Positions 1-64,000 of a DNA stretch of 64,000 bases are shown one piece after another. Under the pieces are notes generated by a model. It was not told where the DNA came from. It searched no databases and saw only the letters and a list, made by a program, of their open reading frames with translations. The DNA comes from Streptomyces sp. RPT161 (GTDB lineage Bacteria; Actinomycetota; Actinomycetes; Streptomycetales; Streptomycetaceae), in contig NZ_JAPZVN010000008.1 of the NCBI RefSeq assembly GCF_027533845.1, positions 124,001 through 188,000 on the forward strand, in the 5' to 3' direction. Position numbers and translations under genes: made by a program. Each line of letters starts with the position of its first letter. Position 1 is the first letter of the stretch.

Positions 1-118
1 CGGTCTTGGACACGGCCTCGACGAGGAAGGTCCGGATCTCGCCCGCCAGCTCCACCAGCTGCTCCTGGGTGAGCCGGTCGAGGTCGCGCGGTCCCTTGAT
101 ACGGGATAGCAGGGCCAC
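1..118 (-). CDS. dxs: 1-deoxy-D-xylulose-5-phosphate synthase, N-terminal fragment
   Basis: The first 39 codons of DXS, the thiamine-diphosphate enzyme that joins pyruvate and glyceraldehyde 3-phosphate at the start of the MEP isoprenoid pathway. The gene runs off the left edge. Visible residues include IKGPRDLDRL and then EIRTFLVEAVSKT, the conserved DXS opening that precedes the thiamine-binding region. The GTG start at 118 has AAGGAGG five bases upstream. It follows xylH in the same direction but is separated from it by a strong hairpin, so it is probably its own unit. Identification rests on 39 residues only. Confidence 0.85.
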   Translation of the reverse strand, partial: MALLSRIKGPRDLDRLTQEQLVELAGEIRTFLVEAVSKT

Positions 119-238
119 CCGTGCCTCCTTGTGCTGTCGAACCTGTCGAGCGTTGCCGGTCAGTCCGTCGAGTCTAATGTTCCGTCCTGAGCGAAGTCGG
201 CCGGGCGATGCGATTCACGTCACCCGGGCGAACGCAAC

Positions 239-270
239 GGTACCCGGCGTGCCGTGGCACGCCGGGTACC
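239..270 (-). terminator. Hairpin terminator after xylH
   Basis: Arms GGTACCCGGCGTGC and GCACGCCGGGTACC pair perfectly (14 bp, loop CGTG), 15 bases beyond the xylH stop. There is no T tract, as is common in Streptomyces. The rest of 119-285 is the dxs leader and promoter region, in which no clear motif was seen. Confidence 0.7.
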
Positions 271-285
271 CGGGGAGGGCGGACG

Positions 286-1596
286 CTAGGCCCGGCCGGA
301 CGCCTTCTGTGTCCTGCGCGACACCGAGTCGACCACCACGGCGGCCAGCAGCACCGCACCGGTGATCATGTATTGGATCGCGGTGTTCAGGTTGAGGATG
401 TACATGCCCTGCTGGATCGAGACGATCACCAGCGCGCCCAGCAGCGCCGACCAGGTCTTGCCCCGGCCGCCGAACAGGCTGGTGCCGCCGATGACGGCCG
501 CGGCGATCGCGTTCATCAGCGTGTTGCCGCCACCCTGGGTGGACTGGGCCGAGTTGACCTGGCCGGCCAGGAACATGCCGCCGACCGCGGCCATCGTGCC
601 CGCCAGCATGAACACCGAGATCCGGATCCAGGCCACGTTGATGCCCGCCCGGCGGGCGGCCTCGATGCCACCGCCGACCGCGAAGATCTGCCGCCCGTAG
701 GTGGTGCGGCGCAGCACCAGGTCGAGACCGATGACCACCGCCAGGAACAGCAGCAGGCACAGCGGCAGCCCGTCCGCCTGGTTGAGCACCACGGCGGCGG
801 CGAACGAGACGATCGCCAGGAGCACCGTCTTGACGATGATGTCGGTCAGCGGACGGAACGGCACCCCGGCCTGCCGGCGGCGGTTGGCCTGCCACAGCGA
901 GGAGCCGAGGTAGAGCAGCACCCCGATCAGCGCCAGACCGTAGGCGTAGGCGACGTCGGTGAAGGTGTAGTTGTAGAGGTTGTACAGCAGGCCGTTGGCC
1001 TTGAGGTTGATGGTGCCGTTCTTGCCGAGCACCCAGAGCATGGCGCCGTTCCACGCCAGGAAGCCGGCCAGCGTCACCACGAACGCCGGTACGCCCACCT
1101 TGGCGAAGAAGAAGCCCTGCAGCGCGCCGATCGCCGTGCCGGTGAGGATGCCCAGCACCAAGGCCAGCGGCTCGGGGAACCCGTGGTAGACGCTGAGCAC
1201 GGCGAAGACCGCGCCGGCCAGACCGCTGACGTAGGACACCGACAGGTCGATCTCGCCCAGCAGCAGGACGAAGACGATCCCGACGGCGATCATGCCGGTG
1301 CCCACCACGTTGAACGCGATGGTGGACAGGTTGTTGGCCGACAGGAACGTGCTGTTCATTCCCTGGAAGACGCCCCAGATGAGGATCAGGGCGACGATCA
1401 CCGGCATGGATCCCAGATCGCCGCTGTGCAGGCGGCGCTTGAACTCGGTGACATAGCCGGCGAGTCCCTGCTCGCGTATGAGCAGCCGTGGGTCGACCGC
1501 CACGATGGCGTCGGCGGCGGGGGGCGGCGCGGCGACCGCCGGTTCCTGCTCGGCGTCGTCCGCGACCGGGGGCTTGTGCAGATCGGAGTTGCTCAC
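286..1596 (-). CDS. xylH: Xylose-type ABC transporter permease
   Basis: Membrane permease (436 aa) of a carbohydrate importer of the CUT2 (XylH/RbsC/AraH) class. After a hydrophilic Ala/Pro-rich N-terminus of about 60 residues there are roughly ten hydrophobic segments. The cytoplasmic loop EAARRAGINV, which contacts the ATPase, lies near residue 330. The GTG start at 1596 overlaps the xylG stop as GTGA, so the two are translationally coupled; a longer open frame reaching 2097 merely runs through xylG. The order xylF-xylG-xylH next to a ROK regulator matches the xylose transporter controlled by Rok7B7 in S. coelicolor (known from that species). Xylose as the substrate is inferred from this match. 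Confidence 0.88.
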   Translation of the reverse strand: MSNSDLHKPPVADDAEQEPAVAAPPPAADAIVAVDPRLLIREQGLAGYVTEFKRRLHSGDLGSMPVIVALILIWGVFQGMNSTFLSANNLSTIAFNVVGTGMIAVGIVFVLLLGEIDLSVSYVSGLAGAVFAVLSVYHGFPEPLALVLGILTGTAIGALQGFFFAKVGVPAFVVTLAGFLAWNGAMLWVLGKNGTINLKANGLLYNLYNYTFTDVAYAYGLALIGVLLYLGSSLWQANRRRQAGVPFRPLTDIIVKTVLLAIVSFAAAVVLNQADGLPLCLLLFLAVVIGLDLVLRRTTYGRQIFAVGGGIEAARRAGINVAWIRISVFMLAGTMAAVGGMFLAGQVNSAQSTQGGGNTLMNAIAAAVIGGTSLFGGRGKTWSALLGALVIVSIQQGMYILNLNTAIQYMITGAVLLAAVVVDSVSRRTQKASGRA

Positions 1597-2372
1597 TTGT
1601 CCGCCTCCGCGGTGCGCGCCTTCCGGCGGGTCACGGCGTTGTCCGTGGCGCCGGTGATGGCGGAGATGATCTCTTCCTGGGTGGTTTCCCTTGCGGCGAA
1701 GACGCCGTTGTTGCGGCCCAGCCGCAGCACCGCGACCTGGTCCGCGACCGCCATGACGTCCACCATGTTGTGGCTGATCAGGATGACGGCCAGGCCGCGT
1801 TCGCGGAGCCGCTCGACCAGGTCGAGGACCTGGGCGGTCTGCTCCACGCCGAGGGCGGCGGTGGGCTCGTCCAGGATGACGACCTTGGGGTCGCCGATCA
1901 GGGAACGGGCTATGGCCACCGTCTGGCGCTGACCGCCGGAGAGCGAGGCGATCGGGATCCGCACGCTGGGGATGCGGATGGAAAGGGTGTTGAGGAGTTC
2001 GCGGGAGCGCTTCTCCATCTCCACCTCGTCGAGTACGCCGACCCTGCGGACCTCCCGGCCCAGGAACAGGTTCTGGACGACATCGAGGTTGTCGCACAGC
2101 GCCAGGTCCTGGTAGACGGTCGCGATGCCCAGTCCCTGGGCGTCATGCGGCCGGTTGATCGTCACGGGCCGGCCCTCCCACTCGATGACGCCTTCGTCGA
2201 TCGGGTGAACTCCGGCGATCGTCTTCACCAGCGTCGACTTTCCGGCGCCGTTGTCGCCCACCAGGGCGACCACCTCACCGGCACGGACCTCCAATTCGAC
2301 ATCGGTGAGCGCCTGTACGGCACCGAACCGCTTGGAGATCCCGCGCAACGCCAGCACGGGCGTAGCGGACAC
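1593..2372 (-). CDS. xylG: Xylose-type ABC transporter ATP-binding protein
   Basis: ATPase subunit (259 aa) of the xylose importer. Walker A GDNGAGKST, signature LSGGQRQ, Walker B VVILDEPTAAL and switch region ISHNM are all present. It has a single nucleotide-binding domain, whereas E. coli XylG and RbsA carry two in tandem, so it must act as a homodimer. The start was placed at GTG 2372 because AAGGAG lies nine bases upstream. An in-frame ATG at 2381 abuts that site and is less likely. It is coupled to xylH by a 4-base overlap and separated from xylF by 240 bases containing a long hairpin. Confidence 0.88.
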   Translation of the reverse strand: MSATPVLALRGISKRFGAVQALTDVELEVRAGEVVALVGDNGAGKSTLVKTIAGVHPIDEGVIEWEGRPVTINRPHDAQGLGIATVYQDLALCDNLDVVQNLFLGREVRRVGVLDEVEMEKRSRELLNTLSIRIPSVRIPIASLSGGQRQTVAIARSLIGDPKVVILDEPTAALGVEQTAQVLDLVERLRERGLAVILISHNMVDVMAVADQVAVLRLGRNNGVFAARETTQEEIISAITGATDNAVTRRKARTAEADK

Positions 2373-2510
2373 GTGAACCATCTCCTTCGCCGCCTGGCCG
2401 GCGGGGGATGCCGCGCTGCGGTGGCAGACGCGGAATGCTGTGCGAGAAAAGTTTGGGAATGCCGCGCCGGAGAAAGCGAGGCCGTTTTCCGGGGAAGCCT
2501 CCCCGGGGAT

Positions 2511-2564
2511 GTCCGGTGCGCTGTCCCGTTAGCGGGGTCTGTTTGCCGGGACAGCGCACCGGAC
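2511..2564 (-). terminator. 18-bp stem-loop between xylF and xylG
   Basis: GTCCGGTGCGCTGTCCCG pairs perfectly with CGGGACAGCGCACCGGAC across an 18-base loop. It sits inside the 240-base xylF-xylG gap, about 50 bases past the xylF stop. Such hairpins in solute-binding-protein operons usually stabilise the binding-protein message or partly terminate transcription, giving more XylF than XylG/XylH. That role is inferred here. Confidence 0.6.
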
Positions 2565-2612
2565 GGCTGATATCAGCGGTCATCAACCGCTGACCGCGAG
2601 GAAAAAGGGCGG

Positions 2613-3710
2613 CTACTTCAGTCCCGCCTTGGCGCAGTCGGCCGCGTACTGACCGGAGCAAAGCTGGTTGACCGTGAACAGGCCGCCCGCGATCACCGTC
2701 TGCTGGATGTTCTTGTCGGTCAGGATCTGGGTCGGGATCAGCTTCGCCGGGATTCCCTTGTTGGTGGCGCTGGCCACCGTGGTGTCGGCCGCGGAGACCG
2801 GCTTGCCGGTGGCCACCTCGATCGCCATCTCGGCGGCGGCGTCCGCCTCGTCCTTGTACGGCTTGTAGATGGTGAACGCCTGGGTGCCCGCCAGCACCCG
2901 CTGGACGCCGTCGAGTTGCGCGTCCTGGCCGCCGACCGGCGGCAGCGGGTTGATGTGCGCGGACTGCAGGGCGGAGATGATACCGGCGGCCATGCCGTCG
3001 TTGGCCGAGTACACCGCGGCGATGTTGCTGCCGCCGATCCGGCTTATGGCGCCGGAGACCTCGTTGTTGGCGTTGTTGGCCAGCCAGCCGTTGGTGTCGA
3101 ACTCGGCGGCGATCTTGACCTTTCCGTCCAGCACGCTGTGCGCACCGGCCTTGAACTGGGCGGCGTTGGGGTCGCCCTTGTCGCCGTTGACCATGACTAT
3201 CTGGCTGCTCGGGCTGGCCTTGGAGCCCATGGCCTGGAGGAGCGCCTGGCCCTGCTGCTTGCCGACCTGGGTGTTGTCGAAGGAGGTGTAGGCGTCGATC
3301 GGCCCCTGGGCGAGCCGGTCGTACGCGACGATCTTCACGCCCTTGTCGTGCGCCTTCTGCACCGACGGCTGGATGGCCTTGTAGTCGACCGAGTCGAGAA
3401 TGATGACCTTGTCGCCGTCATTGATGAGCGTGTCGACCTGCTGCTGCTGGGTATTGGCGTTCTGCGCGGCGTTTTCGTAATCGACCTGGCACTTGGGGCA
3501 CAGTTGGTGCAGCTTCGCCTCGATCTTCGGTCGGTCGACCGACTCATACCGCGCGGTCTGGTTCTCCGGAAGCGCCAGACCGATACGGAATCCGTTGTTC
3601 ACGTCGGCGGCGCTGGTTTTGCTGCCGCCCGCCTTGCCACACGCCGCCATGGACAACGCCATGGAAACGGCCGCCGTCGCGATGACTGCACGACGCAGAG
3701 TGGTGTTCAC
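2613..3710 (-). CDS. xylF: Xylose-type ABC transporter substrate-binding lipoprotein
   Basis: Periplasmic-binding-protein-like lipoprotein (365 aa) that captures the sugar outside the membrane for XylG/XylH. The N-terminus has basic residues, a hydrophobic stretch and a lipobox ending AAC near residue 22, followed by a Gly/Ser linker. The rest is a peripheral-binding-protein type I fold (RIGLALPENQTARYESVD, VIILDSVDY, ANDGMAAG) typical of XylF/RbsB. The GTG start at 3710 has GGGAGG eight bases upstream. The gene lies directly after rok7B7 in the same direction, with an inverted repeat in the gap. Substrate assignment comes from synteny with S. coelicolor xylF. Confidence 0.88.
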   Translation of the reverse strand: MNTTLRRAVIATAAVSMALSMAACGKAGGSKTSAADVNNGFRIGLALPENQTARYESVDRPKIEAKLHQLCPKCQVDYENAAQNANTQQQQVDTLINDGDKVIILDSVDYKAIQPSVQKAHDKGVKIVAYDRLAQGPIDAYTSFDNTQVGKQQGQALLQAMGSKASPSSQIVMVNGDKGDPNAAQFKAGAHSVLDGKVKIAAEFDTNGWLANNANNEVSGAISRIGGSNIAAVYSANDGMAAGIISALQSAHINPLPPVGGQDAQLDGVQRVLAGTQAFTIYKPYKDEADAAAEMAIEVATGKPVSAADTTVASATNKGIPAKLIPTQILTDKNIQQTVIAGGLFTVNQLCSGQYAADCAKAGLK

Positions 3711-3799
3711 TGAGTACCTCCCTGACGGGGCCGCGACGTTGCGGCCGAGGTGGACGTGAGTCAACTCCCACCAAAGCTTGCCGTCAAGAAGTAAATAAT

Positions 3800-3828
3800 T
3801 AACGAGATGACAACGACACGCCTCGTTA
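3800..3828. promoter_or_regulatory. Inverted repeat in the rok7B7-xylF gap (candidate operator)
   Basis: TAACGAG and CTCGTTA form perfect 7-bp arms around a 15-base centre, in an AT-rich patch unusual for this DNA. It is 90-118 bases upstream of the xylF start and one base beyond the rok7B7 stop. The centre is long and AT-poor for a terminator, so an operator for Rok7B7 at the xyl promoter is the simplest reading. Confidence 0.45.
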
Positions 3829-3829
3829 T

Positions 3830-5032
3830 CTAGCTGAACGCGAGGGCGGCAGGCGCGGAATCCGGCAAAAGAGTTGAATCGCCCATTTCGCTGAGCACCA
3901 ATGCCAGCGCGCCCAGCACTTCCGCCCGGGCCCCCAAAGCACCGGGAACCACCGCGAGTTGCCGGGCCGCGCTGGGAATGGCGTACCGGGCCACGGATTC
4001 CCTGATGGGCCCCAGCACCACCTCCCCGGCCTCGGCCAGCTCCCCGCCGAGCACCACACGGCTCGGGTTGAGCACGTTGCACAGGTTGGCCACGCCCATG
4101 CCGACGTGGCGGCCGACGTCGGCGATCACCCGGCGGCACCCGGGGTCGTCGTCCCGGGCCAGCCGTACCATCTTCGGCACCGTCAGATCCGGGCCGTGGC
4201 TGGCGCGCAGCAGGTCCAGCACGTACCGGGCGGCGGTGAAGGTCTCCAGGCAGCCGCGGTTGCCGCAGCGGCAGACCGGCCCGGACTCGTCCAGGGTGAT
4301 GTGCCCTATCTCGCCCGCGGTGCCGCCCGGTCCCCGGTAGATCTGCCCGTTGATCACCAGGCCGGCGCCGACACCGCTGGCCACCTTGATGTAGGCCAGG
4401 TCCTTCACCCCGCGGCCAGCGCCCCAGACCAGCTCGCCGAGGGCGCCCAGGTTGGCGTCGTTGTCCACGTGCACCGGCATGCCGAGCCGCCCGGCCAGCT
4501 CCTCGCGCGGGTTGATGCCGCCCCACCCCGGCATGATCGCGGTGGACCCGAGGACACCGGTGGCCACGTCGATCGGCCCCGGCACGCCCAGGCCGACGCC
4601 GATCACCTTGTCGGCACCGATCCCGGTGGTCTCGATCAGCTGCGCCACCAGCCGTTCCGCCCGGTCGAAGCCCTGCGCCGCGGAGGCGTCCACATCGATC
4701 GGCTCGGTCTGCTCGGCGAGCACCTGGTGGGCCAGGTTGCCCACGGCGACCCGCAGATGGGAGTGGCCGAAGTCGACGCCGACCACGATTCCGGCGTCCC
4801 CTGACAGCGACACGCTGCGGGCCCGCCGACCGCCCGAGGAGGTCGGGGTGACCTGCACCGTTCCGTTGTCCCGCAGCTCGCGGACGATGTTGGAGACGGT
4901 GGCGGCGGACAGTCCCGTACCGCGGGCGATCTCCGCCTGGGTGAGCGAGCCCGCCAGCCGCACCGCGCGGACCACCCGCTCAAGATTGGCCCGGTGCAGC
5001 GAGGACTGCGATCCCGGAGTCTCCACGACCAT
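3830..5032 (-). CDS. rok7B7: ROK-family transcriptional regulator Rok7B7
   Basis: DNA-binding ROK protein (400 aa). Residues about 15-70 form a winged helix-turn-helix (LTQAEIARGTGLSAATVSNI). The rest is a ROK sugar-kinase-like domain with GVDFGHSHLRVAVG, the DNDAN motif and the zinc motif CRCGNRGCLE. It sits between ngcEFG and xylFGH exactly as Rok7B7 (SCO6008) does in S. coelicolor, where it affects xylose use, carbon catabolite control and antibiotic production (established there). The ATG start at 5032 follows GGAGG-like bases. A self-complementary GACGGTACCGTC at 5170-5181 lies in its upstream gap. Ligand here is unknown; xylose or GlcNAc derivatives are candidates. Confidence 0.87.
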   Translation of the reverse strand: MVVETPGSQSSLHRANLERVVRAVRLAGSLTQAEIARGTGLSAATVSNIVRELRDNGTVQVTPTSSGGRRARSVSLSGDAGIVVGVDFGHSHLRVAVGNLAHQVLAEQTEPIDVDASAAQGFDRAERLVAQLIETTGIGADKVIGVGLGVPGPIDVATGVLGSTAIMPGWGGINPREELAGRLGMPVHVDNDANLGALGELVWGAGRGVKDLAYIKVASGVGAGLVINGQIYRGPGGTAGEIGHITLDESGPVCRCGNRGCLETFTAARYVLDLLRASHGPDLTVPKMVRLARDDDPGCRRVIADVGRHVGMGVANLCNVLNPSRVVLGGELAEAGEVVLGPIRESVARYAIPSAARQLAVVPGALGARAEVLGALALVLSEMGDSTLLPDSAPAALAFS

Positions 5033-5192
5033 CCACTCCCTGCCGTTCCTCCAACATATGAACTCTAAGCAGAGCCTCAGGGGTCATGCCCCGTCAAGGT
5101 ATTGAGCGGCAGGAACCCCGGATGATCACACATCGTACGTGGGGCGACCGCACCCCCGGCTCGATGACCGACGGTACCGTCCCCGGCCGGCG

Positions 5193-6125
5193 CTACTTCA
5201 ACGTGCCCGCCGTAAGTCCGGCCTGCACCTGCCGCTGGAAGGAGAGGTAGACCACCAGCACCGGCAGCATGGCGATGGTCATCCCGGCGAACAGCGCGGG
5301 CATGTCGCCGGCGTACCCCTGCTGGAGCGCCAGGTTGACCAGGCCCTGGGTGAGCATCGAGTGGTCCCGGTCGGAGCCGCTCTGCTTCTGCATCAGGGTC
5401 AGCGGCAGGATGTACTGGTTCCACTGCCCCAGCACGTTGAAGATCCCGACGCTCAGCAGCCCGGGCTTGGCGATCGGCAGCATCACCTGGAAGAAGGCCC
5501 GGGTGTGCGAGCAGCCGTCGATCATCGCGGCCTCGTGCACGGCCGTCGGCAGGGTGCGGAAGAACGAGTGCAGGAAGAAGACGGTGAACGGCAGCGAGTA
5601 GGCGACGTAGACCAGGATCAGACCCTGGTACGTGTTGAGCATGCCGAGGTTGCGCACCATGAAGAACAGCGGCACCAGCGCGAGGTAGACCGGGAACATC
5701 GCCCCGGCCACGAAGAGGTAGTACAGCACGCGGTTGCCCGGGAACTCGTAGCGGGCCAGCACGTACGCGGCCATGGAGCCGAACAGCATGGTGAGCGTCA
5801 CCGAGAAGAACAGCACGATGACCGTGTTGAGGAAGAACCCGCCGATGCCCTTGTCCCAGGCCCGTACGAACACCTCGAACGACCAGTGCGTCGGCCAGGT
5901 CCAGGCGCTGCCGCCGATCTGCGCGTCGGTCTTGAACGAGCTCAGCACGATCCACGCCAGCGGCAGCACGATCATGACGGCCCACAGGGCGAGGAACCCG
6001 TGGGAGAAGACGTTCAGCACCCCGCCGCCCTCCGCGAACCGGGTCCGCGGGTCCGCCTTGCGCGGGCTCGGCGCGGGAGCCGGTTCCACCGGGGCCGGGG
6101 TGGGGTCCTTGATGGGTGTGCTCAT
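5193..6125 (-). CDS. ngcG: ABC transporter permease, GlcNAc/chitobiose type
   Basis: Second permease (310 aa) of a CUT1 sugar importer (MalG family). A Pro-rich cytoplasmic N-terminus of about 35 residues precedes six membrane segments. The EAA loop EAAMIDGCSHTRAFF, which docks the ATPase, is near residue 200. ATG at 6125 is 14 bases after the ngcF stop, so the pair is cotranscribed. No ATPase gene is present. In Streptomyces such transporters borrow the shared ATPase MsiK (known), so energising by MsiK is inferred. The name follows synteny with ngcEFG beside rok7B7. Confidence 0.83.
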   Translation of the reverse strand: MSTPIKDPTPAPVEPAPAPSPRKADPRTRFAEGGGVLNVFSHGFLALWAVMIVLPLAWIVLSSFKTDAQIGGSAWTWPTHWSFEVFVRAWDKGIGGFFLNTVIVLFFSVTLTMLFGSMAAYVLARYEFPGNRVLYYLFVAGAMFPVYLALVPLFFMVRNLGMLNTYQGLILVYVAYSLPFTVFFLHSFFRTLPTAVHEAAMIDGCSHTRAFFQVMLPIAKPGLLSVGIFNVLGQWNQYILPLTLMQKQSGSDRDHSMLTQGLVNLALQQGYAGDMPALFAGMTIAMLPVLVVYLSFQRQVQAGLTAGTLK

Positions 6126-6139
6126 GACGCGGTCCCCGC

Positions 6140-7072
6140 TCAGAACTCGATGCGCTCGCGGCGGGTGACCCGCAGCGCGACGGCGGACAGGATCAGGGTA
6201 AGGAAGAGGATCACCACGCCCATGGCGCAGGCGTAGCCGCTCTTGCCGAAGTACAGGAAGTTGCGCATCAGGTAGGTGGCCATCACCTCGCCGTGGTAGT
6301 CCGGCCCACCGCCGTAGGCCACGCCCGGGGTCAGCGTGGAGACCAGGGCGAAGGCGTCCATCGCGGCGATCGCCAGATAGACCCAGGCCGTCTGCACGCT
6401 GTCCCACAGCAGCGGGAGGGTGACCCGGAAGAAGGTCTGCACCCGCCCGGCGCCGTCCAGCAGCGCGGCCTCGTAGATCTCCCTGGGGATGGACTGCATG
6501 GCGGCCGAGAACAGCACCAGGTAGAAGCCGACCCCGGACCACACCAGGATGGCCAGGATGCACCACAGCACCAGATTCGGGTCGTTGAGCCATTCGATCG
6601 GATGCTGTGCGTCCTCCAGATGGAGTTTCAGGAGGATGCCGTTGAGCAGCCCGCCGCCGTCACTGCGGTAGACGGCCTCGAACAGCACCGCGAGGATCGC
6701 GATGGACAGCACCTGCGGGAAGAAGAAGACCACCTTGTAGACCGCCGCGCCGCGCACTCCCTGCACTCCCCCGGTGCCGCCGCGCCCGCCGACGTTGAGC
6801 ATGAAGGCGAAGAACAGCGCCAGCAGGATGGTGACCACTGGCAGGAACACCAGCAGCAGCGCGTTGTGCAGCAGGGCCTGGCGGAAGACGCCGTCGGAGA
6901 ACAGCGTGGTGTAGTTGCGCAAGCCCACGAAGTGCATCACGGTCGACTCGCCGGACCAGTCGGTGAGCGAGTAGCCGAAGGTCTGCAGGTACGGCCAGAT
7001 CACCAGCAGCGCGTACAGCGCGACCGGCACGATGAGGAAGCCCACGATGAACGGGTACTTGCGGTGTCGCAT
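6140..7072 (-). CDS. ngcF: ABC transporter permease, GlcNAc/chitobiose type
   Basis: First permease (310 aa) of the same CUT1 importer (MalF family, short form without the large periplasmic loop). It has six predicted membrane segments beginning at FIVGFLIVPVALYALLVIW, and an EAA loop EAALLDGAGRVQTFF near residue 210. The ATG at 7072 was chosen because the membrane-protein character begins there; upstream in-frame codons overlap ngcE and look non-coding. It lies 71 bases after ngcE and 14 before ngcG, forming a three-gene operon. Confidence 0.83.
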   Translation of the reverse strand: MRHRKYPFIVGFLIVPVALYALLVIWPYLQTFGYSLTDWSGESTVMHFVGLRNYTTLFSDGVFRQALLHNALLLVFLPVVTILLALFFAFMLNVGGRGGTGGVQGVRGAAVYKVVFFFPQVLSIAILAVLFEAVYRSDGGGLLNGILLKLHLEDAQHPIEWLNDPNLVLWCILAILVWSGVGFYLVLFSAAMQSIPREIYEAALLDGAGRVQTFFRVTLPLLWDSVQTAWVYLAIAAMDAFALVSTLTPGVAYGGGPDYHGEVMATYLMRNFLYFGKSGYACAMGVVILFLTLILSAVALRVTRRERIEF

Positions 7073-7143
7073 AATTCCTGCCTGACGATCGAGAGGCCCG
7101 CCGTGGTGGCGGTACGTCCAGCGCGTACCGCCACCTTGTGCTG

Positions 7144-8547
7144 TCAGGAACCGTTCTTCTTCGCCTTCTGCGTCGCCGCCTTGACCCGCTTCAGCCATTC
7201 GGCGGGCTGGATGCGGTTCGCCATCAGCTCGCTGCTGGCGTTTCCCATGTCGACGTCGAGCGAGCTGGCGGTGTACAGGTACGTGGGGTTGAAGACGTTG
7301 GTCCCGGCCGCCTTCAGCGCGGCTACCGTGGACTTGGTGCCGGGGCGCAGTTGGACGTCCGGGCCGAGCGCGTCCTTGACCACGGTCAGCGAGTTGGCGG
7401 TCTGCGCGAAGGCGATCGCACCCGCCTTGCTGAGCATGACCCGCATGAACTCCATGCCGCCCGCCGCGTTCTTCGCCTTGGCGGGCACGATGTACGGCTC
7501 GTTGGCACCGCCACGGATCGCCTCGAACGGCATTTTGTCGCCGGGCAGCGACGGCATCGGCATGAAGGTCATCTCGAAGTCCGACGGGGTGGACTTCAGC
7601 TGCTCGTTCTCCAGCCAGGCGCCGCACGGGACGAAGGCGGCCCGGTACTGGTTCCAGGCGGTCTGCGCCTCGATGTGGGTCATGCCGTTGGTGCCGGGCA
7701 GCAGGTAGTTGTTGCTGACGATCTGGTAGACCGCCTCGATGGCGTTCTTCGCCGGGGCCTCGTCCCACACCGTCTCGTCGAGCCTGTCGACCCGGTTCAG
7801 GAAGTCCTGGCCGCCGTTCTTGATGGCCAGGTCCATGATGGCGACGTTGATGTAGTACGGGTACTTGCCCTGGTGCGCGAACGGCGCGATACCGGCCTTC
7901 TTGATCTCCGAGGAGAGCGACATGAAGTCGGCCCAGGTCCTGGGCTCGCTCCAGCCGTGCTGCCGGAACAGCTTTCCCGAGTACCACAGGCCGAAGACGG
8001 TGTAGACGTACTGGAGGGTGCAGAACGTGCCGCCGATGGTGCCCAGCTCGACGGTGCCCGGTTGCAGGGTGTCGCGGACCTTCTTGCCGGGATCGTCTAT
8101 TGATGGCGCGTCAAGCAGCGGGGTGAGGTCGGCGAGCTGGCCGGCCTTCTGCAGGACGTCCAGTTTGATCTGGGCGTTGCCCGAGTCGTCCACCACGTCC
8201 GGCGGATTACCGCCGTTCAGCCTGGGCTGCAGGAGGCCGGTGATGTTCTGGGTGGGCGTATGGGTGACCTTCGCGTTGGGGAATTCCTTCGAATAGAGCT
8301 TCTCGAACCGCCTGGCGTAGTCGTCCCCGAATCCGCCTTTGAAGATGATGACTTCCAGGCCCGCGTTGTCCACCACGCCGAACGGGTTGGTCGCGGTCTT
8401 CTTTCCGGTCTCCTGCTTGCCGCCACCGCCGCTGGCGGCGCACGCGCTGAGCAGCCCACTGGCCGGAACGGCGGCGATTCCCAGCGCCGCGGCCCGTTTG
8501 ATGAGGTCGCGGCGGTTGAGCCGGTTCGGCTCGATGGTGGATCCCAT
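7144..8547 (-). CDS. ngcE: GlcNAc/chitobiose-type ABC transporter substrate-binding lipoprotein
   Basis: Extracytoplasmic binding lipoprotein (467 aa) of the importer. The N-terminus combines a twin-arginine-like motif (NRRDLIKR, residues 11-18) with a lipobox LSAC ending at Cys36, so Tat export followed by lipidation is likely. The mature part is a SBP_bac_1 (MalE-type) fold. Start ATG 8547 has GAGGA nine bases upstream. In S. olivaceoviridis, NgcE binds N-acetylglucosamine and chitobiose (established); the substrate here is inferred from position beside rok7B7. A DasR-like site lies 122 bases upstream, which fits aminosugar control. Confidence 0.83.
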   Translation of the reverse strand: MGSTIEPNRLNRRDLIKRAAALGIAAVPASGLLSACAASGGGGKQETGKKTATNPFGVVDNAGLEVIIFKGGFGDDYARRFEKLYSKEFPNAKVTHTPTQNITGLLQPRLNGGNPPDVVDDSGNAQIKLDVLQKAGQLADLTPLLDAPSIDDPGKKVRDTLQPGTVELGTIGGTFCTLQYVYTVFGLWYSGKLFRQHGWSEPRTWADFMSLSSEIKKAGIAPFAHQGKYPYYINVAIMDLAIKNGGQDFLNRVDRLDETVWDEAPAKNAIEAVYQIVSNNYLLPGTNGMTHIEAQTAWNQYRAAFVPCGAWLENEQLKSTPSDFEMTFMPMPSLPGDKMPFEAIRGGANEPYIVPAKAKNAAGGMEFMRVMLSKAGAIAFAQTANSLTVVKDALGPDVQLRPGTKSTVAALKAAGTNVFNPTYLYTASSLDVDMGNASSELMANRIQPAEWLKRVKAATQKAKKNGS

Positions 8548-8668
8548 GCTCAAGTCCTCGCCTTCTTCAGGACTCAGGCGGTGCACCGGAACCCGCCGGC
8601 TACCGCTGTCGGTCGAAGCTGGGTCGTACGGTGAAGCTGGGCCGAAATCGAAAGGCCGTTGGACGCCG

Positions 8669-8684
8669 ACAGGTATAGTCCACT
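8669..8684 (-). promoter_or_regulatory. DasR-like operator (dre) upstream of ngcE
   Basis: ACAGGTATAGTCCACT matches the dre consensus ACTGGTCTAGACCACT at 13 of 16 positions and keeps the palindromic TATAGTCCA-type core. It lies 122 bases upstream of the ngcE ATG. DasR is the GntR-family repressor of GlcNAc and chitin genes in Streptomyces (established). Binding here is inferred. Confidence 0.5.
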
Positions 8685-8778
8685 TCCTGTGAGGCGGCAA
8701 GATCGAGCACAGTCCCGGACGGGAAGTTTCCCGAGTTGAGACCTGCCACTCCGTCGTCTCACAGGCTTGAAACATAAA

Positions 8779-8814
8779 ACAGGGCCGCACTCCTGAAGTG
8801 GAGTGCGGCCCTGT
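8779..8814 (-). terminator. Terminator of the aconitase gene
   Basis: Perfect 15-bp stem (ACAGGGCCGCACTCC with its complement) and a 6-base loop, 33 bases past the aconitase stop. It separates aconitase from the ngcE promoter region. Confidence 0.8.
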
Positions 8815-8846
8815 CGGCCGTGTCGGGCACGTCGCGCCCGCCGGAT

Positions 8847-11645
<2,799 letters not shown>

Positions 11646-11650
11646 CTAAG

Positions 11651-11669
11651 TTAGGTGAGCCTTACTAGC
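11651..11669 (-). promoter_or_regulatory. Iron-box-like (DmdR/IdeR) sequence upstream of acnA
   Basis: Read on the minus strand, GCTAGTAAGGCTCACCTAA matches the Streptomyces iron box TTAGGTTAGGCTCACCTAA at 14 of 19 positions, with a perfect 12-base right half. It lies 84 bases before the acnA start. DmdR1/IdeR are Fe2+-dependent DtxR-family repressors (established); regulation here is inferred. Confidence 0.45.
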
Positions 11670-11696
11670 GCGGCAGCGGTACGCCCCTCGACAGAT

Positions 11697-11712
11697 ATCT
11701 CGATGTCGAGAT
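11697..11712. promoter_or_regulatory. Palindrome ATCTC-N6-GAGAT, copy 1
   Basis: ATCTCGATGTCGAGAT is the core of an 18-bp palindrome (outer T/A also pair). It lies 130 bases before the acnA start and shares its half-sites and spacing with the copy at 11827-11842. Probably an operator for the XRE domain of the divergent gene. Confidence 0.5.
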
Positions 11713-11826
11713 AACACTAGTACATCACCGCCGCGCGGTCATGCCGTGGCCCCGACCGGCACCCGGCACGGGCTTTGGGCCATTCGCCGCACAGCAGGGC
11801 GCCACACCACCCCCCTGCCGAGCGGC

Positions 11827-11842
11827 ATCTCATATCTGAGAT
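11827..11842. promoter_or_regulatory. Palindrome ATCTC-N6-GAGAT, copy 2
   Basis: ATCTCATATCTGAGAT, ending 11 bases before the ATG of the HTH-MurA-like gene, where a ribosome-binding site would normally be. No purine-rich site is visible there. Binding at this place would block transcription or initiation, consistent with autoregulation. Confidence 0.5.
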
Positions 11843-11853
11843 AGCCTCTGCTC

Positions 11854-13383
11854 ATGACTGACGACTACCTCGTACGTATCGGCAGGCTCATCCGTGACGC
11901 GCGGCAGCACCGCGGCTGGACCCAGTCGCAGCTCGCCGAGGCCCTGGGCACCAGCCAGAGCGCGGTCAACCGCATCGAGCGCGGGAACCAGAACATCAGC
12001 CTTGAGATGATTGCCCGAATCGGTGAGGCGCTGGACAGCGAGATCGTCTCACTCGGATACGCGGGCCCCATGCATCTGCGGGTGGTGGGCGGACGTCAGC
12101 TGTCCGGCGCGATCGACGTCAAGACCAGCAAGAACGCCTGTGTCGCGCTGCTGTGCGCCTCGCTGCTGAACGCCGGGCGCACGACGCTGCGCCGGGTGGC
12201 CCGGATCGAGGAGGTCTACCGGATCCTCGAAGTGCTGGGCAGCATCGGTGTGCGCACCCGCTGGATCAACGGCGGCAACGACCTGGAGATCGTGCCTCCC
12301 GCCGAGCTCGACCTGGACTCGATGGACACCGAGGCGGCGCGCCGCACCCGCAGCGTGATCATGTTCCTCGGCCCGCTGATGCACCGCACCGACCAGTTCC
12401 GGATCCCGTACGCGGGCGGCTGCGACCTGGGCACCCGCACCGTGCATCCGCATATGGCGGCGCTGCGGCACTTCGGACTGGACGTCACGGCCACCTCCGG
12501 CTCGTACCACGCCCAGGTCGACCCCTCACGCTCCCTCAGCCGGCCCATCGTGCTGACCGAGCGCGGCGACACGGTGACCGAGAACGCGCTGCTGGCCGCC
12601 GCTCGCCACGACGGTGTCACGGTGATCCGCAACGCCAGCTCCAACTACATGGTCCAGGACCTGTGCTTCTTCCTTGAGCAGTTGGGCGTGAAGGTCGAGG
12701 GCATCGGCACCACCACGCTCACCGTGCACGGCGTGCCGCACATCGACCGCGACGTGGACTACGCGCCGTCGGAGGACCCGGTCGAGGCGATGAGCCTGAT
12801 CGCCGCCGCCGTGGTCACCTCCTCGGAGCTGACCATCCGCCGGGTGCCGATCGAGTTCCTGGAGATCGAGCTCGCGGTACTCGAGGAGATGGGCCTGGAC
12901 CACGAGCGCAGCCCGGAGTACCCGGCGGACAACGGCCGCACCCGGCTGATCGACCTCACCGTACGGCCGTCGAAGCTGCGGGCGCCGCTGGACAAGATCC
13001 ACCCGATGCCGTTCCCCGGCCTCAACATCGACAACGTGCCGTTCTTCGCGGCGATCGCGGCCACCGCCCAGGGCTCCACGCTGATCCACGACTGGGTGTA
13101 CGACAACCGCGCGATCTACCTGACCGAGCTGACCCGGCTCGGCGCGAGCGTCAAACTCCTGGACCCGCACCGGGTGTTGGTCGAGGGCCCGACCCGCTGG
13201 CGCTCGGCGGAGATGATGTGCCCGCCCGCGCTGCGGCCCGCGGTGGTGGTGCTGCTGGCGATGCTGGCGGCGGAGGGCACCTCGGTGCTGCGCAACGTCT
13301 ATGTCATCAACCGCGGTTACGAGGAGCTGGCCGAGCGGCTGAACTCCATCGGCGCCCAGATCGAGACGTTCCGCGACATCTGA
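11854..13383 (+). CDS. XRE helix-turn-helix / MurA-like enolpyruvyltransferase fusion
   Basis: A 509-aa protein with an N-terminal XRE HTH (residues about 8-60; QLAEALGTSQSAVNRIE) fused to a full MurA-type domain (about 72-505). MurA normally moves enolpyruvate from PEP to UDP-GlcNAc, the first committed step of peptidoglycan synthesis. The active-site pair Lys93-Asn94 (KTSKNA) and a Cys at 190 in GGCDLGTRTV match the catalytic Lys/Asn and PEP-binding Cys of MurA, so activity may be retained. The fusion is known in Streptomyces as a second MurA-like protein. Two identical-type palindromes in its promoter suggest it represses itself and perhaps acnA. Enzyme, ligand-sensing regulator or both remains open. 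Confidence 0.85.
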   Translation: MTDDYLVRIGRLIRDARQHRGWTQSQLAEALGTSQSAVNRIERGNQNISLEMIARIGEALDSEIVSLGYAGPMHLRVVGGRQLSGAIDVKTSKNACVALLCASLLNAGRTTLRRVARIEEVYRILEVLGSIGVRTRWINGGNDLEIVPPAELDLDSMDTEAARRTRSVIMFLGPLMHRTDQFRIPYAGGCDLGTRTVHPHMAALRHFGLDVTATSGSYHAQVDPSRSLSRPIVLTERGDTVTENALLAAARHDGVTVIRNASSNYMVQDLCFFLEQLGVKVEGIGTTTLTVHGVPHIDRDVDYAPSEDPVEAMSLIAAAVVTSSELTIRRVPIEFLEIELAVLEEMGLDHERSPEYPADNGRTRLIDLTVRPSKLRAPLDKIHPMPFPGLNIDNVPFFAAIAATAQGSTLIHDWVYDNRAIYLTELTRLGASVKLLDPHRVLVEGPTRWRSAEMMCPPALRPAVVVLLAMLAAEGTSVLRNVYVINRGYEELAERLNSIGAQIETFRDI

Positions 13384-13447
13384 CAGGGGGCGGGTGGGTG
13401 GGGAGGGTCCCTGGCAGCCCCACCCACCCGCATCCGCCTATCTCGGC

Positions 13448-14563
13448 TCACCGGTACAACTCCCGCGCGATGATGGACCGCTGCACCTCGGTCGCCCCCT
13501 CATAGATCCGCGGCGCCCGCACCTCGCGATAGAGGTGCTCCAGCAGATGCCCCGCGCGCAGCGCACCGGCCCCGTGCAGTTGGACGGCGGCGTCCACCAC
13601 GTACTGCGCGGTCTCAGTGGCGAACAGCTTGGCCATCGCCGACCGCTTGGCGATGTCGGGGGCCCCGGCGTCGTACGCCTCCGCGGCGGCCAGCACCAGC
13701 AGCCGCGCCGCCTCGGTGCGGGTGGCCATCTCGGCCAGGGTGTGGCCCACGGCCTGCAGGTCCTTCAACGGCCCGCCGAACGCCGTGCGTTGACCGGCGT
13801 GATGGACGGCGGCGTCGAGCGCCGCCCCCGCCATGCCGACCGCGAACGCGCCGACGCTCGGCCTGAACAGGTTCAGCGTCTCCATGGCGACCCGGAAGCC
13901 GCGCTCCGGTTCGCCCAGCAGATCGTCCGGACCGACCGGCACCCCGTCGAAGCTCAGGCTGCCGATGGGGTGCGGGGAGAGCATCCGGATCGGCTCGCCG
14001 GTAAGTCCAGGGCGGTCGGCCGGGACGAGGAAGGCGGTCACGCCGCGCGCCCCGGCATCCGGTGCGGTACGGGCGAAGACCGTGTAGAAGTCGGCTTCCG
14101 GCGCGTTGGAGATCCAGCGCTTGGTACCGGTCAGCCGCCACCCGGCGCCGTCCGGCTCGGCCCGCAGCCGCAGCGCCGCGGCGTCGGACCCCGCGTCCGG
14201 CTCGGTCAGCGCGAAGGCGGCCACCGCACGGCCCGAGGCCACCAGCGGGATCCAGCGCCGCGCCAACTGCGGTGCGCGCAGCACCGGATGGGCGCCGAGG
14301 CCCTGGAGCGCCAGCGCGGTCTCCGCCTCGGTGCACTCGCGGGCCAGCGACTCGCGCAGCAGGCACAGGTCCAGGGCGCGGGGCCGGCCGTCCACCGGGA
14401 ACAGCCGCTCCAGCATTCCCAGACGGGCGAGTTCGGCGAGCAGCGGCCGGTTGACCCGGCCGGGCTCGCCCGCCTCGGCGAGCGGACGCAGCCGGGTGGC
14501 CGCCTGCTCGCGGACGCGCTCACACCACGCCTGCTGTTCGGGATCGAGTGCGAACACCGGCAC
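13448..14563 (-). CDS. Acyl-CoA dehydrogenase
   Basis: FAD-dependent acyl-CoA dehydrogenase (371 aa). Three ACAD domains are seen: helical N-domain (1-110), beta-domain with FALTEPDAGSDAAALRL near 155, and C-domain (about 220-371) with QRTAFGGPLKDLQAVGHTLA. The catalytic base is expected in YEGATEVQ, about 15 residues from the end. It is transcribed divergently from the aryl-CoA ligase across a 151-base gap, placing it in the aromatic-acid cluster, where it may oxidise the reduced ring-CoA intermediate before ring opening. The exact substrate cannot be read from sequence. Confidence 0.87.
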   Translation of the reverse strand: MPVFALDPEQQAWCERVREQAATRLRPLAEAGEPGRVNRPLLAELARLGMLERLFPVDGRPRALDLCLLRESLARECTEAETALALQGLGAHPVLRAPQLARRWIPLVASGRAVAAFALTEPDAGSDAAALRLRAEPDGAGWRLTGTKRWISNAPEADFYTVFARTAPDAGARGVTAFLVPADRPGLTGEPIRMLSPHPIGSLSFDGVPVGPDDLLGEPERGFRVAMETLNLFRPSVGAFAVGMAGAALDAAVHHAGQRTAFGGPLKDLQAVGHTLAEMATRTEAARLLVLAAAEAYDAGAPDIAKRSAMAKLFATETAQYVVDAAVQLHGAGALRAGHLLEHLYREVRAPRIYEGATEVQRSIIARELYR

Positions 14564-14714
14564 CGGGCTGCCTCCTCGTTTCGCGGTCTGACGGAACCCA
14601 ACGCGTTGCTTATCGCGGTCTGTTGACTGTCGTCACCATCACGTTACGCTGATTCGGCAATCGCACGGCCGGATTCCCACCCTTGCCCGGACCGTCGCAA
14701 AGGGGCGACCCACG

Positions 14715-16334
14715 ATGGACCTGCTGCCCTCCGCACATCTGGACACCTTCGCGCGCGACCACCTGCCGCCGCCGGAACAGTGGCCGGGTCTGCTGCTCGA
14801 CGCACCACTGCCGCGGTACCCGGACCGGCTCAACTGCGGTACGGAACTGCTGGACGCCAGCGCCGAACGCTTCGGCCCCGACCGCCCCTGCCTGCGCATG
14901 CCGGGCGGCGAGGTGTGGAGCTACGAGGAGCTGCGGGCGGCCTCCGACCGCGTGGCACGGGTGCTGGTGGAGGACCTGGGGGTGGTCCCGGGGAACCGGG
15001 TGCTGCTCCGGGGACCCAACTCGCCCTGGCTGGTGGCCTGTTGGTTCGCGGTGATGAAGGCCGGCGCGGTCGCGGTGACCGTGCTGGCCGCGCACCGCCC
15101 CCGGGAGCTGGCGGTGATCTGCCGGATCGCCCGGGTACGGCACGCGCTGTGTGACATCCGGTCACTCGACGACCTGGAGAAGGCCGAGGTGCCGGGGCTG
15201 CGCACGGCGGCGTTCGGCGGCGAGCGGCCGGGGGACCTGACGCGGCTCGCCCAGCGTAAGCCGGATCGTTTCCCCGCGGTCGCCACCTCGGCGGACGACG
15301 TGGCGCTGATCGCCTTCACCTCGGGGACGACCGGAATGCCGAAGGGGTGCATGCACTTCCACCGGGATGTCCTGGCCATCGCCGACACCTTCTCCGCGCT
15401 GGTGCTGCGGCCGGAGAAGTCCGATGTCTTCGCCGGAAGCCCGCCGTTGGGGTTCACCTTCGGGCTCGGCGGCCTGGTGGTCTTCCCGCTGCGCGCCGGG
15501 GCGTCCACGCTGCTGCTCGAACGGGCCGGTGCCGAGACGCTGCTGGAGGCGGTGACCCGGCACCGGGTGAGCGTGCTGTTCACCGCGCCGACGGCGTACC
15601 GCGCCATGCTGGGCGCGCTGGAGGGCGGCGGATACGACATCTCCTCGCTGCGGCGGTGCGTTTCGGCCGGGGAGAACCTGTCGGCGGACACCTGGCAGGC
15701 GTGGCACGAGCGCACCGGCATCGAGATCATCAACGGCATCGGCGCCACCGAGATGCTGCACATCTTCATCTCCGCGGCCGACGGTGCGATCCGGCCGGGC
15801 ACCACCGGGGTGCCGGTCCCCGGCTACCAGGCGCGGGTCGTCGACGAGTCGGGCGGCGAACTACCGGACGGAGAGCCGGGGTTGCTGGCGGTACGCGGCC
15901 CGACCGGCTGCCGGTACCTGGCCGACGAGCGGCAGCGCGACTACGTACGCGACGGCTGGAACATCACCGGCGACACCTATGTGCGCGACGCGGACGGCTA
16001 CTTCACCTACGTGGCACGCGCCGACGACATGATCATCTCGGCCGGGCACAACATCGCCGCGCCGGAGGTCGAGGAGGCCCTGTCCCGCCATCCGGCCGTG
16101 CGCGAGGTGGCGGTGATCGGCGTCCCCGACCCGGACCGCGGGCGGATCACCAAGGCGTACGTGGTGCTGCGCGACGGGGTGCCGCGGGACGAGCGGACGG
16201 TGCGGGCGCTGCGGGAGTTCGCCAAGGGCGAGATGGTGCCGTACAAGTGCCCGCGCGAGGTCGCGTTCCTGGACGCGCTGCCGCGTACCCCCACGGGCAA
16301 GCTGCAACGCTTCCGGCTGCGCGACCTAGAGTGA
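14715..16334 (+). CDS. Aryl-CoA ligase, 2-aminobenzoate/benzoate type
   Basis: AMP-forming acyl-CoA synthetase (539 aa) of the ANL superfamily, closest in layout to benzoate/2-aminobenzoate-CoA ligases. The ATP loop TSGTTGMPKGCMHFHRD is near residue 205, GATE near 345, and the hinge ARADDMIISAGHNI near 435; the catalytic Lys lies in TPTGKLQR at the C-terminus. It would activate anthranilate (or a related aryl acid) to its CoA ester in the cytoplasm. ATG 14715 is preceded by AAAGGGG. The paaX-like gene begins five bases after its stop, so they form an operon. Anthranilate is preferred because of the monooxygenase/reductase fusion nearby; salicylate or benzoate are alternatives. Confidence 0.85.
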   Translation: MDLLPSAHLDTFARDHLPPPEQWPGLLLDAPLPRYPDRLNCGTELLDASAERFGPDRPCLRMPGGEVWSYEELRAASDRVARVLVEDLGVVPGNRVLLRGPNSPWLVACWFAVMKAGAVAVTVLAAHRPRELAVICRIARVRHALCDIRSLDDLEKAEVPGLRTAAFGGERPGDLTRLAQRKPDRFPAVATSADDVALIAFTSGTTGMPKGCMHFHRDVLAIADTFSALVLRPEKSDVFAGSPPLGFTFGLGGLVVFPLRAGASTLLLERAGAETLLEAVTRHRVSVLFTAPTAYRAMLGALEGGGYDISSLRRCVSAGENLSADTWQAWHERTGIEIINGIGATEMLHIFISAADGAIRPGTTGVPVPGYQARVVDESGGELPDGEPGLLAVRGPTGCRYLADERQRDYVRDGWNITGDTYVRDADGYFTYVARADDMIISAGHNIAAPEVEEALSRHPAVREVAVIGVPDPDRGRITKAYVVLRDGVPRDERTVRALREFAKGEMVPYKCPREVAFLDALPRTPTGKLQRFRLRDLE

Positions 16335-16338
16335 TCGC

Positions 16339-17172
16339 GTGGAAGGGCAACGTACCGAGGGGCATACGCCGAGTTCGCTGATCCTGACGTTCTTCGGGGC
16401 GTACGGCCGGGCGGAGTGCGCGGGACGGGTGGCGGTCGCCGCGCTGATCCGGCTGCTGGGCGCCGCGGACGTCGACCCGCAGTCGGTGCGCTCGGCGGTC
16501 TCCCGGCTCAAGCGGCGCGAACTGCTGGTCGCCGACCGGGTGGGCGCGGCGGCGGCCTACCGGCTCTCGGCGGACGCCACCGAGCTGCTGGCGGACGGCG
16601 ACCGCCGGATCTACCGGCACCCCCCGGCCGCGGGCGCGGACGGCTGGGTGCTGGTGGTCTTCTCGGTCCCGGAGACCGAACGCCGAAAGCGCCATCTGCT
16701 GCGCTCACGGCTGTCCCGCCTGGGCTTCGGCACGGCCGCCCCCGGTGTGTGGATCGCCCCCGCGCAACTCTACGAGGAGGCCCGGCACACCCTGGACCGG
16801 CTCGGCCTGGCCGGCTACGCCGACCTGTTCCGCGGCGACCACCTGGGCTTCGAGCCCACACGGGAGTCGGTCAGCCGCTGGTGGGACCTGGACGCCATCG
16901 CCGCGCTGCACCGGGCGTTCCTGGCCGAGCAGGAGCCGGTACTGGCCGCCTGGTCCCGCCGCGCCTGCGTACCGCCGCAGGACGCCTTCCGCGACTACCT
17001 ACGGGTGCTGGACTCGTGGCGCCGTCTGCCGTACGCGGATCCCGGCCTCCCGGCCGAACTGCTCCCCGCGGACTGGCCCGGCGGCCGGGCCGCGGAGGTG
17101 TTCTCGGCGTTGCACGAGCGGCTGCGCGAGCCGGGCGCGCAGTTCGTACGGGCGGTTCATCGGATGCCGTGA
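16339..17172 (+). CDS. PaaX-family transcriptional regulator
   Basis: PaaX-type repressor (277 aa). The N-terminal winged helix (residues 12-75) includes VDPQSVRSAVSRLKRRELL. A central ferredoxin-like domain begins at WVLVVFSVPETERRKRHLLR, and a C-terminal helical region completes the fold. PaaX proteins bind aryl-CoA esters such as phenylacetyl-CoA to relieve repression (established for E. coli PaaX). The GTG start at 16339 lies just after the ligase stop. It probably controls this aryl-CoA cluster and senses its CoA thioester; that is inferred from position. It converges with the monooxygenase gene across 39 bases. Confidence 0.87.
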   Translation: MEGQRTEGHTPSSLILTFFGAYGRAECAGRVAVAALIRLLGAADVDPQSVRSAVSRLKRRELLVADRVGAAAAYRLSADATELLADGDRRIYRHPPAAGADGWVLVVFSVPETERRKRHLLRSRLSRLGFGTAAPGVWIAPAQLYEEARHTLDRLGLAGYADLFRGDHLGFEPTRESVSRWWDLDAIAALHRAFLAEQEPVLAAWSRRACVPPQDAFRDYLRVLDSWRRLPYADPGLPAELLPADWPGGRAAEVFSALHERLREPGAQFVRAVHRMP

Positions 17173-17211
17173 CCGGCGGGAGCGGCGGCTTGACCTTCGA
17201 GACCGCCGTCC

Positions 17212-19626
17212 TCACCTGGCCTCCAACGTCAACCGCGGCTTGGGTCCGTCGACCCGACCCGTCGGCGGACGCCTGGAGCCCGCCTGATACGGCAGCGGCC
17301 ACTGCGCACCCGGCCCCGAGTAGCCCTGCTCCGCGGCCGCGTGCAGGGTCCAGTTGGGGTCGTACAGGTGCGGACGCGCGAGCGCGCAAAGATCCGTACG
17401 GCCCGCCAGGACAAGGGAGTTCACGTCGTCCCAGGAGGAGATGGCGCCAACCGCGATCACCGGGATGCCCAACTGGTTGCGGATGCGGTCGGCGTACGGC
17501 GTCTGGTACGAGCGGCCGAACGCGGGGCGTTCGTCGGGCACGACCTGGCCGGTGGAGACGTCGATGGCGTCGGCGCCGTGCGCCGCGAAGGCACGGGCGA
17601 TCTCGACCGCGTCGTCGGCGGTGGTGCCGCCGTCCGCCCAGTCGGTGGCTGATATCCGTACCGTCATGGGCCGCTCCGCGGGCCAGACCTCGCGTACCGC
17701 GTCGAAGACCTCCAGGGGGTAGCGCAGCCGTCCGGTCAGGTCACCGCCGTAGCGGTCGGTGCGCTGGTTGGTCAGCGGTGAGAGGAAGCCCGACAGCAGG
17801 TAGCCGTGGGCGCAGTGGAGTTCGAGCAGGTCGAAGCCCGCACGCGCGCCGCGTACGGCGGCGGCCGTGAACTGCTCGCGGATCTCGGTGAGTCCCGCCG
17901 CGTCCAGCGCGTGCGGCACCTGGTTCACCCCGGGCCGGTACGGCAGTGCGGAGGCGGCGGCCAGCGGCCAGTTGCCGTCCGGCAGCGGCTGGTCGATGCC
18001 CTCCCACATCAGCCGGGTCGAGCCCTTGCGGCCGCTGTGGCCGAGTTGCAGGCCGAGCGCCGCCGGGGACTGGCCGTGCGCGAAGTCCACGATGCGCCGC
18101 CAGGCGTCCTCGTGCCGGTCGGTGTAGAGCCCGGCGCAGCCCGGTGTGATCCGCCCCTGCGGGCTGACGCACACCATTTCGGTCATCACCAGGCCCGCGC
18201 CGCCCAGCGCCCGGGCGCCCAGGTGGACCAGGTGGAAGTCGCCCGGTGTGCCGTCGGCCGAGGAGTACATGTCCATGGGCGAGACGACCACGCGGTTGCG
18301 CAGTGTGAGACCGCCCAGCCGGAAGGGGGCGAACATCGGCGGGGTGCCCGGCTCGACGCCGAACTCGGTCTCGACGGCGGCGGTGAAGTCCGGGTCGCGC
18401 AACCGCAGGTTGTCATGGGTGACCCGGCGGCTGCGGGTGAGCAGGTTGAAGGCGAACTGCCGCTTCGGCTGGTCGGCGTACTGGGCCAGTTCCTCGAACC
18501 ACTCCAGGCTGGCCAGCGCCGCGCGCTGGGTGCTCTCCACCACGGCCCGGCGCTCGGCCTCGTAGGCCGCCAACGCCGTGTCCAGGTCGGGTTGTTCCCG
18601 CAGGTTTGCGGCGAGGGCGAGGGCATCCTCCATGGCGAGCTTGGTGCCGGAGCCGATGGAGAAGTGCGCGGTGTGCGCGGCGTCGCCGAGCAGCACCACC
18701 CGTCCTGCCCGCCAACTGCCGTTGGTCACTGTGGTGAACGCCGTCCAGCGGGAGCGGTTGGAGCGCAGCCGGTGGCCGCCGAGCAGATCGGCGAAGACCT
18801 TCTCGCACAGCGCGATCGAGCCTTCCTCGTCCAAGCGGTCGAGGCCCGCGCTCCGCCACACCTCCTCGCGCATCTCCACTATGAAGGTGCTGGCACCATC
18901 CAAATGGGAGCGCGAAGCGCCTCCGTTGAGGGTGGAAGCGCCTCCGTTGAGGGTGGTGGCGGGCGACGGGCGATCATCACTGCGGCGCGAAGCGCCTCCG
19001 TTGAGGGTGGTGGTGGGCGACGGGCGGGCGAAGGGATAGCCGTGCGCCTGCATCAGGCCGTGCGGGGTTTCGGCGATCTCGAAACGGAAGGCGTCCAGGA
19101 CGAGATCGGTGGCCAGCCACACATACCGGCAGCGGTGCGTGGTCAGGCTCGGCCGGAAGACGTCCCGGTACGCCTCCCGGGTCGCGCTGTGCACCCCGTC
19201 CGCGGCGATCACCAGGTCGTGCTCCCGGGCCAACTCGGCGGCTGGCGGCGCGGTTTCGGCGAACCGCAGCCGTACGCCGAGGCTCCGGCAGCGGTCGTGC
19301 AGCACGGCGAGCAGCCGGCGGCGGCCGAGCGCGGCGAAGCCATGGCCGCCGGAGCGGATGACCGTACCGCGATGGGACACGTCGATCGCGTCCCAGCGTA
19401 CGAACTCCTCGCTCAGCGCCCGGTACACGACCGGGTCGGCGTGCTCGATCCCGCCGAGGGTCTCGTCGGAGAGGACGACTCCGAAGCCGAAGGTGTCATC
19501 GGGGGCGTTGCGCTCCCAGACGGTGATCTCCCGTGCCGGGTCCAGCCGTTTGAGCAGCGCGGCGGCGTACAGGCCGCCGGGGCCCGCGCCGATCACCGCG
19601 ATCCGCCGCGGACCTGCCGCGGTCAC
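17212..19626 (-). CDS. FAD monooxygenase / old-yellow-enzyme fusion (2-aminobenzoyl-CoA monooxygenase/reductase type)
   Basis: Bifunctional flavoprotein (804 aa). Residues 1 to about 400 are a class A FAD monooxygenase (IAVIGAGPGGLYAAALL near the N-terminus, DG motif VIAADGVHS, GD motif VVLLGDAAH). About 430-780 is an FMN-dependent OYE-like reductase barrel (NRVVVSPMDMYS, QLGHSGRKGS, ELHCAHGYLLSGFLSP). This architecture is that of 2-aminobenzoyl-CoA monooxygenase/reductase, which hydroxylates and then reduces the ring; databases often call it salicylyl-CoA 5-hydroxylase. GTG 19626 overlaps the hydratase stop as GTGA. Oddly, residues about 197-241 are an in-frame insert of short DNA repeats between GYPFA and STFIVEM. 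Confidence 0.87.
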   Translation of the reverse strand: MTAAGPRRIAVIGAGPGGLYAAALLKRLDPAREITVWERNAPDDTFGFGVVLSDETLGGIEHADPVVYRALSEEFVRWDAIDVSHRGTVIRSGGHGFAALGRRRLLAVLHDRCRSLGVRLRFAETAPPAAELAREHDLVIAADGVHSATREAYRDVFRPSLTTHRCRYVWLATDLVLDAFRFEIAETPHGLMQAHGYPFARPSPTTTLNGGASRRSDDRPSPATTLNGGASTLNGGASRSHLDGASTFIVEMREEVWRSAGLDRLDEEGSIALCEKVFADLLGGHRLRSNRSRWTAFTTVTNGSWRAGRVVLLGDAAHTAHFSIGSGTKLAMEDALALAANLREQPDLDTALAAYEAERRAVVESTQRAALASLEWFEELAQYADQPKRQFAFNLLTRSRRVTHDNLRLRDPDFTAAVETEFGVEPGTPPMFAPFRLGGLTLRNRVVVSPMDMYSSADGTPGDFHLVHLGARALGGAGLVMTEMVCVSPQGRITPGCAGLYTDRHEDAWRRIVDFAHGQSPAALGLQLGHSGRKGSTRLMWEGIDQPLPDGNWPLAAASALPYRPGVNQVPHALDAAGLTEIREQFTAAAVRGARAGFDLLELHCAHGYLLSGFLSPLTNQRTDRYGGDLTGRLRYPLEVFDAVREVWPAERPMTVRISATDWADGGTTADDAVEIARAFAAHGADAIDVSTGQVVPDERPAFGRSYQTPYADRIRNQLGIPVIAVGAISSWDDVNSLVLAGRTDLCALARPHLYDPNWTLHAAAEQGYSGPGAQWPLPYQAGSRRPPTGRVDGPKPRLTLEAR
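18910..19026. repeat. Three direct repeats inserted in the FAD domain
   Basis: The 19-mer GAAGCGCCTCCGTTGAGGG occurs at 18914-18932, 18935-18953 and 18989-19007. Copies 2 and 3 also share the tail GGTGG(C/T)GGGCGACGGGCG. Copies 1 and 3 share the head GCGC. Each contains the small hairpin CCTC-CGTT-GAGG. Translated, they give repeated TLNGGAS units inside the monooxygenase. The core GCCTCCGTTGAGG recurs at 40231-40243, suggesting a dispersed element. Confidence 0.8.
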
Positions 19627-20450
19627 CGCCCCTCCCACTTCGGGGGGCGCTTGCCGGTGAACGCGGCGTGGAACTCGGCGTAGTCGGCGCTGGTCATCAG
19701 CAACGCCTGGGCGGCGGCGTCCATTTCCACGGCGGCGCCCAGCGGCATGTCCAGTTCGGCGGTCAGCAGGGCCTTGGTCTGGCGGTAGGCGAGCGCCGGG
19801 CCGTCGGCGAGCCGGCGGGCGAGCGCGGCCGACGCCGTCGCGGCCTGCCCGTCCTCGGCCAACTCGCTGACCAGGCCGATGCGTTCGGCCTCGGCGGCGT
19901 ACACCGGTTCGCCCAGCATCAGCAGCCGGGTGGCGTGGCCGAGCCCGACCACCCTGGGCAGCAGGTAGGCGGCGCCCATGTCGGCCCCGGCCAGGCCGAC
20001 CTTGGTGAACAGGAAGGCGAACCGCGCCGAGCGCTCCACGATCCGGAAGTCGCAGGCCAGCGCCAGTACCGCGCCCGCTCCGGCGGCCACCCCGTGGACG
20101 GCGGCGATCACGGGAAACGGGCACTCGCGCAGCGCCCGTACCACCTGGCCGGTCATCCGGTTGAACTCCAGCAGTTCACCGGCGCCCATGGCCAGGGTGG
20201 CGCCGATGATCTCGTCCACGTCGCCGCCGGAGCAGAAGCCACGCCCTTCGCCGCCGAGCACCAGCACCCGGGTCCGGCCGTCCTGGGCGAGTTCGGGGAG
20301 CAGGTCGCGCAGGTCGGCGTAGGCGCCGAAGGTCAGGGCGTTGAGCCGGTCGGGGCGGTCGAGGGTGACGGTGGTGACGCCGTCGGCTCGCTCCACTCTC
20401 AGATGGCGCCATTCCTCGGTGATCGTCGCGGAGCCTCGCATCGGGCTCAT
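19623..20450 (-). CDS. Enoyl-CoA hydratase/isomerase family protein
   Basis: Crotonase-fold protein (275 aa). The oxyanion-hole segments are GGEGRGFCSGGD (about residue 65) and AAVHGVAAGAGAVLALACDF (about 115-135), followed by FTKVGLAGADMGAAYLLPR. ATG 20450 has AAGGAGG seven bases upstream. Its stop overlaps the start of the monooxygenase/reductase, so it is the first gene of that operon. It probably hydrates the ring-reduced 2-aminobenzoyl-CoA-derived intermediate on the route to beta-oxidation; the precise step is inferred from analogy with the Aromatoleum/Azoarcus pathway. Confidence 0.87.
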   Translation of the reverse strand: MSPMRGSATITEEWRHLRVERADGVTTVTLDRPDRLNALTFGAYADLRDLLPELAQDGRTRVLVLGGEGRGFCSGGDVDEIIGATLAMGAGELLEFNRMTGQVVRALRECPFPVIAAVHGVAAGAGAVLALACDFRIVERSARFAFLFTKVGLAGADMGAAYLLPRVVGLGHATRLLMLGEPVYAAEAERIGLVSELAEDGQAATASAALARRLADGPALAYRQTKALLTAELDMPLGAAVEMDAAAQALLMTSADYAEFHAAFTGKRPPKWEGR

Positions 20451-20513
20451 GGCACGGCCTCCTTCGCGATGGGGAGGGCGGACGGACGCTCGCGGTCCGA
20501 AGTTATCACCGCT

Positions 20514-20531
20514 TCGTGACCGCCGTCACGA
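20514..20531. promoter_or_regulatory. Inverted repeat in the hydratase promoter region
   Basis: TCGTGAC-CGCC-GTCACGA, 7-bp perfect arms, about 65 bases upstream of the hydratase start and 23 bases short of the truncated permease end. A candidate operator for the PaaX-like regulator, though no second copy was found at the ligase promoter. Confidence 0.35.
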
Positions 20532-20553
20532 GTACGACATAGAATCCGTTCGG

Positions 20554-21644
20554 CTATCCGGTCCCGGCCAGCCGGGGCAGCAGCGGGCTGACCGGATAGA
20601 GCGGCACCGCGAACGAACGCCGCAGATCGGGTCGGCGCAGCCGCAGCACGATCACGCAGACGTTGACCACGGCCGTGATCGCCAAGGTGCCGATGGTGGT
20701 CAGACCGACCGTCACCGCCAGCGGAACGACCGCCGCCAGCACGGCGACCAGCGCCGCGACGATCCAGGTGTTGGCCACCGGGGTGGCGGTCCTCGGCGAG
20801 ACGTGTTCGAAGACCCGCGCCACCAGGCCGTCCCGGGACATCGCCAGCAGGATGCGGGTCTGCCCGTACAGCACGGTGAGCACCACGGAGGCGATCGCCA
20901 CCACGGCGCCGAAGGCGATGACCGAACCGCCCGCGGTGGATCCGGTGGCCCGGTCGACGATGGCGGCGAGCGAGGCGGCCGCGGTGATGCCGCCGAGACC
21001 GTGCGGCGCGAACGGGGTGAAGTGCCCGGCGTCGAAAGCGGTGAACGCGATGACGCAGAAGACCACCAGCACCGCGATCTTGGTCACCGCATGGCCGCGG
21101 TGGCCCGTGCGCTCTCCCGCACCCCGCGCACCAGCAGCAGCGCGGCCAGCACGATGACCGCGACGGCGGGCACGTTGACCACTCCGCCGCTGCCGGGGGC
21201 GGCGGCGAGCGCGGCCGGGAGGTGCCAGCCGAACAGGCCGCCGACCAGTTCGTCCAGGTACTGCCCCCAGCCCACCGCGACAGCTGAGACCGACACCCCG
21301 TACTCCAGCAGCAGGCACCAGCCGACCAGGAAGGCGGCCAACTCCCCCAGCGTGGCGTAGGCGTAGGGGTACGAGCTGCCGGAGACCGGGATGGCGCCGC
21401 CCAGTTCGGCGAAGGAGAACGCGGTGAACACGCAGGTGACCGCGGCCAGCGCGAAGGAGATCACCACCGCGAGACCGGCCTTGGGCACGGTGTCGGACAG
21501 CACCACGAAGATGCCGGTGCCGACGATCGCCCCGACGCCGAAGCACACCAGCTGGAACAGGCCCATGGTGCGCCGCAGCCCGTGCCCCTCCAGGTCCGCG
21601 CCGGACTCGGCGACCAGCACTTCCGGTGACTTGACACGGGGCAT
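20554..21644 (-). pseudogene. APC-family amino acid permease, frameshifted and truncated
   Basis: Reading starts at ATG 21644 and gives a normal amino acid permease N-terminus (GLFQLVCFGVGAIVGTGIF, then ELGGAIPVSGSSYPYAY) until RESARATAAM, where a TGA follows at 21084. The next frame continues the family sequence directly (VTKIAVLVVFCVIAFTAF) to a stop at 20554. The break at about 21088-21092 fits loss of one G from ATGGCGGTG. The protein then ends at VPLYPVSPLL, short of the last two membrane segments of the fold. Two lesions suggest real decay, though the frameshift alone could be a sequencing error. It lies 3' of arcB and may once have been an arginine/ornithine transporter. Confidence 0.78.
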
Positions 21645-21647
21645 GGA

Positions 21648-21691
21648 CAGATGTCGTGAACCGCGGCGCCCGCCGCGGTTCACGACATCTG
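21648..21691 (-). terminator. 21-bp perfect inverted repeat after arcB, abutting the permease start
   Basis: Positions 21648-21668 pair perfectly with 21671-21691 (left arm begins CAGATGTCGTGAACCGCGG). It begins 12 bases past the arcB stop and ends three bases before the permease ATG, leaving no room for a ribosome-binding site. Best read as the arc operon terminator. Confidence 0.75.
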
Positions 21692-21703
21692 CCTGACGCT
21701 CGG

Positions 21704-22702
21704 TCAGCCGAGCGTGGCCACCAGCACCGCCTTGATGGTGTGCATCCGGTTCTCCGCCTGGTCGAAGACGACCGAGTGCTCCGACTCGAAGACCTCGTCG
21801 GTGACTTCGAGCGAGTCCAACCCGTACTGCTCGTTGATCTCCCGGCCGACCGCCGTGCCCAGGTCGTGGAAGGCGGGCAGGCAGTGCATGAACTTCACGT
21901 CCGGGTTCCCGGTGGCCCGCAGCACGTCCATGGTGACCGCGTAGCGGCCGAGCAGCGCTATCCGCTCGTCCCACATCTCCTTTGGCTCGCCCATCGACAC
22001 CCAGACGTCGGTGTGCACGTAGTCGACGCCGCGCACTCCTTCCGTCACGTCCTCGGTAAGCGTGACCCGGCCGCCGGTGCGCTCGGCGAGGCGGCGGGCC
22101 GCGGCGACCACCGACTCGCCGGGCCACAGGATCCTCGGGCCGACGATGCGCACGTCCATGCCGAGCAACGCACCCGTTGTCAGCAGCGAGTTGCCCATGT
22201 TGTAGCGGGCGTCGCCGAGGTAGGCGTAGGCGATCTCGTTCAGCGGCTTGGCGCTGTGCTCGGTCATGGTGAGCACGTCGGCGAGCATCTGCGTCGGATG
22301 CCACTCGTCGGTGAGCCCGTTCCAAACGGGGACGCCCGCGTGGGCCGCGAGCTCCTCGACGATCTCCTGGGCGTGGCCGCGGTACTCGATGCCGTCGAAC
22401 ATCCGGCCGAGCACCCGGGCGGTGTCCTTGACCGACTCCTTGTGGCCGATCTGCGAGCTGGCCGGGTCGAGGTAGGTGGTCCGCGCGCCCTGGTCGGCGG
22501 CGGCGATCTCGAAGGAGCACCGCGTGCGGGTCGAGGTCTTCTCGAAGATCAGCGCGATGTTCCTGCCGCGCAGCCGCTGCTCCTCGGTGCCCGACCGCTT
22601 CGCGGCCTTCAGCCGCGCGGCCAGCTCCACCAGGTGGCGGAACTCCTCGGCCGAGAAGTCCAGCTCCTTGAGGAAGTGGCGGCCGGTGAGGTCGATGGCC
22701 AT
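21704..22702 (-). CDS. arcB: Ornithine carbamoyltransferase, catabolic type
   Basis: Ornithine carbamoyltransferase (332 aa). The carbamoyl-phosphate loop is [13 protein letters not shown] (about residues 53-65), with HPTQ near 135 and the ornithine/SMG loop DVWVSMGEP near 225; HCLP is near 262. In the arginine deiminase pathway it splits citrulline to ornithine and carbamoyl phosphate. ATG 22702 is preceded by AGGAG eight bases upstream; an in-frame earlier start at 22735 has none. It follows arcA by 119 bases, and this pairing points to the catabolic rather than biosynthetic enzyme. No carbamate kinase gene (arcC) is in the window. Confidence 0.92.
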
Positions 22703-22744
22703 GACGGGTGCTCCTAGGTGGGGCGGCAGCGACACCGGAAGTGT

Positions 22745-22760
22745 ATACGATTAATCGCAT
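22745..22760. promoter_or_regulatory. 16-bp near-palindrome upstream of arcB
   Basis: ATACGATTAATCGCAT is palindromic except for one pair and has a perfect CGATTAATCG centre, AT-rich against its surroundings, 43 bases before arcB. It may be an ArgR-type or FNR/Crp-type operator; assignment is uncertain. Confidence 0.35.
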
Positions 22761-22802
22761 CCTTATGCGGCGGCCCGCTCGCGTCGGCCACCGGCATCAT
22801 CG

Positions 22803-22820
22803 CCCGCCGCCGGCGGCGGG
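22803..22820 (-). terminator. 18-bp palindrome after arcA
   Basis: CCCGCCGCCGGCGGCGGG directly follows the arcA stop. It may attenuate transcription into arcB. It has no loop and no T tract. Confidence 0.4.
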
Positions 22821-22821
22821 G

Positions 22822-24045
22822 CTAGACCGGGTCGCGCTCGATCGGGCAGCTCATACAGCGCGGGCCTCCCCTGCCCCGGCCCAGCTCGCTGCCCGGGATG
22901 GTGATCACCTCGATGCCGTTCTTGCGCAGGAAGGTGTTGGTGGTGGCGTTGCGCTCGTAGGCGATGACCACGCCCGGTTCGATGGCCAGCACGTTGCAGC
23001 CGTCGTCCCACTGTTCGCGCTGCGCCGAGTGCACGTCCTGGGTGGCGGTCAGCACCCTGATGTCGTCCAGGCCGAGGGCCGCCGCGATCGCCCGGTGCAT
23101 GTGCTCCGGCGGATGGTCGGTGACCTTCAGCTCCCCCTCGCCCGCGCCGGGCTCGATGGTGTACGAACGCAGCATCCCCAGGCCCGCGTACTTGCTGAAG
23201 GTATCGCCGTCGACCATCGTCATCACGGTGTCGAGGTGCATGAACGCACGTCTCTTGGGCATGTCCAGGGCGACAATGGTACGGGCGGAGCCCGCCGCGA
23301 ACAGTCCGCGCGCCAGCATCTCCACCGCCTGCGGGGTGGTGCGCTCGCTCATCCCGATCAGCACCGCGCCCTTGCCGATCACCAGCACGTCACCGCCCTC
23401 AATAGTGGACGGATAGGCCGACTGCCCCGCCGACCACACATGGAACAGGCCGCCCGCGAACATCGGGTGGTACCGGTAGATCGCCTCGAAGTGCACCGTC
23501 TCCCGCCAACGGGCGGGCCAGCGCATGGCGTTGATGCTCACCCCGTCGTACACCCACGCCGAGCTGTCCCGGGTGAAGATGTGGTTGGGCAGCGGGGCGA
23601 GCAGGAAGTCGTCCGGCTCCATCACATGGAAGCGCACCGAGGTGGGCTCGGCGTGCCCTTCCAGGAACTCGCGTTTGGTCATCCCCCCGACCAGCGCCTC
23701 GACCAGGTCCGCCACCGGCATGTCGGCGAAGGCCGCCCGCAGGTGATCGGTGGCCAGCGGCCCGAACTCCTTCTCGTCGAAGACCCGGTCCAGGACGAGT
23801 CGGCGAGCCTCGGGCACCAGCAGCGTCTCACGCAGCAGGTCGCCGAAGAGATGGACCTCCACGCCGCGGTCCCGCAGTATGTCGGCGAAGCCGTCGTGCT
23901 CGGCGCGCGCCCTGCGCACCCAGAGCACGTCATCGAACAGCAGCGCGTCCTTGTTGGACGGGGTCAGCCGCTTCAGCTCCAGATCCGGGCGGTGCAGGAT
24001 GACGCGGCGCAGCCGCCCGGCCTCGGAATCCACATGGAAGCCCAT
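22822..24045 (-). CDS. arcA: Arginine deiminase
   Basis: Arginine deiminase (407 aa), converting arginine to citrulline and ammonia. Catalytic features seen are FTRDSSAWV (about residue 160), [16 protein letters not shown] (about 215), the His in [12 protein letters not shown] (about 270), and the nucleophile Cys in [12 protein letters not shown] at the C-terminus. ATG 24045 follows GGAAGG; an upstream in-frame ATG at 24081 would add 12 atypical residues. With arcB it supplies the first two steps of the ATP-yielding ADI pathway, used in low oxygen or at low pH in many bacteria. Confidence 0.94.
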
Positions 24046-24117
24046 GGAAGAACCTTCCCACGCCGGGCGCGGGCACCCCACCCCGCACGCGCGCCCCAGC
24101 GCCAGGCGGCCGGAACG

Positions 24118-26691
24118 CTACAGCCGTGGATCGACCGGTTCCGACTCCAGCGCGAGCACCGCGAAGACCGCCTCGTGCACCCGCCACAGCGGTTCGCCCG
24201 CCGCCAGCCGGTCCAGTGCCTCCAGCCCCAGCGCGTACTCGCGCAGCGCGAGCGAGCGCTTGTGGCCCAGGGAGCGCGCACGCAGCCGGGCCAGGTTGTC
24301 GGGTCGGGTGTACTCCGGGCCGTAGACGATCCTCAGGTACTCCCGGCCACGGCACTTGACGCCCGGCTGCACCAGTCCCTTCGGTCCGCGCACGCACGCC
24401 TGGAGCGGCTTGACCACCATGCCCTCGCCACCCTCGGCGGTCAGTTCCAGCCACCACCGGATGCCGTCGGCGACCGACGTCTCGTCCTCGGTGTCGACGA
24501 CCAGACGGCGGGTGGCGGCGAGCAGGCCGCTCGGGTCATGGGCGACCAGCCGGTCGATCAGGGCGAGCTGTTCGTCGTGCGGCAGCGTGGCCAGGCTGCG
24601 GCCCTCGACCGCCAGCAGCTGGAAGGGGGCGAGCCGCACCCCGTCCAGGCCCTCGGTCGGCCAGCAGTGGCGGCGGTAGGCGTCGGTGAACGCGACGGCG
24701 TCCGCGGCCCGCTCGCCCTGCCGGGCCAGCAGCTCCGCGACGTCGGCGCCGTTTTCCAGCGCCTGCCGCAAAGCGGCCAAGGCGGCGGGGAGGACCGCCC
24801 GGGACGCGGCGCCCACCGCCGCGTACTGCTGGCGCAGCAGCCCGGACGCCTTCAGCGACCACGGCAGCAACTCGGCGTCCAGCAGCAGCCAGTCGGTGCC
24901 CAGCTCGCCCCACAGCCCCGCGCCCCCGACGCTGTCCCGCAGCCGGTCCAGCACCCGCTCGGTCATGCCCGGGTCGGTGAAGAACGGGCGGCCGGTACGG
25001 GTGTAGAGCGCACCGGTCTGCTCGCCGCCGGTGCCGAAGCGCTTGCGGGCGGTCTCGGCGTCCCGGCACACCAAGGCCACCGCGCGCGAGCCCATGTGCT
25101 TCTCCTCGCACACCACCCGGCCGACGCCGTCCGCGCGGTAGGCGGCGAAGGCGTCCTGCGGATGTTCCAGATAGCCGTCCCGCCGCGAGGTCGCGCAGGG
25201 GGCCATGGTCGGCGGCAGATAGGGCAGCAGCCGCGGGTCGACGGCGAAGCGGCTCATGACCTCCAGGGCCGCCGCGGCGTTCTGCTCACGTACCGCGACC
25301 CGGCCGTGCCGGGCGGTCTCGATCACCCGTCGGCCGTGTACGTCGCCCAGGTCCAGGGGACGTCCGTCGTGGCCGCCCGGGGCCTGACCGGCCAGCGGAC
25401 GGACCGGCTCGTACCAGACCCGTTGCGCGGGCACCTCGACCAGTTCGCGCTCCGGCCAGCGCAGCGCCGTGAGCTTGCCGCCGAAGACGCACGCGGTGTC
25501 AAGGCAGATGGTGTTGTTGAGCCAGGTGGCCCGCGGTACGGGCGTGTGCCCGTAGACGACCGCGGCACGGCCCCGGTACTCCTCGGCCCACGGGTAGCGG
25601 ACCGGCAGGCCGTACTCGTCCGTCTCACCGGTGGTGTCGCCGTACATGGCGAACGAGCGGACCCGGCCGGAGGTGCGGCCGTGGTACTTCTCCGGCAGCC
25701 CCGCGTGGCAGACCACCAGGGCACCGCCGTCCAGCACGTAGTGGCTGACCAGTGAGCCGATGAACTCCCGTGCGCGGTCGGGGAACTCCGGCTCCTCCTC
25801 GGTCACCCCGGCCAGCTGCGCGATGGTCTCGGCCAGGCCGTGACCGGGCTTGACCTGGCGTCCCCTGAGGTGGCGGCCCAGCTTGTCCTCGTGGTTGCCG
25901 GTGACGCACAGCGCGTTCCCGGCGGCGACCATGCCCATCACCAGGCGCAGCACACCGGGGCTGTCCGGGCCGCGGTCGACCAGGTCGCCGACGAACACGG
26001 CGGTGCGCCCCAGCGGATGCGCGGCGCCCACCGGCCGTCCCGCCGCGTCGTGGCACAGCTCGTAGCCGAGCCGGTCCAGCAGCTCCGCCAACTCGGCGCG
26101 GCAGCCGTGCACATCGCCGATGATGTCGAACGGACCGGTCAGGTGGCGCAGGTCGTTGAACCGCCGCTCCAGCGTGACCTCGGCCGCCGCCACCTCCTCG
26201 ACGCCGCGCAGCACATGCACCCTCCGAAAGCCCTCGCGCTCCAGCGAGCGCAGCGAGCGGCGCAGTTCGCGCTGGTGGCGGGCGATGACATGGCGGGGCA
26301 TGTCCGCGCGGTCCGGGCGGGTGGCGTTGCGCTCGGCGCACACCTGCTCAGGGACGTCGAGCACGATCGCCATGGGCGGCACATCGTGCTCGCGGGCCAG
26401 CCGGACGAGCTGCGCCCGGTCCTCGGACTGGACGTTGGTGGCGTCGACCACGGTCAGCCGTCCGGCGGCAAGCCGCTTGCCGACGATGTGGTGCAGCACG
26501 TCGAACGCGTCCGCGCTGGCGCTCTGGTCGTTCTCGTCGTCGCTGACCAGGCCGCGGCAGAAGTCGGAGGAGACCACCTCGGTTGGCTTAAAGTGGCGCC
26601 GGGCGAAGGTGGACTTGCCGGAGCCGGTGGCGCCGACCAGCACCACCAGGGACAGGTCGGTGACGGGCAGTGGTACCCGGCGCTCGCTCAT
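24118..26691 (-). CDS. pnkp: Polynucleotide kinase-phosphatase (RNA repair)
   Basis: Bacterial Pnkp (857 aa), an RNA end-healing enzyme. Three domains are seen in order. A 5'-OH polynucleotide kinase (residues 1-170) has P-loop GATGSGKST. A metallophosphoesterase 2',3'-phosphatase (about 185-470) has GDVHG, GDLVDRG and GNHEDK. A C-terminal ligase-like adenylyltransferase domain (about 500-857) has its nucleophile Lys in EEKHMGSRA. Pnkp with Hen1 repairs tRNAs cut by ribotoxins in Clostridium thermocellum and Anabaena (established). ATG 26691 overlaps the hen1 stop as ATGA, so the two are made together. Confidence 0.92.
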   Translation of the reverse strand: MSERRVPLPVTDLSLVVLVGATGSGKSTFARRHFKPTEVVSSDFCRGLVSDDENDQSASADAFDVLHHIVGKRLAAGRLTVVDATNVQSEDRAQLVRLAREHDVPPMAIVLDVPEQVCAERNATRPDRADMPRHVIARHQRELRRSLRSLEREGFRRVHVLRGVEEVAAAEVTLERRFNDLRHLTGPFDIIGDVHGCRAELAELLDRLGYELCHDAAGRPVGAAHPLGRTAVFVGDLVDRGPDSPGVLRLVMGMVAAGNALCVTGNHEDKLGRHLRGRQVKPGHGLAETIAQLAGVTEEEPEFPDRAREFIGSLVSHYVLDGGALVVCHAGLPEKYHGRTSGRVRSFAMYGDTTGETDEYGLPVRYPWAEEYRGRAAVVYGHTPVPRATWLNNTICLDTACVFGGKLTALRWPERELVEVPAQRVWYEPVRPLAGQAPGGHDGRPLDLGDVHGRRVIETARHGRVAVREQNAAAALEVMSRFAVDPRLLPYLPPTMAPCATSRRDGYLEHPQDAFAAYRADGVGRVVCEEKHMGSRAVALVCRDAETARKRFGTGGEQTGALYTRTGRPFFTDPGMTERVLDRLRDSVGGAGLWGELGTDWLLLDAELLPWSLKASGLLRQQYAAVGAASRAVLPAALAALRQALENGADVAELLARQGERAADAVAFTDAYRRHCWPTEGLDGVRLAPFQLLAVEGRSLATLPHDEQLALIDRLVAHDPSGLLAATRRLVVDTEDETSVADGIRWWLELTAEGGEGMVVKPLQACVRGPKGLVQPGVKCRGREYLRIVYGPEYTRPDNLARLRARSLGHKRSLALREYALGLEALDRLAAGEPLWRVHEAVFAVLALESEPVDPRL

Positions 26692-28151
26692 GCGGACGCT
26701 CCCTTCGCGGTGCTCTCGGTCCTGCTGAAGACGGCCGACTGGGTCGGCGGCCCGACCTCGGGGTCGTCCTCGCCCACCGCGCCGAACTCCACGCGGTAGC
26801 CGTACCGTTCGCCGACCTGGTCCGCCCAGCGGCGGAACTCCTCGCGGGTCCACTCGAAGCGGTGGTCCGGATGCCGTACCCGCCCGTCCGGCAGCGTCTC
26901 CCAGCGCACGTTGTACTCGGCGTTGGGCGTGGTGACGATGACGGTGGCGGGCCGGGCGGCACCGAACACCGCGTACTCCAGGGCGGGCAGCCGGGGCGGG
27001 TCCAGGTGCTCGACGACCTCGCTGAGGACGGCCCCGTCGTAGCCCTTCAGCCGCGAGTCGGTGTACGTCAGCGAGCCCTGGAGCAGCCGCACCCGGTCGG
27101 CCTGCCGCTCCGTCATCCGATCAAGGCGCAGCCGCCGCGCGGCGACGGCGAGAGCGCGTACCGACACATCGACACCGACGATCTCGGTGAACGCCGCGTC
27201 CTTGAGCAGCTCGCCCACCAACTGGCCCTGACCGCAACCGAGATCGAGGACCCGGTGGGCGCCGGCGGCGCGCAGTGCGGCGACGATCGCCTCGCGGCGG
27301 CGCACCGCGAGCGGCACCGGGCGCTCCTCGGTGTCCGCGGTCTCGTCCACCGCGTTGTCGATCTCCTCGTCCGCGCTGTCGTCCACGGCGGCGAGCCTGG
27401 CGAGTTCCAGTCGCTCCGTGGCCTGGCGGGTCAGCGACCGGCGGCGGGCCAGATAGCGGGAGGTGATCAGCTTCTGCTCGGGGTGGCCGGCCAGCCAGCC
27501 GTCACCGGCGCGCAGCAGCTTGTCGACCTCGTCCGGCGCGATCCAGTAGTGCTTGGCGTCGTCCAGCACCGGGAGCAGGACGTACAGATGGCGCAGCGCG
27601 TCCGAGAGCCGCTGCCGCCCCTCAAGGGTCAGCGCCACGTACCGCGAGTCGCCCCACTCGGGGAACCGCTCGTCCAGTGCGACGGGTTCGGCGGCCACGG
27701 TCCAGCCGAGCGGCTCAAACAGCGCGTGGACCAGGGCCGCACCGCCCTTGGCGGGCAGCACGGGTATCTCGACCCGCAGCGGCAGCGGCTCGGCGGCGCG
27801 CCGCGGCATGGTGCGGCAGATTCCCTTGAGCGCGGTGGAGAAGACGTTGCCGAGCGCCACGGCGAGCAGCGAAGTCGCCGCGTACGGGCGGTCGTTGACG
27901 TAGTCGGCCAGCGCCACATCGGGGCTGCCGCCACGGCCCTTGCCCTTCGCCCGGCGGGCCAGGGTCACCGGATCGACCTCCAGCAGCAGCGCGGCCGTGC
28001 AACGCCGCTCGGACGCCTCGGGGTAGAAGACGTGCGCGGTGCCGTGCGCGGTGGCGAACGCCTGGGCCCTGGCGGGGTGCTTGTGCAGCAGGAACCCCAG
28101 ATCGGTGGCCGGGGACTTCGCGCTGCCGGTGGTCGACATCGTCAGGAACAC
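26688..28151 (-). CDS. hen1: 3'-terminal RNA ribose 2'-O-methyltransferase Hen1
   Basis: Bacterial Hen1 (487 aa). The N-terminal half (1-240) is the bacterial Hen1 domain needed to cooperate with Pnkp. The C-terminal half is a SAM methyltransferase with VLDLGCGQGQLVGELL (about residue 300) and the Mn2+-binding motifs EVVEHLDPPRL and RHPDHRFEW. It methylates the 2'-OH of the 3' end at a broken RNA, so that after ligation the same site cannot be cut again (known for the family). The GTG start at 28151 gives the usual family opening FLT; the ATG at 28139 is an alternative. It is coupled to pnkp by a 4-base overlap. Confidence 0.92.
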   Translation of the reverse strand: MFLTMSTTGSAKSPATDLGFLLHKHPARAQAFATAHGTAHVFYPEASERRCTAALLLEVDPVTLARRAKGKGRGGSPDVALADYVNDRPYAATSLLAVALGNVFSTALKGICRTMPRRAAEPLPLRVEIPVLPAKGGAALVHALFEPLGWTVAAEPVALDERFPEWGDSRYVALTLEGRQRLSDALRHLYVLLPVLDDAKHYWIAPDEVDKLLRAGDGWLAGHPEQKLITSRYLARRRSLTRQATERLELARLAAVDDSADEEIDNAVDETADTEERPVPLAVRRREAIVAALRAAGAHRVLDLGCGQGQLVGELLKDAAFTEIVGVDVSVRALAVAARRLRLDRMTERQADRVRLLQGSLTYTDSRLKGYDGAVLSEVVEHLDPPRLPALEYAVFGAARPATVIVTTPNAEYNVRWETLPDGRVRHPDHRFEWTREEFRRWADQVGERYGYRVEFGAVGEDDPEVGPPTQSAVFSRTESTAKGASA

Positions 28152-28202
28152 CTGCCCGAGTATGACCCGGTGCGCCCCGGCTGACCAGCGGATTAGCGGG
28201 CG

Positions 28203-29105
28203 TTACGGGTGGGCGAGCGCGGCGGCGACACGGGCGATGTCCCGTGGCCCGACCCGGCAGCAGCCGCCGATCAGCCGGGCGCCGTCCGACCGCCAGTCCC
28301 GCACCAGGGCCGCCACGTCGAGGGGCGTGTCGTGCCAGGTGCGGGCCACCGCGTCCCACTCACCGCCGTTGGGGTAGGCCACCACCGGCTTGCCGGTGAC
28401 GGCGTGCGCGACGGCCACCGCCGGGCCGATGTCCTGGGCGGCGGAGCAGTTGACGCCGACCGCGATCACCTCGGGCACGGTCGCGGCCAGTGCGAACGCC
28501 TCCGCCAGCGGCTGCCCGGCGCGGGTGCGTCCGCCGCTGATGGTGTACGACAGCCAGACCGGCAGCCCGACGCCGTCGACCGCTCTGAGCAGCGCCTCCG
28601 CCTCGTCGGTGTCCGGGACGGTCTCCAGGGCCAGCACATCCGGACCGGCCGCGGCCAGCGCGTCTATCCGGGGCCGGTGGAAGCGCTCCAACTCCCTTAC
28701 CGAAAGCCCGTACCGGCCCCGGTACTCGCTGCCGTCGGCGAGCATCGCGCCGTACGGGCCGACGGAGGCGGCCACCCACACCTCGGGCAGCCCGCGCGCC
28801 GCCCGCCGGGCGAGTTCCACGCTGCGCCGCAGCAGCTGCGAGGTCTCCCGCTCGGACCGTCCCCGCTGGGCGAAGCCCTGGTAGGTGGCCTGGTAGCTGG
28901 CGGTGGTGAGCACCCGCGCGCCCGCCCGCAGATACGCCGCGTGCGCCGCCTCGATCTGTCCGGGGGCGTCGGCGAGCAGTCGGGCGGTCCACAACTCGTC
29001 GGACAGGTCGCAGCCCTGGTCCTGGAGTTGGTTGGACAGACCGCCGTCGAGCACCACCGGTCCCTCGGCGAGGGCGGCGGCCAGCGGGGTGGTCGGGGCG
29101 GGCAA
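28203..29105 (-). CDS. mmuM: Homocysteine S-methyltransferase
   Basis: Zinc-dependent methyltransferase (300 aa) that makes methionine from homocysteine, probably with S-methylmethionine as donor (MmuM/YagD family). The zinc ligands are the Cys in VGVNCSAAQ (about residue 225) and the CC pair in LIGGCCRVGP near the C-terminus; the N-terminus has the usual VLDGGLSNQLQDQG. The TTG start at 29105 is supported by AAGGAG nine bases upstream. It lies 43 bases after the flavin-oxidoreductase gene and 51 before hen1 and is likely cotranscribed with them. Confidence 0.88.
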   Translation of the reverse strand: MPAPTTPLAAALAEGPVVLDGGLSNQLQDQGCDLSDELWTARLLADAPGQIEAAHAAYLRAGARVLTTASYQATYQGFAQRGRSERETSQLLRRSVELARRAARGLPEVWVAASVGPYGAMLADGSEYRGRYGLSVRELERFHRPRIDALAAAGPDVLALETVPDTDEAEALLRAVDGVGLPVWLSYTISGGRTRAGQPLAEAFALAATVPEVIAVGVNCSAAQDIGPAVAVAHAVTGKPVVAYPNGGEWDAVARTWHDTPLDVAALVRDWRSDGARLIGGCCRVGPRDIARVAAALAHP

Positions 29106-29147
29106 CTCGGGTGCTCCTTGGGGGTGTTGGGGGCGAGCGCCGTCCGG

Positions 29148-30071
29148 TCAGCCGAGTTGCGACTGTACGCGGGAGGCGATCAGCTCCAGGTGGTCCAGGT
29201 CGTTCAGGTCGAGGTTCTGGAGGTAGATCCGGGACGAGCCGACCTCGCGGTAGCGGCCGATCTTGTCGACCACCTCGTCCGGCGAGCCCGCGAGGCCGTT
29301 GGCCTTCAGCTCCTCCACCTCCCGGCCGATGACCGCGGCGCGGCGGGCCACTTCGGCGTCGTCCTTGCCGACGCAGGCGACCAGCGCGTTGGAGTACACG
29401 ATCTCGTCCGGCTTGCGGCCGTGCGCCGCGGCGGCCTCGCGCACCCGGCCGAACTGCCGCTCGGTGTCCTCGACCGAGGCGAACGGGATGTTGAACTCAT
29501 CGGCGAACCGGGCCGCGAGCCGCGGGGTGCGCTTGGCACCGTGTCCGCCGATGATCACCGGGATCTTGCGCTGCGCGGGCTTGGGCAGCGCGGGCGAGTC
29601 CTTGAGCTGGTAGTAGGTGCCGTCGAAGTCGAAGGTCCGGCCCACCGGGGTGGACCACAGACCGGTGATGACGGCCAGCTGCTCCTCAAGGCGACCGAAC
29701 TTCTCCTTGGGGAACGGGATGCCGTACGCGGTGTGCTCCTCCTCGTACCAGCCCGCGCCGAGGCCGAGTTCCACCCGGCCCCCGGACATCTGGTCGACCT
29801 GCGCCACCTGGATGGCCAGCACGCCGGGCAGCCGGAAGGTGCCCGCGGTCATCAGCGTGCCGAGCCGGATGCGCTTGGTCTCCCGGGCGAGTCCGGCGAG
29901 GGTGATCCAGGCGTCGGTCGGGCCGGGCAGCCCGTCGACCGCCCCCATCCGCAGATAGTGGTCCGAGCGGAAGAAGGCGTCGTACCCCAGCTCCTCGGTG
30001 GCCTTGGCCACCGAGAGCAGGGTGTCGTAGGAGGCGCCCTGTTGAGGTTCGGTGAAAATGCGTAGATCCAT
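29148..30071 (-). CDS. LLM-class F420-dependent oxidoreductase
   Basis: Luciferase-like monooxygenase-fold protein (307 aa), most similar in pattern to actinobacterial coenzyme F420-dependent oxidoreductases (TIGR03560-like). Seen are the N-terminal strand RIFTEPQQG, the RSDHYL motif, GTLMTAGTFRLP, the glycine-rich LGLGAGWYEEEH and IIGGHGAKRTPRLAARFADEFN. The substrate cannot be told from sequence. ATG 30071 was chosen to match the family opening MDLRIFTEP; another ATG is nine bases upstream. It lies 40 bases after egtD, codirectional, but a link to ergothioneine metabolism is not established. Confidence 0.85.
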   Translation of the reverse strand: MDLRIFTEPQQGASYDTLLSVAKATEELGYDAFFRSDHYLRMGAVDGLPGPTDAWITLAGLARETKRIRLGTLMTAGTFRLPGVLAIQVAQVDQMSGGRVELGLGAGWYEEEHTAYGIPFPKEKFGRLEEQLAVITGLWSTPVGRTFDFDGTYYQLKDSPALPKPAQRKIPVIIGGHGAKRTPRLAARFADEFNIPFASVEDTERQFGRVREAAAAHGRKPDEIVYSNALVACVGKDDAEVARRAAVIGREVEELKANGLAGSPDEVVDKIGRYREVGSSRIYLQNLDLNDLDHLELIASRVQSQLG

Positions 30072-30111
30072 AACCTCCATCCTGCACCGGGTACGGCCGC
30101 GATGCCGCGCT

Positions 30112-31086
30112 CTACCGGGCGGGGCGTGCCAGGGAGAGTGCGAACCGGCCTTCCGGATCGGTCCACCAGTGCGCCAACTCCATTCCGGCTGCGGCCAGTT
30201 CGCGGCGCACCCCGGCTTCGCGGAACTTCGCCGACACCTCGGTGCGTATTTCCTCACCGCGCGCGAAGTCGACCTTGAGGTCCAGTGCCGGGACCTTGAC
30301 GGTGAGCGGGCGCCGGGCGCGCAGCCGCATCTCCATCCACTCCTGTTCGCGGTCCCACAGCGCCACATGGTCGAAGTCGTCCAGGGCGAAGTCGGCTTCG
30401 AGTTCCCGGTTCAGCACGCTCAGCACGTTCTTGTTGAACTCGGCGGTGACTCCGGCGGCGTCGTCGTAGGCGGCGACCAGCACCCGTTCGTCCTTCACCA
30501 GGTCGGTGCCGAGCAGCAGCGCATCGTCCGGGCCGAGCGCGGTGCGCACCGCGTTGAGGAACGCGGCCCGCTCGGCGGGCCGCAGATTGCCGATGGTGCC
30601 GCCGAGGAACGCCAGCAGCCGCGGGGCCTCGCTGTCCGGGAGGCTGAGCCCGGCCTGGAAGTCGGCCACCAGGCCGTGCACGTTCAGCCCCGGGTAGTCG
30701 ACGAGCAGCGCCCGGCCCGCCTGTTCCAGGGCGGACTCGCTGACGTCGATGGGCAGATACGTGGCCAGCGTGCCGTGCTCGCGCAGCGCGCCGATCAGCA
30801 GCCGGGTCTTCTCCGAGGAGCCGGAGCCGAGTTCGACCAGCGTCCTGGCGCCGGTGGCGGCGGCGATGTCGGAGGCGACATGGTCGAGGATGGCCCGCTC
30901 GGCGCGGGTCGGGTAGTACTCGGGGAGCCGGGTGATCTCCTCGAACAGTTCGCTGCCGCGGGCGTCGTAGAACCACTTCGGCGGCAGCCACTTGGGGTTG
31001 GCGGTCAGTCCCACCGCGGCGTCGGCGCGCAGTGCCGCGGTGGTGGCGTCCAACGGAAGCTGCCTGGTCAGCGTGAAGGCGCTCAT
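30112..31086 (-). CDS. egtD: L-histidine N-alpha-methyltransferase
   Basis: EgtD (324 aa), the SAM-dependent enzyme that trimethylates histidine to hercynine, the first step of ergothioneine synthesis. Family blocks include PKWLPPKWFYDARGSELFEEI (near residue 35), ELGSGSSEKTRLLI (SAM site, about 85), FLGGTIGNL and EFNKNVLSVLNRELEADF. Length matches the family. ATG 31086 overlaps the egtC stop as ATGA. It is the last gene of the egtA-B-C-D order. Confidence 0.95.
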   Translation of the reverse strand: MSAFTLTRQLPLDATTAALRADAAVGLTANPKWLPPKWFYDARGSELFEEITRLPEYYPTRAERAILDHVASDIAAATGARTLVELGSGSSEKTRLLIGALREHGTLATYLPIDVSESALEQAGRALLVDYPGLNVHGLVADFQAGLSLPDSEAPRLLAFLGGTIGNLRPAERAAFLNAVRTALGPDDALLLGTDLVKDERVLVAAYDDAAGVTAEFNKNVLSVLNRELEADFALDDFDHVALWDREQEWMEMRLRARRPLTVKVPALDLKVDFARGEEIRTEVSAKFREAGVRRELAAAGMELAHWWTDPEGRFALSLARPAR

Positions 31087-31835
31087 ACGGTCGGCTCCTT
31101 GAGGGGGGTGGTCTCGATCCCGTCCCGGGTGGCGAGCAGCAGGGTGCGGTCGGGGACCTCGGTCCAGCCGGGTTCGTCGTCGTACGGTTCGGAGGCGACG
31201 GTGACGCCGTGGCCGGGTTCCAGCCGGTGCCACAGGGAGTCGCCCCAGGCGGTGGCGGCTATGCAGCTGCCGTCGGTGAGCAGCAGGTTCAACCGGGCCT
31301 CCGTGCGGGCCGCGACCTCGGTGACCGTCTCCGCGAGGGCGTCGCCGAGCGCGTAGCCCGACCGCAGCCGGTGCAGCACCAGCGCCCACAGCAGCGCCGA
31401 GTCGCAGCGCGCCTCGATGTCGAGCAGTTCCTCGGCGGGCAGTTCCTCGGCCAGCCCGGCGACGGAACGCGGCCAGCCGGGCACGGCGCCGTTGTGGCTG
31501 AACAGCCAACCCCCCGCGCCGTAGGGGGCGGTGGCGGACTCGTCGGGCGTCGATCCGTCGGTGGTGTCCCGTACGGCGGCCAGCAGCGCGCCGGTACGCA
31601 CCACCCGGGCCAGGTCGGCGAACGACGGGTCGGCCCAGATCGGCCGGGCCTGCCGGTAGCGGGCCGGTACCGGGTCGTCGGGCGCGTACCAGCCGACGCC
31701 GAAGCCGTCCGCGTTGACGGTGCCGTTGCGCTGGCGGCGCGGCGCCCAGGACTGCCGGTACAGCGAGTGCGGCGGCTCGACGAGGATCCGGCGCAGCGGG
31801 ACGTCGGGACCGAGGTAGGCGAGGTGGCGGCACAT
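31083..31835 (-). CDS. egtC: Gamma-glutamyl-hercynylcysteine sulfoxide amidohydrolase
   Basis: EgtC (250 aa), a class II glutamine amidotransferase-like hydrolase that removes glutamate from gamma-glutamyl-hercynylcysteine sulfoxide. The N-terminal nucleophile Cys2 (MCRHLAYLG), the NADGFGVGWY block and LFSHNGAVPGW are all present. ATG 31835 shares one base with the egtB stop (TGATG), and its own stop overlaps egtD. The tight coupling leaves little doubt about the pathway. Confidence 0.94.
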   Translation of the reverse strand: MCRHLAYLGPDVPLRRILVEPPHSLYRQSWAPRRQRNGTVNADGFGVGWYAPDDPVPARYRQARPIWADPSFADLARVVRTGALLAAVRDTTDGSTPDESATAPYGAGGWLFSHNGAVPGWPRSVAGLAEELPAEELLDIEARCDSALLWALVLHRLRSGYALGDALAETVTEVAARTEARLNLLLTDGSCIAATAWGDSLWHRLEPGHGVTVASEPYDDEPGWTEVPDRTLLLATRDGIETTPLKEPTV

Positions 31836-33187
31836 CAGAGCACCTCGGCGGGGTCGGCGTCGCGGGCGGTGCGGAACCCGGCGAAGATCTGCCGCCGGAC
31901 GGGGTAGTCCCAGTTGCGGAAGGTGCCGCGGCAGGCGACCGGGTCCACGGCGAAGGACCCACCGCGCAGCACCTTGTACTCCGGTCCGAAGAAGACCTCC
32001 GAGTACTCCCGGTACGGGAAGGCGCGGAACCCGGGGTACGGCAGGAAGTCGCTGGCGGTCCACTCCCACACGTCGCCGACCAACTGCCTTATGCCGTACG
32101 GCGAGGCGCCCTCCGGATAGCTGCCCGCGGGGGCGGGCCGCAGATGGCGCTGGCCGAGGTTGGCGTGCGCCGGGGTGGGATCGGCGTCTCCCCATGGGTA
32201 GCGCCGGGAGCGGTCGGTGGCCGGGTCGTGGCGGGCGGCCTTCTCCCACTCGGCCTCGGTGGGCAGTCGGCGGCCCGCCCAGCGGGCGTAGGCGTCCGCC
32301 TCGTACCAGCTCACGTGCACCACCGGCTCGTCGGCACGCACCGGCTCGACCGCGCCGAAGCACCGGCGCAGCCACTGGCCGCCCTCATGGGTCCAGAACA
32401 GCGGTGCGGCCAGGACGTGTTCGCGCACCATGGCCCAGCCCTTCGGCTGCCACCAGCGGGACTCGCGGTAGCCCCCGTCCTCGATGAAGCGCGCATAGTC
32501 GCCGCAGGTGACGGGGGTGGTGTCCAGGAAGAACGGTGCGACGTCCACCCGGTGCGCGGACCGCTCGTTGTCCAGCGCCCAGGGCTCGGTGTCGGTGCCC
32601 ATGGTGAACAGGCCGCCGGGGACCAGGACTTCGGCCGGTAGTCGTAGCGCGTCGGCGGGGGCCGGGCCGGGTGGTGGCGCGGTGAGCGCGACGTGCCCCT
32701 GCCGCAGCTGGTGTGTGATCAGCATGGTCTCGTCGTGCTGCTGCTCATGCTGGGCGATCATGCCGAACGCGAAGCCCGCCGTGAGCAGTTCGGTACCGTG
32801 CAGCGCCGTGGCGTCCAGCAGGTCGAAGACCCGTCCGCGCACCTCGGCGGCGTATCCGCGGGCCTCGGCGGGCGACAGCAGCGGCAGGCTCGGACGGGCG
32901 GCCCGGGGGTGCTCGAAGGCGTCGTAGATCGGGTCGATCTCCGGGCGCATCGCGCCACGCCCGCCGACGGCCCGCAGCAGCCACAGCTCCTCCTGGTTGG
33001 CGATGTGCGCGAGGTCCCACACCAGCGGAGACATCAGCGGAGAGTGCTGGGTGATCAGATCCTGCTCGTCGACGCAGGTGGTGAGGGTGCTGGTGCGGGT
33101 GCGCGCGGTGTCCAGTACCCGCGCGACCCGCTCCTTCAGGAGTACCGGGTCGGCGCTCTCGGCGGTTTCGGAGTGCTGGGCCGTCAC
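31835..33187 (-). CDS. egtB: Hercynine oxygenase (sulfoxide synthase)
   Basis: EgtB (450 aa), the non-haem iron enzyme joining gamma-glutamylcysteine to hercynine with O2. An N-terminal DinB-like domain supplies the iron ligands in AHIANQEE (about residue 62) and QHEQQHDE (about 152). A C-terminal formylglycine-generating-enzyme-type domain (about 190-445) has RLPTEAEWEKAAR, VGDVWEWTASDF and RGGSFAVDP. The GTG start at 33187 overlaps the egtA stop as GTGA. A longer upstream frame runs through egtA and was rejected. Confidence 0.95.
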   Translation of the reverse strand: MTAQHSETAESADPVLLKERVARVLDTARTRTSTLTTCVDEQDLITQHSPLMSPLVWDLAHIANQEELWLLRAVGGRGAMRPEIDPIYDAFEHPRAARPSLPLLSPAEARGYAAEVRGRVFDLLDATALHGTELLTAGFAFGMIAQHEQQHDETMLITHQLRQGHVALTAPPPGPAPADALRLPAEVLVPGGLFTMGTDTEPWALDNERSAHRVDVAPFFLDTTPVTCGDYARFIEDGGYRESRWWQPKGWAMVREHVLAAPLFWTHEGGQWLRRCFGAVEPVRADEPVVHVSWYEADAYARWAGRRLPTEAEWEKAARHDPATDRSRRYPWGDADPTPAHANLGQRHLRPAPAGSYPEGASPYGIRQLVGDVWEWTASDFLPYPGFRAFPYREYSEVFFGPEYKVLRGGSFAVDPVACRGTFRNWDYPVRRQIFAGFRTARDADPAEVL

Positions 33188-34488
33188 GGTCGGCCGTCCT
33201 TTCCGATCAGCGAGGCGGTGCGGGCGGTCGCCCGCTGCCCCTGTGTCACTTGGTCGAGCAGGTCGTCGGCGGGACATCGGCCCCGTGCGACATAGCGCTC
33301 GGTGAAGGCGTCCACAGCGGTACGGATCGCCACCGAGGCCCCCAGCCTGGGCAGCGCGTCGCGGGCCGCGGCGAAGCACGCCTCGGCGGCGCGGCGCAGC
33401 GCCGGGTCGGTCAGCCCGTGCCGGGCGGCTCGCCGCCACAGCGGGTTGCCGGGCGCGCGGTCGTACGGGCGCAGGTCCAGCGTGCCCACCGCACGGTGCG
33501 CCGCCACCGCCGCCACCGGGTCGTCCAGCAGCGCGGCGGTGACCGCCAGCGGGACGATCCAGCCGTCGTCGCCCGGCTGCGCGTCGATCATGCGCAGTTC
33601 AAGATGGCCGTGCGGGCGCACCGGCGGGAAGAGGGTGGTCAGGTGGTAGGCGAGGTCGTCGTCGGTGGGCGCACGCGGCGATCTGTCGCGGCCGCCGTCG
33701 CGTATCCAGTCGCGGAAGGACAGCTTCTCGGGGACCGCCCATGCTTCGCCGTCCTGCCGTATGCACAGCACGGGGGCGTCCAGTGCGTATCCGGCCCAGG
33801 CGTCGCGGGGGTCGGCGGCCTCCGGCGGGGCCATGGTGCGGGGCGGGTCGAGTGCCGCCCACACCGCCTGCCTGGTACATCGGATCCCGGTGGGCTGACC
33901 GCGGCTGAACGGCGAGTTGGCGAACGACGCGACCAGCACCGGCCCGATCAGATGGGCCAGCCGCCAGCGGGCCGCGTAGCCGTCCGGGCCCCGCCCCTCG
34001 GTTCCGGCGTCCAGGCAGACCTGGACGGAGGCGGTGCCGCACATCATGGCGCGGCCGACCGGGCCGCTCCGGTCGAAGTACTCCTCCATGGCGGTGTAGC
34101 GCGGTAGTCGCAGCAGCCGACGGGGTCTTCGCCAGGGCTCGTGCCCGTATCCGACGAGGCGCAGCCGGTGGCCGTGCAGCGCTTCCCGTACCGCCGCCAG
34201 GTCCTCCGCCATCGAGGTCACGCACTCGGTGATCGAGTCCGCGGGAGGCGAGCTGAGTTCGAGTTGGCCACCCGGTTCCTGGGTGAGCGTGGAGCGCAGC
34301 GGGAGTCGTCTCAGGTCGGCCAGTGCGGCGCTGTAGCGTGCCCGGCCGACTGTGCGCAAGGGGTCGAGGTCATCGTGGACCAACCATTCCAGTTCGACAC
34401 CCGTGCGCCTGGGCGGGCCGTTCTTGAAGCAGATGCCGTGTGCTCGGGCCTCTGCTTCGGTCTCGCTGATCGGACGGTCACTCGTCAT
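33184..34488 (-). CDS. egtA: Glutamate-cysteine ligase for ergothioneine synthesis
   Basis: EgtA (434 aa), a GCS2-type glutamate-cysteine ligase supplying gamma-glutamylcysteine to EgtB. The glutamate/ATP fold motifs TGVELEWLVHD (about residue 28), QEPGGQLELSSPP (about 73) and the SVQVCLDAG strand are seen. ATG 34488 is preceded by AAGGGG. It heads the egtA-B-C-D operon, whose promoter must lie in the 34489-34841 gap with a LexA-like box. No egtE (PLP C-S lyase) is in the window, as is usual for Streptomyces, where the last step is encoded elsewhere. Confidence 0.93.
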   Translation of the reverse strand: MTSDRPISETEAEARAHGICFKNGPPRRTGVELEWLVHDDLDPLRTVGRARYSAALADLRRLPLRSTLTQEPGGQLELSSPPADSITECVTSMAEDLAAVREALHGHRLRLVGYGHEPWRRPRRLLRLPRYTAMEEYFDRSGPVGRAMMCGTASVQVCLDAGTEGRGPDGYAARWRLAHLIGPVLVASFANSPFSRGQPTGIRCTRQAVWAALDPPRTMAPPEAADPRDAWAGYALDAPVLCIRQDGEAWAVPEKLSFRDWIRDGGRDRSPRAPTDDDLAYHLTTLFPPVRPHGHLELRMIDAQPGDDGWIVPLAVTAALLDDPVAAVAAHRAVGTLDLRPYDRAPGNPLWRRAARHGLTDPALRRAAEACFAAARDALPRLGASVAIRTAVDAFTERYVARGRCPADDLLDQVTQGQRATARTASLIGKDGRP

Positions 34489-34841
34489 CGCGGGGACCCC
34501 TTGTCGCCGGTCGCTGTCGGACAACCACTCCACTGCATCACGTTCACGTGCAAACCGCATGTGCTTTGCGAACATGTGTTCACACGCCGACCACTCCTTT
34601 CGCCTGTTTGCCCACCGGGGGGCCGGTCAATCCCCTGTCTCGAACATCGGCTTCCGACTGCCACCGGAGGGTGAACATCTTCAACTCGCCGCCAGCCGCG
34701 CCCCGTTGGCAGTGACCGCCGGCATTCGTGATCGTTTGGTCGGGCGGAGCCCGGGCGCCGGGCCCGCGCGAGTCCGGCGCCCGCCACGATCGGTTACATC
34801 GCCCGCCCGCTCGGGGAGGGCCAGGGCCCAAGGAGGCCACG
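34489..34841. other. 353-base divergent intergenic region
   Basis: No gene is supported here. It holds the leader and promoter of egtA (minus) and of the 65-residue protein (plus). Near egtA it is less GC-rich, with GTTCACGTGCAAAC and a LexA-like box. The half near 34700-34830 is GC-rich and featureless apart from the AAGGAGG site used by the small gene. Confidence 0.6.
34570..34581. promoter_or_regulatory. LexA-like box upstream of egtA
   Basis: CGAACATGTGTTCA contains GAAC-N4-GTTC and matches the actinobacterial SOS box CGAAC-N4-GTTCG at nine of ten core bases. It is 82-93 bases upstream of the egtA start. A single match of this length can occur by chance. Confidence 0.35.
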
Positions 34842-35039
34842 TTGTCCCAGGAGACCGCCCCCGACCAGGGCCTCTCGGACGCAGGCAGCACGGGCGCGGC
34901 ACCGCCCAAGGGGCTGCTGCAGCAGATGGAGGAACTGCTTGCCGCCGTGACGGCGGATCTCGCGGGGCTCGACGCGGACCTACGCTCGTCCGACCGCGCC
35001 CCCGCCCCGTCGGCGGACGCCGACGGCCCTGCCGCCTGA
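34842..35039 (+). CDS. Small hypothetical protein (65 aa)
   Basis: Not recognised. A TTG start at 34842 has an ideal AAGGAGG five bases upstream, which sets this start over an earlier in-frame ATG at 34728. The product is acidic, with an Ala/Gly/Pro-rich N-terminus, an amphipathic helix of about 25 residues (GLLQQMEELLAAVTADLAGL) and an Ala/Asp-rich tail. No membrane segment or signal. It is transcribed away from egtA and converges with the DUF6099-like gene. Confidence 0.5.
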   Translation: MSQETAPDQGLSDAGSTGAAPPKGLLQQMEELLAAVTADLAGLDADLRSSDRAPAPSADADGPAA

Positions 35040-35152
35040 CGCACCGCCCGCCGGGCCGGCGGGCTGCGGTGGGTCCGGCACCTGTGGACCTGGCCGGTCG
35101 TGGTGGCTCGCCGAACCTGCCGCAGGCTGAGTGCTCCGGCCGGGCACGCCCC

Positions 35153-35632
35153 TCATGGCGGCGCCGGTGGCGGCTCCTCCGTGGGCTCGGGGCGGCGCGC
35201 CCCGTACTGGCGTAGTAGCGCGCGCACGCGGTCCTTCGTCTCGTCCGTCGCGTCCAGCGCGTCAATGCACTGCCAGTAGACCCGCTCGTCCTCCGTCGTG
35301 CAGGCGAGCGTTGCCACGGCTGCGCCCGTCTCCGCCAGGAGGGCCAGCAGACGCCGCAGGACGGCCGTAGGATCCCGTACCCCGGTCAGCCGCGCCGCGC
35401 GTATCACGGGCGAGCGGGCGCCCTGGGGCTGTGCCGTGTCCCGAGCCCGGCCGCCCGCAAGGCACAGCGCGCGGGCCGCGTCCCGTAACGCGGGGTCACC
35501 GTGCGCCGCGAGCCAGGCACCGACGGCCTGGGCCAGCGCCTGTGCCTGCCAGACCTCGGCGATCACCGCCGCCACGTCCGTGGCCTGCGCGAGCGCCTGC
35601 CGGTTCGCCACGATGAGTCGTGTAGCGTCCAT
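35153..35632 (-). CDS. DUF6099-like conserved hypothetical protein
   Basis: A 159-aa Ala-rich helical protein without signal or membrane segments. Its opening MDATRLIVANRQALAQATDV and the following VWQAQALAQAVGAWLA resemble, from memory, the Streptomyces DUF6099 family, whose function is unknown. ATG 35632 has GGGGGA eight bases upstream; a GTG six codons earlier lies within that site. The C-terminus ends in a Pro/Glu-rich tail. It converges with the small plus-strand gene, and its product is probably cytoplasmic. Confidence 0.6.
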   Translation of the reverse strand: MDATRLIVANRQALAQATDVAAVIAEVWQAQALAQAVGAWLAAHGDPALRDAARALCLAGGRARDTAQPQGARSPVIRAARLTGVRDPTAVLRRLLALLAETGAAVATLACTTEDERVYWQCIDALDATDETKDRVRALLRQYGARRPEPTEEPPPAPP

Positions 35633-35772
35633 CGCCCTGTCCCCCTTCACGATCCGGTTCGTTGACCGGCTGACACCCAGCGTGACGGCTGGCGATCAAC
35701 CCGGAAAGAAGGGCGGTGAATTCGGTGGACAACCAATCCGATGTGGATAACTCACTCACCCGCACGAGTGAG

Positions 35773-36093
35773 TTACGGCTTGGGGAAACGTTCCTCGTTA
35801 CGGTCGATCTTCGCCGACAGCGCCGCCAGCGGATCGATTCCCAACGACTCGCAGAACTGCAGCAGATACGCCAGCACGTCGGCGACCTCGTCCTCGACCC
35901 GGTGCGCGGTGTCCGGTTCGGCCATCACCCGCGCCGATTCCTCCGGCGTCAGCCACTGGAAGATCTCCAGCAGCTCCGCCGCCTCGACGCTCAGCGCCGC
36001 CGCGAGGTTCTTGGGCGTGTGGTAGGGCTCCCAGCGGCGCGCCGCCGCGAACTCGACCAACCTGCGCCGCAGTCCATGCAGTTCTTCACTCAC
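35773..36093 (-). CDS. MazG-like nucleotide pyrophosphohydrolase
   Basis: All-alpha NTP pyrophosphohydrolase (106 aa) of the MazG/RS21-C6 type, which removes pyrophosphate from (d)NTPs, often noncanonical ones. The metal site is visible as EAAELLEIFQW (about residues 36-46) and EDEVADVLAYLL (about 68-79), the EExxE and ExxD motifs of the family. GTG 36093 begins the conserved part; the upstream in-frame codons lie beyond a poor start. The substrate is not predictable. Confidence 0.83.
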   Translation of the reverse strand: MSEELHGLRRRLVEFAAARRWEPYHTPKNLAAALSVEAAELLEIFQWLTPEESARVMAEPDTAHRVEDEVADVLAYLLQFCESLGIDPLAALSAKIDRNEERFPKP

Positions 36094-36153
36094 CCCGCCA
36101 GGTCTACCGCATGAGCGCCGCGCACCCCGCGCCCGGCCCCGCATCGCACGGCC

Positions 36154-37377
36154 CTACTCCCGATCACGGCGCGCCGTCACGGCGGACGCGCCCCGCTCCG
36201 CGTCCCCGCGCTGCTGCGGCACCCGCGCCCCGCCCTCATCAGCAGGCCGCAACCGGATCACCGACACCGACTCCGCGTCCTCGAACGGGTCAGCGTCGTA
36301 CACCGTCCCCAGGAGCCGCACATGCCCCCGGCGGGCGGCGCGGGCCGCCAGGGCGAGGAGTTCGGCGGTCTGACGGCGGTCCAAACCGCTGTCCAGACCG
36401 TCCGCCAGCACCGTCATGGCACGCAACGCGGGCGGCACCTCGGCGCTTTGGTCCATCTCCAGCACGCCTGGCCCGGTGAGCAGCACCAACGCCAGTGCCA
36501 GGAAGCGCAGTTCACTGTCGCCCAGCCGGTCCAGCGGAGTCGCGCCCAGCGGTCCGCGGTCCACGGCGGCCAGCACGCTGTCGTGTCCCTCTGGATGAGC
36601 CACCAGGCCGTCCACCGGTCCGGCGCAGGCCACCCGGGCTGCGCCGACCAGGGCGGCGTGCCGGGTACGGCACTCGTCCTGGGTGCGGTACAGCACGGCG
36701 GACAGGTTGTCGCACCCACCGCGCAGCAGCCCGTCGCCGAGCCGGGCGGGCTCGCGCATCCGCCATGGCTGCGGATCGACGGGGAAGACCGCGCGCAGCG
36801 CGATGACCACCTGCTCCGCGGCGGCCAGCACCAGCCTCTGCCCGTCCGTCGTACCCGCCACACGCAGCGGCAGCAGAGCCGTGGCCAGCCGGTCGGCGGG
36901 CAGCGGCGCGCGGGTGACCCGGGTCAGGCCCGCGGTGTGCCAGGCGGCCTGGACGGCGTGGCGGGCCGGATCCCTCAGCGCCGTGGCCAGCAGGATCCGT
37001 CCTCCGCCCGTCAGGCGCTCGCCTACGACGCGGAGCTCCGGCTCGGTCTGCACCGCCACGTCGAGCCGTACCGTCCCCGCCGGGCCCTCCACCGTGCAGC
37101 CGATGCGGAAGCCGCGTCGTCGGGTGTCCGGCCGGGGGCCGCGCGGCGCGCAGGCGGGCGCGCCGCCGCGTACCACCCCGTCGAAGGCGCCGCCCAGTTC
37201 CTCACCGCCGGCCAGCCGGGCCAGCACCGCCAGCGCCTCCAGCACGCTGGACTTACCGCTGCCGCCGCCTCCGGCGATCAGCGTGAGCGGACCGAGCGCG
37301 AAGCGCGCACCACGGTGTGCCTTGAAGGCGGCCAGCCGCAGTTCGGTGATGGTGGGGCGGGTGTTGCTGGGATTCAT
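36154..37377 (-). CDS. AAA/RecF-like ATP-binding protein
   Basis: A solitary ATPase (407 aa). After the strand ITELRLAAFKAHRGARFALG comes Walker A GGGGSGKSSVLEAL (about residues 35-48), as in RecF/SMC/OLD-type ATPases. The expected signature is weak (LGDSELRFLALALVLL, about 290) with a Walker B-like GVLEMDQ close behind, fitting the predicted-ATPase (DUF3696/AAA_15-21) group. No nuclease or TOPRIM domain follows, only a switch-like strand (HVRLLGTVYD) and an Arg-rich tail. ATG 37377 is used. It is divergent from the DUF1697 gene across 81 bases. Function unknown. Confidence 0.7.
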   Translation of the reverse strand: MNPSNTRPTITELRLAAFKAHRGARFALGPLTLIAGGGGSGKSSVLEALAVLARLAGGEELGGAFDGVVRGGAPACAPRGPRPDTRRRGFRIGCTVEGPAGTVRLDVAVQTEPELRVVGERLTGGGRILLATALRDPARHAVQAAWHTAGLTRVTRAPLPADRLATALLPLRVAGTTDGQRLVLAAAEQVVIALRAVFPVDPQPWRMREPARLGDGLLRGGCDNLSAVLYRTQDECRTRHAALVGAARVACAGPVDGLVAHPEGHDSVLAAVDRGPLGATPLDRLGDSELRFLALALVLLTGPGVLEMDQSAEVPPALRAMTVLADGLDSGLDRRQTAELLALAARAARRGHVRLLGTVYDADPFEDAESVSVIRLRPADEGGARVPQQRGDAERGASAVTARRDRE

Positions 37378-37458
37378 GATCGGGAACGTAGGACATTCCC
37401 CCGCGCGCCGAACCGTTCCGCCCGGGGTGCAGTCCTCCGAACGGGCTACCGTGACGTG

Positions 37459-38022
37459 GTGACGAGATATGTGGCCCTGCTGCGCGGCATCAACCTCGGT
37501 TCGCGGAACCGGCTGCCGATGGGCACCCTGCGCGAACTGATCGGCGCCATGGGCGGGGAGAACGTCAAAACGCTGCTGCAGAGCGGCAACGCGGTTTTCG
37601 ACCACGCCGAGGCGGATCCGGCGCTGCTCGCCGAGGAGTTGGAATCACGCATCGCCGCGGTGAGCGCGCTGACGGTGCCGTGCACGATTCGCACCGGCGC
37701 GGATATCCAGCGGGTCGTCGAGCGCAATCCGTTCGCGCGGGAGCTGGCGGGCGAGGTCGCCGGGGTGCGCATCGACCCGGCCAGGCTTGTGGTGACATTT
37801 CTTTCCGGCCCGATCGACGCGTCAAGGCTCGCCGAACTGGATCCGGAACGGTACGCTCCGGACCAATTCCGGCAAGGGGAGCGTGAGTTGTATGTGCATT
37901 GCCCGAACGGCATCAGCGGCAGCCGTCTCGTCCGCGATCTCGCGACGGCCCGCCTCGGCGTGAGTGGCACCTCTCGCAATTGGCACACGGTCACCAAAAT
38001 CGCGGCGCTGACCAGCGGTTAG
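37459..38022 (+). CDS. DUF1697 family protein
   Basis: A 187-aa protein with the full DUF1697 pattern: YVALLRGINLGSRNRLPM at the start, LRELIGAMGGENVKTLLQSG, the NPF motif in VVERNPFARE, and C-terminal TSRNWHTVTKIAALT. The family is widespread in bacteria and its function is unknown; the invariant RGINVG and SRNWNT motifs suggest a nucleic acid or nucleotide role, which is only inference. GTG 37459 was chosen because the conserved opening begins there. It is cytoplasmic, with no signal. Confidence 0.85.
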   Translation: MTRYVALLRGINLGSRNRLPMGTLRELIGAMGGENVKTLLQSGNAVFDHAEADPALLAEELESRIAAVSALTVPCTIRTGADIQRVVERNPFARELAGEVAGVRIDPARLVVTFLSGPIDASRLAELDPERYAPDQFRQGERELYVHCPNGISGSRLVRDLATARLGVSGTSRNWHTVTKIAALTSG

Positions 38023-38230
38023 GCGCGCGCCAACTCCCACTGCCGGAAAGCCGAGTTCGGATATTTGGCCTCGCTCCGGTGACGGAACACATCCGCGCCG
38101 CACGATTTCAAGATCCCCGTGTCACCCGGGTGCGACATCCGTGTCACACACGGGTACAACATTGCGTGTGGGGCGCCACGTCCCACCCGTTCCGTCCTCT
38201 TCCCCCCACCCTTGAGGAGGCGCCCCCACC

Positions 38231-38848
38231 ATGCTGCAGGGCATCGACGTCAGTTCCTACCAACCCAGCGATTACTCCACCACCGGGCTTTCCTTCGTCT
38301 TCATCAAGATCACCGAAGGCCTCGGCTACGTCAATCCGAAGTGGGTCGCCCAACGCACCACCGCACGCCACGCCGGGCTGGTGACCGGCTTCTACCACTA
38401 CCCCCACATCGCCAACTCCCCGACGGCGGAGGCCGATCACTTCCTCGCCCAGATCAACCTGGTGGCGGGCGACATCGTGTGCCTCGACTGGGAATGGTAC
38501 GGGCAAAACGTTTCGGACCAGCAGGCGCGCGCATACAAGGACGCCTGGGTGGCACACGTCCGCGCCAGGGCGAAGGGCCATCGCGTGGTCGTCTACTGCA
38601 GCCGGACCGACTGGCTGACCGTGGACACCGATTCCAACTGCGGCGACGGCCTGTGGATCGCCGACTACACCAACGCCGGGCACCCGCGGGTCAAGCACCA
38701 CTGGACCTTCCACCAGTACACCAGCACCCCGCTGGACAAGGACGTCGCCAACTTCCCCAGCATCGCCGCACTGCGTTCGTGGGCGGGGGCACCGCACCAC
38801 CTGACCACCGAGGCCGAGGCCCCGGCCTCCGAGACCTCGTCAGGCTGA
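38231..38848 (+). CDS. Glycoside hydrolase family 25 lysozyme-like protein
   Basis: GH25 (Cellosyl/Chalaropsis-type) muramidase fold, 205 aa. The N-terminal GIDVSSYQP with Asp6, the acidic active-site segment CLDWEWYG (about residue 80), VVVYCSRTDW and LWIADYTNAG are present. These enzymes cut the beta-1,4 bond of peptidoglycan. There is no signal peptide: the mature fold begins at residue 3, so export would need another route, or the protein acts after lysis. ATG 38231 has GAGGAGG nine bases upstream. Its 3' end overlaps the convergent methyltransferase gene by 9 bases. Confidence 0.85.
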   Translation: MLQGIDVSSYQPSDYSTTGLSFVFIKITEGLGYVNPKWVAQRTTARHAGLVTGFYHYPHIANSPTAEADHFLAQINLVAGDIVCLDWEWYGQNVSDQQARAYKDAWVAHVRARAKGHRVVVYCSRTDWLTVDTDSNCGDGLWIADYTNAGHPRVKHHWTFHQYTSTPLDKDVANFPSIAALRSWAGAPHHLTTEAEAPASETSSG

Positions 38849-40201
38849 GCCCTCGCGCACCGGCTCCAAAATCGCCACGCACTCCACGTGATGCGTCATC
38901 GGGAACAGGTCGAACGCCCTCAGTGACACCGGGTGGTAGCCCTCCGCGGCGAAGTAGGACAGGTCGCGGGCGAGGGCGGCGGGGTCGCAGGCCACGTAGG
39001 CGATGCGGCGGGGGGTCAGGGAGGCGAGGTGGCGGACGGTGGGCTTGCCCGCGCCGGCGCGGGGCGGGTCGAGGACGACGAGGTCGGCCTCGGTGATGCC
39101 GGTGCGCGGCAGGACGTGCTCGACCTTGCCGAGTTCGATCCGCACCCGGTCCAGGTCGGCGAGGTTGTGCCGGGCGTCCTCCACCGCGCGCTTGTCGGAC
39201 TCGACGGCGAGCACCGCGCCGCGGTCGCCGAGCCGCTCGCGCAGCGCGCCCGCGAACAGGCCGACGCCGCAGTACAGATCGAGTGCGGTCTCCCCCTTGC
39301 GCGGCTTCAGCCCGTCCAGCACCGCGCCGACCAGGATGTCCGCGGCCTGCGGGTGTACCTGCCAGAAACCGCCGGAGCCGACCCGCCAGGTGCGGTCGAT
39401 CGCCCGCTCGCGGACGAAGCCGCGGCCATGCACCCGGTGTACGCCGCCCTGCTCGTCCACCCGCAGCACGGAGACCGGACGGTCGAGTTCCACGATGGGC
39501 AGCCGACCGCCGGGGGCCGGGGTGACGATCACCTGGCGGTCCGAGGAACCGGTCGCGGCGATGGCCTCGACAGCGGCGACCCCGGTCCAGTCACGGGACT
39601 CGACGCCGAGTTCGCTGACCCCCGGGGCGGCGATCAGGCAGCGGTCGATCGGCTCGACCTCGTGCGAGCGGTGCCGACGCAGACCGGCCCGGCCCTCGGC
39701 GTCCACCGCGTACTGCACCCGGGTGCGCCACGCCGGGACCTGGCCCTTGGCCACCTTGTCACCGGGGGCGGGCTCGACGGTGCCGTCCCAGCCCGCCTCC
39801 TCAGGGGTGAGCCCCGCGAGCCGGGCGAGCTGCTCGGTGACGACGGCGACCTTCAGCCGACGCTGCGCGCCGGGCGCCACGTGCTGCCAGTCGCAGCCGC
39901 CGCAGCGGCCGGGCCCGGAGAACGGACAGGGCGCCGCCACCCGGTCGTCGGAGGCGTGCAGCACCTCGACGGCGTCGGCCCGTAGGAACCGGGAGTCCTC
40001 GCCGCCCTCGGTGACCTGGGCGATCACCCGCTCGCCGGGCAGCGCGTGCCGTACGAACAGCACCCGGCCCTCATGGCGGGCGATGCAGTGGCCGCCGTGC
40101 GCGACCGGGCCGACCTCGACCTCGTACCGCTCGCCCACCAGCGAGCCGCCGCCCGCGGTGTCCTGGTCCTTCGTACGGTTCGCACGGGTGCGGTTCTTCA
40201 C
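38840..40201 (-). CDS. TRAM-domain 23S rRNA/tRNA uridine-5 methyltransferase (RumA/TrmA family)
   Basis: Class I RNA m5U methyltransferase (453 aa). An N-terminal TRAM domain (about 15-75; EVEVGPVAHGGHCIARHE) is followed by the cysteine cluster CPFSGPGRCGGC that holds an iron-sulfur centre in RumA. The catalytic domain has LDLYCGVGLFAGAL (SAM site, about 305), VLDPPRAGAG and the nucleophile Cys in YVACDPAALARDL. GTG 40201 was chosen because CAGGAG lies about nine bases upstream; an earlier in-frame start at 40246 overlaps a hairpin. Whether rRNA or tRNA is the substrate is not clear. Confidence 0.88.
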   Translation of the reverse strand: MKNRTRANRTKDQDTAGGGSLVGERYEVEVGPVAHGGHCIARHEGRVLFVRHALPGERVIAQVTEGGEDSRFLRADAVEVLHASDDRVAAPCPFSGPGRCGGCDWQHVAPGAQRRLKVAVVTEQLARLAGLTPEEAGWDGTVEPAPGDKVAKGQVPAWRTRVQYAVDAEGRAGLRRHRSHEVEPIDRCLIAAPGVSELGVESRDWTGVAAVEAIAATGSSDRQVIVTPAPGGRLPIVELDRPVSVLRVDEQGGVHRVHGRGFVRERAIDRTWRVGSGGFWQVHPQAADILVGAVLDGLKPRKGETALDLYCGVGLFAGALRERLGDRGAVLAVESDKRAVEDARHNLADLDRVRIELGKVEHVLPRTGITEADLVVLDPPRAGAGKPTVRHLASLTPRRIAYVACDPAALARDLSYFAAEGYHPVSLRAFDLFPMTHHVECVAILEPVREGSA

Positions 40202-40229
40202 GGTGCGGGGGCTCCTGAGCACGATCCAG

Positions 40230-40245
40230 TGCCTCCGTTGAGGCA
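40230..40245 (-). repeat. Hairpin TGCCTC-CGTT-GAGGCA sharing the repeat core
   Basis: Perfect 6-bp stem and CGTT loop, 14 bases past the stop of the upstream K+ importer gene. Thirteen bases (GCCTCCGTTGAGG) are identical to the core of the three repeats at 18910-19026. It could be a weak terminator and a solo copy of the same dispersed element. Confidence 0.45.
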
Positions 40246-40258
40246 ACAGCCCCTCAGT

Positions 40259-42334
40259 CTACGTCCCGCTCCGCTCGCCACCGACCGGCCGCTGCGCCTC
40301 GCCGGACCGCCGGGGCGCGGACACCTGGCCGCGGCGCACCGAACCGGGGGCGCTCCAGTCGCGCCGCCCACGGGAACGGTTCTTCGCCCGGACGCTGGAG
40401 TCGAGCTGCCACGGTACGGAGGTGACCATCACGCCCGGGGTGAACAGCAGCCGCCCCTTGAGCCGCAGCGCGCTCTGGTTGTGCAGCAGGTGCTCGTACC
40501 AGCGGCCGACGACGTACTCGGGGATGTAGACGCTGACCACCTCGCACGGGCTGTGGCGCCGTACGTCGCGCACGTACTCCACGATCGGCCGGGTTATCTC
40601 GCGGTACGGCGAGTCGAGCACCCTCAGCGGTACGTCGAGATCGCGGCGCTCCCACTCCCGCTGGAGCAGTTCGGTCTCGGCGGGGTCGACGTTGATGCTG
40701 AGCGCTTCGAGGGTGTCGGAGCGGAACAGCTTCGCGTACGACAGGGCGCGCAGCGTCGGCTTGTGCAGCTTGGAGACGAGGACGATGGAGTGCACCCGGG
40801 ACGGCGCCGCCATCTGGTCGTCCGGGTCCTCGGCTACCGACAGCTCCTCGCTCACGCTGTCGTAGTGCCGTCGGATGCCGGTCATCAGCAGGTAGAACAC
40901 GGCCATGCCGACCACCGCGACCCAGGCGCCGTGGGTGAACTTGGTGAGCAGCACGATGACCAGGACCAGGGCGGTCAGGAAGGCGCCGAAGGTGTTGATC
41001 GCCCGGGAGCGGATCATCCGGCGGCGCTCGGCCGGGTCGGTCTCGGTGGCCAGATGCCGGTTCCAGTGCCGGACCATGCCGGTCTGGCTGAGGGTGAACG
41101 AGACGAAGACGCCGACGATGTACAGCTGGAGCAGCCTGGTGGAGTCGGCACCGTACAGGTACACCAGCAGCCCGGCGAACAGGGCCAGCGCCACGATGCC
41201 GTTGCTGAACGCCAGCCGGTCGCCGCGGGTGTGCAACTGGCGGGGCAGGTAGCGGTCCTGGGCGAGGATCGAGCCGAGCACCGGGAAGCCGTTGTACGCG
41301 GTGTTGGCGGCGAGGAACAGCACCAGCGCGGTGACCGCGGACAGGAAGACGAACGGGATCGAGCCGTCGCCGAACACGGCCGCGGCGACCTGGGTGATCA
41401 CGGGGTTCTGGATGAAGCCGGGACCCACCGGGTGCCCGTCGCGCAGCAGGTCGGTGGCCGGGTGCTCGGCCATCCGCACACGGGTGGTCAGCGCCAGCGT
41501 GATGATGCCGACGAACATGACCACCGCCAGACCGCCCATCAGCGCCAGCGTGGTCGCGGCGTTCCTGCTCTTGGGCTTGCGGAAGGCGGGTACACCGTTG
41601 CTGATCGCCTCGACGCCGGTGAGCGCGGCGCAGCCGGAGGAGAAGGCGCGCAGCAGCAGGAAGACCATGGCGAACCCGGCGATGCCCGGGGTCTCGGCGT
41701 GGATGGTGAGGTCGGCGGTGGGCGCCCTCATGTGCGCGTCGAGGACGAGGGCCCGCACCGCACCCCAGATGATCATGAGGCAGACGCCGCCGACGAACGC
41801 GTAGGTCGGGATGGCGAAGATGGTGCCGGACTCGCGGACCCCGCGCAGGTTCATCAGGGTCAGCACAGCGATCACCGCGAGCGCGCAGAGCACCTTGTGT
41901 TCTATGACGAACGGCACCGCGGAGCCCAGGTTCTCGATCCCCGAGGAGATCGAGACGGCGACCGTCATCACGTAGTCGACGAGCAGCGCGCTGGCGACGG
42001 TGAGCCCGGCGCGCGGACCCAGGTTGGTGGTGGCCACCTCGTAGTCGCCGCCGCCACTGGGGTACGCGTGCACGTTCTGCCGGTAGGAGGCGACCACCGT
42101 GAACATCAGCACCACGATGGCGACCGTGATCCACGGGCTGAGGTGGTACGCCGAGACGCCCGCCATGGACAGGACGATCAGCACCTCACCGGGCGCGTAG
42201 GCCACGGAGGAGAGCGGGTCGGAGGCGAAGACCGGGAGGGCGATGCGCTTGGGGAGCAGTGTTTCGCCCAGTCGGTCGCTGCGCAGCGCCCGGCCGATCA
42301 GGATCCGTTTCGGCAGGTCGGTCAGATTGGACAC
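40259..42334 (-). CDS. KimA-type potassium importer
   Basis: APC-fold transporter (691 aa) with 12 membrane segments (about 30-475) and a C-terminal cytosolic alpha/beta domain (about 500-660, with HNQSALRLKGRLLF). It looks like B. subtilis KimA, a K+/H+ symporter inhibited by c-di-AMP, rather than an amino acid permease. Asp39 and Tyr46 in SDPLSSVAY, the Asp and Ser in LVDYVMTVAVSIS, and Thr/Glu in LTGVEAISN match the KimA K+-site residues reported from its structure. The tail beyond 660 is Arg-rich and variable. ATG 42334; divergent from tandem trkA genes, which supports a K+ role. Usually annotated as amino acid permease. Confidence 0.8.
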   Translation of the reverse strand: MSNLTDLPKRILIGRALRSDRLGETLLPKRIALPVFASDPLSSVAYAPGEVLIVLSMAGVSAYHLSPWITVAIVVLMFTVVASYRQNVHAYPSGGGDYEVATTNLGPRAGLTVASALLVDYVMTVAVSISSGIENLGSAVPFVIEHKVLCALAVIAVLTLMNLRGVRESGTIFAIPTYAFVGGVCLMIIWGAVRALVLDAHMRAPTADLTIHAETPGIAGFAMVFLLLRAFSSGCAALTGVEAISNGVPAFRKPKSRNAATTLALMGGLAVVMFVGIITLALTTRVRMAEHPATDLLRDGHPVGPGFIQNPVITQVAAAVFGDGSIPFVFLSAVTALVLFLAANTAYNGFPVLGSILAQDRYLPRQLHTRGDRLAFSNGIVALALFAGLLVYLYGADSTRLLQLYIVGVFVSFTLSQTGMVRHWNRHLATETDPAERRRMIRSRAINTFGAFLTALVLVIVLLTKFTHGAWVAVVGMAVFYLLMTGIRRHYDSVSEELSVAEDPDDQMAAPSRVHSIVLVSKLHKPTLRALSYAKLFRSDTLEALSINVDPAETELLQREWERRDLDVPLRVLDSPYREITRPIVEYVRDVRRHSPCEVVSVYIPEYVVGRWYEHLLHNQSALRLKGRLLFTPGVMVTSVPWQLDSSVRAKNRSRGRRDWSAPGSVRRGQVSAPRRSGEAQRPVGGERSGT

Positions 42335-42511
42335 CAGAGGATGTTAAGGGTTCGTCAAGATTGCTCGACAGTCGCCACCCCCGTGTGCCCGCGCGGAACG
42401 CTTGCGAGCCGTGCGTGGACTCCCCGCGACGACCGCGCGTGTGTAGCTTTGGCCCCGGTCTGAGACGCTGGGATGGTCTCCGACGAGATGAACACAGCCG
42501 GAAGGACAGGC

Positions 42512-43180
42512 GTGCACGTCGTAATCATGGGCTGCGGACGAGTGGGGTCCACACTCGCCCAGACCCTCGAACAGCAGGGTCATACGGTCGCCGTGGTCGA
42601 CCAGGACCCGACGGCGTTCCGCCGTCTCGGGTCCGGTTTCGCCGGGCGCCGGGTGACCGGGGTCGGCTTCGACCAGGACACCCTGCGCGAGGCCGGGATC
42701 GAGGAGGCCGGGGCGTTCGCGGCGGTCAGCAGCGGCGACAACTCCAACATCATCGCCGCCCGGGTGGCGCGTGAGATGTTCGGCGTGGAGAACGTCGCGG
42801 CCCGCATCTACGACCCCCGCCGGGCCGAGGTCTACCAGCGGCTGGGCATTCCCACGGTGGCCACGGTGCGGTGGACCGCGGACCAGATGCTGCGCCGGCT
42901 GCTGCCGTCGGGTGCGGAGCCGCTGTGGCGTGACCCCAGTGGCACGGTGCAGTTGGCGGAGGTGCCCACCTCCACCAAGTGGGTGGGGCAGCGCATCCGC
43001 AAGCTCCAGGAGGACACCGGGGTGCGGGTGGCGTTCCTCACCCGGCTGGGCGAGGCGGTGCTGCCGACAGCGTCCACGGTGTTGCAGGAAGGCGACCTGG
43101 TGCACGTGATGATGCGCACCGACGAGGTCGAGAAGGTCGAGGCGGCGTTCGCCGACGGGCCCGAGGAGAGTCGTTCATGA
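42512..43180 (+). CDS. TrkA-family potassium uptake regulator (CeoB-like)
   Basis: A 222-aa RCK protein. RCK_N with the Rossmann motif GCGRVGSTLAQTLEQQGH spans 1-125. RCK_C (about 140-215) follows. These cytosolic NAD(H)-binding subunits gate Trk/Ktr-type K+ systems. The GTG at 42512 was chosen for GGAAGG six bases upstream; in-frame ATGs at 42473 and 42488 lack sites. Its stop overlaps the next gene (ATGA), a second TrkA, the CeoB/CeoC arrangement known in mycobacteria. It is divergent from the KimA-type importer. Confidence 0.87.
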   Translation: MHVVIMGCGRVGSTLAQTLEQQGHTVAVVDQDPTAFRRLGSGFAGRRVTGVGFDQDTLREAGIEEAGAFAAVSSGDNSNIIAARVAREMFGVENVAARIYDPRRAEVYQRLGIPTVATVRWTADQMLRRLLPSGAEPLWRDPSGTVQLAEVPTSTKWVGQRIRKLQEDTGVRVAFLTRLGEAVLPTASTVLQEGDLVHVMMRTDEVEKVEAAFADGPEESRS

Positions 43181-43854
43181 GGGTCGCGATCGCCGGAGCC
43201 GGTGCGGTGGGGCGTTCCATCGCCGGGGAGCTCCTGGAGAACGGGCACGAGGTGCTGCTCGTGGACAAGAACCCGTCGTCCATCTCGGTGGAGCGGGTGC
43301 CGCAGGCCGAGTGGCTGCTGGCCGACGCCTGCGAGATCACCTCGCTGGACGAGGCCGCGCTGCAGCGCTGCAACGTGGTCATCGCGGCGACCGGTGACGA
43401 CAAGGTCAACCTGGTCGTCTCACTGCTGGCCAAGACCGAGTACGGGGTGCCGCGGGTGGTGGCCCGGGTCAACAACCCCAAGAACGAGTGGCTGTTCAAC
43501 GAGGCGTGGGGCGTGGACGTCGCCGTCTCCACACCGCGGCTGATGTCCGCGCTGGTGGAGGAGGCGGTCAGCGTCGGCGACCTGGTACGGCTGCTGCGCT
43601 TCAGCCAGGGCGACGCCAACCTGGTGGAGCTGACGCTTCCGCCGGACGCGGCGCTGGTCGGCACCCGGGTCGGCGACGTGGCCTGGCCCACCGACACCTC
43701 GCTGGTGACGATCATCCGCGGCCACCGGGTACTCACGCCCGCCAAGGACGACGCGCTGGAGGCCGGTGACGAGCTGCTGTTCGTGGCCGCGCAGGACCGC
43801 GAGGAGCAGCTGGAGCAGTTGCTGTCGGTCTCCCGCACGGACACCGCGGGCTGA
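43177..43854 (+). CDS. TrkA-family potassium uptake regulator (CeoC-like)
   Basis: Second RCK protein (225 aa). The N-terminal Rossmann motif is GAGAVGRSIAGELLENGH, ATGDDKVNLVVSLLAKTEYG follows near residue 70, and an RCK_C domain occupies about 140-218. It overlaps the first trkA gene by four bases, so the two are probably made in equal amounts and may form a heteromeric gating ring. No Trk/Ktr membrane subunit is in the window; the neighbouring KimA-type importers or a channel elsewhere are possible partners. Confidence 0.87.
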   Translation: MRVAIAGAGAVGRSIAGELLENGHEVLLVDKNPSSISVERVPQAEWLLADACEITSLDEAALQRCNVVIAATGDDKVNLVVSLLAKTEYGVPRVVARVNNPKNEWLFNEAWGVDVAVSTPRLMSALVEEAVSVGDLVRLLRFSQGDANLVELTLPPDAALVGTRVGDVAWPTDTSLVTIIRGHRVLTPAKDDALEAGDELLFVAAQDREEQLEQLLSVSRTDTAG

Positions 43855-43865
43855 TCCCCGACACT

Positions 43866-43906
43866 GCGACGGGGTCCGGAACCGACTCGGTTCCGGACCC
43901 CGTCGC
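43866..43906. terminator. Bidirectional terminator, 20-bp perfect stem
   Basis: Positions 43866-43885 are the exact reverse complement of 43887-43906 (arm begins GCGACGGGGTCCGG). It lies between the convergent trkA and DUF3159 genes, 11 and 9 bases from their stops, and can end both transcripts. Confidence 0.88.
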
Positions 43907-43915
43907 GTTCGCGGG

Positions 43916-44659
43916 TCAGGCGGCGCTGCTCTCCCGCTTGGCGCGTTCGGCGGCCTCCTCGGCCTCCAGTTCGGCGATCACGTCGATCGGCGGCGGCGCC
44001 TTGGCCAGGAAGATCCAGGTCAGGTAGACCGCGAGCAGGAACGGTGGGATGCCGAGGGCGACCTTGACCCAGCCGAGCTGGGTGGCGTTGCCCCACCAGT
44101 ACAGCGGGAAGAGGATCGCCGACTTGGCCAGCAGGATGAGGCCCCACGCCCAGGTGGCCTTGGTGTACGCCCGGAAGCGGCCTGGGTTGCGGGTCCGCCA
44201 GGACAGGTTCTCCCGCAGGATCGGGCCGAGCAGCACCCCGATCAGCGGGAAGCGGACCAGCGCCGAGACCACGTACGCCACCGCCAGGCCCAGCGTGTAG
44301 AGCATGCCCGGCAGGTAGAAGTTCTTGGCGTCGCCGGAGAGCATCGCGAAGAACGCGCCGAAGGCGACCCCGAACACCCCGCTCAGCGCGTGCTTGAGGG
44401 TCTGCTTGCGGACCAGCCGGGCGATGGCCAGCAGCAGGGTCAGCCCGAGCGCCGCCACAGCCGAGGCGGTGATGTCGTGCCGGATGGTGAAGACCGCCAC
44501 GAAGACCAGGCCGGGGACGGTGGTGTCCACCATGCCCCAAACACCGCCGAACGCCTCAAGCAGCGCGGCGTCGGCCGCCGCCTTGGACGCGGCGGCCTCG
44601 TCCGGCGAACGCCGGTCCTGGTCTGCCTGCTGGTCGGTCCGCTTGTTGGTGAACGCCAC
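43916..44659 (-). CDS. DUF3159 family membrane protein
   Basis: A 247-aa actinobacterial membrane protein of the DUF3159 family. A charged N-terminus (residues 1-35) precedes about six hydrophobic segments (for example GLVFVAVFTI, ALGLTLLLAIA, MLYTLGLAVAYVVSALV and LILLAKSAILFPLYWW). A short acidic/basic cytosolic tail ends it. Function unknown. GTG 44659 is three bases after the OB-fold gene stop, so it belongs to the kdpD-kdpE-OB-DUF3159 unit. A link to K+ homeostasis is possible by position only. Confidence 0.82.
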   Translation of the reverse strand: MAFTNKRTDQQADQDRRSPDEAAASKAAADAALLEAFGGVWGMVDTTVPGLVFVAVFTIRHDITASAVAALGLTLLLAIARLVRKQTLKHALSGVFGVAFGAFFAMLSGDAKNFYLPGMLYTLGLAVAYVVSALVRFPLIGVLLGPILRENLSWRTRNPGRFRAYTKATWAWGLILLAKSAILFPLYWWGNATQLGWVKVALGIPPFLLAVYLTWIFLAKAPPPIDVIAELEAEEAAERAKRESSAA

Positions 44660-44662
44660 CGG

Positions 44663-45061
44663 CTACTCCTGTCCGACGGGACGCAGCTCGTACTTGGGGT
44701 TGAACAACACCAGCCGACCGCGGTTCTGGGCGATCCGGCCGGAGGCGATGATCCTGCGTCCCGGTTCTATCCCGGCGATGCTGCGGCGGCCCAGCCACAC
44801 CACGTCGAGCGGGGCGGTGCCGTCGAACAGCTCCGCCTCCAGGGCGGGCACACCGGCCCGCGGCCGCAGCGTGACCGTGCGCAGCGTACCGGTCACGGTC
44901 ACGATCTGGCGGTCCTGACAGTCCCTTATCCGGGTGCAGTCGGCCGTCGGTGTGTCCTTGCGCAGGTCCTCGGCGTGCTCGTCCTCCTGGGAGGCGGCGA
45001 GTCGACCGAAGATCCGGCGCAGGCGTCCGGTCGGCCGGTCCGGACGAGTGGCTCCACTCAT
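44663..45061 (-). CDS. OB-fold nucleic-acid-binding domain protein
   Basis: A 132-aa protein. An Arg-rich N-terminus of about 40 residues precedes an OB-fold (about 55-130; IVTVTGTLRTVTLRP, PLDVVWLGRRSIAGIEPG, RIIASGRIA, LVLFNPKYELR) like those of RecG-type wedge and tRNA-binding OB proteins. This family lies beside DUF3159 genes in actinobacteria. Function unknown; DNA or RNA binding is inferred. ATG 45061 was chosen over an upstream GTG that runs through kdpE. It lies 98 bases after kdpE. Confidence 0.8.
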   Translation of the reverse strand: MSGATRPDRPTGRLRRIFGRLAASQEDEHAEDLRKDTPTADCTRIRDCQDRQIVTVTGTLRTVTLRPRAGVPALEAELFDGTAPLDVVWLGRRSIAGIEPGRRIIASGRIAQNRGRLVLFNPKYELRPVGQE

Positions 45062-45159
45062 ACAGGAAGGGTACCGGTCGCCCCCTGGATACCGGCCACG
45101 GCTCGAAGCGGCGGCCCGGTCCGTCCGGGGGACGGCCCGCACCCCCGTACGCCGGCGGC

Positions 45160-45876
45160 TCAGGGCTCGAAGCGGTAGCCCATGCCCGGCTCGGTGATGA
45201 AGTGCTTGGGGTGCGCCGGGTCGGCCTCCAGCTTGCGGCGCAGCTGCGCCATGTAGACCCGCAGGTAGTTGGTCTCGGTCCCGTACGCCGGTCCCCACAC
45301 CTCCTGGAGCAGCTGCTTCTGGCTGACCAGCCGCCCGGTGCTGCGCACCAGGACCTCCAGCAGGTGCCACTCGGTCGGGGTGAGGCGTACGTCGACGCCG
45401 TCCCGGTTCACCTTCTTGGCGGCCAGGTCGACGGTGAACGAGTCGGTCTCGACCAGCACCGCCTCGTCCCCGTCGCCGGTGGGCTGGGAGCGGCGGACCG
45501 CGGCGCGCAGCCGGGCCAGCAGCTCGTCCATGCCGAACGGCTTGGTGACGTAGTCGTCGGCCCCGGCGTCCAGCGCCTCGACCTTCTCGTCGGAGGCCTG
45601 CCGTGCGGACAGGACGATGATCGGCACCCGGGTCCAGCCGCGCAGACCCTTGATGACCTCGGCGCCGTCCATGTCGGGCAGGCCGAGGTCGAGCACGATC
45701 ACGTCGGGATGGCGGGCTGCCGCGAGTTGCAGCGCGGTAGCGCCGTCGGGTGCGGCGTCCACTTCGTACTTGCGGGCCCGCAGGTTGATCACGAGTGCGC
45801 GGACGATCTGCGGCTCGTCGTCAACCACGAGCACCCTGACGGGGGGCCGGGTCGCCCCGCCGGAGGGCTGCGGCAT
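45160..45876 (-). CDS. kdpE: KdpE response regulator
   Basis: OmpR-family response regulator (238 aa) for potassium limitation. The receiver domain (about 12-125) has acidic DDEP, the phosphoacceptor Asp in VLDLGLPDMDG, and Lys in YVTKPFG. The winged-helix DNA-binding domain (about 145-238) has LTPTEWHLLEVLV and NYLRVYMAQLRRKLE. ATG 45876 has GGCAGG just upstream; ATG 45897 and the GTG at 45912 that overlaps the kdpD stop are alternatives. It is cotranscribed with kdpD, and its expected target is kdpFABC, which lies 9 kb away in this window rather than adjacent. Confidence 0.9.
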   Translation of the reverse strand: MPQPSGGATRPPVRVLVVDDEPQIVRALVINLRARKYEVDAAPDGATALQLAAARHPDVIVLDLGLPDMDGAEVIKGLRGWTRVPIIVLSARQASDEKVEALDAGADDYVTKPFGMDELLARLRAAVRRSQPTGDGDEAVLVETDSFTVDLAAKKVNRDGVDVRLTPTEWHLLEVLVRSTGRLVSQKQLLQEVWGPAYGTETNYLRVYMAQLRRKLEADPAHPKHFITEPGMGYRFEP

Positions 45877-45908
45877 GGAACCTGCCTTTCGGGTCATGAG
45901 GTGGCCAG

Positions 45909-48452
45909 TCACGGGGTGGCCTGCGCCGGAAGCTTGGAGGCGGTCGGCAGCGCGGTGGCCGCCGCCTGGAGGGTGAGGACCATGGTCAGGCCGCCACCCG
46001 GAGTGTCGTCGGCGACGAGCGTGCCGCCCATCGCCTCGGCGAAACCGCGGGCCACCGCGAGGCCGAGGCCCACTCCGGCGCCGCGCGGAGCGTCACCGTA
46101 CCGCTGGAAGGGTTCGAATATCCGGTCCTTGGCGTGTTCCGGAACGCCGGGGCCCCGGTCCGCGACACGCAGTTCGACCCGGCCGCCGAGGGCGCTGGCG
46201 GCGACCAGGACGCGCTCGTCGGGCGGGCTGTACTTGACCGCGTTCTCCACCACGTTGGCGACCACCCGCTCCAGCAGGCCGGGGTCGGCGAAGATCATCG
46301 GAAGCGTTTCGGGGATGTCCAGGGTGACCGAGTCCGGCGGTACGCCGCCGAGCGCCATCGGGACGACCTCGTCGAGGTCGACCTCCTGCATCAGCGGGGT
46401 GACGGTGCCGGTCTGCAGCCGGGACATGTCCAGCAGGTTGCCGACCAGGTGGTCGAGCTTGTCCGCGCCTTCCTCGATGCCTTCGAGCAGTTCAGCCTCG
46501 TCCTCCGGCGACCATGCCACGTCGTCGGAGCGCAGTGAGGAGACGGCGGCCTTGATGGCGGCCAGCGGGGTGCGCAGGTCGTGTGAGACGGCGGCGAGCA
46601 GCGCGGTCCTTATCCGGTTGCCCTCGGCGAGTTCCCTGGCCTGCTCGGCCTCGCCCAGCAGTCGCTGGCGGTCCAGGATGCCCGCGGCCTGCGCGGCGAA
46701 CGCGGAGAGCAGCCGGCGGTCCTCGGCGGGCAGCACGCGCCCGCTGAGCGCCAGCGACATGTGGTCGCCGACCGGCACCTCCACGTCGGCGTCGTCGGGC
46801 CGGACGCACGGGGACGGGCCGACGCTGCCCGCGCAGGTCCACGGGCCGTAGTCGTCGGCCCGCTCCAGCAGCGCGACCGACTCCATCGCGAAGGTCTCCC
46901 TGACCCGGTCCAGCAGCGCGTCCAGCGAGCTCTCGCCGCGCAGCACGCTGCCCGCGAGCAGCGAGAGTATCTCCGCCTCCGCGCGCAGCCGGGCCGCCTG
47001 GTGGGTGCGGCGGGCCGCCAGGTCGACCACCGAGGCGACCGATATCGCCACCGCGACGAAGACCACTTCGGCGACGATGTTGTGCGGATCGTTGATCGTC
47101 AGGGTGTGGACCGGAGGCGTGAAGAAGTAGTTCAGCAGCAGGGATCCGGCCGCCGCCGAGGCCAGTGCCGGGAGCATGCCGCCGATCAGCGCCGCCGCCA
47201 CGGTCAGCGACAGGTACAGCAGCATGTCGTTGGCGAGCCCGAGCCCGGGGTTGAACTGGTCGAGCAGCACCGTCAGCAGTACCGCGCCGCCGCAGCCGAC
47301 CAGCCAGCCCAGCGCCTTGCGGCCCTTGCCCAGCCGGGCGCCACGCGCCATCGGCAGGCCGCGGCCCTTGGCGGCCTCCTCGTGGGTGACGATGTGCACG
47401 TCGAGGTCGGGGCCGGACTCACGGGCCACGGTGGCGCCGACGCCGGGCCCGAAGATGTACTGCCAGGCCTTTCGGCGGCTGGAGCCGAGCACGATCTGGG
47501 TGGCGTTGACGCCCCGGGCGAAGTCGAGCAGCGCGGTGGGGATGTCATCGCCCACCACATGGTGAAACGATCCGCCGAGATCTTCCACGAGGGTGCGCTG
47601 TACCGCCAGCTCCTTGGGCGAGCCGGAGGCCAGGCCGTCGCTACGGGCGACGTAGACGGCCAATATCTCGCTGCCGGAGCCCTTGGCGGCCATCCGGACG
47701 GCCCGGCGTATCAGGGTGCGCCCCTCGGGGCCGCCGGTCAGGCCGACGACGATGCGCTCACGGGCCTGCCAGGTGCTGGAGATGCGGTGCTCGGCGCGGT
47801 ACTGCTGGAGGTACTCGTCCACCCGGTCGGCGACCCACAGCAGCGCCAGTTCGCGCAGGGCGGTGAGGTTGCCGGGCCGGAAGTAGTTCGACAGGGCGGC
47901 GTCGACCTTGTCCGGCTTGTAGATGTTGCCGTGCGCCATGCGGCGGCGCAGCGCCTGTGGCGACATGTCGACCAGCTCGATCTGGTCGGCCCTGCGCACC
48001 ACCTCGTCGGGCAGGGTCTCCTGCTGGCGCACCCCAGTGATGGACTCGACGACGTCGCCGAGTGACTCCAGGTGCTGGATGTTGACGCTGGAGACGACAT
48101 CGATGCCCGCCTCCAGCAACTCCTCGATGTCCTGCCATCGCTTGGCGTTGCGGCTGCCCGGGATGTTGGTGTGCGCCATCTCGTCGACGAGGGCGACCTT
48201 GGGGCGGCGGGCCAGCACCGCGTCCACGTCCATCTCGGTGAACATGGCGCCGCGGTACTCGATCTCCCGGCGCGGGACCAGCTCAAGGCCGTGCAGCATG
48301 ACCTCGGTACGCGGGCGGTTGTGGTGCTCCACGAAGCCGACCACGATGTCCGTGCCCCGCTCCAGGCGCCGGTGCGCCTCGGAGAGCATGGCGTAGGTCT
48401 TGCCCACGCCGGGGGCCGCCCCGAGGTAGATGCGCAGTTTGCCGCGTGCCAT
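45909..48452 (-). CDS. kdpD: KdpD sensor histidine kinase
   Basis: K+-sensing kinase (847 aa). Domains in order are the KdpD N-terminal domain (1-215) with the Walker-type GAAPGVGKTYAM, a UspA domain (about 235-360), four membrane segments (about 385-490), a GAF-like region (about 520-600), and HisKA with His in SHDLRTPLA (about 640) plus HATPase (VVENAVKYSPPDERV, GVGLGLAVARGFAEAMGG). Length matches the family. ATG 48452 begins the conserved MARGKLRIYLG; an ATG at 48488 is less likely. It overlaps or nearly abuts kdpE and lies downstream of the second KimA-type importer. Confidence 0.94.
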   Translation of the reverse strand: MARGKLRIYLGAAPGVGKTYAMLSEAHRRLERGTDIVVGFVEHHNRPRTEVMLHGLELVPRREIEYRGAMFTEMDVDAVLARRPKVALVDEMAHTNIPGSRNAKRWQDIEELLEAGIDVVSSVNIQHLESLGDVVESITGVRQQETLPDEVVRRADQIELVDMSPQALRRRMAHGNIYKPDKVDAALSNYFRPGNLTALRELALLWVADRVDEYLQQYRAEHRISSTWQARERIVVGLTGGPEGRTLIRRAVRMAAKGSGSEILAVYVARSDGLASGSPKELAVQRTLVEDLGGSFHHVVGDDIPTALLDFARGVNATQIVLGSSRRKAWQYIFGPGVGATVARESGPDLDVHIVTHEEAAKGRGLPMARGARLGKGRKALGWLVGCGGAVLLTVLLDQFNPGLGLANDMLLYLSLTVAAALIGGMLPALASAAAGSLLLNYFFTPPVHTLTINDPHNIVAEVVFVAVAISVASVVDLAARRTHQAARLRAEAEILSLLAGSVLRGESSLDALLDRVRETFAMESVALLERADDYGPWTCAGSVGPSPCVRPDDADVEVPVGDHMSLALSGRVLPAEDRRLLSAFAAQAAGILDRQRLLGEAEQARELAEGNRIRTALLAAVSHDLRTPLAAIKAAVSSLRSDDVAWSPEDEAELLEGIEEGADKLDHLVGNLLDMSRLQTGTVTPLMQEVDLDEVVPMALGGVPPDSVTLDIPETLPMIFADPGLLERVVANVVENAVKYSPPDERVLVAASALGGRVELRVADRGPGVPEHAKDRIFEPFQRYGDAPRGAGVGLGLAVARGFAEAMGGTLVADDTPGGGLTMVLTLQAAATALPTASKLPAQATP

Positions 48453-48561
48453 GGCTCCATCTTCGTATGGGGTGAGCTGATCTGGCACACATGACCTTAC
48501 GGCGGGGCTTCACGGCATAACGGACAGGTGGGGGCGCCCGGCGAGGTATTGACACGATTCT

Positions 48562-48578
48562 GACGACACCCTGTCGTC
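48562..48578 (-). terminator. Short hairpin between the KimA-type gene and kdpD
   Basis: GACGACA-CCC-TGTCGTC, perfect 7-bp stem, about 18 bases past the stop of the KimA-type importer gene. Weak but the only hairpin in the gap, so a possible terminator. kdpD then needs its own promoter in 48453-48560. Confidence 0.4.
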
Positions 48579-48595
48579 CGGCCGCCCCCTGCCGC

Positions 48596-50572
48596 TCAGA
48601 CGCTGGTCAGCGGCTCCTCCGCGCCCTGGTCACCAGCGGCGGCGCGGCCGAACCGCTCCTCCCGGCGCTGGGCCGAGTCCAGCAGGTACGGCACGCTGAT
48701 CACCATCACGCCGGAGGTGAACAGCAGCCGGGCCTTGAGCCGCAGCGCGCTCTGGTTGTGCAGGATCTGCTCCCACCAACGGCCCAGCACGTACTCCGGG
48801 ATCAGCACGGTGACCACGTCGCGCGGGCTCTCCCGGCGCAGTCCGCGCACGTACTCCAGCACCGGTCGGGATATCTCCCGGTAGGGGGAGTCCAGCACCT
48901 TCAGCGGTACGCCCATCTCGTGCGCCGCCCACTTGTCGTTCAGCTTCTCCGCCGCAGCCGGGTCGACGGCCACGGTGACCGCCTCCAGGGTGTCCGGGCG
49001 CATCGACTGGGCGTAGCCCACCGCCCGCAGCGTGGGCGCGTGGATGGTGGAGACCAGCACCACGGCGTGGTTCCGGGACGGCCGCTCGGGGCGGGCGTCG
49101 GGTGTCACCTTCAGTTCCTCGGCGACCCGCTGGTAGTGCCTGCGCACCGCCTTCATGGCCAGGAACAGGGCGGGCATGGCGATGCAGACGATCCAGGCGC
49201 CGTGCGCGAACTTGGTGATCAGCACGATCACCAGCACCAGCGCGGTGAGCGCGGCGCCCAGCGCGTTGATCGCCTGGGACCTGCGGATCCGCAGCCGGCC
49301 CGAGGCGTCGGTGGTGTCGGTGAGCTTGCGTCCCCAGTGCCGCACCATGCCCGCCTGGGACAGGGTGAAGGAGACGAAGACACCGATGATGTAGAGCTGG
49401 ATGATCTCGCTGAGGTCGGCGTCGAAGGCCACGATCAGGCCCGCGGCGGCCAGCGCCAGCAGCACCACGCCGTTGGAGAAGACCAGCCGGTCACCCCGGT
49501 TGTGCAACTGCCGTGGCAGGTAACGGTCCTGGGCCAGGATCGAGGCGAGCATCGGGAAGCCGTTGAACGCGGTGTTCGCGGCCAGGATCAGCACCGCGGC
49601 GGTGGCTGCCTGGACGAAGTAGAACAGCACGGTGACGTTGCCGAAGGCGGCCCGGGCGATCTGGGCCAGCGCGGTGGGCGTCGAAGTGCCGGCGGGCAGG
49701 CCGAGTTGGGTCGGGTCGTCGGCGACGTGCACCTGGAAGACCATCGCCAGGATGGTGATGCCGACGAACATGGTGATCGCCAGCGTGCCCATGACGGCCA
49801 GCGTCATGGCGGCGTTGCGGCTCTTGGGCTTCTTGAACGCCGGGACGCCGTTGCTGATCGCCTCGACACCGGTCAGCGCGGTGCAGCCGGAGGCGAAGGC
49901 CCGAAGCCCCAGCAGCAGCAGGCCGATTCCGGCGTAGGTACCGGTGGCGTGGATGGACAGGTGCGCGGACTCGGCGCGGATGGTGTGGCCCATCAGCATG
50001 CGGGCCGCGGCGAACGCGAACATCACGTAGATGCTGATCACGAACGCGTAGGTGGGTACCGCGAAGGCACGCCCCGACTCCCGTACACCGCGCAGGTTCA
50101 TCACGGTGAGCAGGGCCACGAAGGCCAGCGAGAGCAGCACCGCGTGCTTGCTCAGGCCCGGGAAGGCGGAGGTGATGGCGGCGACACCGGCCACCACCGA
50201 GACCGCGACGGTCAGCACGTAGTCGACCATCAGCGCGCTGGCGGCGGTCAACGCCGCTGTCGGGCCGAGGTTCTCCGCGCTGACCACGTAGGCGCCGCCT
50301 CCGCCTGGGTACGCGTAGCAGGTCTGCCGGTACGAGGCGACGACCACGACCAGTAGCAGGACGATCGCGGCACCTACCCACCAGGCGAGGTGGAGCAGGG
50401 CGGCGCCGCCGAGCGCCAGCACCATCAGGATCTCCTCGGTGGCATACGCGACGGAGGAGAGCGGGTCGCTGCAGAAGACCGGAAGGGCCAGTCGCTTCGC
50501 CAGAAGCGTCTCTCCCATCTGCGTGGTACGCAGCGGGCGGCCCAGCAGGAACTGCTTGGGGAGCATTGTCAC
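48596..50572 (-). CDS. KimA-type potassium importer
   Basis: Paralogue (658 aa) of the importer at 40259-42334. It has 12 membrane segments and a cytosolic C-terminal domain ending in ILHNQSALRLKARLLF. Asp36 and Tyr43 (CSDPLSSVAY) fall at the same numbers as in B. subtilis KimA; VDYVLTVAVSVVAG and ALTGVEAISN keep the other K+-site residues, and AYPGGGGAYVVSAENLG is nearly identical to KimA. Uptake of K+ with H+ is therefore inferred. GTG 50572 (ATG 50566 alternative). It sits immediately before kdpD-kdpE in the same direction. Confidence 0.82.
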   Translation of the reverse strand: MTMLPKQFLLGRPLRTTQMGETLLAKRLALPVFCSDPLSSVAYATEEILMVLALGGAALLHLAWWVGAAIVLLLVVVVASYRQTCYAYPGGGGAYVVSAENLGPTAALTAASALMVDYVLTVAVSVVAGVAAITSAFPGLSKHAVLLSLAFVALLTVMNLRGVRESGRAFAVPTYAFVISIYVMFAFAAARMLMGHTIRAESAHLSIHATGTYAGIGLLLLGLRAFASGCTALTGVEAISNGVPAFKKPKSRNAAMTLAVMGTLAITMFVGITILAMVFQVHVADDPTQLGLPAGTSTPTALAQIARAAFGNVTVLFYFVQAATAAVLILAANTAFNGFPMLASILAQDRYLPRQLHNRGDRLVFSNGVVLLALAAAGLIVAFDADLSEIIQLYIIGVFVSFTLSQAGMVRHWGRKLTDTTDASGRLRIRRSQAINALGAALTALVLVIVLITKFAHGAWIVCIAMPALFLAMKAVRRHYQRVAEELKVTPDARPERPSRNHAVVLVSTIHAPTLRAVGYAQSMRPDTLEAVTVAVDPAAAEKLNDKWAAHEMGVPLKVLDSPYREISRPVLEYVRGLRRESPRDVVTVLIPEYVLGRWWEQILHNQSALRLKARLLFTSGVMVISVPYLLDSAQRREERFGRAAAGDQGAEEPLTSV

Positions 50573-50725
50573 GGCCAGCGATCCTAAGCATGGATTCGGC
50601 CGCGTAGTCCCTCGAATGGGGGATGAGCGCGTTAGGGATGCGTAAAGTTTTGGCCGGTATGCGTATTCGTTGCGTCAAACCTCTTGTGATCGAAGTCTCA
50701 TCGGCGTAGTCAGTGCGAAACGACG

Positions 50726-50765
50726 AAGGCCCCGGATCGCCCTGTGCGGACGGTTCCGGGGCCTT
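50726..50765 (-). terminator. Terminator of the SDR/bL37-like unit
   Basis: AAGGCCCCGGA pairs perfectly with TCCGGGGCCTT across an 18-base loop, 17 bases beyond the small basic gene. The rest of 50573-50725 is the leader of the KimA-type gene, with TTGACG visible on the minus strand as a possible -35; no riboswitch was recognised. Confidence 0.7.
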
Positions 50766-50781
50766 GTCCTGGCCTGACCGG

Positions 50782-50859
50782 TCAGCGCTGACCGGCCTTC
50801 TTGCCGTGGTTGGCGCCCTTCTTCCTACGGGCTTTCTTCTTGCGGGCTCGCTTGGACAT
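50782..50859 (-). CDS. Small basic protein, probable ribosomal protein bL37
   Basis: A 25-residue, extremely Lys/Arg-rich protein with a C-terminal ANHGK motif. Size, composition and that motif fit, from memory, the actinobacterial 50S protein bL37 first seen in mycobacterial ribosome structures. ATG 50859 has AAGGGGGA about ten bases upstream, placed over the stop of the SDR gene 18 bases before, so translation is probably coupled. A terminator follows. The gene is too short for most gene finders. Confidence 0.7.
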   Translation of the reverse strand: MSKRARKKKARRKKGANHGKKAGQR

Positions 50860-50876
50860 GAGCGGTGCGTCCCCCT

Positions 50877-51692
50877 TCAGGCGTGCGAGCCGACCAGCTG
50901 GTCGGCGAGCTTGTTCAGGCGCTTGACGGTGCGCTCCTCGGTGGCCGCCGGAGCGGGCTCGGTGCGCTCGGCGCGGTCGTAGTAGGCGCCGTTGACGATC
51001 TCGGTGCCGGGGTCGCACAGCCGCACCACGTGCGCCGCGCCCTCGGCCGCGGGGGCTCCCTCGTGCCCGTACAGCGGCAGCAGCGCGGTCTCGCAGTTGC
51101 CCGGGTGCACGCTGACCGCCTGGACCGCAGAGTCGGCGGCGAAGACGGTGAGCGCCAGCTGCGACTGCGCGTAGGCGGCGAGCCGGGAGTAGCGGCGGGC
51201 CCGGTTGGGGTCACTCCAGGCGATCGACGCGGTGCGGTGCAGCGACGACGAGACGTTGACCACCCGGCCGCTCGGCGACGCGTTGAGCGGACCCTCCAGC
51301 TGCCGGGTGAGCAGGTACGCGGCGAGGAAGTTGACCTGGAAGGCGATCTCGTTGCCGTCGTCGGTGATGGTGTGCCGCTCGGGAGCGGCCACCGCCGCGT
51401 TGTTCACCAGTACGTCGAGCCGCGGGTGGCTGTCACGGATCCTGCGGGCCATCGCCTCCACCTCCTCAAGGCGGGTGAAGTCGGCGACGGCCGGGCAGAG
51501 CCGGGACGGGTCGGCGCCCGCCGCGACCAGCCGCTCGACGGCCTCGCTGGCGGACTCGGCGGTGGGGGCGTGCACGATGACGGTGCAGCCCTGTGCTGCG
51601 AGCAGCCGCGCGGTCTCCCAGCCGATCCCGGAGGTCGCTCCGGTGACCAGGGCCGTACGGCCGGTGGACGGCGTGCTTGCGGTTTGGGACAT
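50877..51692 (-). CDS. Short-chain dehydrogenase/reductase
   Basis: NAD(P)-dependent SDR (271 aa). The cofactor motif TGATSGIG (about residue 17), NNAA (about 92), catalytic Ser in VVNVSSSLH (about 140) and YAQSQLA, where YxxSQ replaces the usual YxxxK, mark a retinol-dehydrogenase/WW-oxidoreductase-like group. Gln in place of the catalytic Lys is unusual and may alter activity. ATG 51692 was chosen for the normal spacing to the cofactor motif; ATG 51704 is possible. Substrate unknown. The small ribosomal-like gene follows 18 bases later. Confidence 0.8.
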   Translation of the reverse strand: MSQTASTPSTGRTALVTGATSGIGWETARLLAAQGCTVIVHAPTAESASEAVERLVAAGADPSRLCPAVADFTRLEEVEAMARRIRDSHPRLDVLVNNAAVAAPERHTITDDGNEIAFQVNFLAAYLLTRQLEGPLNASPSGRVVNVSSSLHRTASIAWSDPNRARRYSRLAAYAQSQLALTVFAADSAVQAVSVHPGNCETALLPLYGHEGAPAAEGAAHVVRLCDPGTEIVNGAYYDRAERTEPAPAATEERTVKRLNKLADQLVGSHA

Positions 51693-52107
51693 GGTCCGAT
51701 CCATGGGCAGGGCACACCACCGCGGCGCGCGGATCCGCGCGCCGCGGGGCATGCGTACGGGAGAGCACCGCCGCGGTAGGGGCGGCGGTCACAAAAGGGG
51801 AGGACGACGCCTCAGTGCGTCTCGACGGCGCGTCAGAGCGTCACGGGGAAGCGGAGCCCGACCGACGCAGGCCCGGTACTCGGGGGTCGGTCGTCATGGC
51901 GCGTTCCGCTGTTCACAGCGTCGATCCAACCGTTGCGCGCGGTCTCGCACAAGAAGCGCCACATGTCCCATACGCGCTGATGACGGGCCACTGACGCCCC
52001 GTTGACGCACCCGTCTTCGCCAAACGCCCGTTCGGCACGCGAAAAGAGCGAACCACCCGGCGGCCGAAGGGAGTTCGGCGCACCGGGTGGTCCGGATGGG
52101 CGGGTGG
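51693..52107. other. 415-base intergenic region with the kdpC terminator
   Basis: No gene is supported. It holds the SDR promoter and leader near 51700-51950 and, at its right end, the kdp operon terminator. CTGACGCC and TTGACGC occur near 51991-52008 and echo the repeats of the kdp promoter, but the site lies 3' of kdpC and its meaning is unclear. Confidence 0.5.
52052..52091 (-). terminator. Terminator of the kdp operon
   Basis: Outer arms ACCACCCGG/CCGGGTGGT (52052-52060, 52083-52091) enclose inner arms GCCGAA/TTCGGC (52063-52068, 52074-52079), giving one extended hairpin 17 bases past the kdpC stop. Confidence 0.75.
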
Positions 52108-52749
52108 TCAGCCCGCGAGCTGCCGGAGGGCGATGTTCAGCTCCAGCACGTTGACCGTCGGGTTTCCGAGGAAGCCGAGCTGGCGTCCGTCGGTGTGGTC
52201 GGCGACCAGCTGGGCCACCTTCGCCGGGTCCAGGTGGCGGGCCTTGGCGACCCGGTTGACCTGGATCTTGGCGTACTCCGGCGAGATGTCCGGGTCAAGG
52301 CCCGAGCCGCTCGCGGTCACCGCGTCCACCGGTACGGCGGACGGCGAGACCCCGTTGAACTCGGCGACCTGCTTGCGCCGGTCGTTGACCGTCTGGACCA
52401 GCTGCGGGTTGGTCGGGCCGAGGTTGGACGCACCGGAGGCGGTGGTGTCGTAGCCGTCGGTACCGGCCGCCGAGGGCCGCGGCTGGAACCACCTGGGGTC
52501 CGGCTGCGCGGTCTCCTTGGGGTCGTTGGGGTTCTTCTTCGGCAGGTTGAAGTTCTGGCCCAGCAGGCTGGAGCCGACCACCCTGCCGTCGACCTTCACC
52601 TGGGAGCCGTTGGCCTTGTTGTTGAACGCGGCCTGGCCGACGCCCCACACGGCGAGCGGGTAGATCACACCGGTCACCACGGTCAGTACGAGCAGCGCGC
52701 GCAGCGCGGCCCACGCCAGCCGGGCACTGTTACGGAAGGAGTTGTTCAT
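52108..52749 (-). CDS. kdpC: Potassium-transporting ATPase subunit C
   Basis: KdpC (213 aa), the single-pass subunit that stabilises the KdpFABC complex and aids ATP binding. One membrane helix (about residues 13-38, LRALLVLTVVTGVIYPLAVW) is followed by an extracytoplasmic domain with VGSSLLGQNF, RPSAAGTDGYDTTASGASN, VTASGSGLDPDISP and NVLELNIAL, all standard. ATG 52749 lies six bases after the kdpB stop. Confidence 0.96.
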   Translation of the reverse strand: MNNSFRNSARLAWAALRALLVLTVVTGVIYPLAVWGVGQAAFNNKANGSQVKVDGRVVGSSLLGQNFNLPKKNPNDPKETAQPDPRWFQPRPSAAGTDGYDTTASGASNLGPTNPQLVQTVNDRRKQVAEFNGVSPSAVPVDAVTASGSGLDPDISPEYAKIQVNRVAKARHLDPAKVAQLVADHTDGRQLGFLGNPTVNVLELNIALRQLAG

Positions 52750-52755
52750 GGCGGG

Positions 52756-54890
<2,135 letters not shown>

Positions 54891-54894
<4 letters not shown>

Positions 54895-56552
54895 GACAGC
54901 CCCTCAGCGATCGGGCCCAGCGCCAGCGCGGGGAAGTACGTCAGACCGGTGACGATCAGCACGGTGCCCACCAACAGCCCCGCGAACAGCGGCTTTTCGG
55001 TGCGCAGGGTGCCCGCGGTCTCCGGGACCGGCCGCTGCTCGGCGAGCGAGCCGGCCAGCGCCAGCACGAACACCATCGGCAGGAAGCGACCCAGCAGGAC
55101 CGCGAGACCGGTCGTGGTGTTGAACCAGTCGGTGTTGGCGTTCAGACCCGCGAAGGCCGAACCGTTGTTGTTGGCCGCGGAGGTGTACGCGTAGAGCACC
55201 TCGGAGAAGCCGTGCGGGCCGGGGTTGGCCGCCGAGTGGATCGGCGTCGGCAGGGCCATCGCCAGCGCGGTGAAGATCAGCGCCACCGCGGGGGTGATCA
55301 GGATGTAGCACGCGGCGAACTTGATCTCCCGGCCGCCGATCTTCTTGCCCAGGTACTCGGGGGTGCGGCCGACCATCAGACCGGCGATGAACACCGCGAT
55401 GATCGCCATGATCAGCATGCCGTATAGGCCGGAACCGGTACCGCCGGGCGCGAGTTCGCCGAGCATCATGGCGAGCAGGTCGAGGCCGCCGCCGAAGGCG
55501 GTGAACGACGAGTGGAAGGAGTCCACCGCGCCGGTCGAGGTGAGCGTCGTGCTGACCGAGAAGAGCGCGGACGCTCCGACGCCGAACCGCTGCTCCTTGC
55601 CCTCCATCGCGCCGTGCGCGGCCTGGAGCGCGGCGCCCGGGTGGGCGAACTCGGTCCAGCTCATCAGGACGACGAAGCCCAGCCAGATGATGAACATCGC
55701 GGCGAGGATCGCGTAGCCCTGCTTCACGTTGCCGACCAGCTTGCCGAAGGTGCGGGTGAGCGCGAACGGGATGACGAGGATCAGGAAGATCTCGAAGAGG
55801 TTGGTGAAGGCGTTCGGGTTCTCGAACGGGTGGGCCGAGTTGGCGTTGAAGAAGCCACCGCCGTTGGTGCCCAGTTCCTTGATCGCCTCCTGCGAGGCGA
55901 CCCCGCCGACCGGCATGCCCTGCGAACCACCGGTCAGGGTGGTCAGGTTGTGCCAGGTGCCGAAGTCCTGGATGGCGCCGCAGGCGACCAGCACGATCGC
56001 GGCGACGAAGGAGAGCGGCAGCAGGATGCGGACGGTGGTGCGCACCAGGTCCGACCAGAAGTTGCCGAGCTCACCGGTGCGCGACCGGGCGAAGCCGCGG
56101 ACCAGCGCGATGGCCACCGCGATGCCGACGGCGGCGGAGACGAAGTTCTGCACCGCCAGGCCACCGGTCTGCACGACGTGACCCATCGTGGTCTCGCCGG
56201 AGTACGACTGCCAGTTGGTGTTGGTGACGAAGGAGGCGGCGGTGTTGAACGCCTGCTGCGGTGTGACGGCGGCGAAGCCGAGCGAGCCGGGCAGGTGGTT
56301 CTGGATCCGCTGCAGCAGGTAGAGGAACAGGACGCTGATCAGCGAGAAGGCGAGGACGCCGCGCAGATAGGCGGGCCAGCGCATCTCGGTGTCGGGGTTG
56401 GCGCCAATGGAGCGGTAGATCAAGCGCTCCACGCGCAGGTGCTTCTTCGAGCTGTAGACCCCGGCCATGTAGTCGCCGAGGGGCACGTACACCAGGGCGA
56501 GCGCCACGACCAGCGCGGAGACCTGGAGCACGTCTGCGAGTATCGGGCTCAT
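54891..56552 (-). CDS. kdpA: Potassium-transporting ATPase subunit A
   Basis: KdpA (553 aa), the K+-selective channel-like subunit related to Trk/Ktr proteins. Ten membrane segments and the four selectivity-filter regions are seen (for example [45 protein letters not shown] and [12 protein letters not shown]). ATG 56552 follows kdpF by eight bases and its stop overlaps kdpB. An upstream open frame to 56765 runs through kdpF and was rejected. Confidence 0.96.
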
Positions 56553-56560
56553 GTGGACGC

Positions 56561-56650
56561 TCAGAACCTCTCCGGGTAGATGAGGGCGAGGACCAGGTAA
56601 CCCAGCAGGGCGACGGCCACGACGAGGCCGGTGATGTTCTCGGCGCTCAC
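56561..56650 (-). CDS. kdpF: Potassium-transporting ATPase subunit F
   Basis: A 29-residue single-pass membrane peptide that stabilises the Kdp complex. It has the family pattern: a short polar start, a hydrophobic helix ([20 protein letters not shown]) and the ending PERF. GTG 56650 overlaps the preceding small gene as GTGA, and kdpA follows eight bases after the stop. Too short for routine gene calling. Confidence 0.92.
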
Positions 56651-56730
56651 AGCTTCGCAACCCCCTTGGCGACCAGAGCCACCAGCGCGAAGACCGCGAG
56701 AGTGGTGAGGACGAAGGCCAAGTCGGCCAT
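56647..56730 (-). CDS. 27-residue membrane peptide at the head of the kdp operon
   Basis: ATG 56730, with AGGAG seven bases upstream, opens a 27-codon frame ending in a TGA that overlaps the kdpF start (GTGA). The product is one hydrophobic helix (residues about 3-22, with [20 protein letters not shown]) and a short Lys-rich end. The good ribosome-binding site and coupling make it very likely to be translated. It may be an extra Kdp subunit, a KdpF-like peptide, or a leader setting kdpF translation. I do not know a named family. Confidence 0.75.
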
Positions 56731-56804
56731 CGCGTGCTCCTATTTCGGGATCGGATTTCGGACAACGTCGAGTGAAACCGCCGATCCTCCGAACGCGAGC
56801 CGCG

Positions 56805-56845
56805 TTGACGCCTCCCTTACGCCCTTTGTCGCGCCCTTGACGCCT
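56805..56845 (-). promoter_or_regulatory. Direct repeats upstream of the kdp operon (candidate KdpE sites)
   Basis: TTGACGCCT occurs at 56805-56813 and 56837-56845, 32 bases apart (three helical turns), with a related TTACGCCC at 56817-56824 between them. On the transcribed strand they read AGGCGTCAA. They lie 75-115 bases before the first small gene, a usual place for OmpR-family activator sites. Confidence 0.4.
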
Positions 56846-56861
56846 TCCATACGCACAAGAA

Positions 56862-56907
56862 AAACCGGTGGCCCGGACCTGTTTTCACAGGTCCGGGCCA
56901 CCGGTTT
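56862..56907 (-). terminator. Terminator of the DUF3710 unit, 21-bp perfect stem
   Basis: Positions 56862-56882 pair perfectly with 56887-56907 around a TTTC loop (arm begins AAACCGGTGGCCC). It lies about 90 bases past the DUF3710 stop and insulates the kdp promoter from it. Confidence 0.85.
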
Positions 56908-56995
56908 CCTACGTATTGAAGGCGTTATCCCATCGCGTCCAAAACGCGATCCGCCGCGCCCGGGCAGGCACCGCGGCGCGGACGGCCGACCGCTG

Positions 56996-57772
56996 TCAGC
57001 GGACCTCGGTGATCTCCGGGCCGCGGCGCATCGGGTCGATGCCGTCGGAGAACTTGCCCGGCGCGCCCTGGTCCTGGAGGCCCTCCGGCATCATCTGGGC
57101 GTCGTCGGGGAGTTTGAGGACGACGGGGTCGCGCGGAGCCATCGGCGAGTCGCCCCGGTTGACCACGGTGTCCCGGAAGATCTGCTCCAGCACACCGGCG
57201 GCCTGCGGATGCACCGCGCCCTGACCGGAGATCACTCCGCGCAGGAACCAGCGCGGCCCGTCGCAGCCGACGAAGCGCACCAGCTGCACACCGTTGGTGC
57301 CGTCCGGCAGCTGCACCGGGACCTGCGCGCGCAGCTCCCAGCCGAGCGGGCCCTCGACCTCGTCGATGACACCGCCCTGCTGGGTGATCCCGGAAGCGAT
57401 CTCCTCGCGTACCTCGCCCCAGATCCCCTCGGACTTGGGCGCGGCGAACGCCTGTAGCTGGATGGCGCTGTCCTGGAGCACGACGGTCGCCGCGACGATC
57501 GCGTCGCCCGCCACCTCCACCCGCAGCTCCATGCCGTCCACCCCGGGCACGAACAGCCCGCCGAGGTCCACCCGGCCCTCGCCGGGGTTGCTGACCTCAC
57601 TGATGTCCCACGGTCCGTCCGGGCGCGGGGCTGGCGGCAGGTTGAAGCGCCGGGACTCCTCCGGCTCCTCTGACGCGTCGGCGTCCTGTGTCGTCTCGTC
57701 CGGGCCCGCCTCTTCGGCAAGCCCGTCGAGGGCGTCTTCGCGCTCCTTGCGGCGACGACGGAACACGGTCAC
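56996..57772 (-). CDS. DUF3710 family protein
   Basis: A 258-aa cytosolic actinobacterial protein of unknown function. A basic then acidic N-terminus (residues 1-45; RRRRKERED, then Glu/Asp-rich) leads to the conserved domain with GPWDISEV, VDLGGLFVPGVDGMELRVEV, LQAFAAPKSEGIWGEVR, and VQLVRFVGCDGPRWFLRGV. GTG 57772 overlaps the dut stop as GTGA. Its place behind dut is conserved in actinobacteria, which hints at a nucleotide or DNA role, but nothing more can be read. Confidence 0.87.
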   Translation of the reverse strand: MTVFRRRRKEREDALDGLAEEAGPDETTQDADASEEPEESRRFNLPPAPRPDGPWDISEVSNPGEGRVDLGGLFVPGVDGMELRVEVAGDAIVAATVVLQDSAIQLQAFAAPKSEGIWGEVREEIASGITQQGGVIDEVEGPLGWELRAQVPVQLPDGTNGVQLVRFVGCDGPRWFLRGVISGQGAVHPQAAGVLEQIFRDTVVNRGDSPMAPRDPVVLKLPDDAQMMPEGLQDQGAPGKFSDGIDPMRRGPEITEVR

Positions 57773-58311
57773 TGTCCTTCCCGGTCTGCGGCGACCGAAG
57801 CGTAGCCCTTACCGATCGTAGAACCCGTCGTACGAGCCGCCGGGCCCGCCACCGCGGCATGCCCCCCAGTGGAGCCGAAGCCCCCCGCGGCCCTCGCAGA
57901 GCCGGGCAGCTCCGCGACCTCGTGGAAGCGGACCTTCTCGACCTGCTGGACGACCAGCTGGGCGATCCGGTCGAACCGCTCGAACCGTACGCTCTCGCGC
58001 GGGTCCAGGTTGACCACAATCACCTTGATCTCCCCACGGTACCCGGCATCCACCGTCCCGGGCGTATTCACCATGGAGACACCACACCGAGCGGCAAGCC
58101 CCGAACGCGGGTGGACGAACGCGGCGTACCCGTCGGGCAGCGCGATGGCGATGCCGGTCGGCAGCACCATGCGCTCGCCGGGGGCGAGTTCGGCGGCCTC
58201 GGTGGTCACCAGGTCGACGCCCGCGTCGCCGGGGTGGCCGTAGGACGGGATGGGAACCTCGGGGTCGACGCGGCGGATCAGCACGTCCACCGGTTCGCGG
58301 GCGGCACTCAC
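57769..58311 (-). CDS. dut: dUTP diphosphatase
   Basis: Trimeric dUTPase (180 aa) that removes dUTP and supplies dUMP. All five motifs are visible: HPGDAGVDL (1), HPRSGLAARCG (2), NTPGTVDAGYRGEIKV (3), RFDRIAQLVVQQV (4) and a C-terminal GGFGSTGGHA (5). The C-terminus has about 25 extra residues after motif 5. GTG 58311 overlaps the thioesterase stop, and its own stop overlaps the DUF3710 start, so three genes are coupled. Confidence 0.95.
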   Translation of the reverse strand: MSAAREPVDVLIRRVDPEVPIPSYGHPGDAGVDLVTTEAAELAPGERMVLPTGIAIALPDGYAAFVHPRSGLAARCGVSMVNTPGTVDAGYRGEIKVIVVNLDPRESVRFERFDRIAQLVVQQVEKVRFHEVAELPGSARAAGGFGSTGGHAAVAGPAARTTGSTIGKGYASVAADREGQ

Positions 58312-58913
58312 GGGTTCACCTCGAAGGCGCGGGCGACCTTGACCTGGTCGGGGTCGGCGAGGGCGGCCTTGATCTCCTGGGGGCGGCCGTTCTTGGTGAA
58401 GTGTTCGAGCTTCACCTCGACGAAGACGGCGTCGGCGCGCACCGCCACCGGCCCGTCCGGGCCGCCTATCCGGCCGACGGCGGAACCGTAGATCTTGCGC
58501 CCCGCGACGCCGGTGCAGCGCGCCTGGAGATGGAGGGTGGCGCCGACCGGGACCGGACGCAGGAAGTCGGTCTCCAGCCGGCCGGTGACCGCGATGACCC
58601 GCAGCAGCCAGTTCAGCGAGCCCAGCGTCTCGTCCAGCGCCAGCGTCAGCACACCGCCGTGGGCGAGGCCGGGGGCGCCCTGGTGGGCGGGGCGCACGGT
58701 GAACTCGGCGGTGACGGTGACGCCCTCGCCGGCCCGTGCCTGAAGGTGCAGCCCGTGCGGCTGGTCCTCGCCGCAGCCGAAGCACTGGTCGTAGTGCGCC
58801 CCCAGCAGCGTGCCCGGCTCGGGGGCCTCGGGGTGCCGGACCGGTGGGGTCGCCTCAGGCGGTGGCGTCAGCGCGGCGCCAACGCCGCTGTCGGATCCTG
58901 TAGCTGCACTCAC
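58308..58913 (-). CDS. PaaI-type hotdog-fold thioesterase
   Basis: A 201-aa hotdog-fold acyl-CoA thioesterase. A Pro/Ala-rich N-terminus (1-35) precedes CFGCGEDQPHGLHLQ and the catalytic-helix segment APGLAHGGVLTLALDETLG (about residues 80-98), with TGRLETDFLRPVPVGATL following, as in 4HBT/PaaI proteins. The CxxC-type CFGCG opening is common in actinobacterial members. GTG 58913; its stop overlaps the dut start (GTGA). The substrate is unknown, and the link to dut may only be shared expression. Confidence 0.85.
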   Translation of the reverse strand: MSAATGSDSGVGAALTPPPEATPPVRHPEAPEPGTLLGAHYDQCFGCGEDQPHGLHLQARAGEGVTVTAEFTVRPAHQGAPGLAHGGVLTLALDETLGSLNWLLRVIAVTGRLETDFLRPVPVGATLHLQARCTGVAGRKIYGSAVGRIGGPDGPVAVRADAVFVEVKLEHFTKNGRPQEIKAALADPDQVKVARAFEVNP

Positions 58914-59063
58914 GGCCCGAACCCTACCCTCCTACGGGTGCGGAATCCGTACGGTGCGCACAGGGGATCGAATCGCCCGGCACGTACCGGAAGCGAGCCT
59001 TCCGGTACGCGGGGGTGTGGAGCGGTCGAACGCGTTCATAGTCACGCGTGTCAAGCTGTTGCC

Positions 59064-59510
59064 ATGCAGCCTTACGACGAACGCCTCACCGTGCCGCGCT
59101 CCTGGTGGTTCCTCGCCGTGGTGGGTGGAATCGGCTGTGCGCTGATAGCGCTGCCGTTCGGGACGCTGCCGCTGCTCGGTGTCTTCGTCGGGGCGACGGC
59201 GCTGTTCCTGGCCCTGGTGAGTTCCTACGGTTCGGCGCGGATCCGGGTGGTCGCCGGGTCGCTGGTGGCCGGGGAGGCGAAGATCCCGGTGGAGGCGCTG
59301 GGCGAGGCGCTGGCACTGGACGCCGAGGAGGCGCGGGCATGGCGCACGTACAAGGCGGACATGCGGGCCTTCATGCTGCTGCGCAGCTATGTGCCGACCG
59401 CGTTGAAGGTCGAGGTCACCGATCCGCAGGACCCGACCCCGTACCTGTACCTGTCGACCCGCTCGCCGGAGCGGCTGGCCGCGGCACTGGAGGCGGTCAG
59501 GGCGCGCTAG
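59064..59510 (+). CDS. DUF3093 family membrane protein
   Basis: A 148-aa actinobacterial protein. A short cytosolic start with YDERLTVPRSWW is followed by two close membrane helices (about 14-60) and a C-terminal cytosolic domain with EAKIPVEALGEALALD and YLYLSTRSPERLAAAL, diagnostic for DUF3093. Function unknown. ATG 59064; divergent from the thioesterase-dut unit across 150 bases. Its last 14 bases overlap the convergent gene. Confidence 0.87.
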   Translation: MQPYDERLTVPRSWWFLAVVGGIGCALIALPFGTLPLLGVFVGATALFLALVSSYGSARIRVVAGSLVAGEAKIPVEALGEALALDAEEARAWRTYKADMRAFMLLRSYVPTALKVEVTDPQDPTPYLYLSTRSPERLAAALEAVRAR

Positions 59511-60264
59511 GCGCGTCCAGGTCTTCCCAGGGCATCTGGCGCTGGCGCAGGTCGGCGCGGACCCGCTGGGCGAGCTTGCGGGTGTCGCGCCGGTTCAGTA
59601 CGGCACCGACGGCGGCGCCGACCATCAAAGGCGTGAGCGTCGGCAGGTGGCGCGCGGTGCGCTTGACGAGCTGCTGGCGCAGCTCGCGCTTCATCTGGGC
59701 GCTGAGCGCGACGTCGACCGAGGACGGCTTGCTGACCTGGATGCCGCGCTGCTCGGTCCACGCGCCGAGGTAGGCGGCGGCGCGCTGCCGGACCGTACCG
59801 GTCGCGGGCACGCCGTAGACCTCGTGCAGCTCGGCGATGAGCTTGAACTCCACGGCCGCCACCGCGAGCGTCTCGGCGGCCAGTTCGGCGGTCATGGCGG
59901 GCGGCACCGGGAGCATCGCGGCGGCGCCGATGCCCGCACCGACGGTGGCGGTACCGGCGGTCGCCCCCGCGACCAGCCGGTCGGCGATCTCCTCCGGGCC
60001 GAGGCCGGGGAACTGCGCCCGCAGCGTGGCCAGGTCGCGGACCGGGATCCGTGGCGCGGCGTCGACCAGCCGCTCGGTGAGCACGGTGGCACCGGCCCGC
60101 GCGCCGCTGCCCACCCGACGCACGAGCGAGACTCCCCGCCGGACGCCCACCGCCGCCCGGTCGGGCCGCGTCGCGCGCCGCTGGTCAGCGGAGCCTCGCT
60201 CGCCGTCGTCTGCCGCCGGAGCGCCGACCTTGCCCTTCTTCCGGAACGGTACGGGGCCCGCCAC
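59497..60264 (-). CDS. Conserved hypothetical protein, EcsC-like in part
   Basis: A 255-aa protein. Residues 1-50 are basic and Ala/Arg-rich. A Gly/Ala-rich hydrophobic middle (about 100-150; VGAGIGAAAMLPVPPAMTAE) leads into AVEFKLIAELHEVYGVP, and a second hydrophobic patch lies at TLTPLMVGAAVGAVLNRRDT. The middle loosely resembles EcsC-family proteins, which I cannot confirm. Membrane association is likely. GTG 60264 follows the DUF4193 gene by 14 bases, so both are probably in one unit. Confidence 0.65.
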   Translation of the reverse strand: MAGPVPFRKKGKVGAPAADDGERGSADQRRATRPDRAAVGVRRGVSLVRRVGSGARAGATVLTERLVDAAPRIPVRDLATLRAQFPGLGPEEIADRLVAGATAGTATVGAGIGAAAMLPVPPAMTAELAAETLAVAAVEFKLIAELHEVYGVPATGTVRQRAAAYLGAWTEQRGIQVSKPSSVDVALSAQMKRELRQQLVKRTARHLPTLTPLMVGAAVGAVLNRRDTRKLAQRVRADLRQRQMPWEDLDAPSAP

Positions 60265-60278
60265 GGCTACCCCGGCCG

Positions 60279-60578
60279 TCAGGCCGCGCAGTCGCGGCAG
60301 ATCGGCTGGCCGTTCTTCTCCTCGGCCAGCTGGCTGCGGTGGTGCACCAGGAAGCAGCTCATGCAGGTGAACTCGTCCGCCTGGCGGGGCAGCACCCGCA
60401 CCGAGAGCTCTTCGTTGGAGAGGTCAGCGCCGGGCAGTTCGAGTCCCTCGGCCTGCTCGAACTCGTCGATGTCCACGGTGGACGTCGACTTGTCGTTCCG
60501 CCGGGCCTTCAGTTCCTCGATGCTGTCTTCGTTGACGTCGTCATCGGTCTTGCGTGGCGTGTCGTAATCGGTTGCCAT
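60279..60578 (-). CDS. DUF4193 family protein
   Basis: A 99-aa acidic actinobacterial protein. The N-terminal half has TDYDTPRKTDDDVNEDSIEE and ELKARR, the signature of DUF4193. The C-terminal half holds a likely zinc ribbon with CMSC and CRDC (four cysteines, residues about 74 and 96). ATG 60578 is preceded by AGGGGGAGAG. Function unknown; related short zinc-ribbon proteins can bind nucleic acid or RNA polymerase. It is transcribed from the long gap after cutS. Confidence 0.9.
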   Translation of the reverse strand: MATDYDTPRKTDDDVNEDSIEELKARRNDKSTSTVDIDEFEQAEGLELPGADLSNEELSVRVLPRQADEFTCMSCFLVHHRSQLAEEKNGQPICRDCAA

Positions 60579-61008
60579 GGCGCTCTCCCCCTCTGGGTGT
60601 TTGCGGTATCTCCAGCGCACGTAACGCGCGAGGGGCCGGTCTTGTGCCCGACCCGAGGCGGAGATTTTGCCTCACATCAAGGCCTGTTACTCAATCGACA
60701 CCCAACCGCACCCCCGAAGAGGTGATCGGGTGGGCTGCCTATCAGGACCGAACACGGTCCGAATGTCGCACTTCACTCACGCCGTCACGTGTACTTCCCG
60801 TGATCATGACCTGCGGAAACATGGATTTTTCGGCTTTTTGCGCAAGTGAACTGATCACTCAGAGTATGCATGGCCGAAATCGCATGTGCGATCGGTCACA
60901 GGGGGCCAAACGGTCGGACAGATCAGAAAATTCCGCGCGAAGCGAACGCGTCCCGGGCGCGCCGCACACTATCGCCCGATCGGGTTACCCCGCTGGTCAC
61001 GTCGCAGG
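60579..61008. other. 430-base intergenic region between cutS and the DUF4193 gene
   Basis: No gene is convincing here. The middle (60780-60900) is clearly less GC-rich than its surroundings and includes an inverted repeat ATCGCA-TG-TGCGAT at 60879-60892 and CTGATCAC/TGATCATGA-like pieces. It must hold the DUF4193 promoter; a 60-codon plus-strand frame has no ribosome-binding site or recognisable content. Confidence 0.5.
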
Positions 61009-62280
61009 TCACAGCGGGATGGCGACCCGCATCACCAGGCCGCCGCCGTCCCGGGGCGTGGCGGTGATCGAGCCGCCGTGCGCCCGGGCCACCGACCGGA
61101 CGATCGACAGGCCGAGCCCGACACCCTTGTCGCTGTGGGTGCGCTCGGTACGCAGCCTGCGGAACGGCTCGAAGATGTTGTCCAGCTCGTACGCCGGGAC
61201 CACCGGGCCGGTGTTGGCGACGGTCAGCACGGCCTGCCCGTCCTCGGTGGCCGTGTTGACCTCCACCCAGCCGTCCGGAGCGTTGTAGCGCACCGCGTTC
61301 TGCACCAGGTTGAGCGCGATCCGCTCCAGCAGCACCCCGCTCCCCCGCACCACCGCGGGCTGGAGGTTCTCGCCGCGCAGCTCCACACCCTTGGCGACGG
61401 CCTCGGCACGGGTCTGGTCGAGCGCCTGGGTGGCCACCTCGGCGAGATCGACCGGTTTGCGCTCCACCACCTCGTTGTCGCTGCGGGCGAGCAGCAAGAG
61501 CCCCTCGACCAGCTGCTCGCTGCGCAGATTGGTGGCCAGCAGCGTCTTGCCCAGCTGCTGCAGGTCGGGCGAGGCGTTGGGGTCGGCGAGCTGCACCTCC
61601 AGCAGGGTGCGGTTGATCGCCAGCGGGGTGCGCAGCTCATGGGAGGCGTTGGAGACGAAGCGGCGTTGCGACTCGAAGGAGCGCCCCAGCCGGTCGAGCA
61701 TGTCGTCGAAGGTGTCGGCCAGCTCCTTCAGCTCGTCGTCCGGGCCGTCCATCTCGATCCGCCGGGACAGGTCGGAGCCGGCCACCGCGCGGGCGGTGCG
61801 CATGATCCGGCCCAGCGGCGCCAGCACCCGTCCGGCCATCACATAGCCGAAGGCGAACGCGACCACCGTCAGGCCGAGCAGCGCCAGCAGCGAGCGGCGC
61901 AGCAGGTCGCTCAGCGCGTGCTCGCGCTGCGCCCGCATGCACTGGTCGAGCGCGTCGTTGAAGTTCGACGTGGTCAGGCTGGGATCGGACAGTCCGGGAC
62001 AGGTGTTGCTGGTGATCTGCACCTTGCCGCTGTACAGCCGGAACGGCGCCTCGTCACCGGAGTGCATGGCCTGCGCGGCGAGCAGGTAGATGATCAGCAG
62101 CAGCAGTACACCGGCGATCAGGAACATGCCGCCGTACAGCACGGTCAGCCTTATCCGGATCGTCGGCCGCAGCCAGGGGCCGGTGGCCTCCGCGGGGCGC
62201 GGGTCCCACGTCGGCTTCGGCGGGGTCTTGGGCGGCGGTCCGGACACCGGGGACGAGGAGGGGGAGGACGAGACGGCCAT
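61009..62280 (-). CDS. cutS: Sensor histidine kinase CutS
   Basis: Membrane histidine kinase (423 aa). A Pro/Ser-rich cytosolic N-terminus (1-40), two membrane helices (about 44-70 and 150-175) around an extracytoplasmic loop of about 80 residues with two cysteines, a HAMP linker, HisKA with His in SNASHELRTPLAINR (about 240), and an HATPase domain with NAVRYNAPDGW and GVGLGLSIVRSVARAHGG. The loop cysteines may form a disulfide and so act as a redox or secretion-stress sensor, which is inference. The name rests on pairing with CutR and on synteny with dut/DUF4193 as in S. coelicolor. Confidence 0.85.
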   Translation of the reverse strand: MAVSSSPSSSPVSGPPPKTPPKPTWDPRPAEATGPWLRPTIRIRLTVLYGGMFLIAGVLLLLIIYLLAAQAMHSGDEAPFRLYSGKVQITSNTCPGLSDPSLTTSNFNDALDQCMRAQREHALSDLLRRSLLALLGLTVVAFAFGYVMAGRVLAPLGRIMRTARAVAGSDLSRRIEMDGPDDELKELADTFDDMLDRLGRSFESQRRFVSNASHELRTPLAINRTLLEVQLADPNASPDLQQLGKTLLATNLRSEQLVEGLLLLARSDNEVVERKPVDLAEVATQALDQTRAEAVAKGVELRGENLQPAVVRGSGVLLERIALNLVQNAVRYNAPDGWVEVNTATEDGQAVLTVANTGPVVPAYELDNIFEPFRRLRTERTHSDKGVGLGLSIVRSVARAHGGSITATPRDGGGLVMRVAIPL

Positions 62281-62286
62281 GGCGGA

Positions 62287-62940
62287 TCAGATCCGGTATC
62301 CCGAGCCGGGCACCGTCACGATGACGGCGGGCTCGCCGAGCTTGCGCCGCAGCGTCATGACCGTCACCCGCACCACGTTGGTGAACGGGTCGGTGTTCTC
62401 GTCCCACGCCTTCTCCAGCAGCTGCTCGGCGGAGACCACCGACCCCTCGCTGCGCAGGAGTACCTCAAGCACCGCGAACTCCTTGGGCGCCAGATGCACC
62501 TCCTTGCCGTCCCGGAAGACCTCGCGGCGGTTCGGGTCCAGCTTGATCCCGGCCCGCTCCAGCACCGGGGGCAGCGGCACGCTGGTGCGCCGGCCCAGGG
62601 CACGCACCCGGGCGGTCAGCTCGCTGAACGCGAACGGCTTGGGCAGGTAGTCGTCAGCGCCCAGTTCCAGGCCCTCGACCCGGTCGCTGACGTCGCCCGC
62701 GGCGGTCAGCATGAGGACCCGGGTGGGCAGCCCGAGGCCGACCAGCTTGCGGCACACCTCGTCGCCGTGCACCACGGGAAGGTCGCGGTCGAGGACCACC
62801 ACGTCGTAGTCGTTGACCCCGATGCGCTCCAGAGCGGCAGCGCCGTCGTAGACGACATCGACGGCCATGGCCTCCCGGCGCAGGCCGGTGGCCACGGCAT
62901 CGGCGAGCAGCTGCTCGTCCTCGACGACGAGTACGCGCAC
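62287..62940 (-). CDS. cutR: Response regulator CutR
   Basis: OmpR-family regulator (217 aa, the same length I recall for S. lividans CutR). The receiver domain has VEDEQLLADAVATGL, phosphoacceptor Asp in VVLDRDLPVVHGD, and Lys in LPKPFAF. The winged helix (about 125-217) has LAPKEFAVLEVLLRSEG and VVRVTVMTLRRKLGEP. GTG 62940 was chosen: GGAAGG lies ten bases upstream and the conserved opening RVLVVEDEQ begins there. It is six bases before cutS. cutRS was found in S. lividans as affecting actinorhodin production (established). Confidence 0.88.
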   Translation of the reverse strand: MRVLVVEDEQLLADAVATGLRREAMAVDVVYDGAAALERIGVNDYDVVVLDRDLPVVHGDEVCRKLVGLGLPTRVLMLTAAGDVSDRVEGLELGADDYLPKPFAFSELTARVRALGRRTSVPLPPVLERAGIKLDPNRREVFRDGKEVHLAPKEFAVLEVLLRSEGSVVSAEQLLEKAWDENTDPFTNVVRVTVMTLRRKLGEPAVIVTVPGSGYRI

Positions 62941-63235
62941 GAGGCAGGTTCCTTCCACGAAACAGACTGGGTGTCCCTACATCCTGCCTTGGATGCCCAT
63001 AAAACACCGGTAAGCGGCCGTGCGGGAGTCCGGGAGGACGTCCGGCGGAGGGCGGCGGCGAGGCCGTCGGCAAACTTCTCCGGCATAAGGAGGTTTCCGT
63101 TCCGCCGGGGCAGGGGAAGACGACTGCAACCCCGCGGTCACGACCCACACCTCGCGCGTATCCGTGCGCGTTCACAGTGATCGCCCAGAGCAGACACACC
63201 ACCTTGTGCCACCGACGACAACGAGGGGGCGCCTC

Positions 63236-63409
63236 ATGGACGCATTCACCACCGGAATCATGCAACGCATACGGAATGCCGAGTCCGACCTGCACCGTGC
63301 CCTGGAGACCGGAGACGAGTTCCTGGCCGAGGTGGAGCAGGCCGAGCTTGACGACCTGCACCGCCTCGCCGCCGAGCACGGTGTCGTGGTCTCTCGCAAG
63401 GTCGCCTGA
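63236..63409 (+). CDS. Small acidic helical protein (57 aa)
   Basis: Not recognised as a named family. ATG 63236 has GAGGGGG seven bases upstream, favouring it over a GTG at 63164. The product is almost wholly helical and acidic (MQRIRNAESDLHRALETGD, then EVEQAELDDLHRLAAEHG), with no membrane segment. It is divergent from cutR across a 295-base gap, in which no other motif was recognised, and is followed at once by a hairpin with a T tract. Similar short proteins are common in Streptomyces. Confidence 0.75.
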   Translation: MDAFTTGIMQRIRNAESDLHRALETGDEFLAEVEQAELDDLHRLAAEHGVVVSRKVA

Positions 63410-63424
63410 TTCCGCCAGGTGAAG

Positions 63425-63447
63425 GCGCGGCTTCGCGCTCTTTTTTA
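63425..63447 (+). terminator. Intrinsic terminator after the 57-residue gene
   Basis: GCGCG-GCTT-CGCGC followed by CTCTTTTTTA, 16 bases past the stop. The T6 run makes this the most E. coli-like terminator in the window. Confidence 0.7.
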
Positions 63448-63473
63448 TTTCGGGACCGAATCACTGACGTGTA

Positions 63474-63512
63474 CCGCGCCCCGGACGCCTCGACGAGGCG
63501 TCCGGGGCGCGG
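63474..63512. terminator. Bidirectional terminator, 19-bp perfect stem
   Basis: CCGCGCCCCGGACGCCTCG at 63474-63492 is the exact reverse complement of 63494-63512, with a one-base centre. It lies between the small plus-strand gene and the convergent inositol-phosphatase gene, 25 bases from the latter's stop. Confidence 0.85.
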
Positions 63513-63536
63513 GCGCATCCGGGCCGTCGGCGCGGC

Positions 63537-64000
63537 TCAGTCGTGCCAGGCGCCCAGCTCGTCCAGCAGCCCCTGGAGCGGCTCGAACAGACCGGCGGGC
63601 GCGGCCACCGTCAGCTCGGTGGACGCCGGCTGGCCCGGCCTGCCCCCGGTGAGCGCTCCGGCCTCCCGGGCGAACAGCTCACCCGCCGCGTAGTCCCAGG
63701 CGTTCAGCCCCCGCTCGTAGTAGCCGTCCAGCCGACCGCAGCCAAGGTCGCACAGGTCGATCGCCGCCGAGCCACCGCGGCGGATGTCCCGGACCCGGGG
63801 CAGCAGTGCGCGCACCACCTCGGCCTGGGCGGCCCGCCGCTCGGTGAGGTAGCCGAAGCCGGTGCCGATCAGCGCCTGCTCGAACGCGGGGGCGGTACGG
63901 CAGCGCACCGCCGCACCGTTGACGTGCGCGCCGCCGCCCAGCACCGCGTGGTACGTCTCCCGGCGCATCGGCGCCACCACCACGCCGACGACGGTCCGCC
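63537..64000 (-). CDS. Inositol monophosphatase family protein, C-terminal fragment
   Basis: The last 154 codons of an IMPase-fold phosphatase; the 5' part lies beyond the right edge. Visible are the strand TVVGVVVAPMRRETYHAVLG, GTGFGYLTERR, RRGGSAAIDLCDLGCGRLDGYYE and the metal-ligand region NAWDYAAGELFAREAG (WDYAAG, the C-terminal family motif). Members hydrolyse inositol-1-phosphate, histidinol phosphate, PAP or fructose-1,6-bisphosphate; the fragment cannot tell which. It ends at 63537 behind a bidirectional terminator. Confidence 0.88.
   Translation of the reverse strand, partial: RTVVGVVVAPMRRETYHAVLGGGAHVNGAAVRCRTAPAFEQALIGTGFGYLTERRAAQAEVVRALLPRVRDIRRGGSAAIDLCDLGCGRLDGYYERGLNAWDYAAGELFAREAGALTGGRPGQPASTELTVAAPAGLFEPLQGLLDELGAWHD

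Follow-up and report, generated by a model that had tools for sequence, protein, structure and literature searches.

A short dispersed repeat with a covarying GNA mini-hairpin occurs in frame in genes of Streptomycetaceae and Amycolatopsis

REP sequences, which are linked to RAYT proteins and the Y1 transposases of IS200/IS605, are short strand-asymmetric repeats that carry a hairpin and occur in many copies and in tandem clusters. In actinobacteria, the MIRU of mycobacteria are short repeats with variable tandem number that are located at the stop/start junctions of operons. The Rickettsia palindromic elements, at ∼150 bp, occur as tolerated in-frame insertions in many unrelated genes, according to the parts of a 2024 review of prokaryotic MITEs used here (PMC10969869), whose main text contains neither the word Streptomyces nor the word Actinobacteria. 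Another source (PMC2759123) describes the enterobacterial RU-1, RU-2 and RU-3, of 103-168 bp, as MITE-like small mobile sequences with open frames inside genes.

Here we describe an insert in a gene located within the window, by which we mean the whole stretch of 64,000 nucleotides that was analysed. The repeat that makes up this insert is dispersed, enters genes in frame, is present or absent at orthologous sites, varies in the length of its arrays and has a stem that covaries. We consider it quite likely that the insert represents local outgrowth of a mobile-type family of units ∼49-60 nt in length, which would have spread most likely as folded single-stranded DNA. Features of the locus are given below, where R1 denotes a sequence-only model built from 16 units and the coordinates of copy A are those of the R1 matches G000:C118:142910-142935 and 142937-142972, minus 124000.

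17212..19626, minus strand: host gene, 804 aa (804 codons), with FAD_binding_3 and Oxidored_FMN domains and a match to NF006101
18892..19029, minus strand: inserted loop, residues 200-245 (46 residues), net gain 126 bp, from orthologue comparison and model pLDDT
18910..18972, plus strand: element copy A with duplicated core (R1 positions 4-29 at 18910-18935 and 10-45 at 18937-18972)
18914..18956, plus strand: 21-bp local tandem duplication inside copy A (TRF: period 21, 2.0 copies, 100% match)
18982..19030, plus strand: element copy B, complete (R1 positions 1-49; 56.1 bits, E 2.5e-14)
18984..18996, plus strand: mini-hairpin of copy B, GGCGC-GAA-GCGCC, read from the sequence and backed by family-wide stem covariation
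19005..19017, plus strand: G-run tract of copy B, GGGTGGTGGTGGG, a possible G-quadruplex (G positions 97-99% conserved over 124 units)

The host gene encodes an FAD monooxygenase fused to an OYE-type reductase. It had been called an aryl-CoA monooxygenase/reductase in a preliminary description of the locus, a name that is imprecise, and the best curated name is bifunctional salicylyl-CoA 5-hydroxylase/oxidoreductase (1200.6 bits for NF006101 against a cut-off of 1078). The alignment of NF006101 to the protein is split into two stretches, the better of which begins at residue 243, and VioD structures likewise align in two stretches, the better of which ends at residue 200. Relative to the sister genome G001, the gene has gained 126 bp, or 42 residues, in place of a four-residue turn, close to the “about 45” residues proposed earlier. 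The reading frame stays open throughout the insert, which conforms to the in-frame insertion in the FAD domain that had been described.

An orthologue search covered 121 Streptomycetaceae genomes, 80 of which gave a match, and loci were built for the best 30 of these 80. Exactly four residues separate the YP[YF] and [SA]T[FVA] motifs in all 27 readable loci (L184-L211, 28 loci, L206 being unreadable), so homologues do run on directly, as had been expected. The same spacing is 46 residues in the window gene, 17 in the sister genome G002 (L183) and 4 in G001. Extra DNA at the loop site amounts to 126 bp in this genome (G000), 39 bp in G002 and 0 bp in G001, all multiples of three. A loop whose length differs between related genomes is therefore supported. 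The 39-bp insert of G002 is a decayed remnant whose middle is gone; because it retains GGCGCGAAGCGCC and the right end, the insertion is probably older than the split between G000 and G002. Comparison of these sequences suggests that the insert probably grew after the split in one lineage and decayed in the other.

An AlphaFold2 model built with 18 sequences (mean pLDDT 63.5, pTM 0.52) represents most of the FAD domain well and most of the reductase half poorly. Residues 203-243 have pLDDT values below 50 and lie between the strands formed by residues 190-198 and 246-253, placing the insert as a loop between two strands of the FAD domain. As judged from this model, a four-residue turn of the FAD domain has probably become a disordered surface loop, which probably does nothing useful for the host enzyme.

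Within the insert, the 19-mer GAAGCGCCTCCGTTGAGGG is present in exact copies at 18914-18932, 18935-18953 and 18989-19007, on the plus strand and thus antisense to the gene. Allowing up to three mismatches, there are three matches in the window where 0.06 are expected, and none of 100 shuffles reached three. The “three copies” of the preliminary description therefore exist as exact 19-mers, but the number of whole repeats is two: two ∼49-nt elements lie 54 bp apart, and one carries the 21-bp internal duplication. The true length of the element and its anatomy of hairpin and G-runs go beyond that description. A recurrence of the core claimed at 40231-40243 did not hold up, since this site lacks the upstream hairpin and the G-runs and is absent among the R1 matches of its own genome. 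Positions 40233-40244 (CTCCGTTGAGGC) are a 12-mer match with one mismatch, of which 0.45 are expected per window. The surrounding stretch at 40230-40245, TGCCTCCGTTGAGGCA, forms a short hairpin by self-complementarity and has only a resemblance to the repeat core.

Across the family, the element is composed of a five-pair stem, mostly a GNA loop, and then near-invariant G-runs, GGGYGGYGGYGGG. Counted from the first base of the GCGCC arm, the conserved stretch extends ∼21 nt to the left and 37 nt to the right (117 scan copies), and the conserved unit is ∼49-60 nt in length. In the window's genus (124 units, counting tandem copies), the G-run positions are 97-99% G and the intervening spacers are mostly T or C. 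With one copy taken per array (92 of 93 arrays), the stem is paired in 87.8% of cells, compared to a shuffle mean of 70.7% and a largest value of 75.2% in 2000 shuffles, and pairing falls to 37-65% when the stem is slid, although relatedness is left out of account in the shuffles and the derivation of the stem from the consensus gives it an advantage over the slid controls, such that these figures are not probabilities. The case for a hairpin rests on covariation because several different complementary stems occur (GGCGC/GCGCC 30, GGCCC/GGGCC 15 and GGAGC/GCTCC 5). Folding energy does not set the element apart: the consensus folded as single-stranded DNA does no better than shuffles (z 0.80, 0.09 and 0.69), and thermodynamic folding was dropped as evidence.

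In g1, 54 of the 74 arrays that have a good stem carry a GNA loop; at scan loci, where the search pattern had fixed the right arm, the corresponding figure is 106 of 116. Loops of the GNA or GNNA type on at least two G-C pairs form extraordinarily stable DNA mini-hairpins, and GCGAAGC melts at 78 degrees, according to passages of PMC4686876. The opposite strand would carry TNC loops, and therefore the hairpin signature marks one strand. No terminal inverted repeats are seen: the logo shows no mirror symmetry between the two ends, and the window stretch holds no inverted pairs of 6 nt or more. Inverted pairs in L009 (6) and L015 (4) mostly involve flanking sequence. No covariance model of Rfam 15 matched at E values up to 1 in six loci totalling 33,048 bases. 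Variant copies in genus g8 (L022 and L028) hold an extra segment with GGGGTCCCCC in the G-run half, perhaps another inserted repeat.

The 16-mer core of the element occurs four times in this genome, seven times in G001 and four times in G002. It is present in 11 of 394 genomes of the bacterial family, compared to 2 of 394 for the pattern read backwards, and one or two single matches (L020, L025) look like chance. With 150 candidates scored per genome, R1 gives at least 46 matches in this genome at E ≤ 0.01; at E ≤ 0.1 there are at least 54, and at least 84 and 74 in the two sister genomes. In 1,588,268 bases from two contigs of the same genome, a profile of 128 exact-pattern copies recovers 19 copies of at least 15 bits, and a profile of 124 units of the genus, some taken from these very contigs, recovers 28; the reversed sequence yields none with either. 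Very roughly, this extrapolates to ∼90-135 copies per genome, from contigs that were picked for length.

Matches at E ≤ 1e-5 are present in 25 of 61 Streptomycetaceae genomes, representing 9 of 17 genera. The richest are the window's genus (20, 63 and 46 matches) and genus g8 (20 and 26). A scan of named genomes revealed at least 118 loci with copies, 107 of them from Amycolatopsis among the matches listed, and five named genomes carry matches at E ≤ 1e-5: three of Amycolatopsis (15, 10 and 3), Streptomyces antioxidans (8) and Allosalinactinospora (10). A dispersed repeat family that enters genes is therefore real, as the preliminary description had supposed, although its label as a “Streptomyces” family is too narrow given the abundance in Amycolatopsis. 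Spread on phages or plasmids was considered and rejected: the phage sequences searched gave no match, and the plasmid search gave one record, in which a 2.8-Mb replicon of Streptomyces sp. BHT-5-2 matched at 83%. Some contigs of G002 end at element arrays (L270, L271 and G002:C33:35-186), which suggests that arrays break assemblies and are hence undercounted.

Arrays were classified relative to genes by a codon-usage score trained on the window (99 arrays from Streptomycetaceae and 104 from scan loci, with 11 arrays at locus edges dropped). At a threshold of 20 bits, 20 of the 83 arrays from Streptomycetaceae and 7 of the 104 from scan loci are in frame inside a gene, two pairs of which (L006/L011 and L083/L173) are, by reading, the same site in two species; in-frame arrays below 20 bits (L215, L025 and L020) are excluded from these counts. 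The 27 arrays are oriented in both directions, 15 sense and 12 antisense. Genes of the MurD, PurK, tRNA-synthetase, epimerase and formyltransferase types are among those entered, and, judging by the protein sequences, the hosts are likely to include trpS, purU, galE, gcvP, hemB, hisB and thrC. Eight of the proteins were tested with Pfam. A domain match runs across the insert in a class I W/Y tRNA synthetase, a formyltransferase, a short-chain dehydrogenase and a PLP enzyme, and in PurK, a glycosyltransferase, an epimerase and MurD the insert falls at domain edges or between them.

Five of the six frames of the consensus unit are open, and those that are mostly used encode a linker rich in Gly, Ser and Thr. 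Every one of the 15 same-strand insertions has the reading ...SASVEGGGG..., though a second frame is open, and 10 of the 12 opposite-strand insertions read TLNGG, out of three open frames. This preference fits a filter for flexible, polar linkers. Moreover, all 19 unit spacings of in-frame arrays are multiples of three; spacings of 52, 53, 55 and 56 are confined to other arrays, and 54 is common in both classes. In Amycolatopsis deserti, one copy (L107) is out of frame and seems to disrupt a gene for a short-chain dehydrogenase.

Orthologous sites were assessed by comparing the flanks of 71 arrays, mostly from G001 and G002, with part of G000, which gave 30 comparisons, 8 labelled empty and 22 occupied. 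Six of the eight are true empty orthologous sites (87-97% flank identity); of the other two, L241 lacks orthology and L276 is occupied but diverged. Further filled/empty pairs exist, mostly more diverged. Six of the 22 occupied labels re-find the same G000 locus, leaving 16 sites occupied in both species, which makes current mobility no more than a possibility. Among the differences, G001 has three units ahead of a hisB-like gene where G000 has none (net 160 bp), and at L254 the insertion lies immediately behind the start codon. Array length also varies at shared sites: the single unit in a histidine kinase gene of G000 corresponds to three in G002 (net 114 bp), and in MurD the array of G001 exceeds that of G000 by 45 bp. 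No clear target-site duplication is seen in the filled/empty pairs, most of which differ around the junction.

Other copies lie directly after stop codons between co-directional genes, that is, at operon junctions (for example L001, L245 and L233). Where coding flanks share a strand but a phase change or stop intervenes (26 arrays), 24 arrays are, by reading, at gene junctions, one forms a C-terminal extension (L075) and one is in what looks like a broken gene (L107). The left edge of the element is abutted by a TANNNT box, followed by ATG or GTG at leaderless spacing, in 22 of 105 scan copies compared to 1.0 at shifted positions; the 105 copies comprise 104 from Amycolatopsis and one from Streptomyces antioxidans, and all 22 positives (within L066-L170) are from Amycolatopsis, where some are, by reading, the same site in two species. 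The box lies 0-3 nt from the left edge, and on the right side, where the box was scored by itself, a TANNNT box is found in 2 of 105 copies. At Streptomycetaceae loci the box abuts 1 of 23 copies. The box is already present in the unfilled allele at two of three compared sites (L096/L147; L121 and L082 versus L104), and it is not evident in the unfilled allele of the third, the distant pair L145/L062. Many Amycolatopsis copies within L064-L181 (for example L069, L105 and L114) are nested in longer hairpin-like repeats, GCGCCCCAATGTGGC...GCCACATTGGGGCGC, which are apparently terminator-like and often lie just after TTGAAT.

The abundance of copies at operon junctions and next to the promoter −10-like boxes of Amycolatopsis would suit a regulatory DNA element, such as a binding site for a protein or polymerase, that is kept for its usefulness and has coding copies as by-products. 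We regard this as unlikely, because the box preceded the element at two of the three sites compared and is nearly absent from Streptomycetaceae copies, and because regulation does not readily account for long tandem arrays or for copies in frame. An element that acts in RNA, as a processing or binding hairpin in transcripts, would account for the covarying stem, and copies at operon junctions would indeed be transcribed. However, in-frame copies occur in both orientations, and transcription would thus not yield one and the same RNA strand at every site, and the Rfam models found nothing in the six loci searched; we consider this explanation rather improbable.

The perfect 21-bp duplication and the 54-bp spacing might instead indicate a minisatellite that was born in the host gene by slippage and has no wider family. 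Near-identical units that share the hairpin and the G-runs are found at dozens of unrelated loci, in this genome and in others, which refutes this reading and leaves it a negligible chance of being correct. An assembly or sequencing artefact, to which the arrays at contig ends in G002 could point, is almost certainly not the cause, given that a degenerate remnant occupies the same gene position in G002 and that other sites recur in independent assemblies.

The preferred reading is a mobile-type repeat that probably spread through these genomes. One element would have entered the turn between two β-strands of the FAD domain in the common ancestor of this genome and G002, because the remnant lies at the same place in G002 and the site is empty in G001 and in more distant orthologues. 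Tandem duplication may then have expanded the array here and a contraction may have shortened it in G002, which would produce the observed difference. Insertions into loops would survive because the consensus unit is open in five frames and linker-like in those mostly used, and damaging ones would be purged by purifying selection, as the bias in frame and position suggests. The location of the GNA mini-hairpin and the G-run tract on the same strand is consistent with spread as folded single-stranded DNA, on which an enzyme might act in trans; this enzyme may be lost or of another kind than those sought.

A Y1 transposase was rejected as the mobiliser, as Y1_Tnp is found in none of three genomes of the genus and in 5 of 14 control genomes. 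The Y2 transposase model PF04986 gave no match, and the control genomes likewise gave none. No neighbouring gene recurs widely, with the largest cluster representing 4 of 91 loci. In contig C1, a presumably ispH-like gene that is enclosed by two neighbouring copies was considered as a partner and rejected. More tentatively, the repeat could be an actinobacterial transposing element moved as single-stranded DNA by an enzyme that recognises the GNA mini-hairpin and an adjacent G-quadruplex; it might target DNA that is melted or open to access, for instance at promoter −10 boxes and at gene junctions, with linker-like frames that would let it pass through essential genes.

In-frame insertion of small DNA, best known from Rickettsia, is thus seen in large-genome soil actinobacteria, where the genes entered include those for cell-wall synthesis, tRNA charging and purine metabolism. 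The covarying GNA mini-hairpin provides a structural handle toward finding the mobilising enzyme, and related species with differing unit numbers in one gene are natural experiments on tolerated loop size. Gene callers and structure predictors should expect such linkers.

A search of the open-access literature showed no description of such a family among the papers listed. Small gene-invading dispersed repeats are a known kind, and the architecture seen here was matched to none of the named families compared. It shares a conserved hairpin, here with a covarying stem, with REP/RAYT and IS200/IS605 elements, but differs in its GNA loop and G-runs, in its frequent coding insertions and in the lack of a Y1 transposase in the three genomes. 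Like MITEs, the units are small, non-autonomous and dispersed, but no matching terminal inverted repeats or clear target-site duplications are seen. By description rather than sequence, they resemble MIRU in that part of the copies occupy operon stop/start junctions, and differ in that copies also enter coding sequence and promoter-proximal sites. The RU-1, RU-2 and RU-3 elements, as portrayed in the source cited and again compared by description rather than sequence, are larger and MITE-like, and the likeness lies in open frames inside genes. The Rickettsia palindromic elements, as characterised in the parts of the review cited, are likewise small dispersed repeats found in frame in unrelated genes. 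They are longer and belong to another phylum, whereas the present unit has one short hairpin on one side and G-runs on the other and is also common outside genes; this comparison, too, is by description rather than sequence. In its in-frame insertions the repeat works in the way that the Rickettsia palindromic elements do, by analogy and with no claim to membership.
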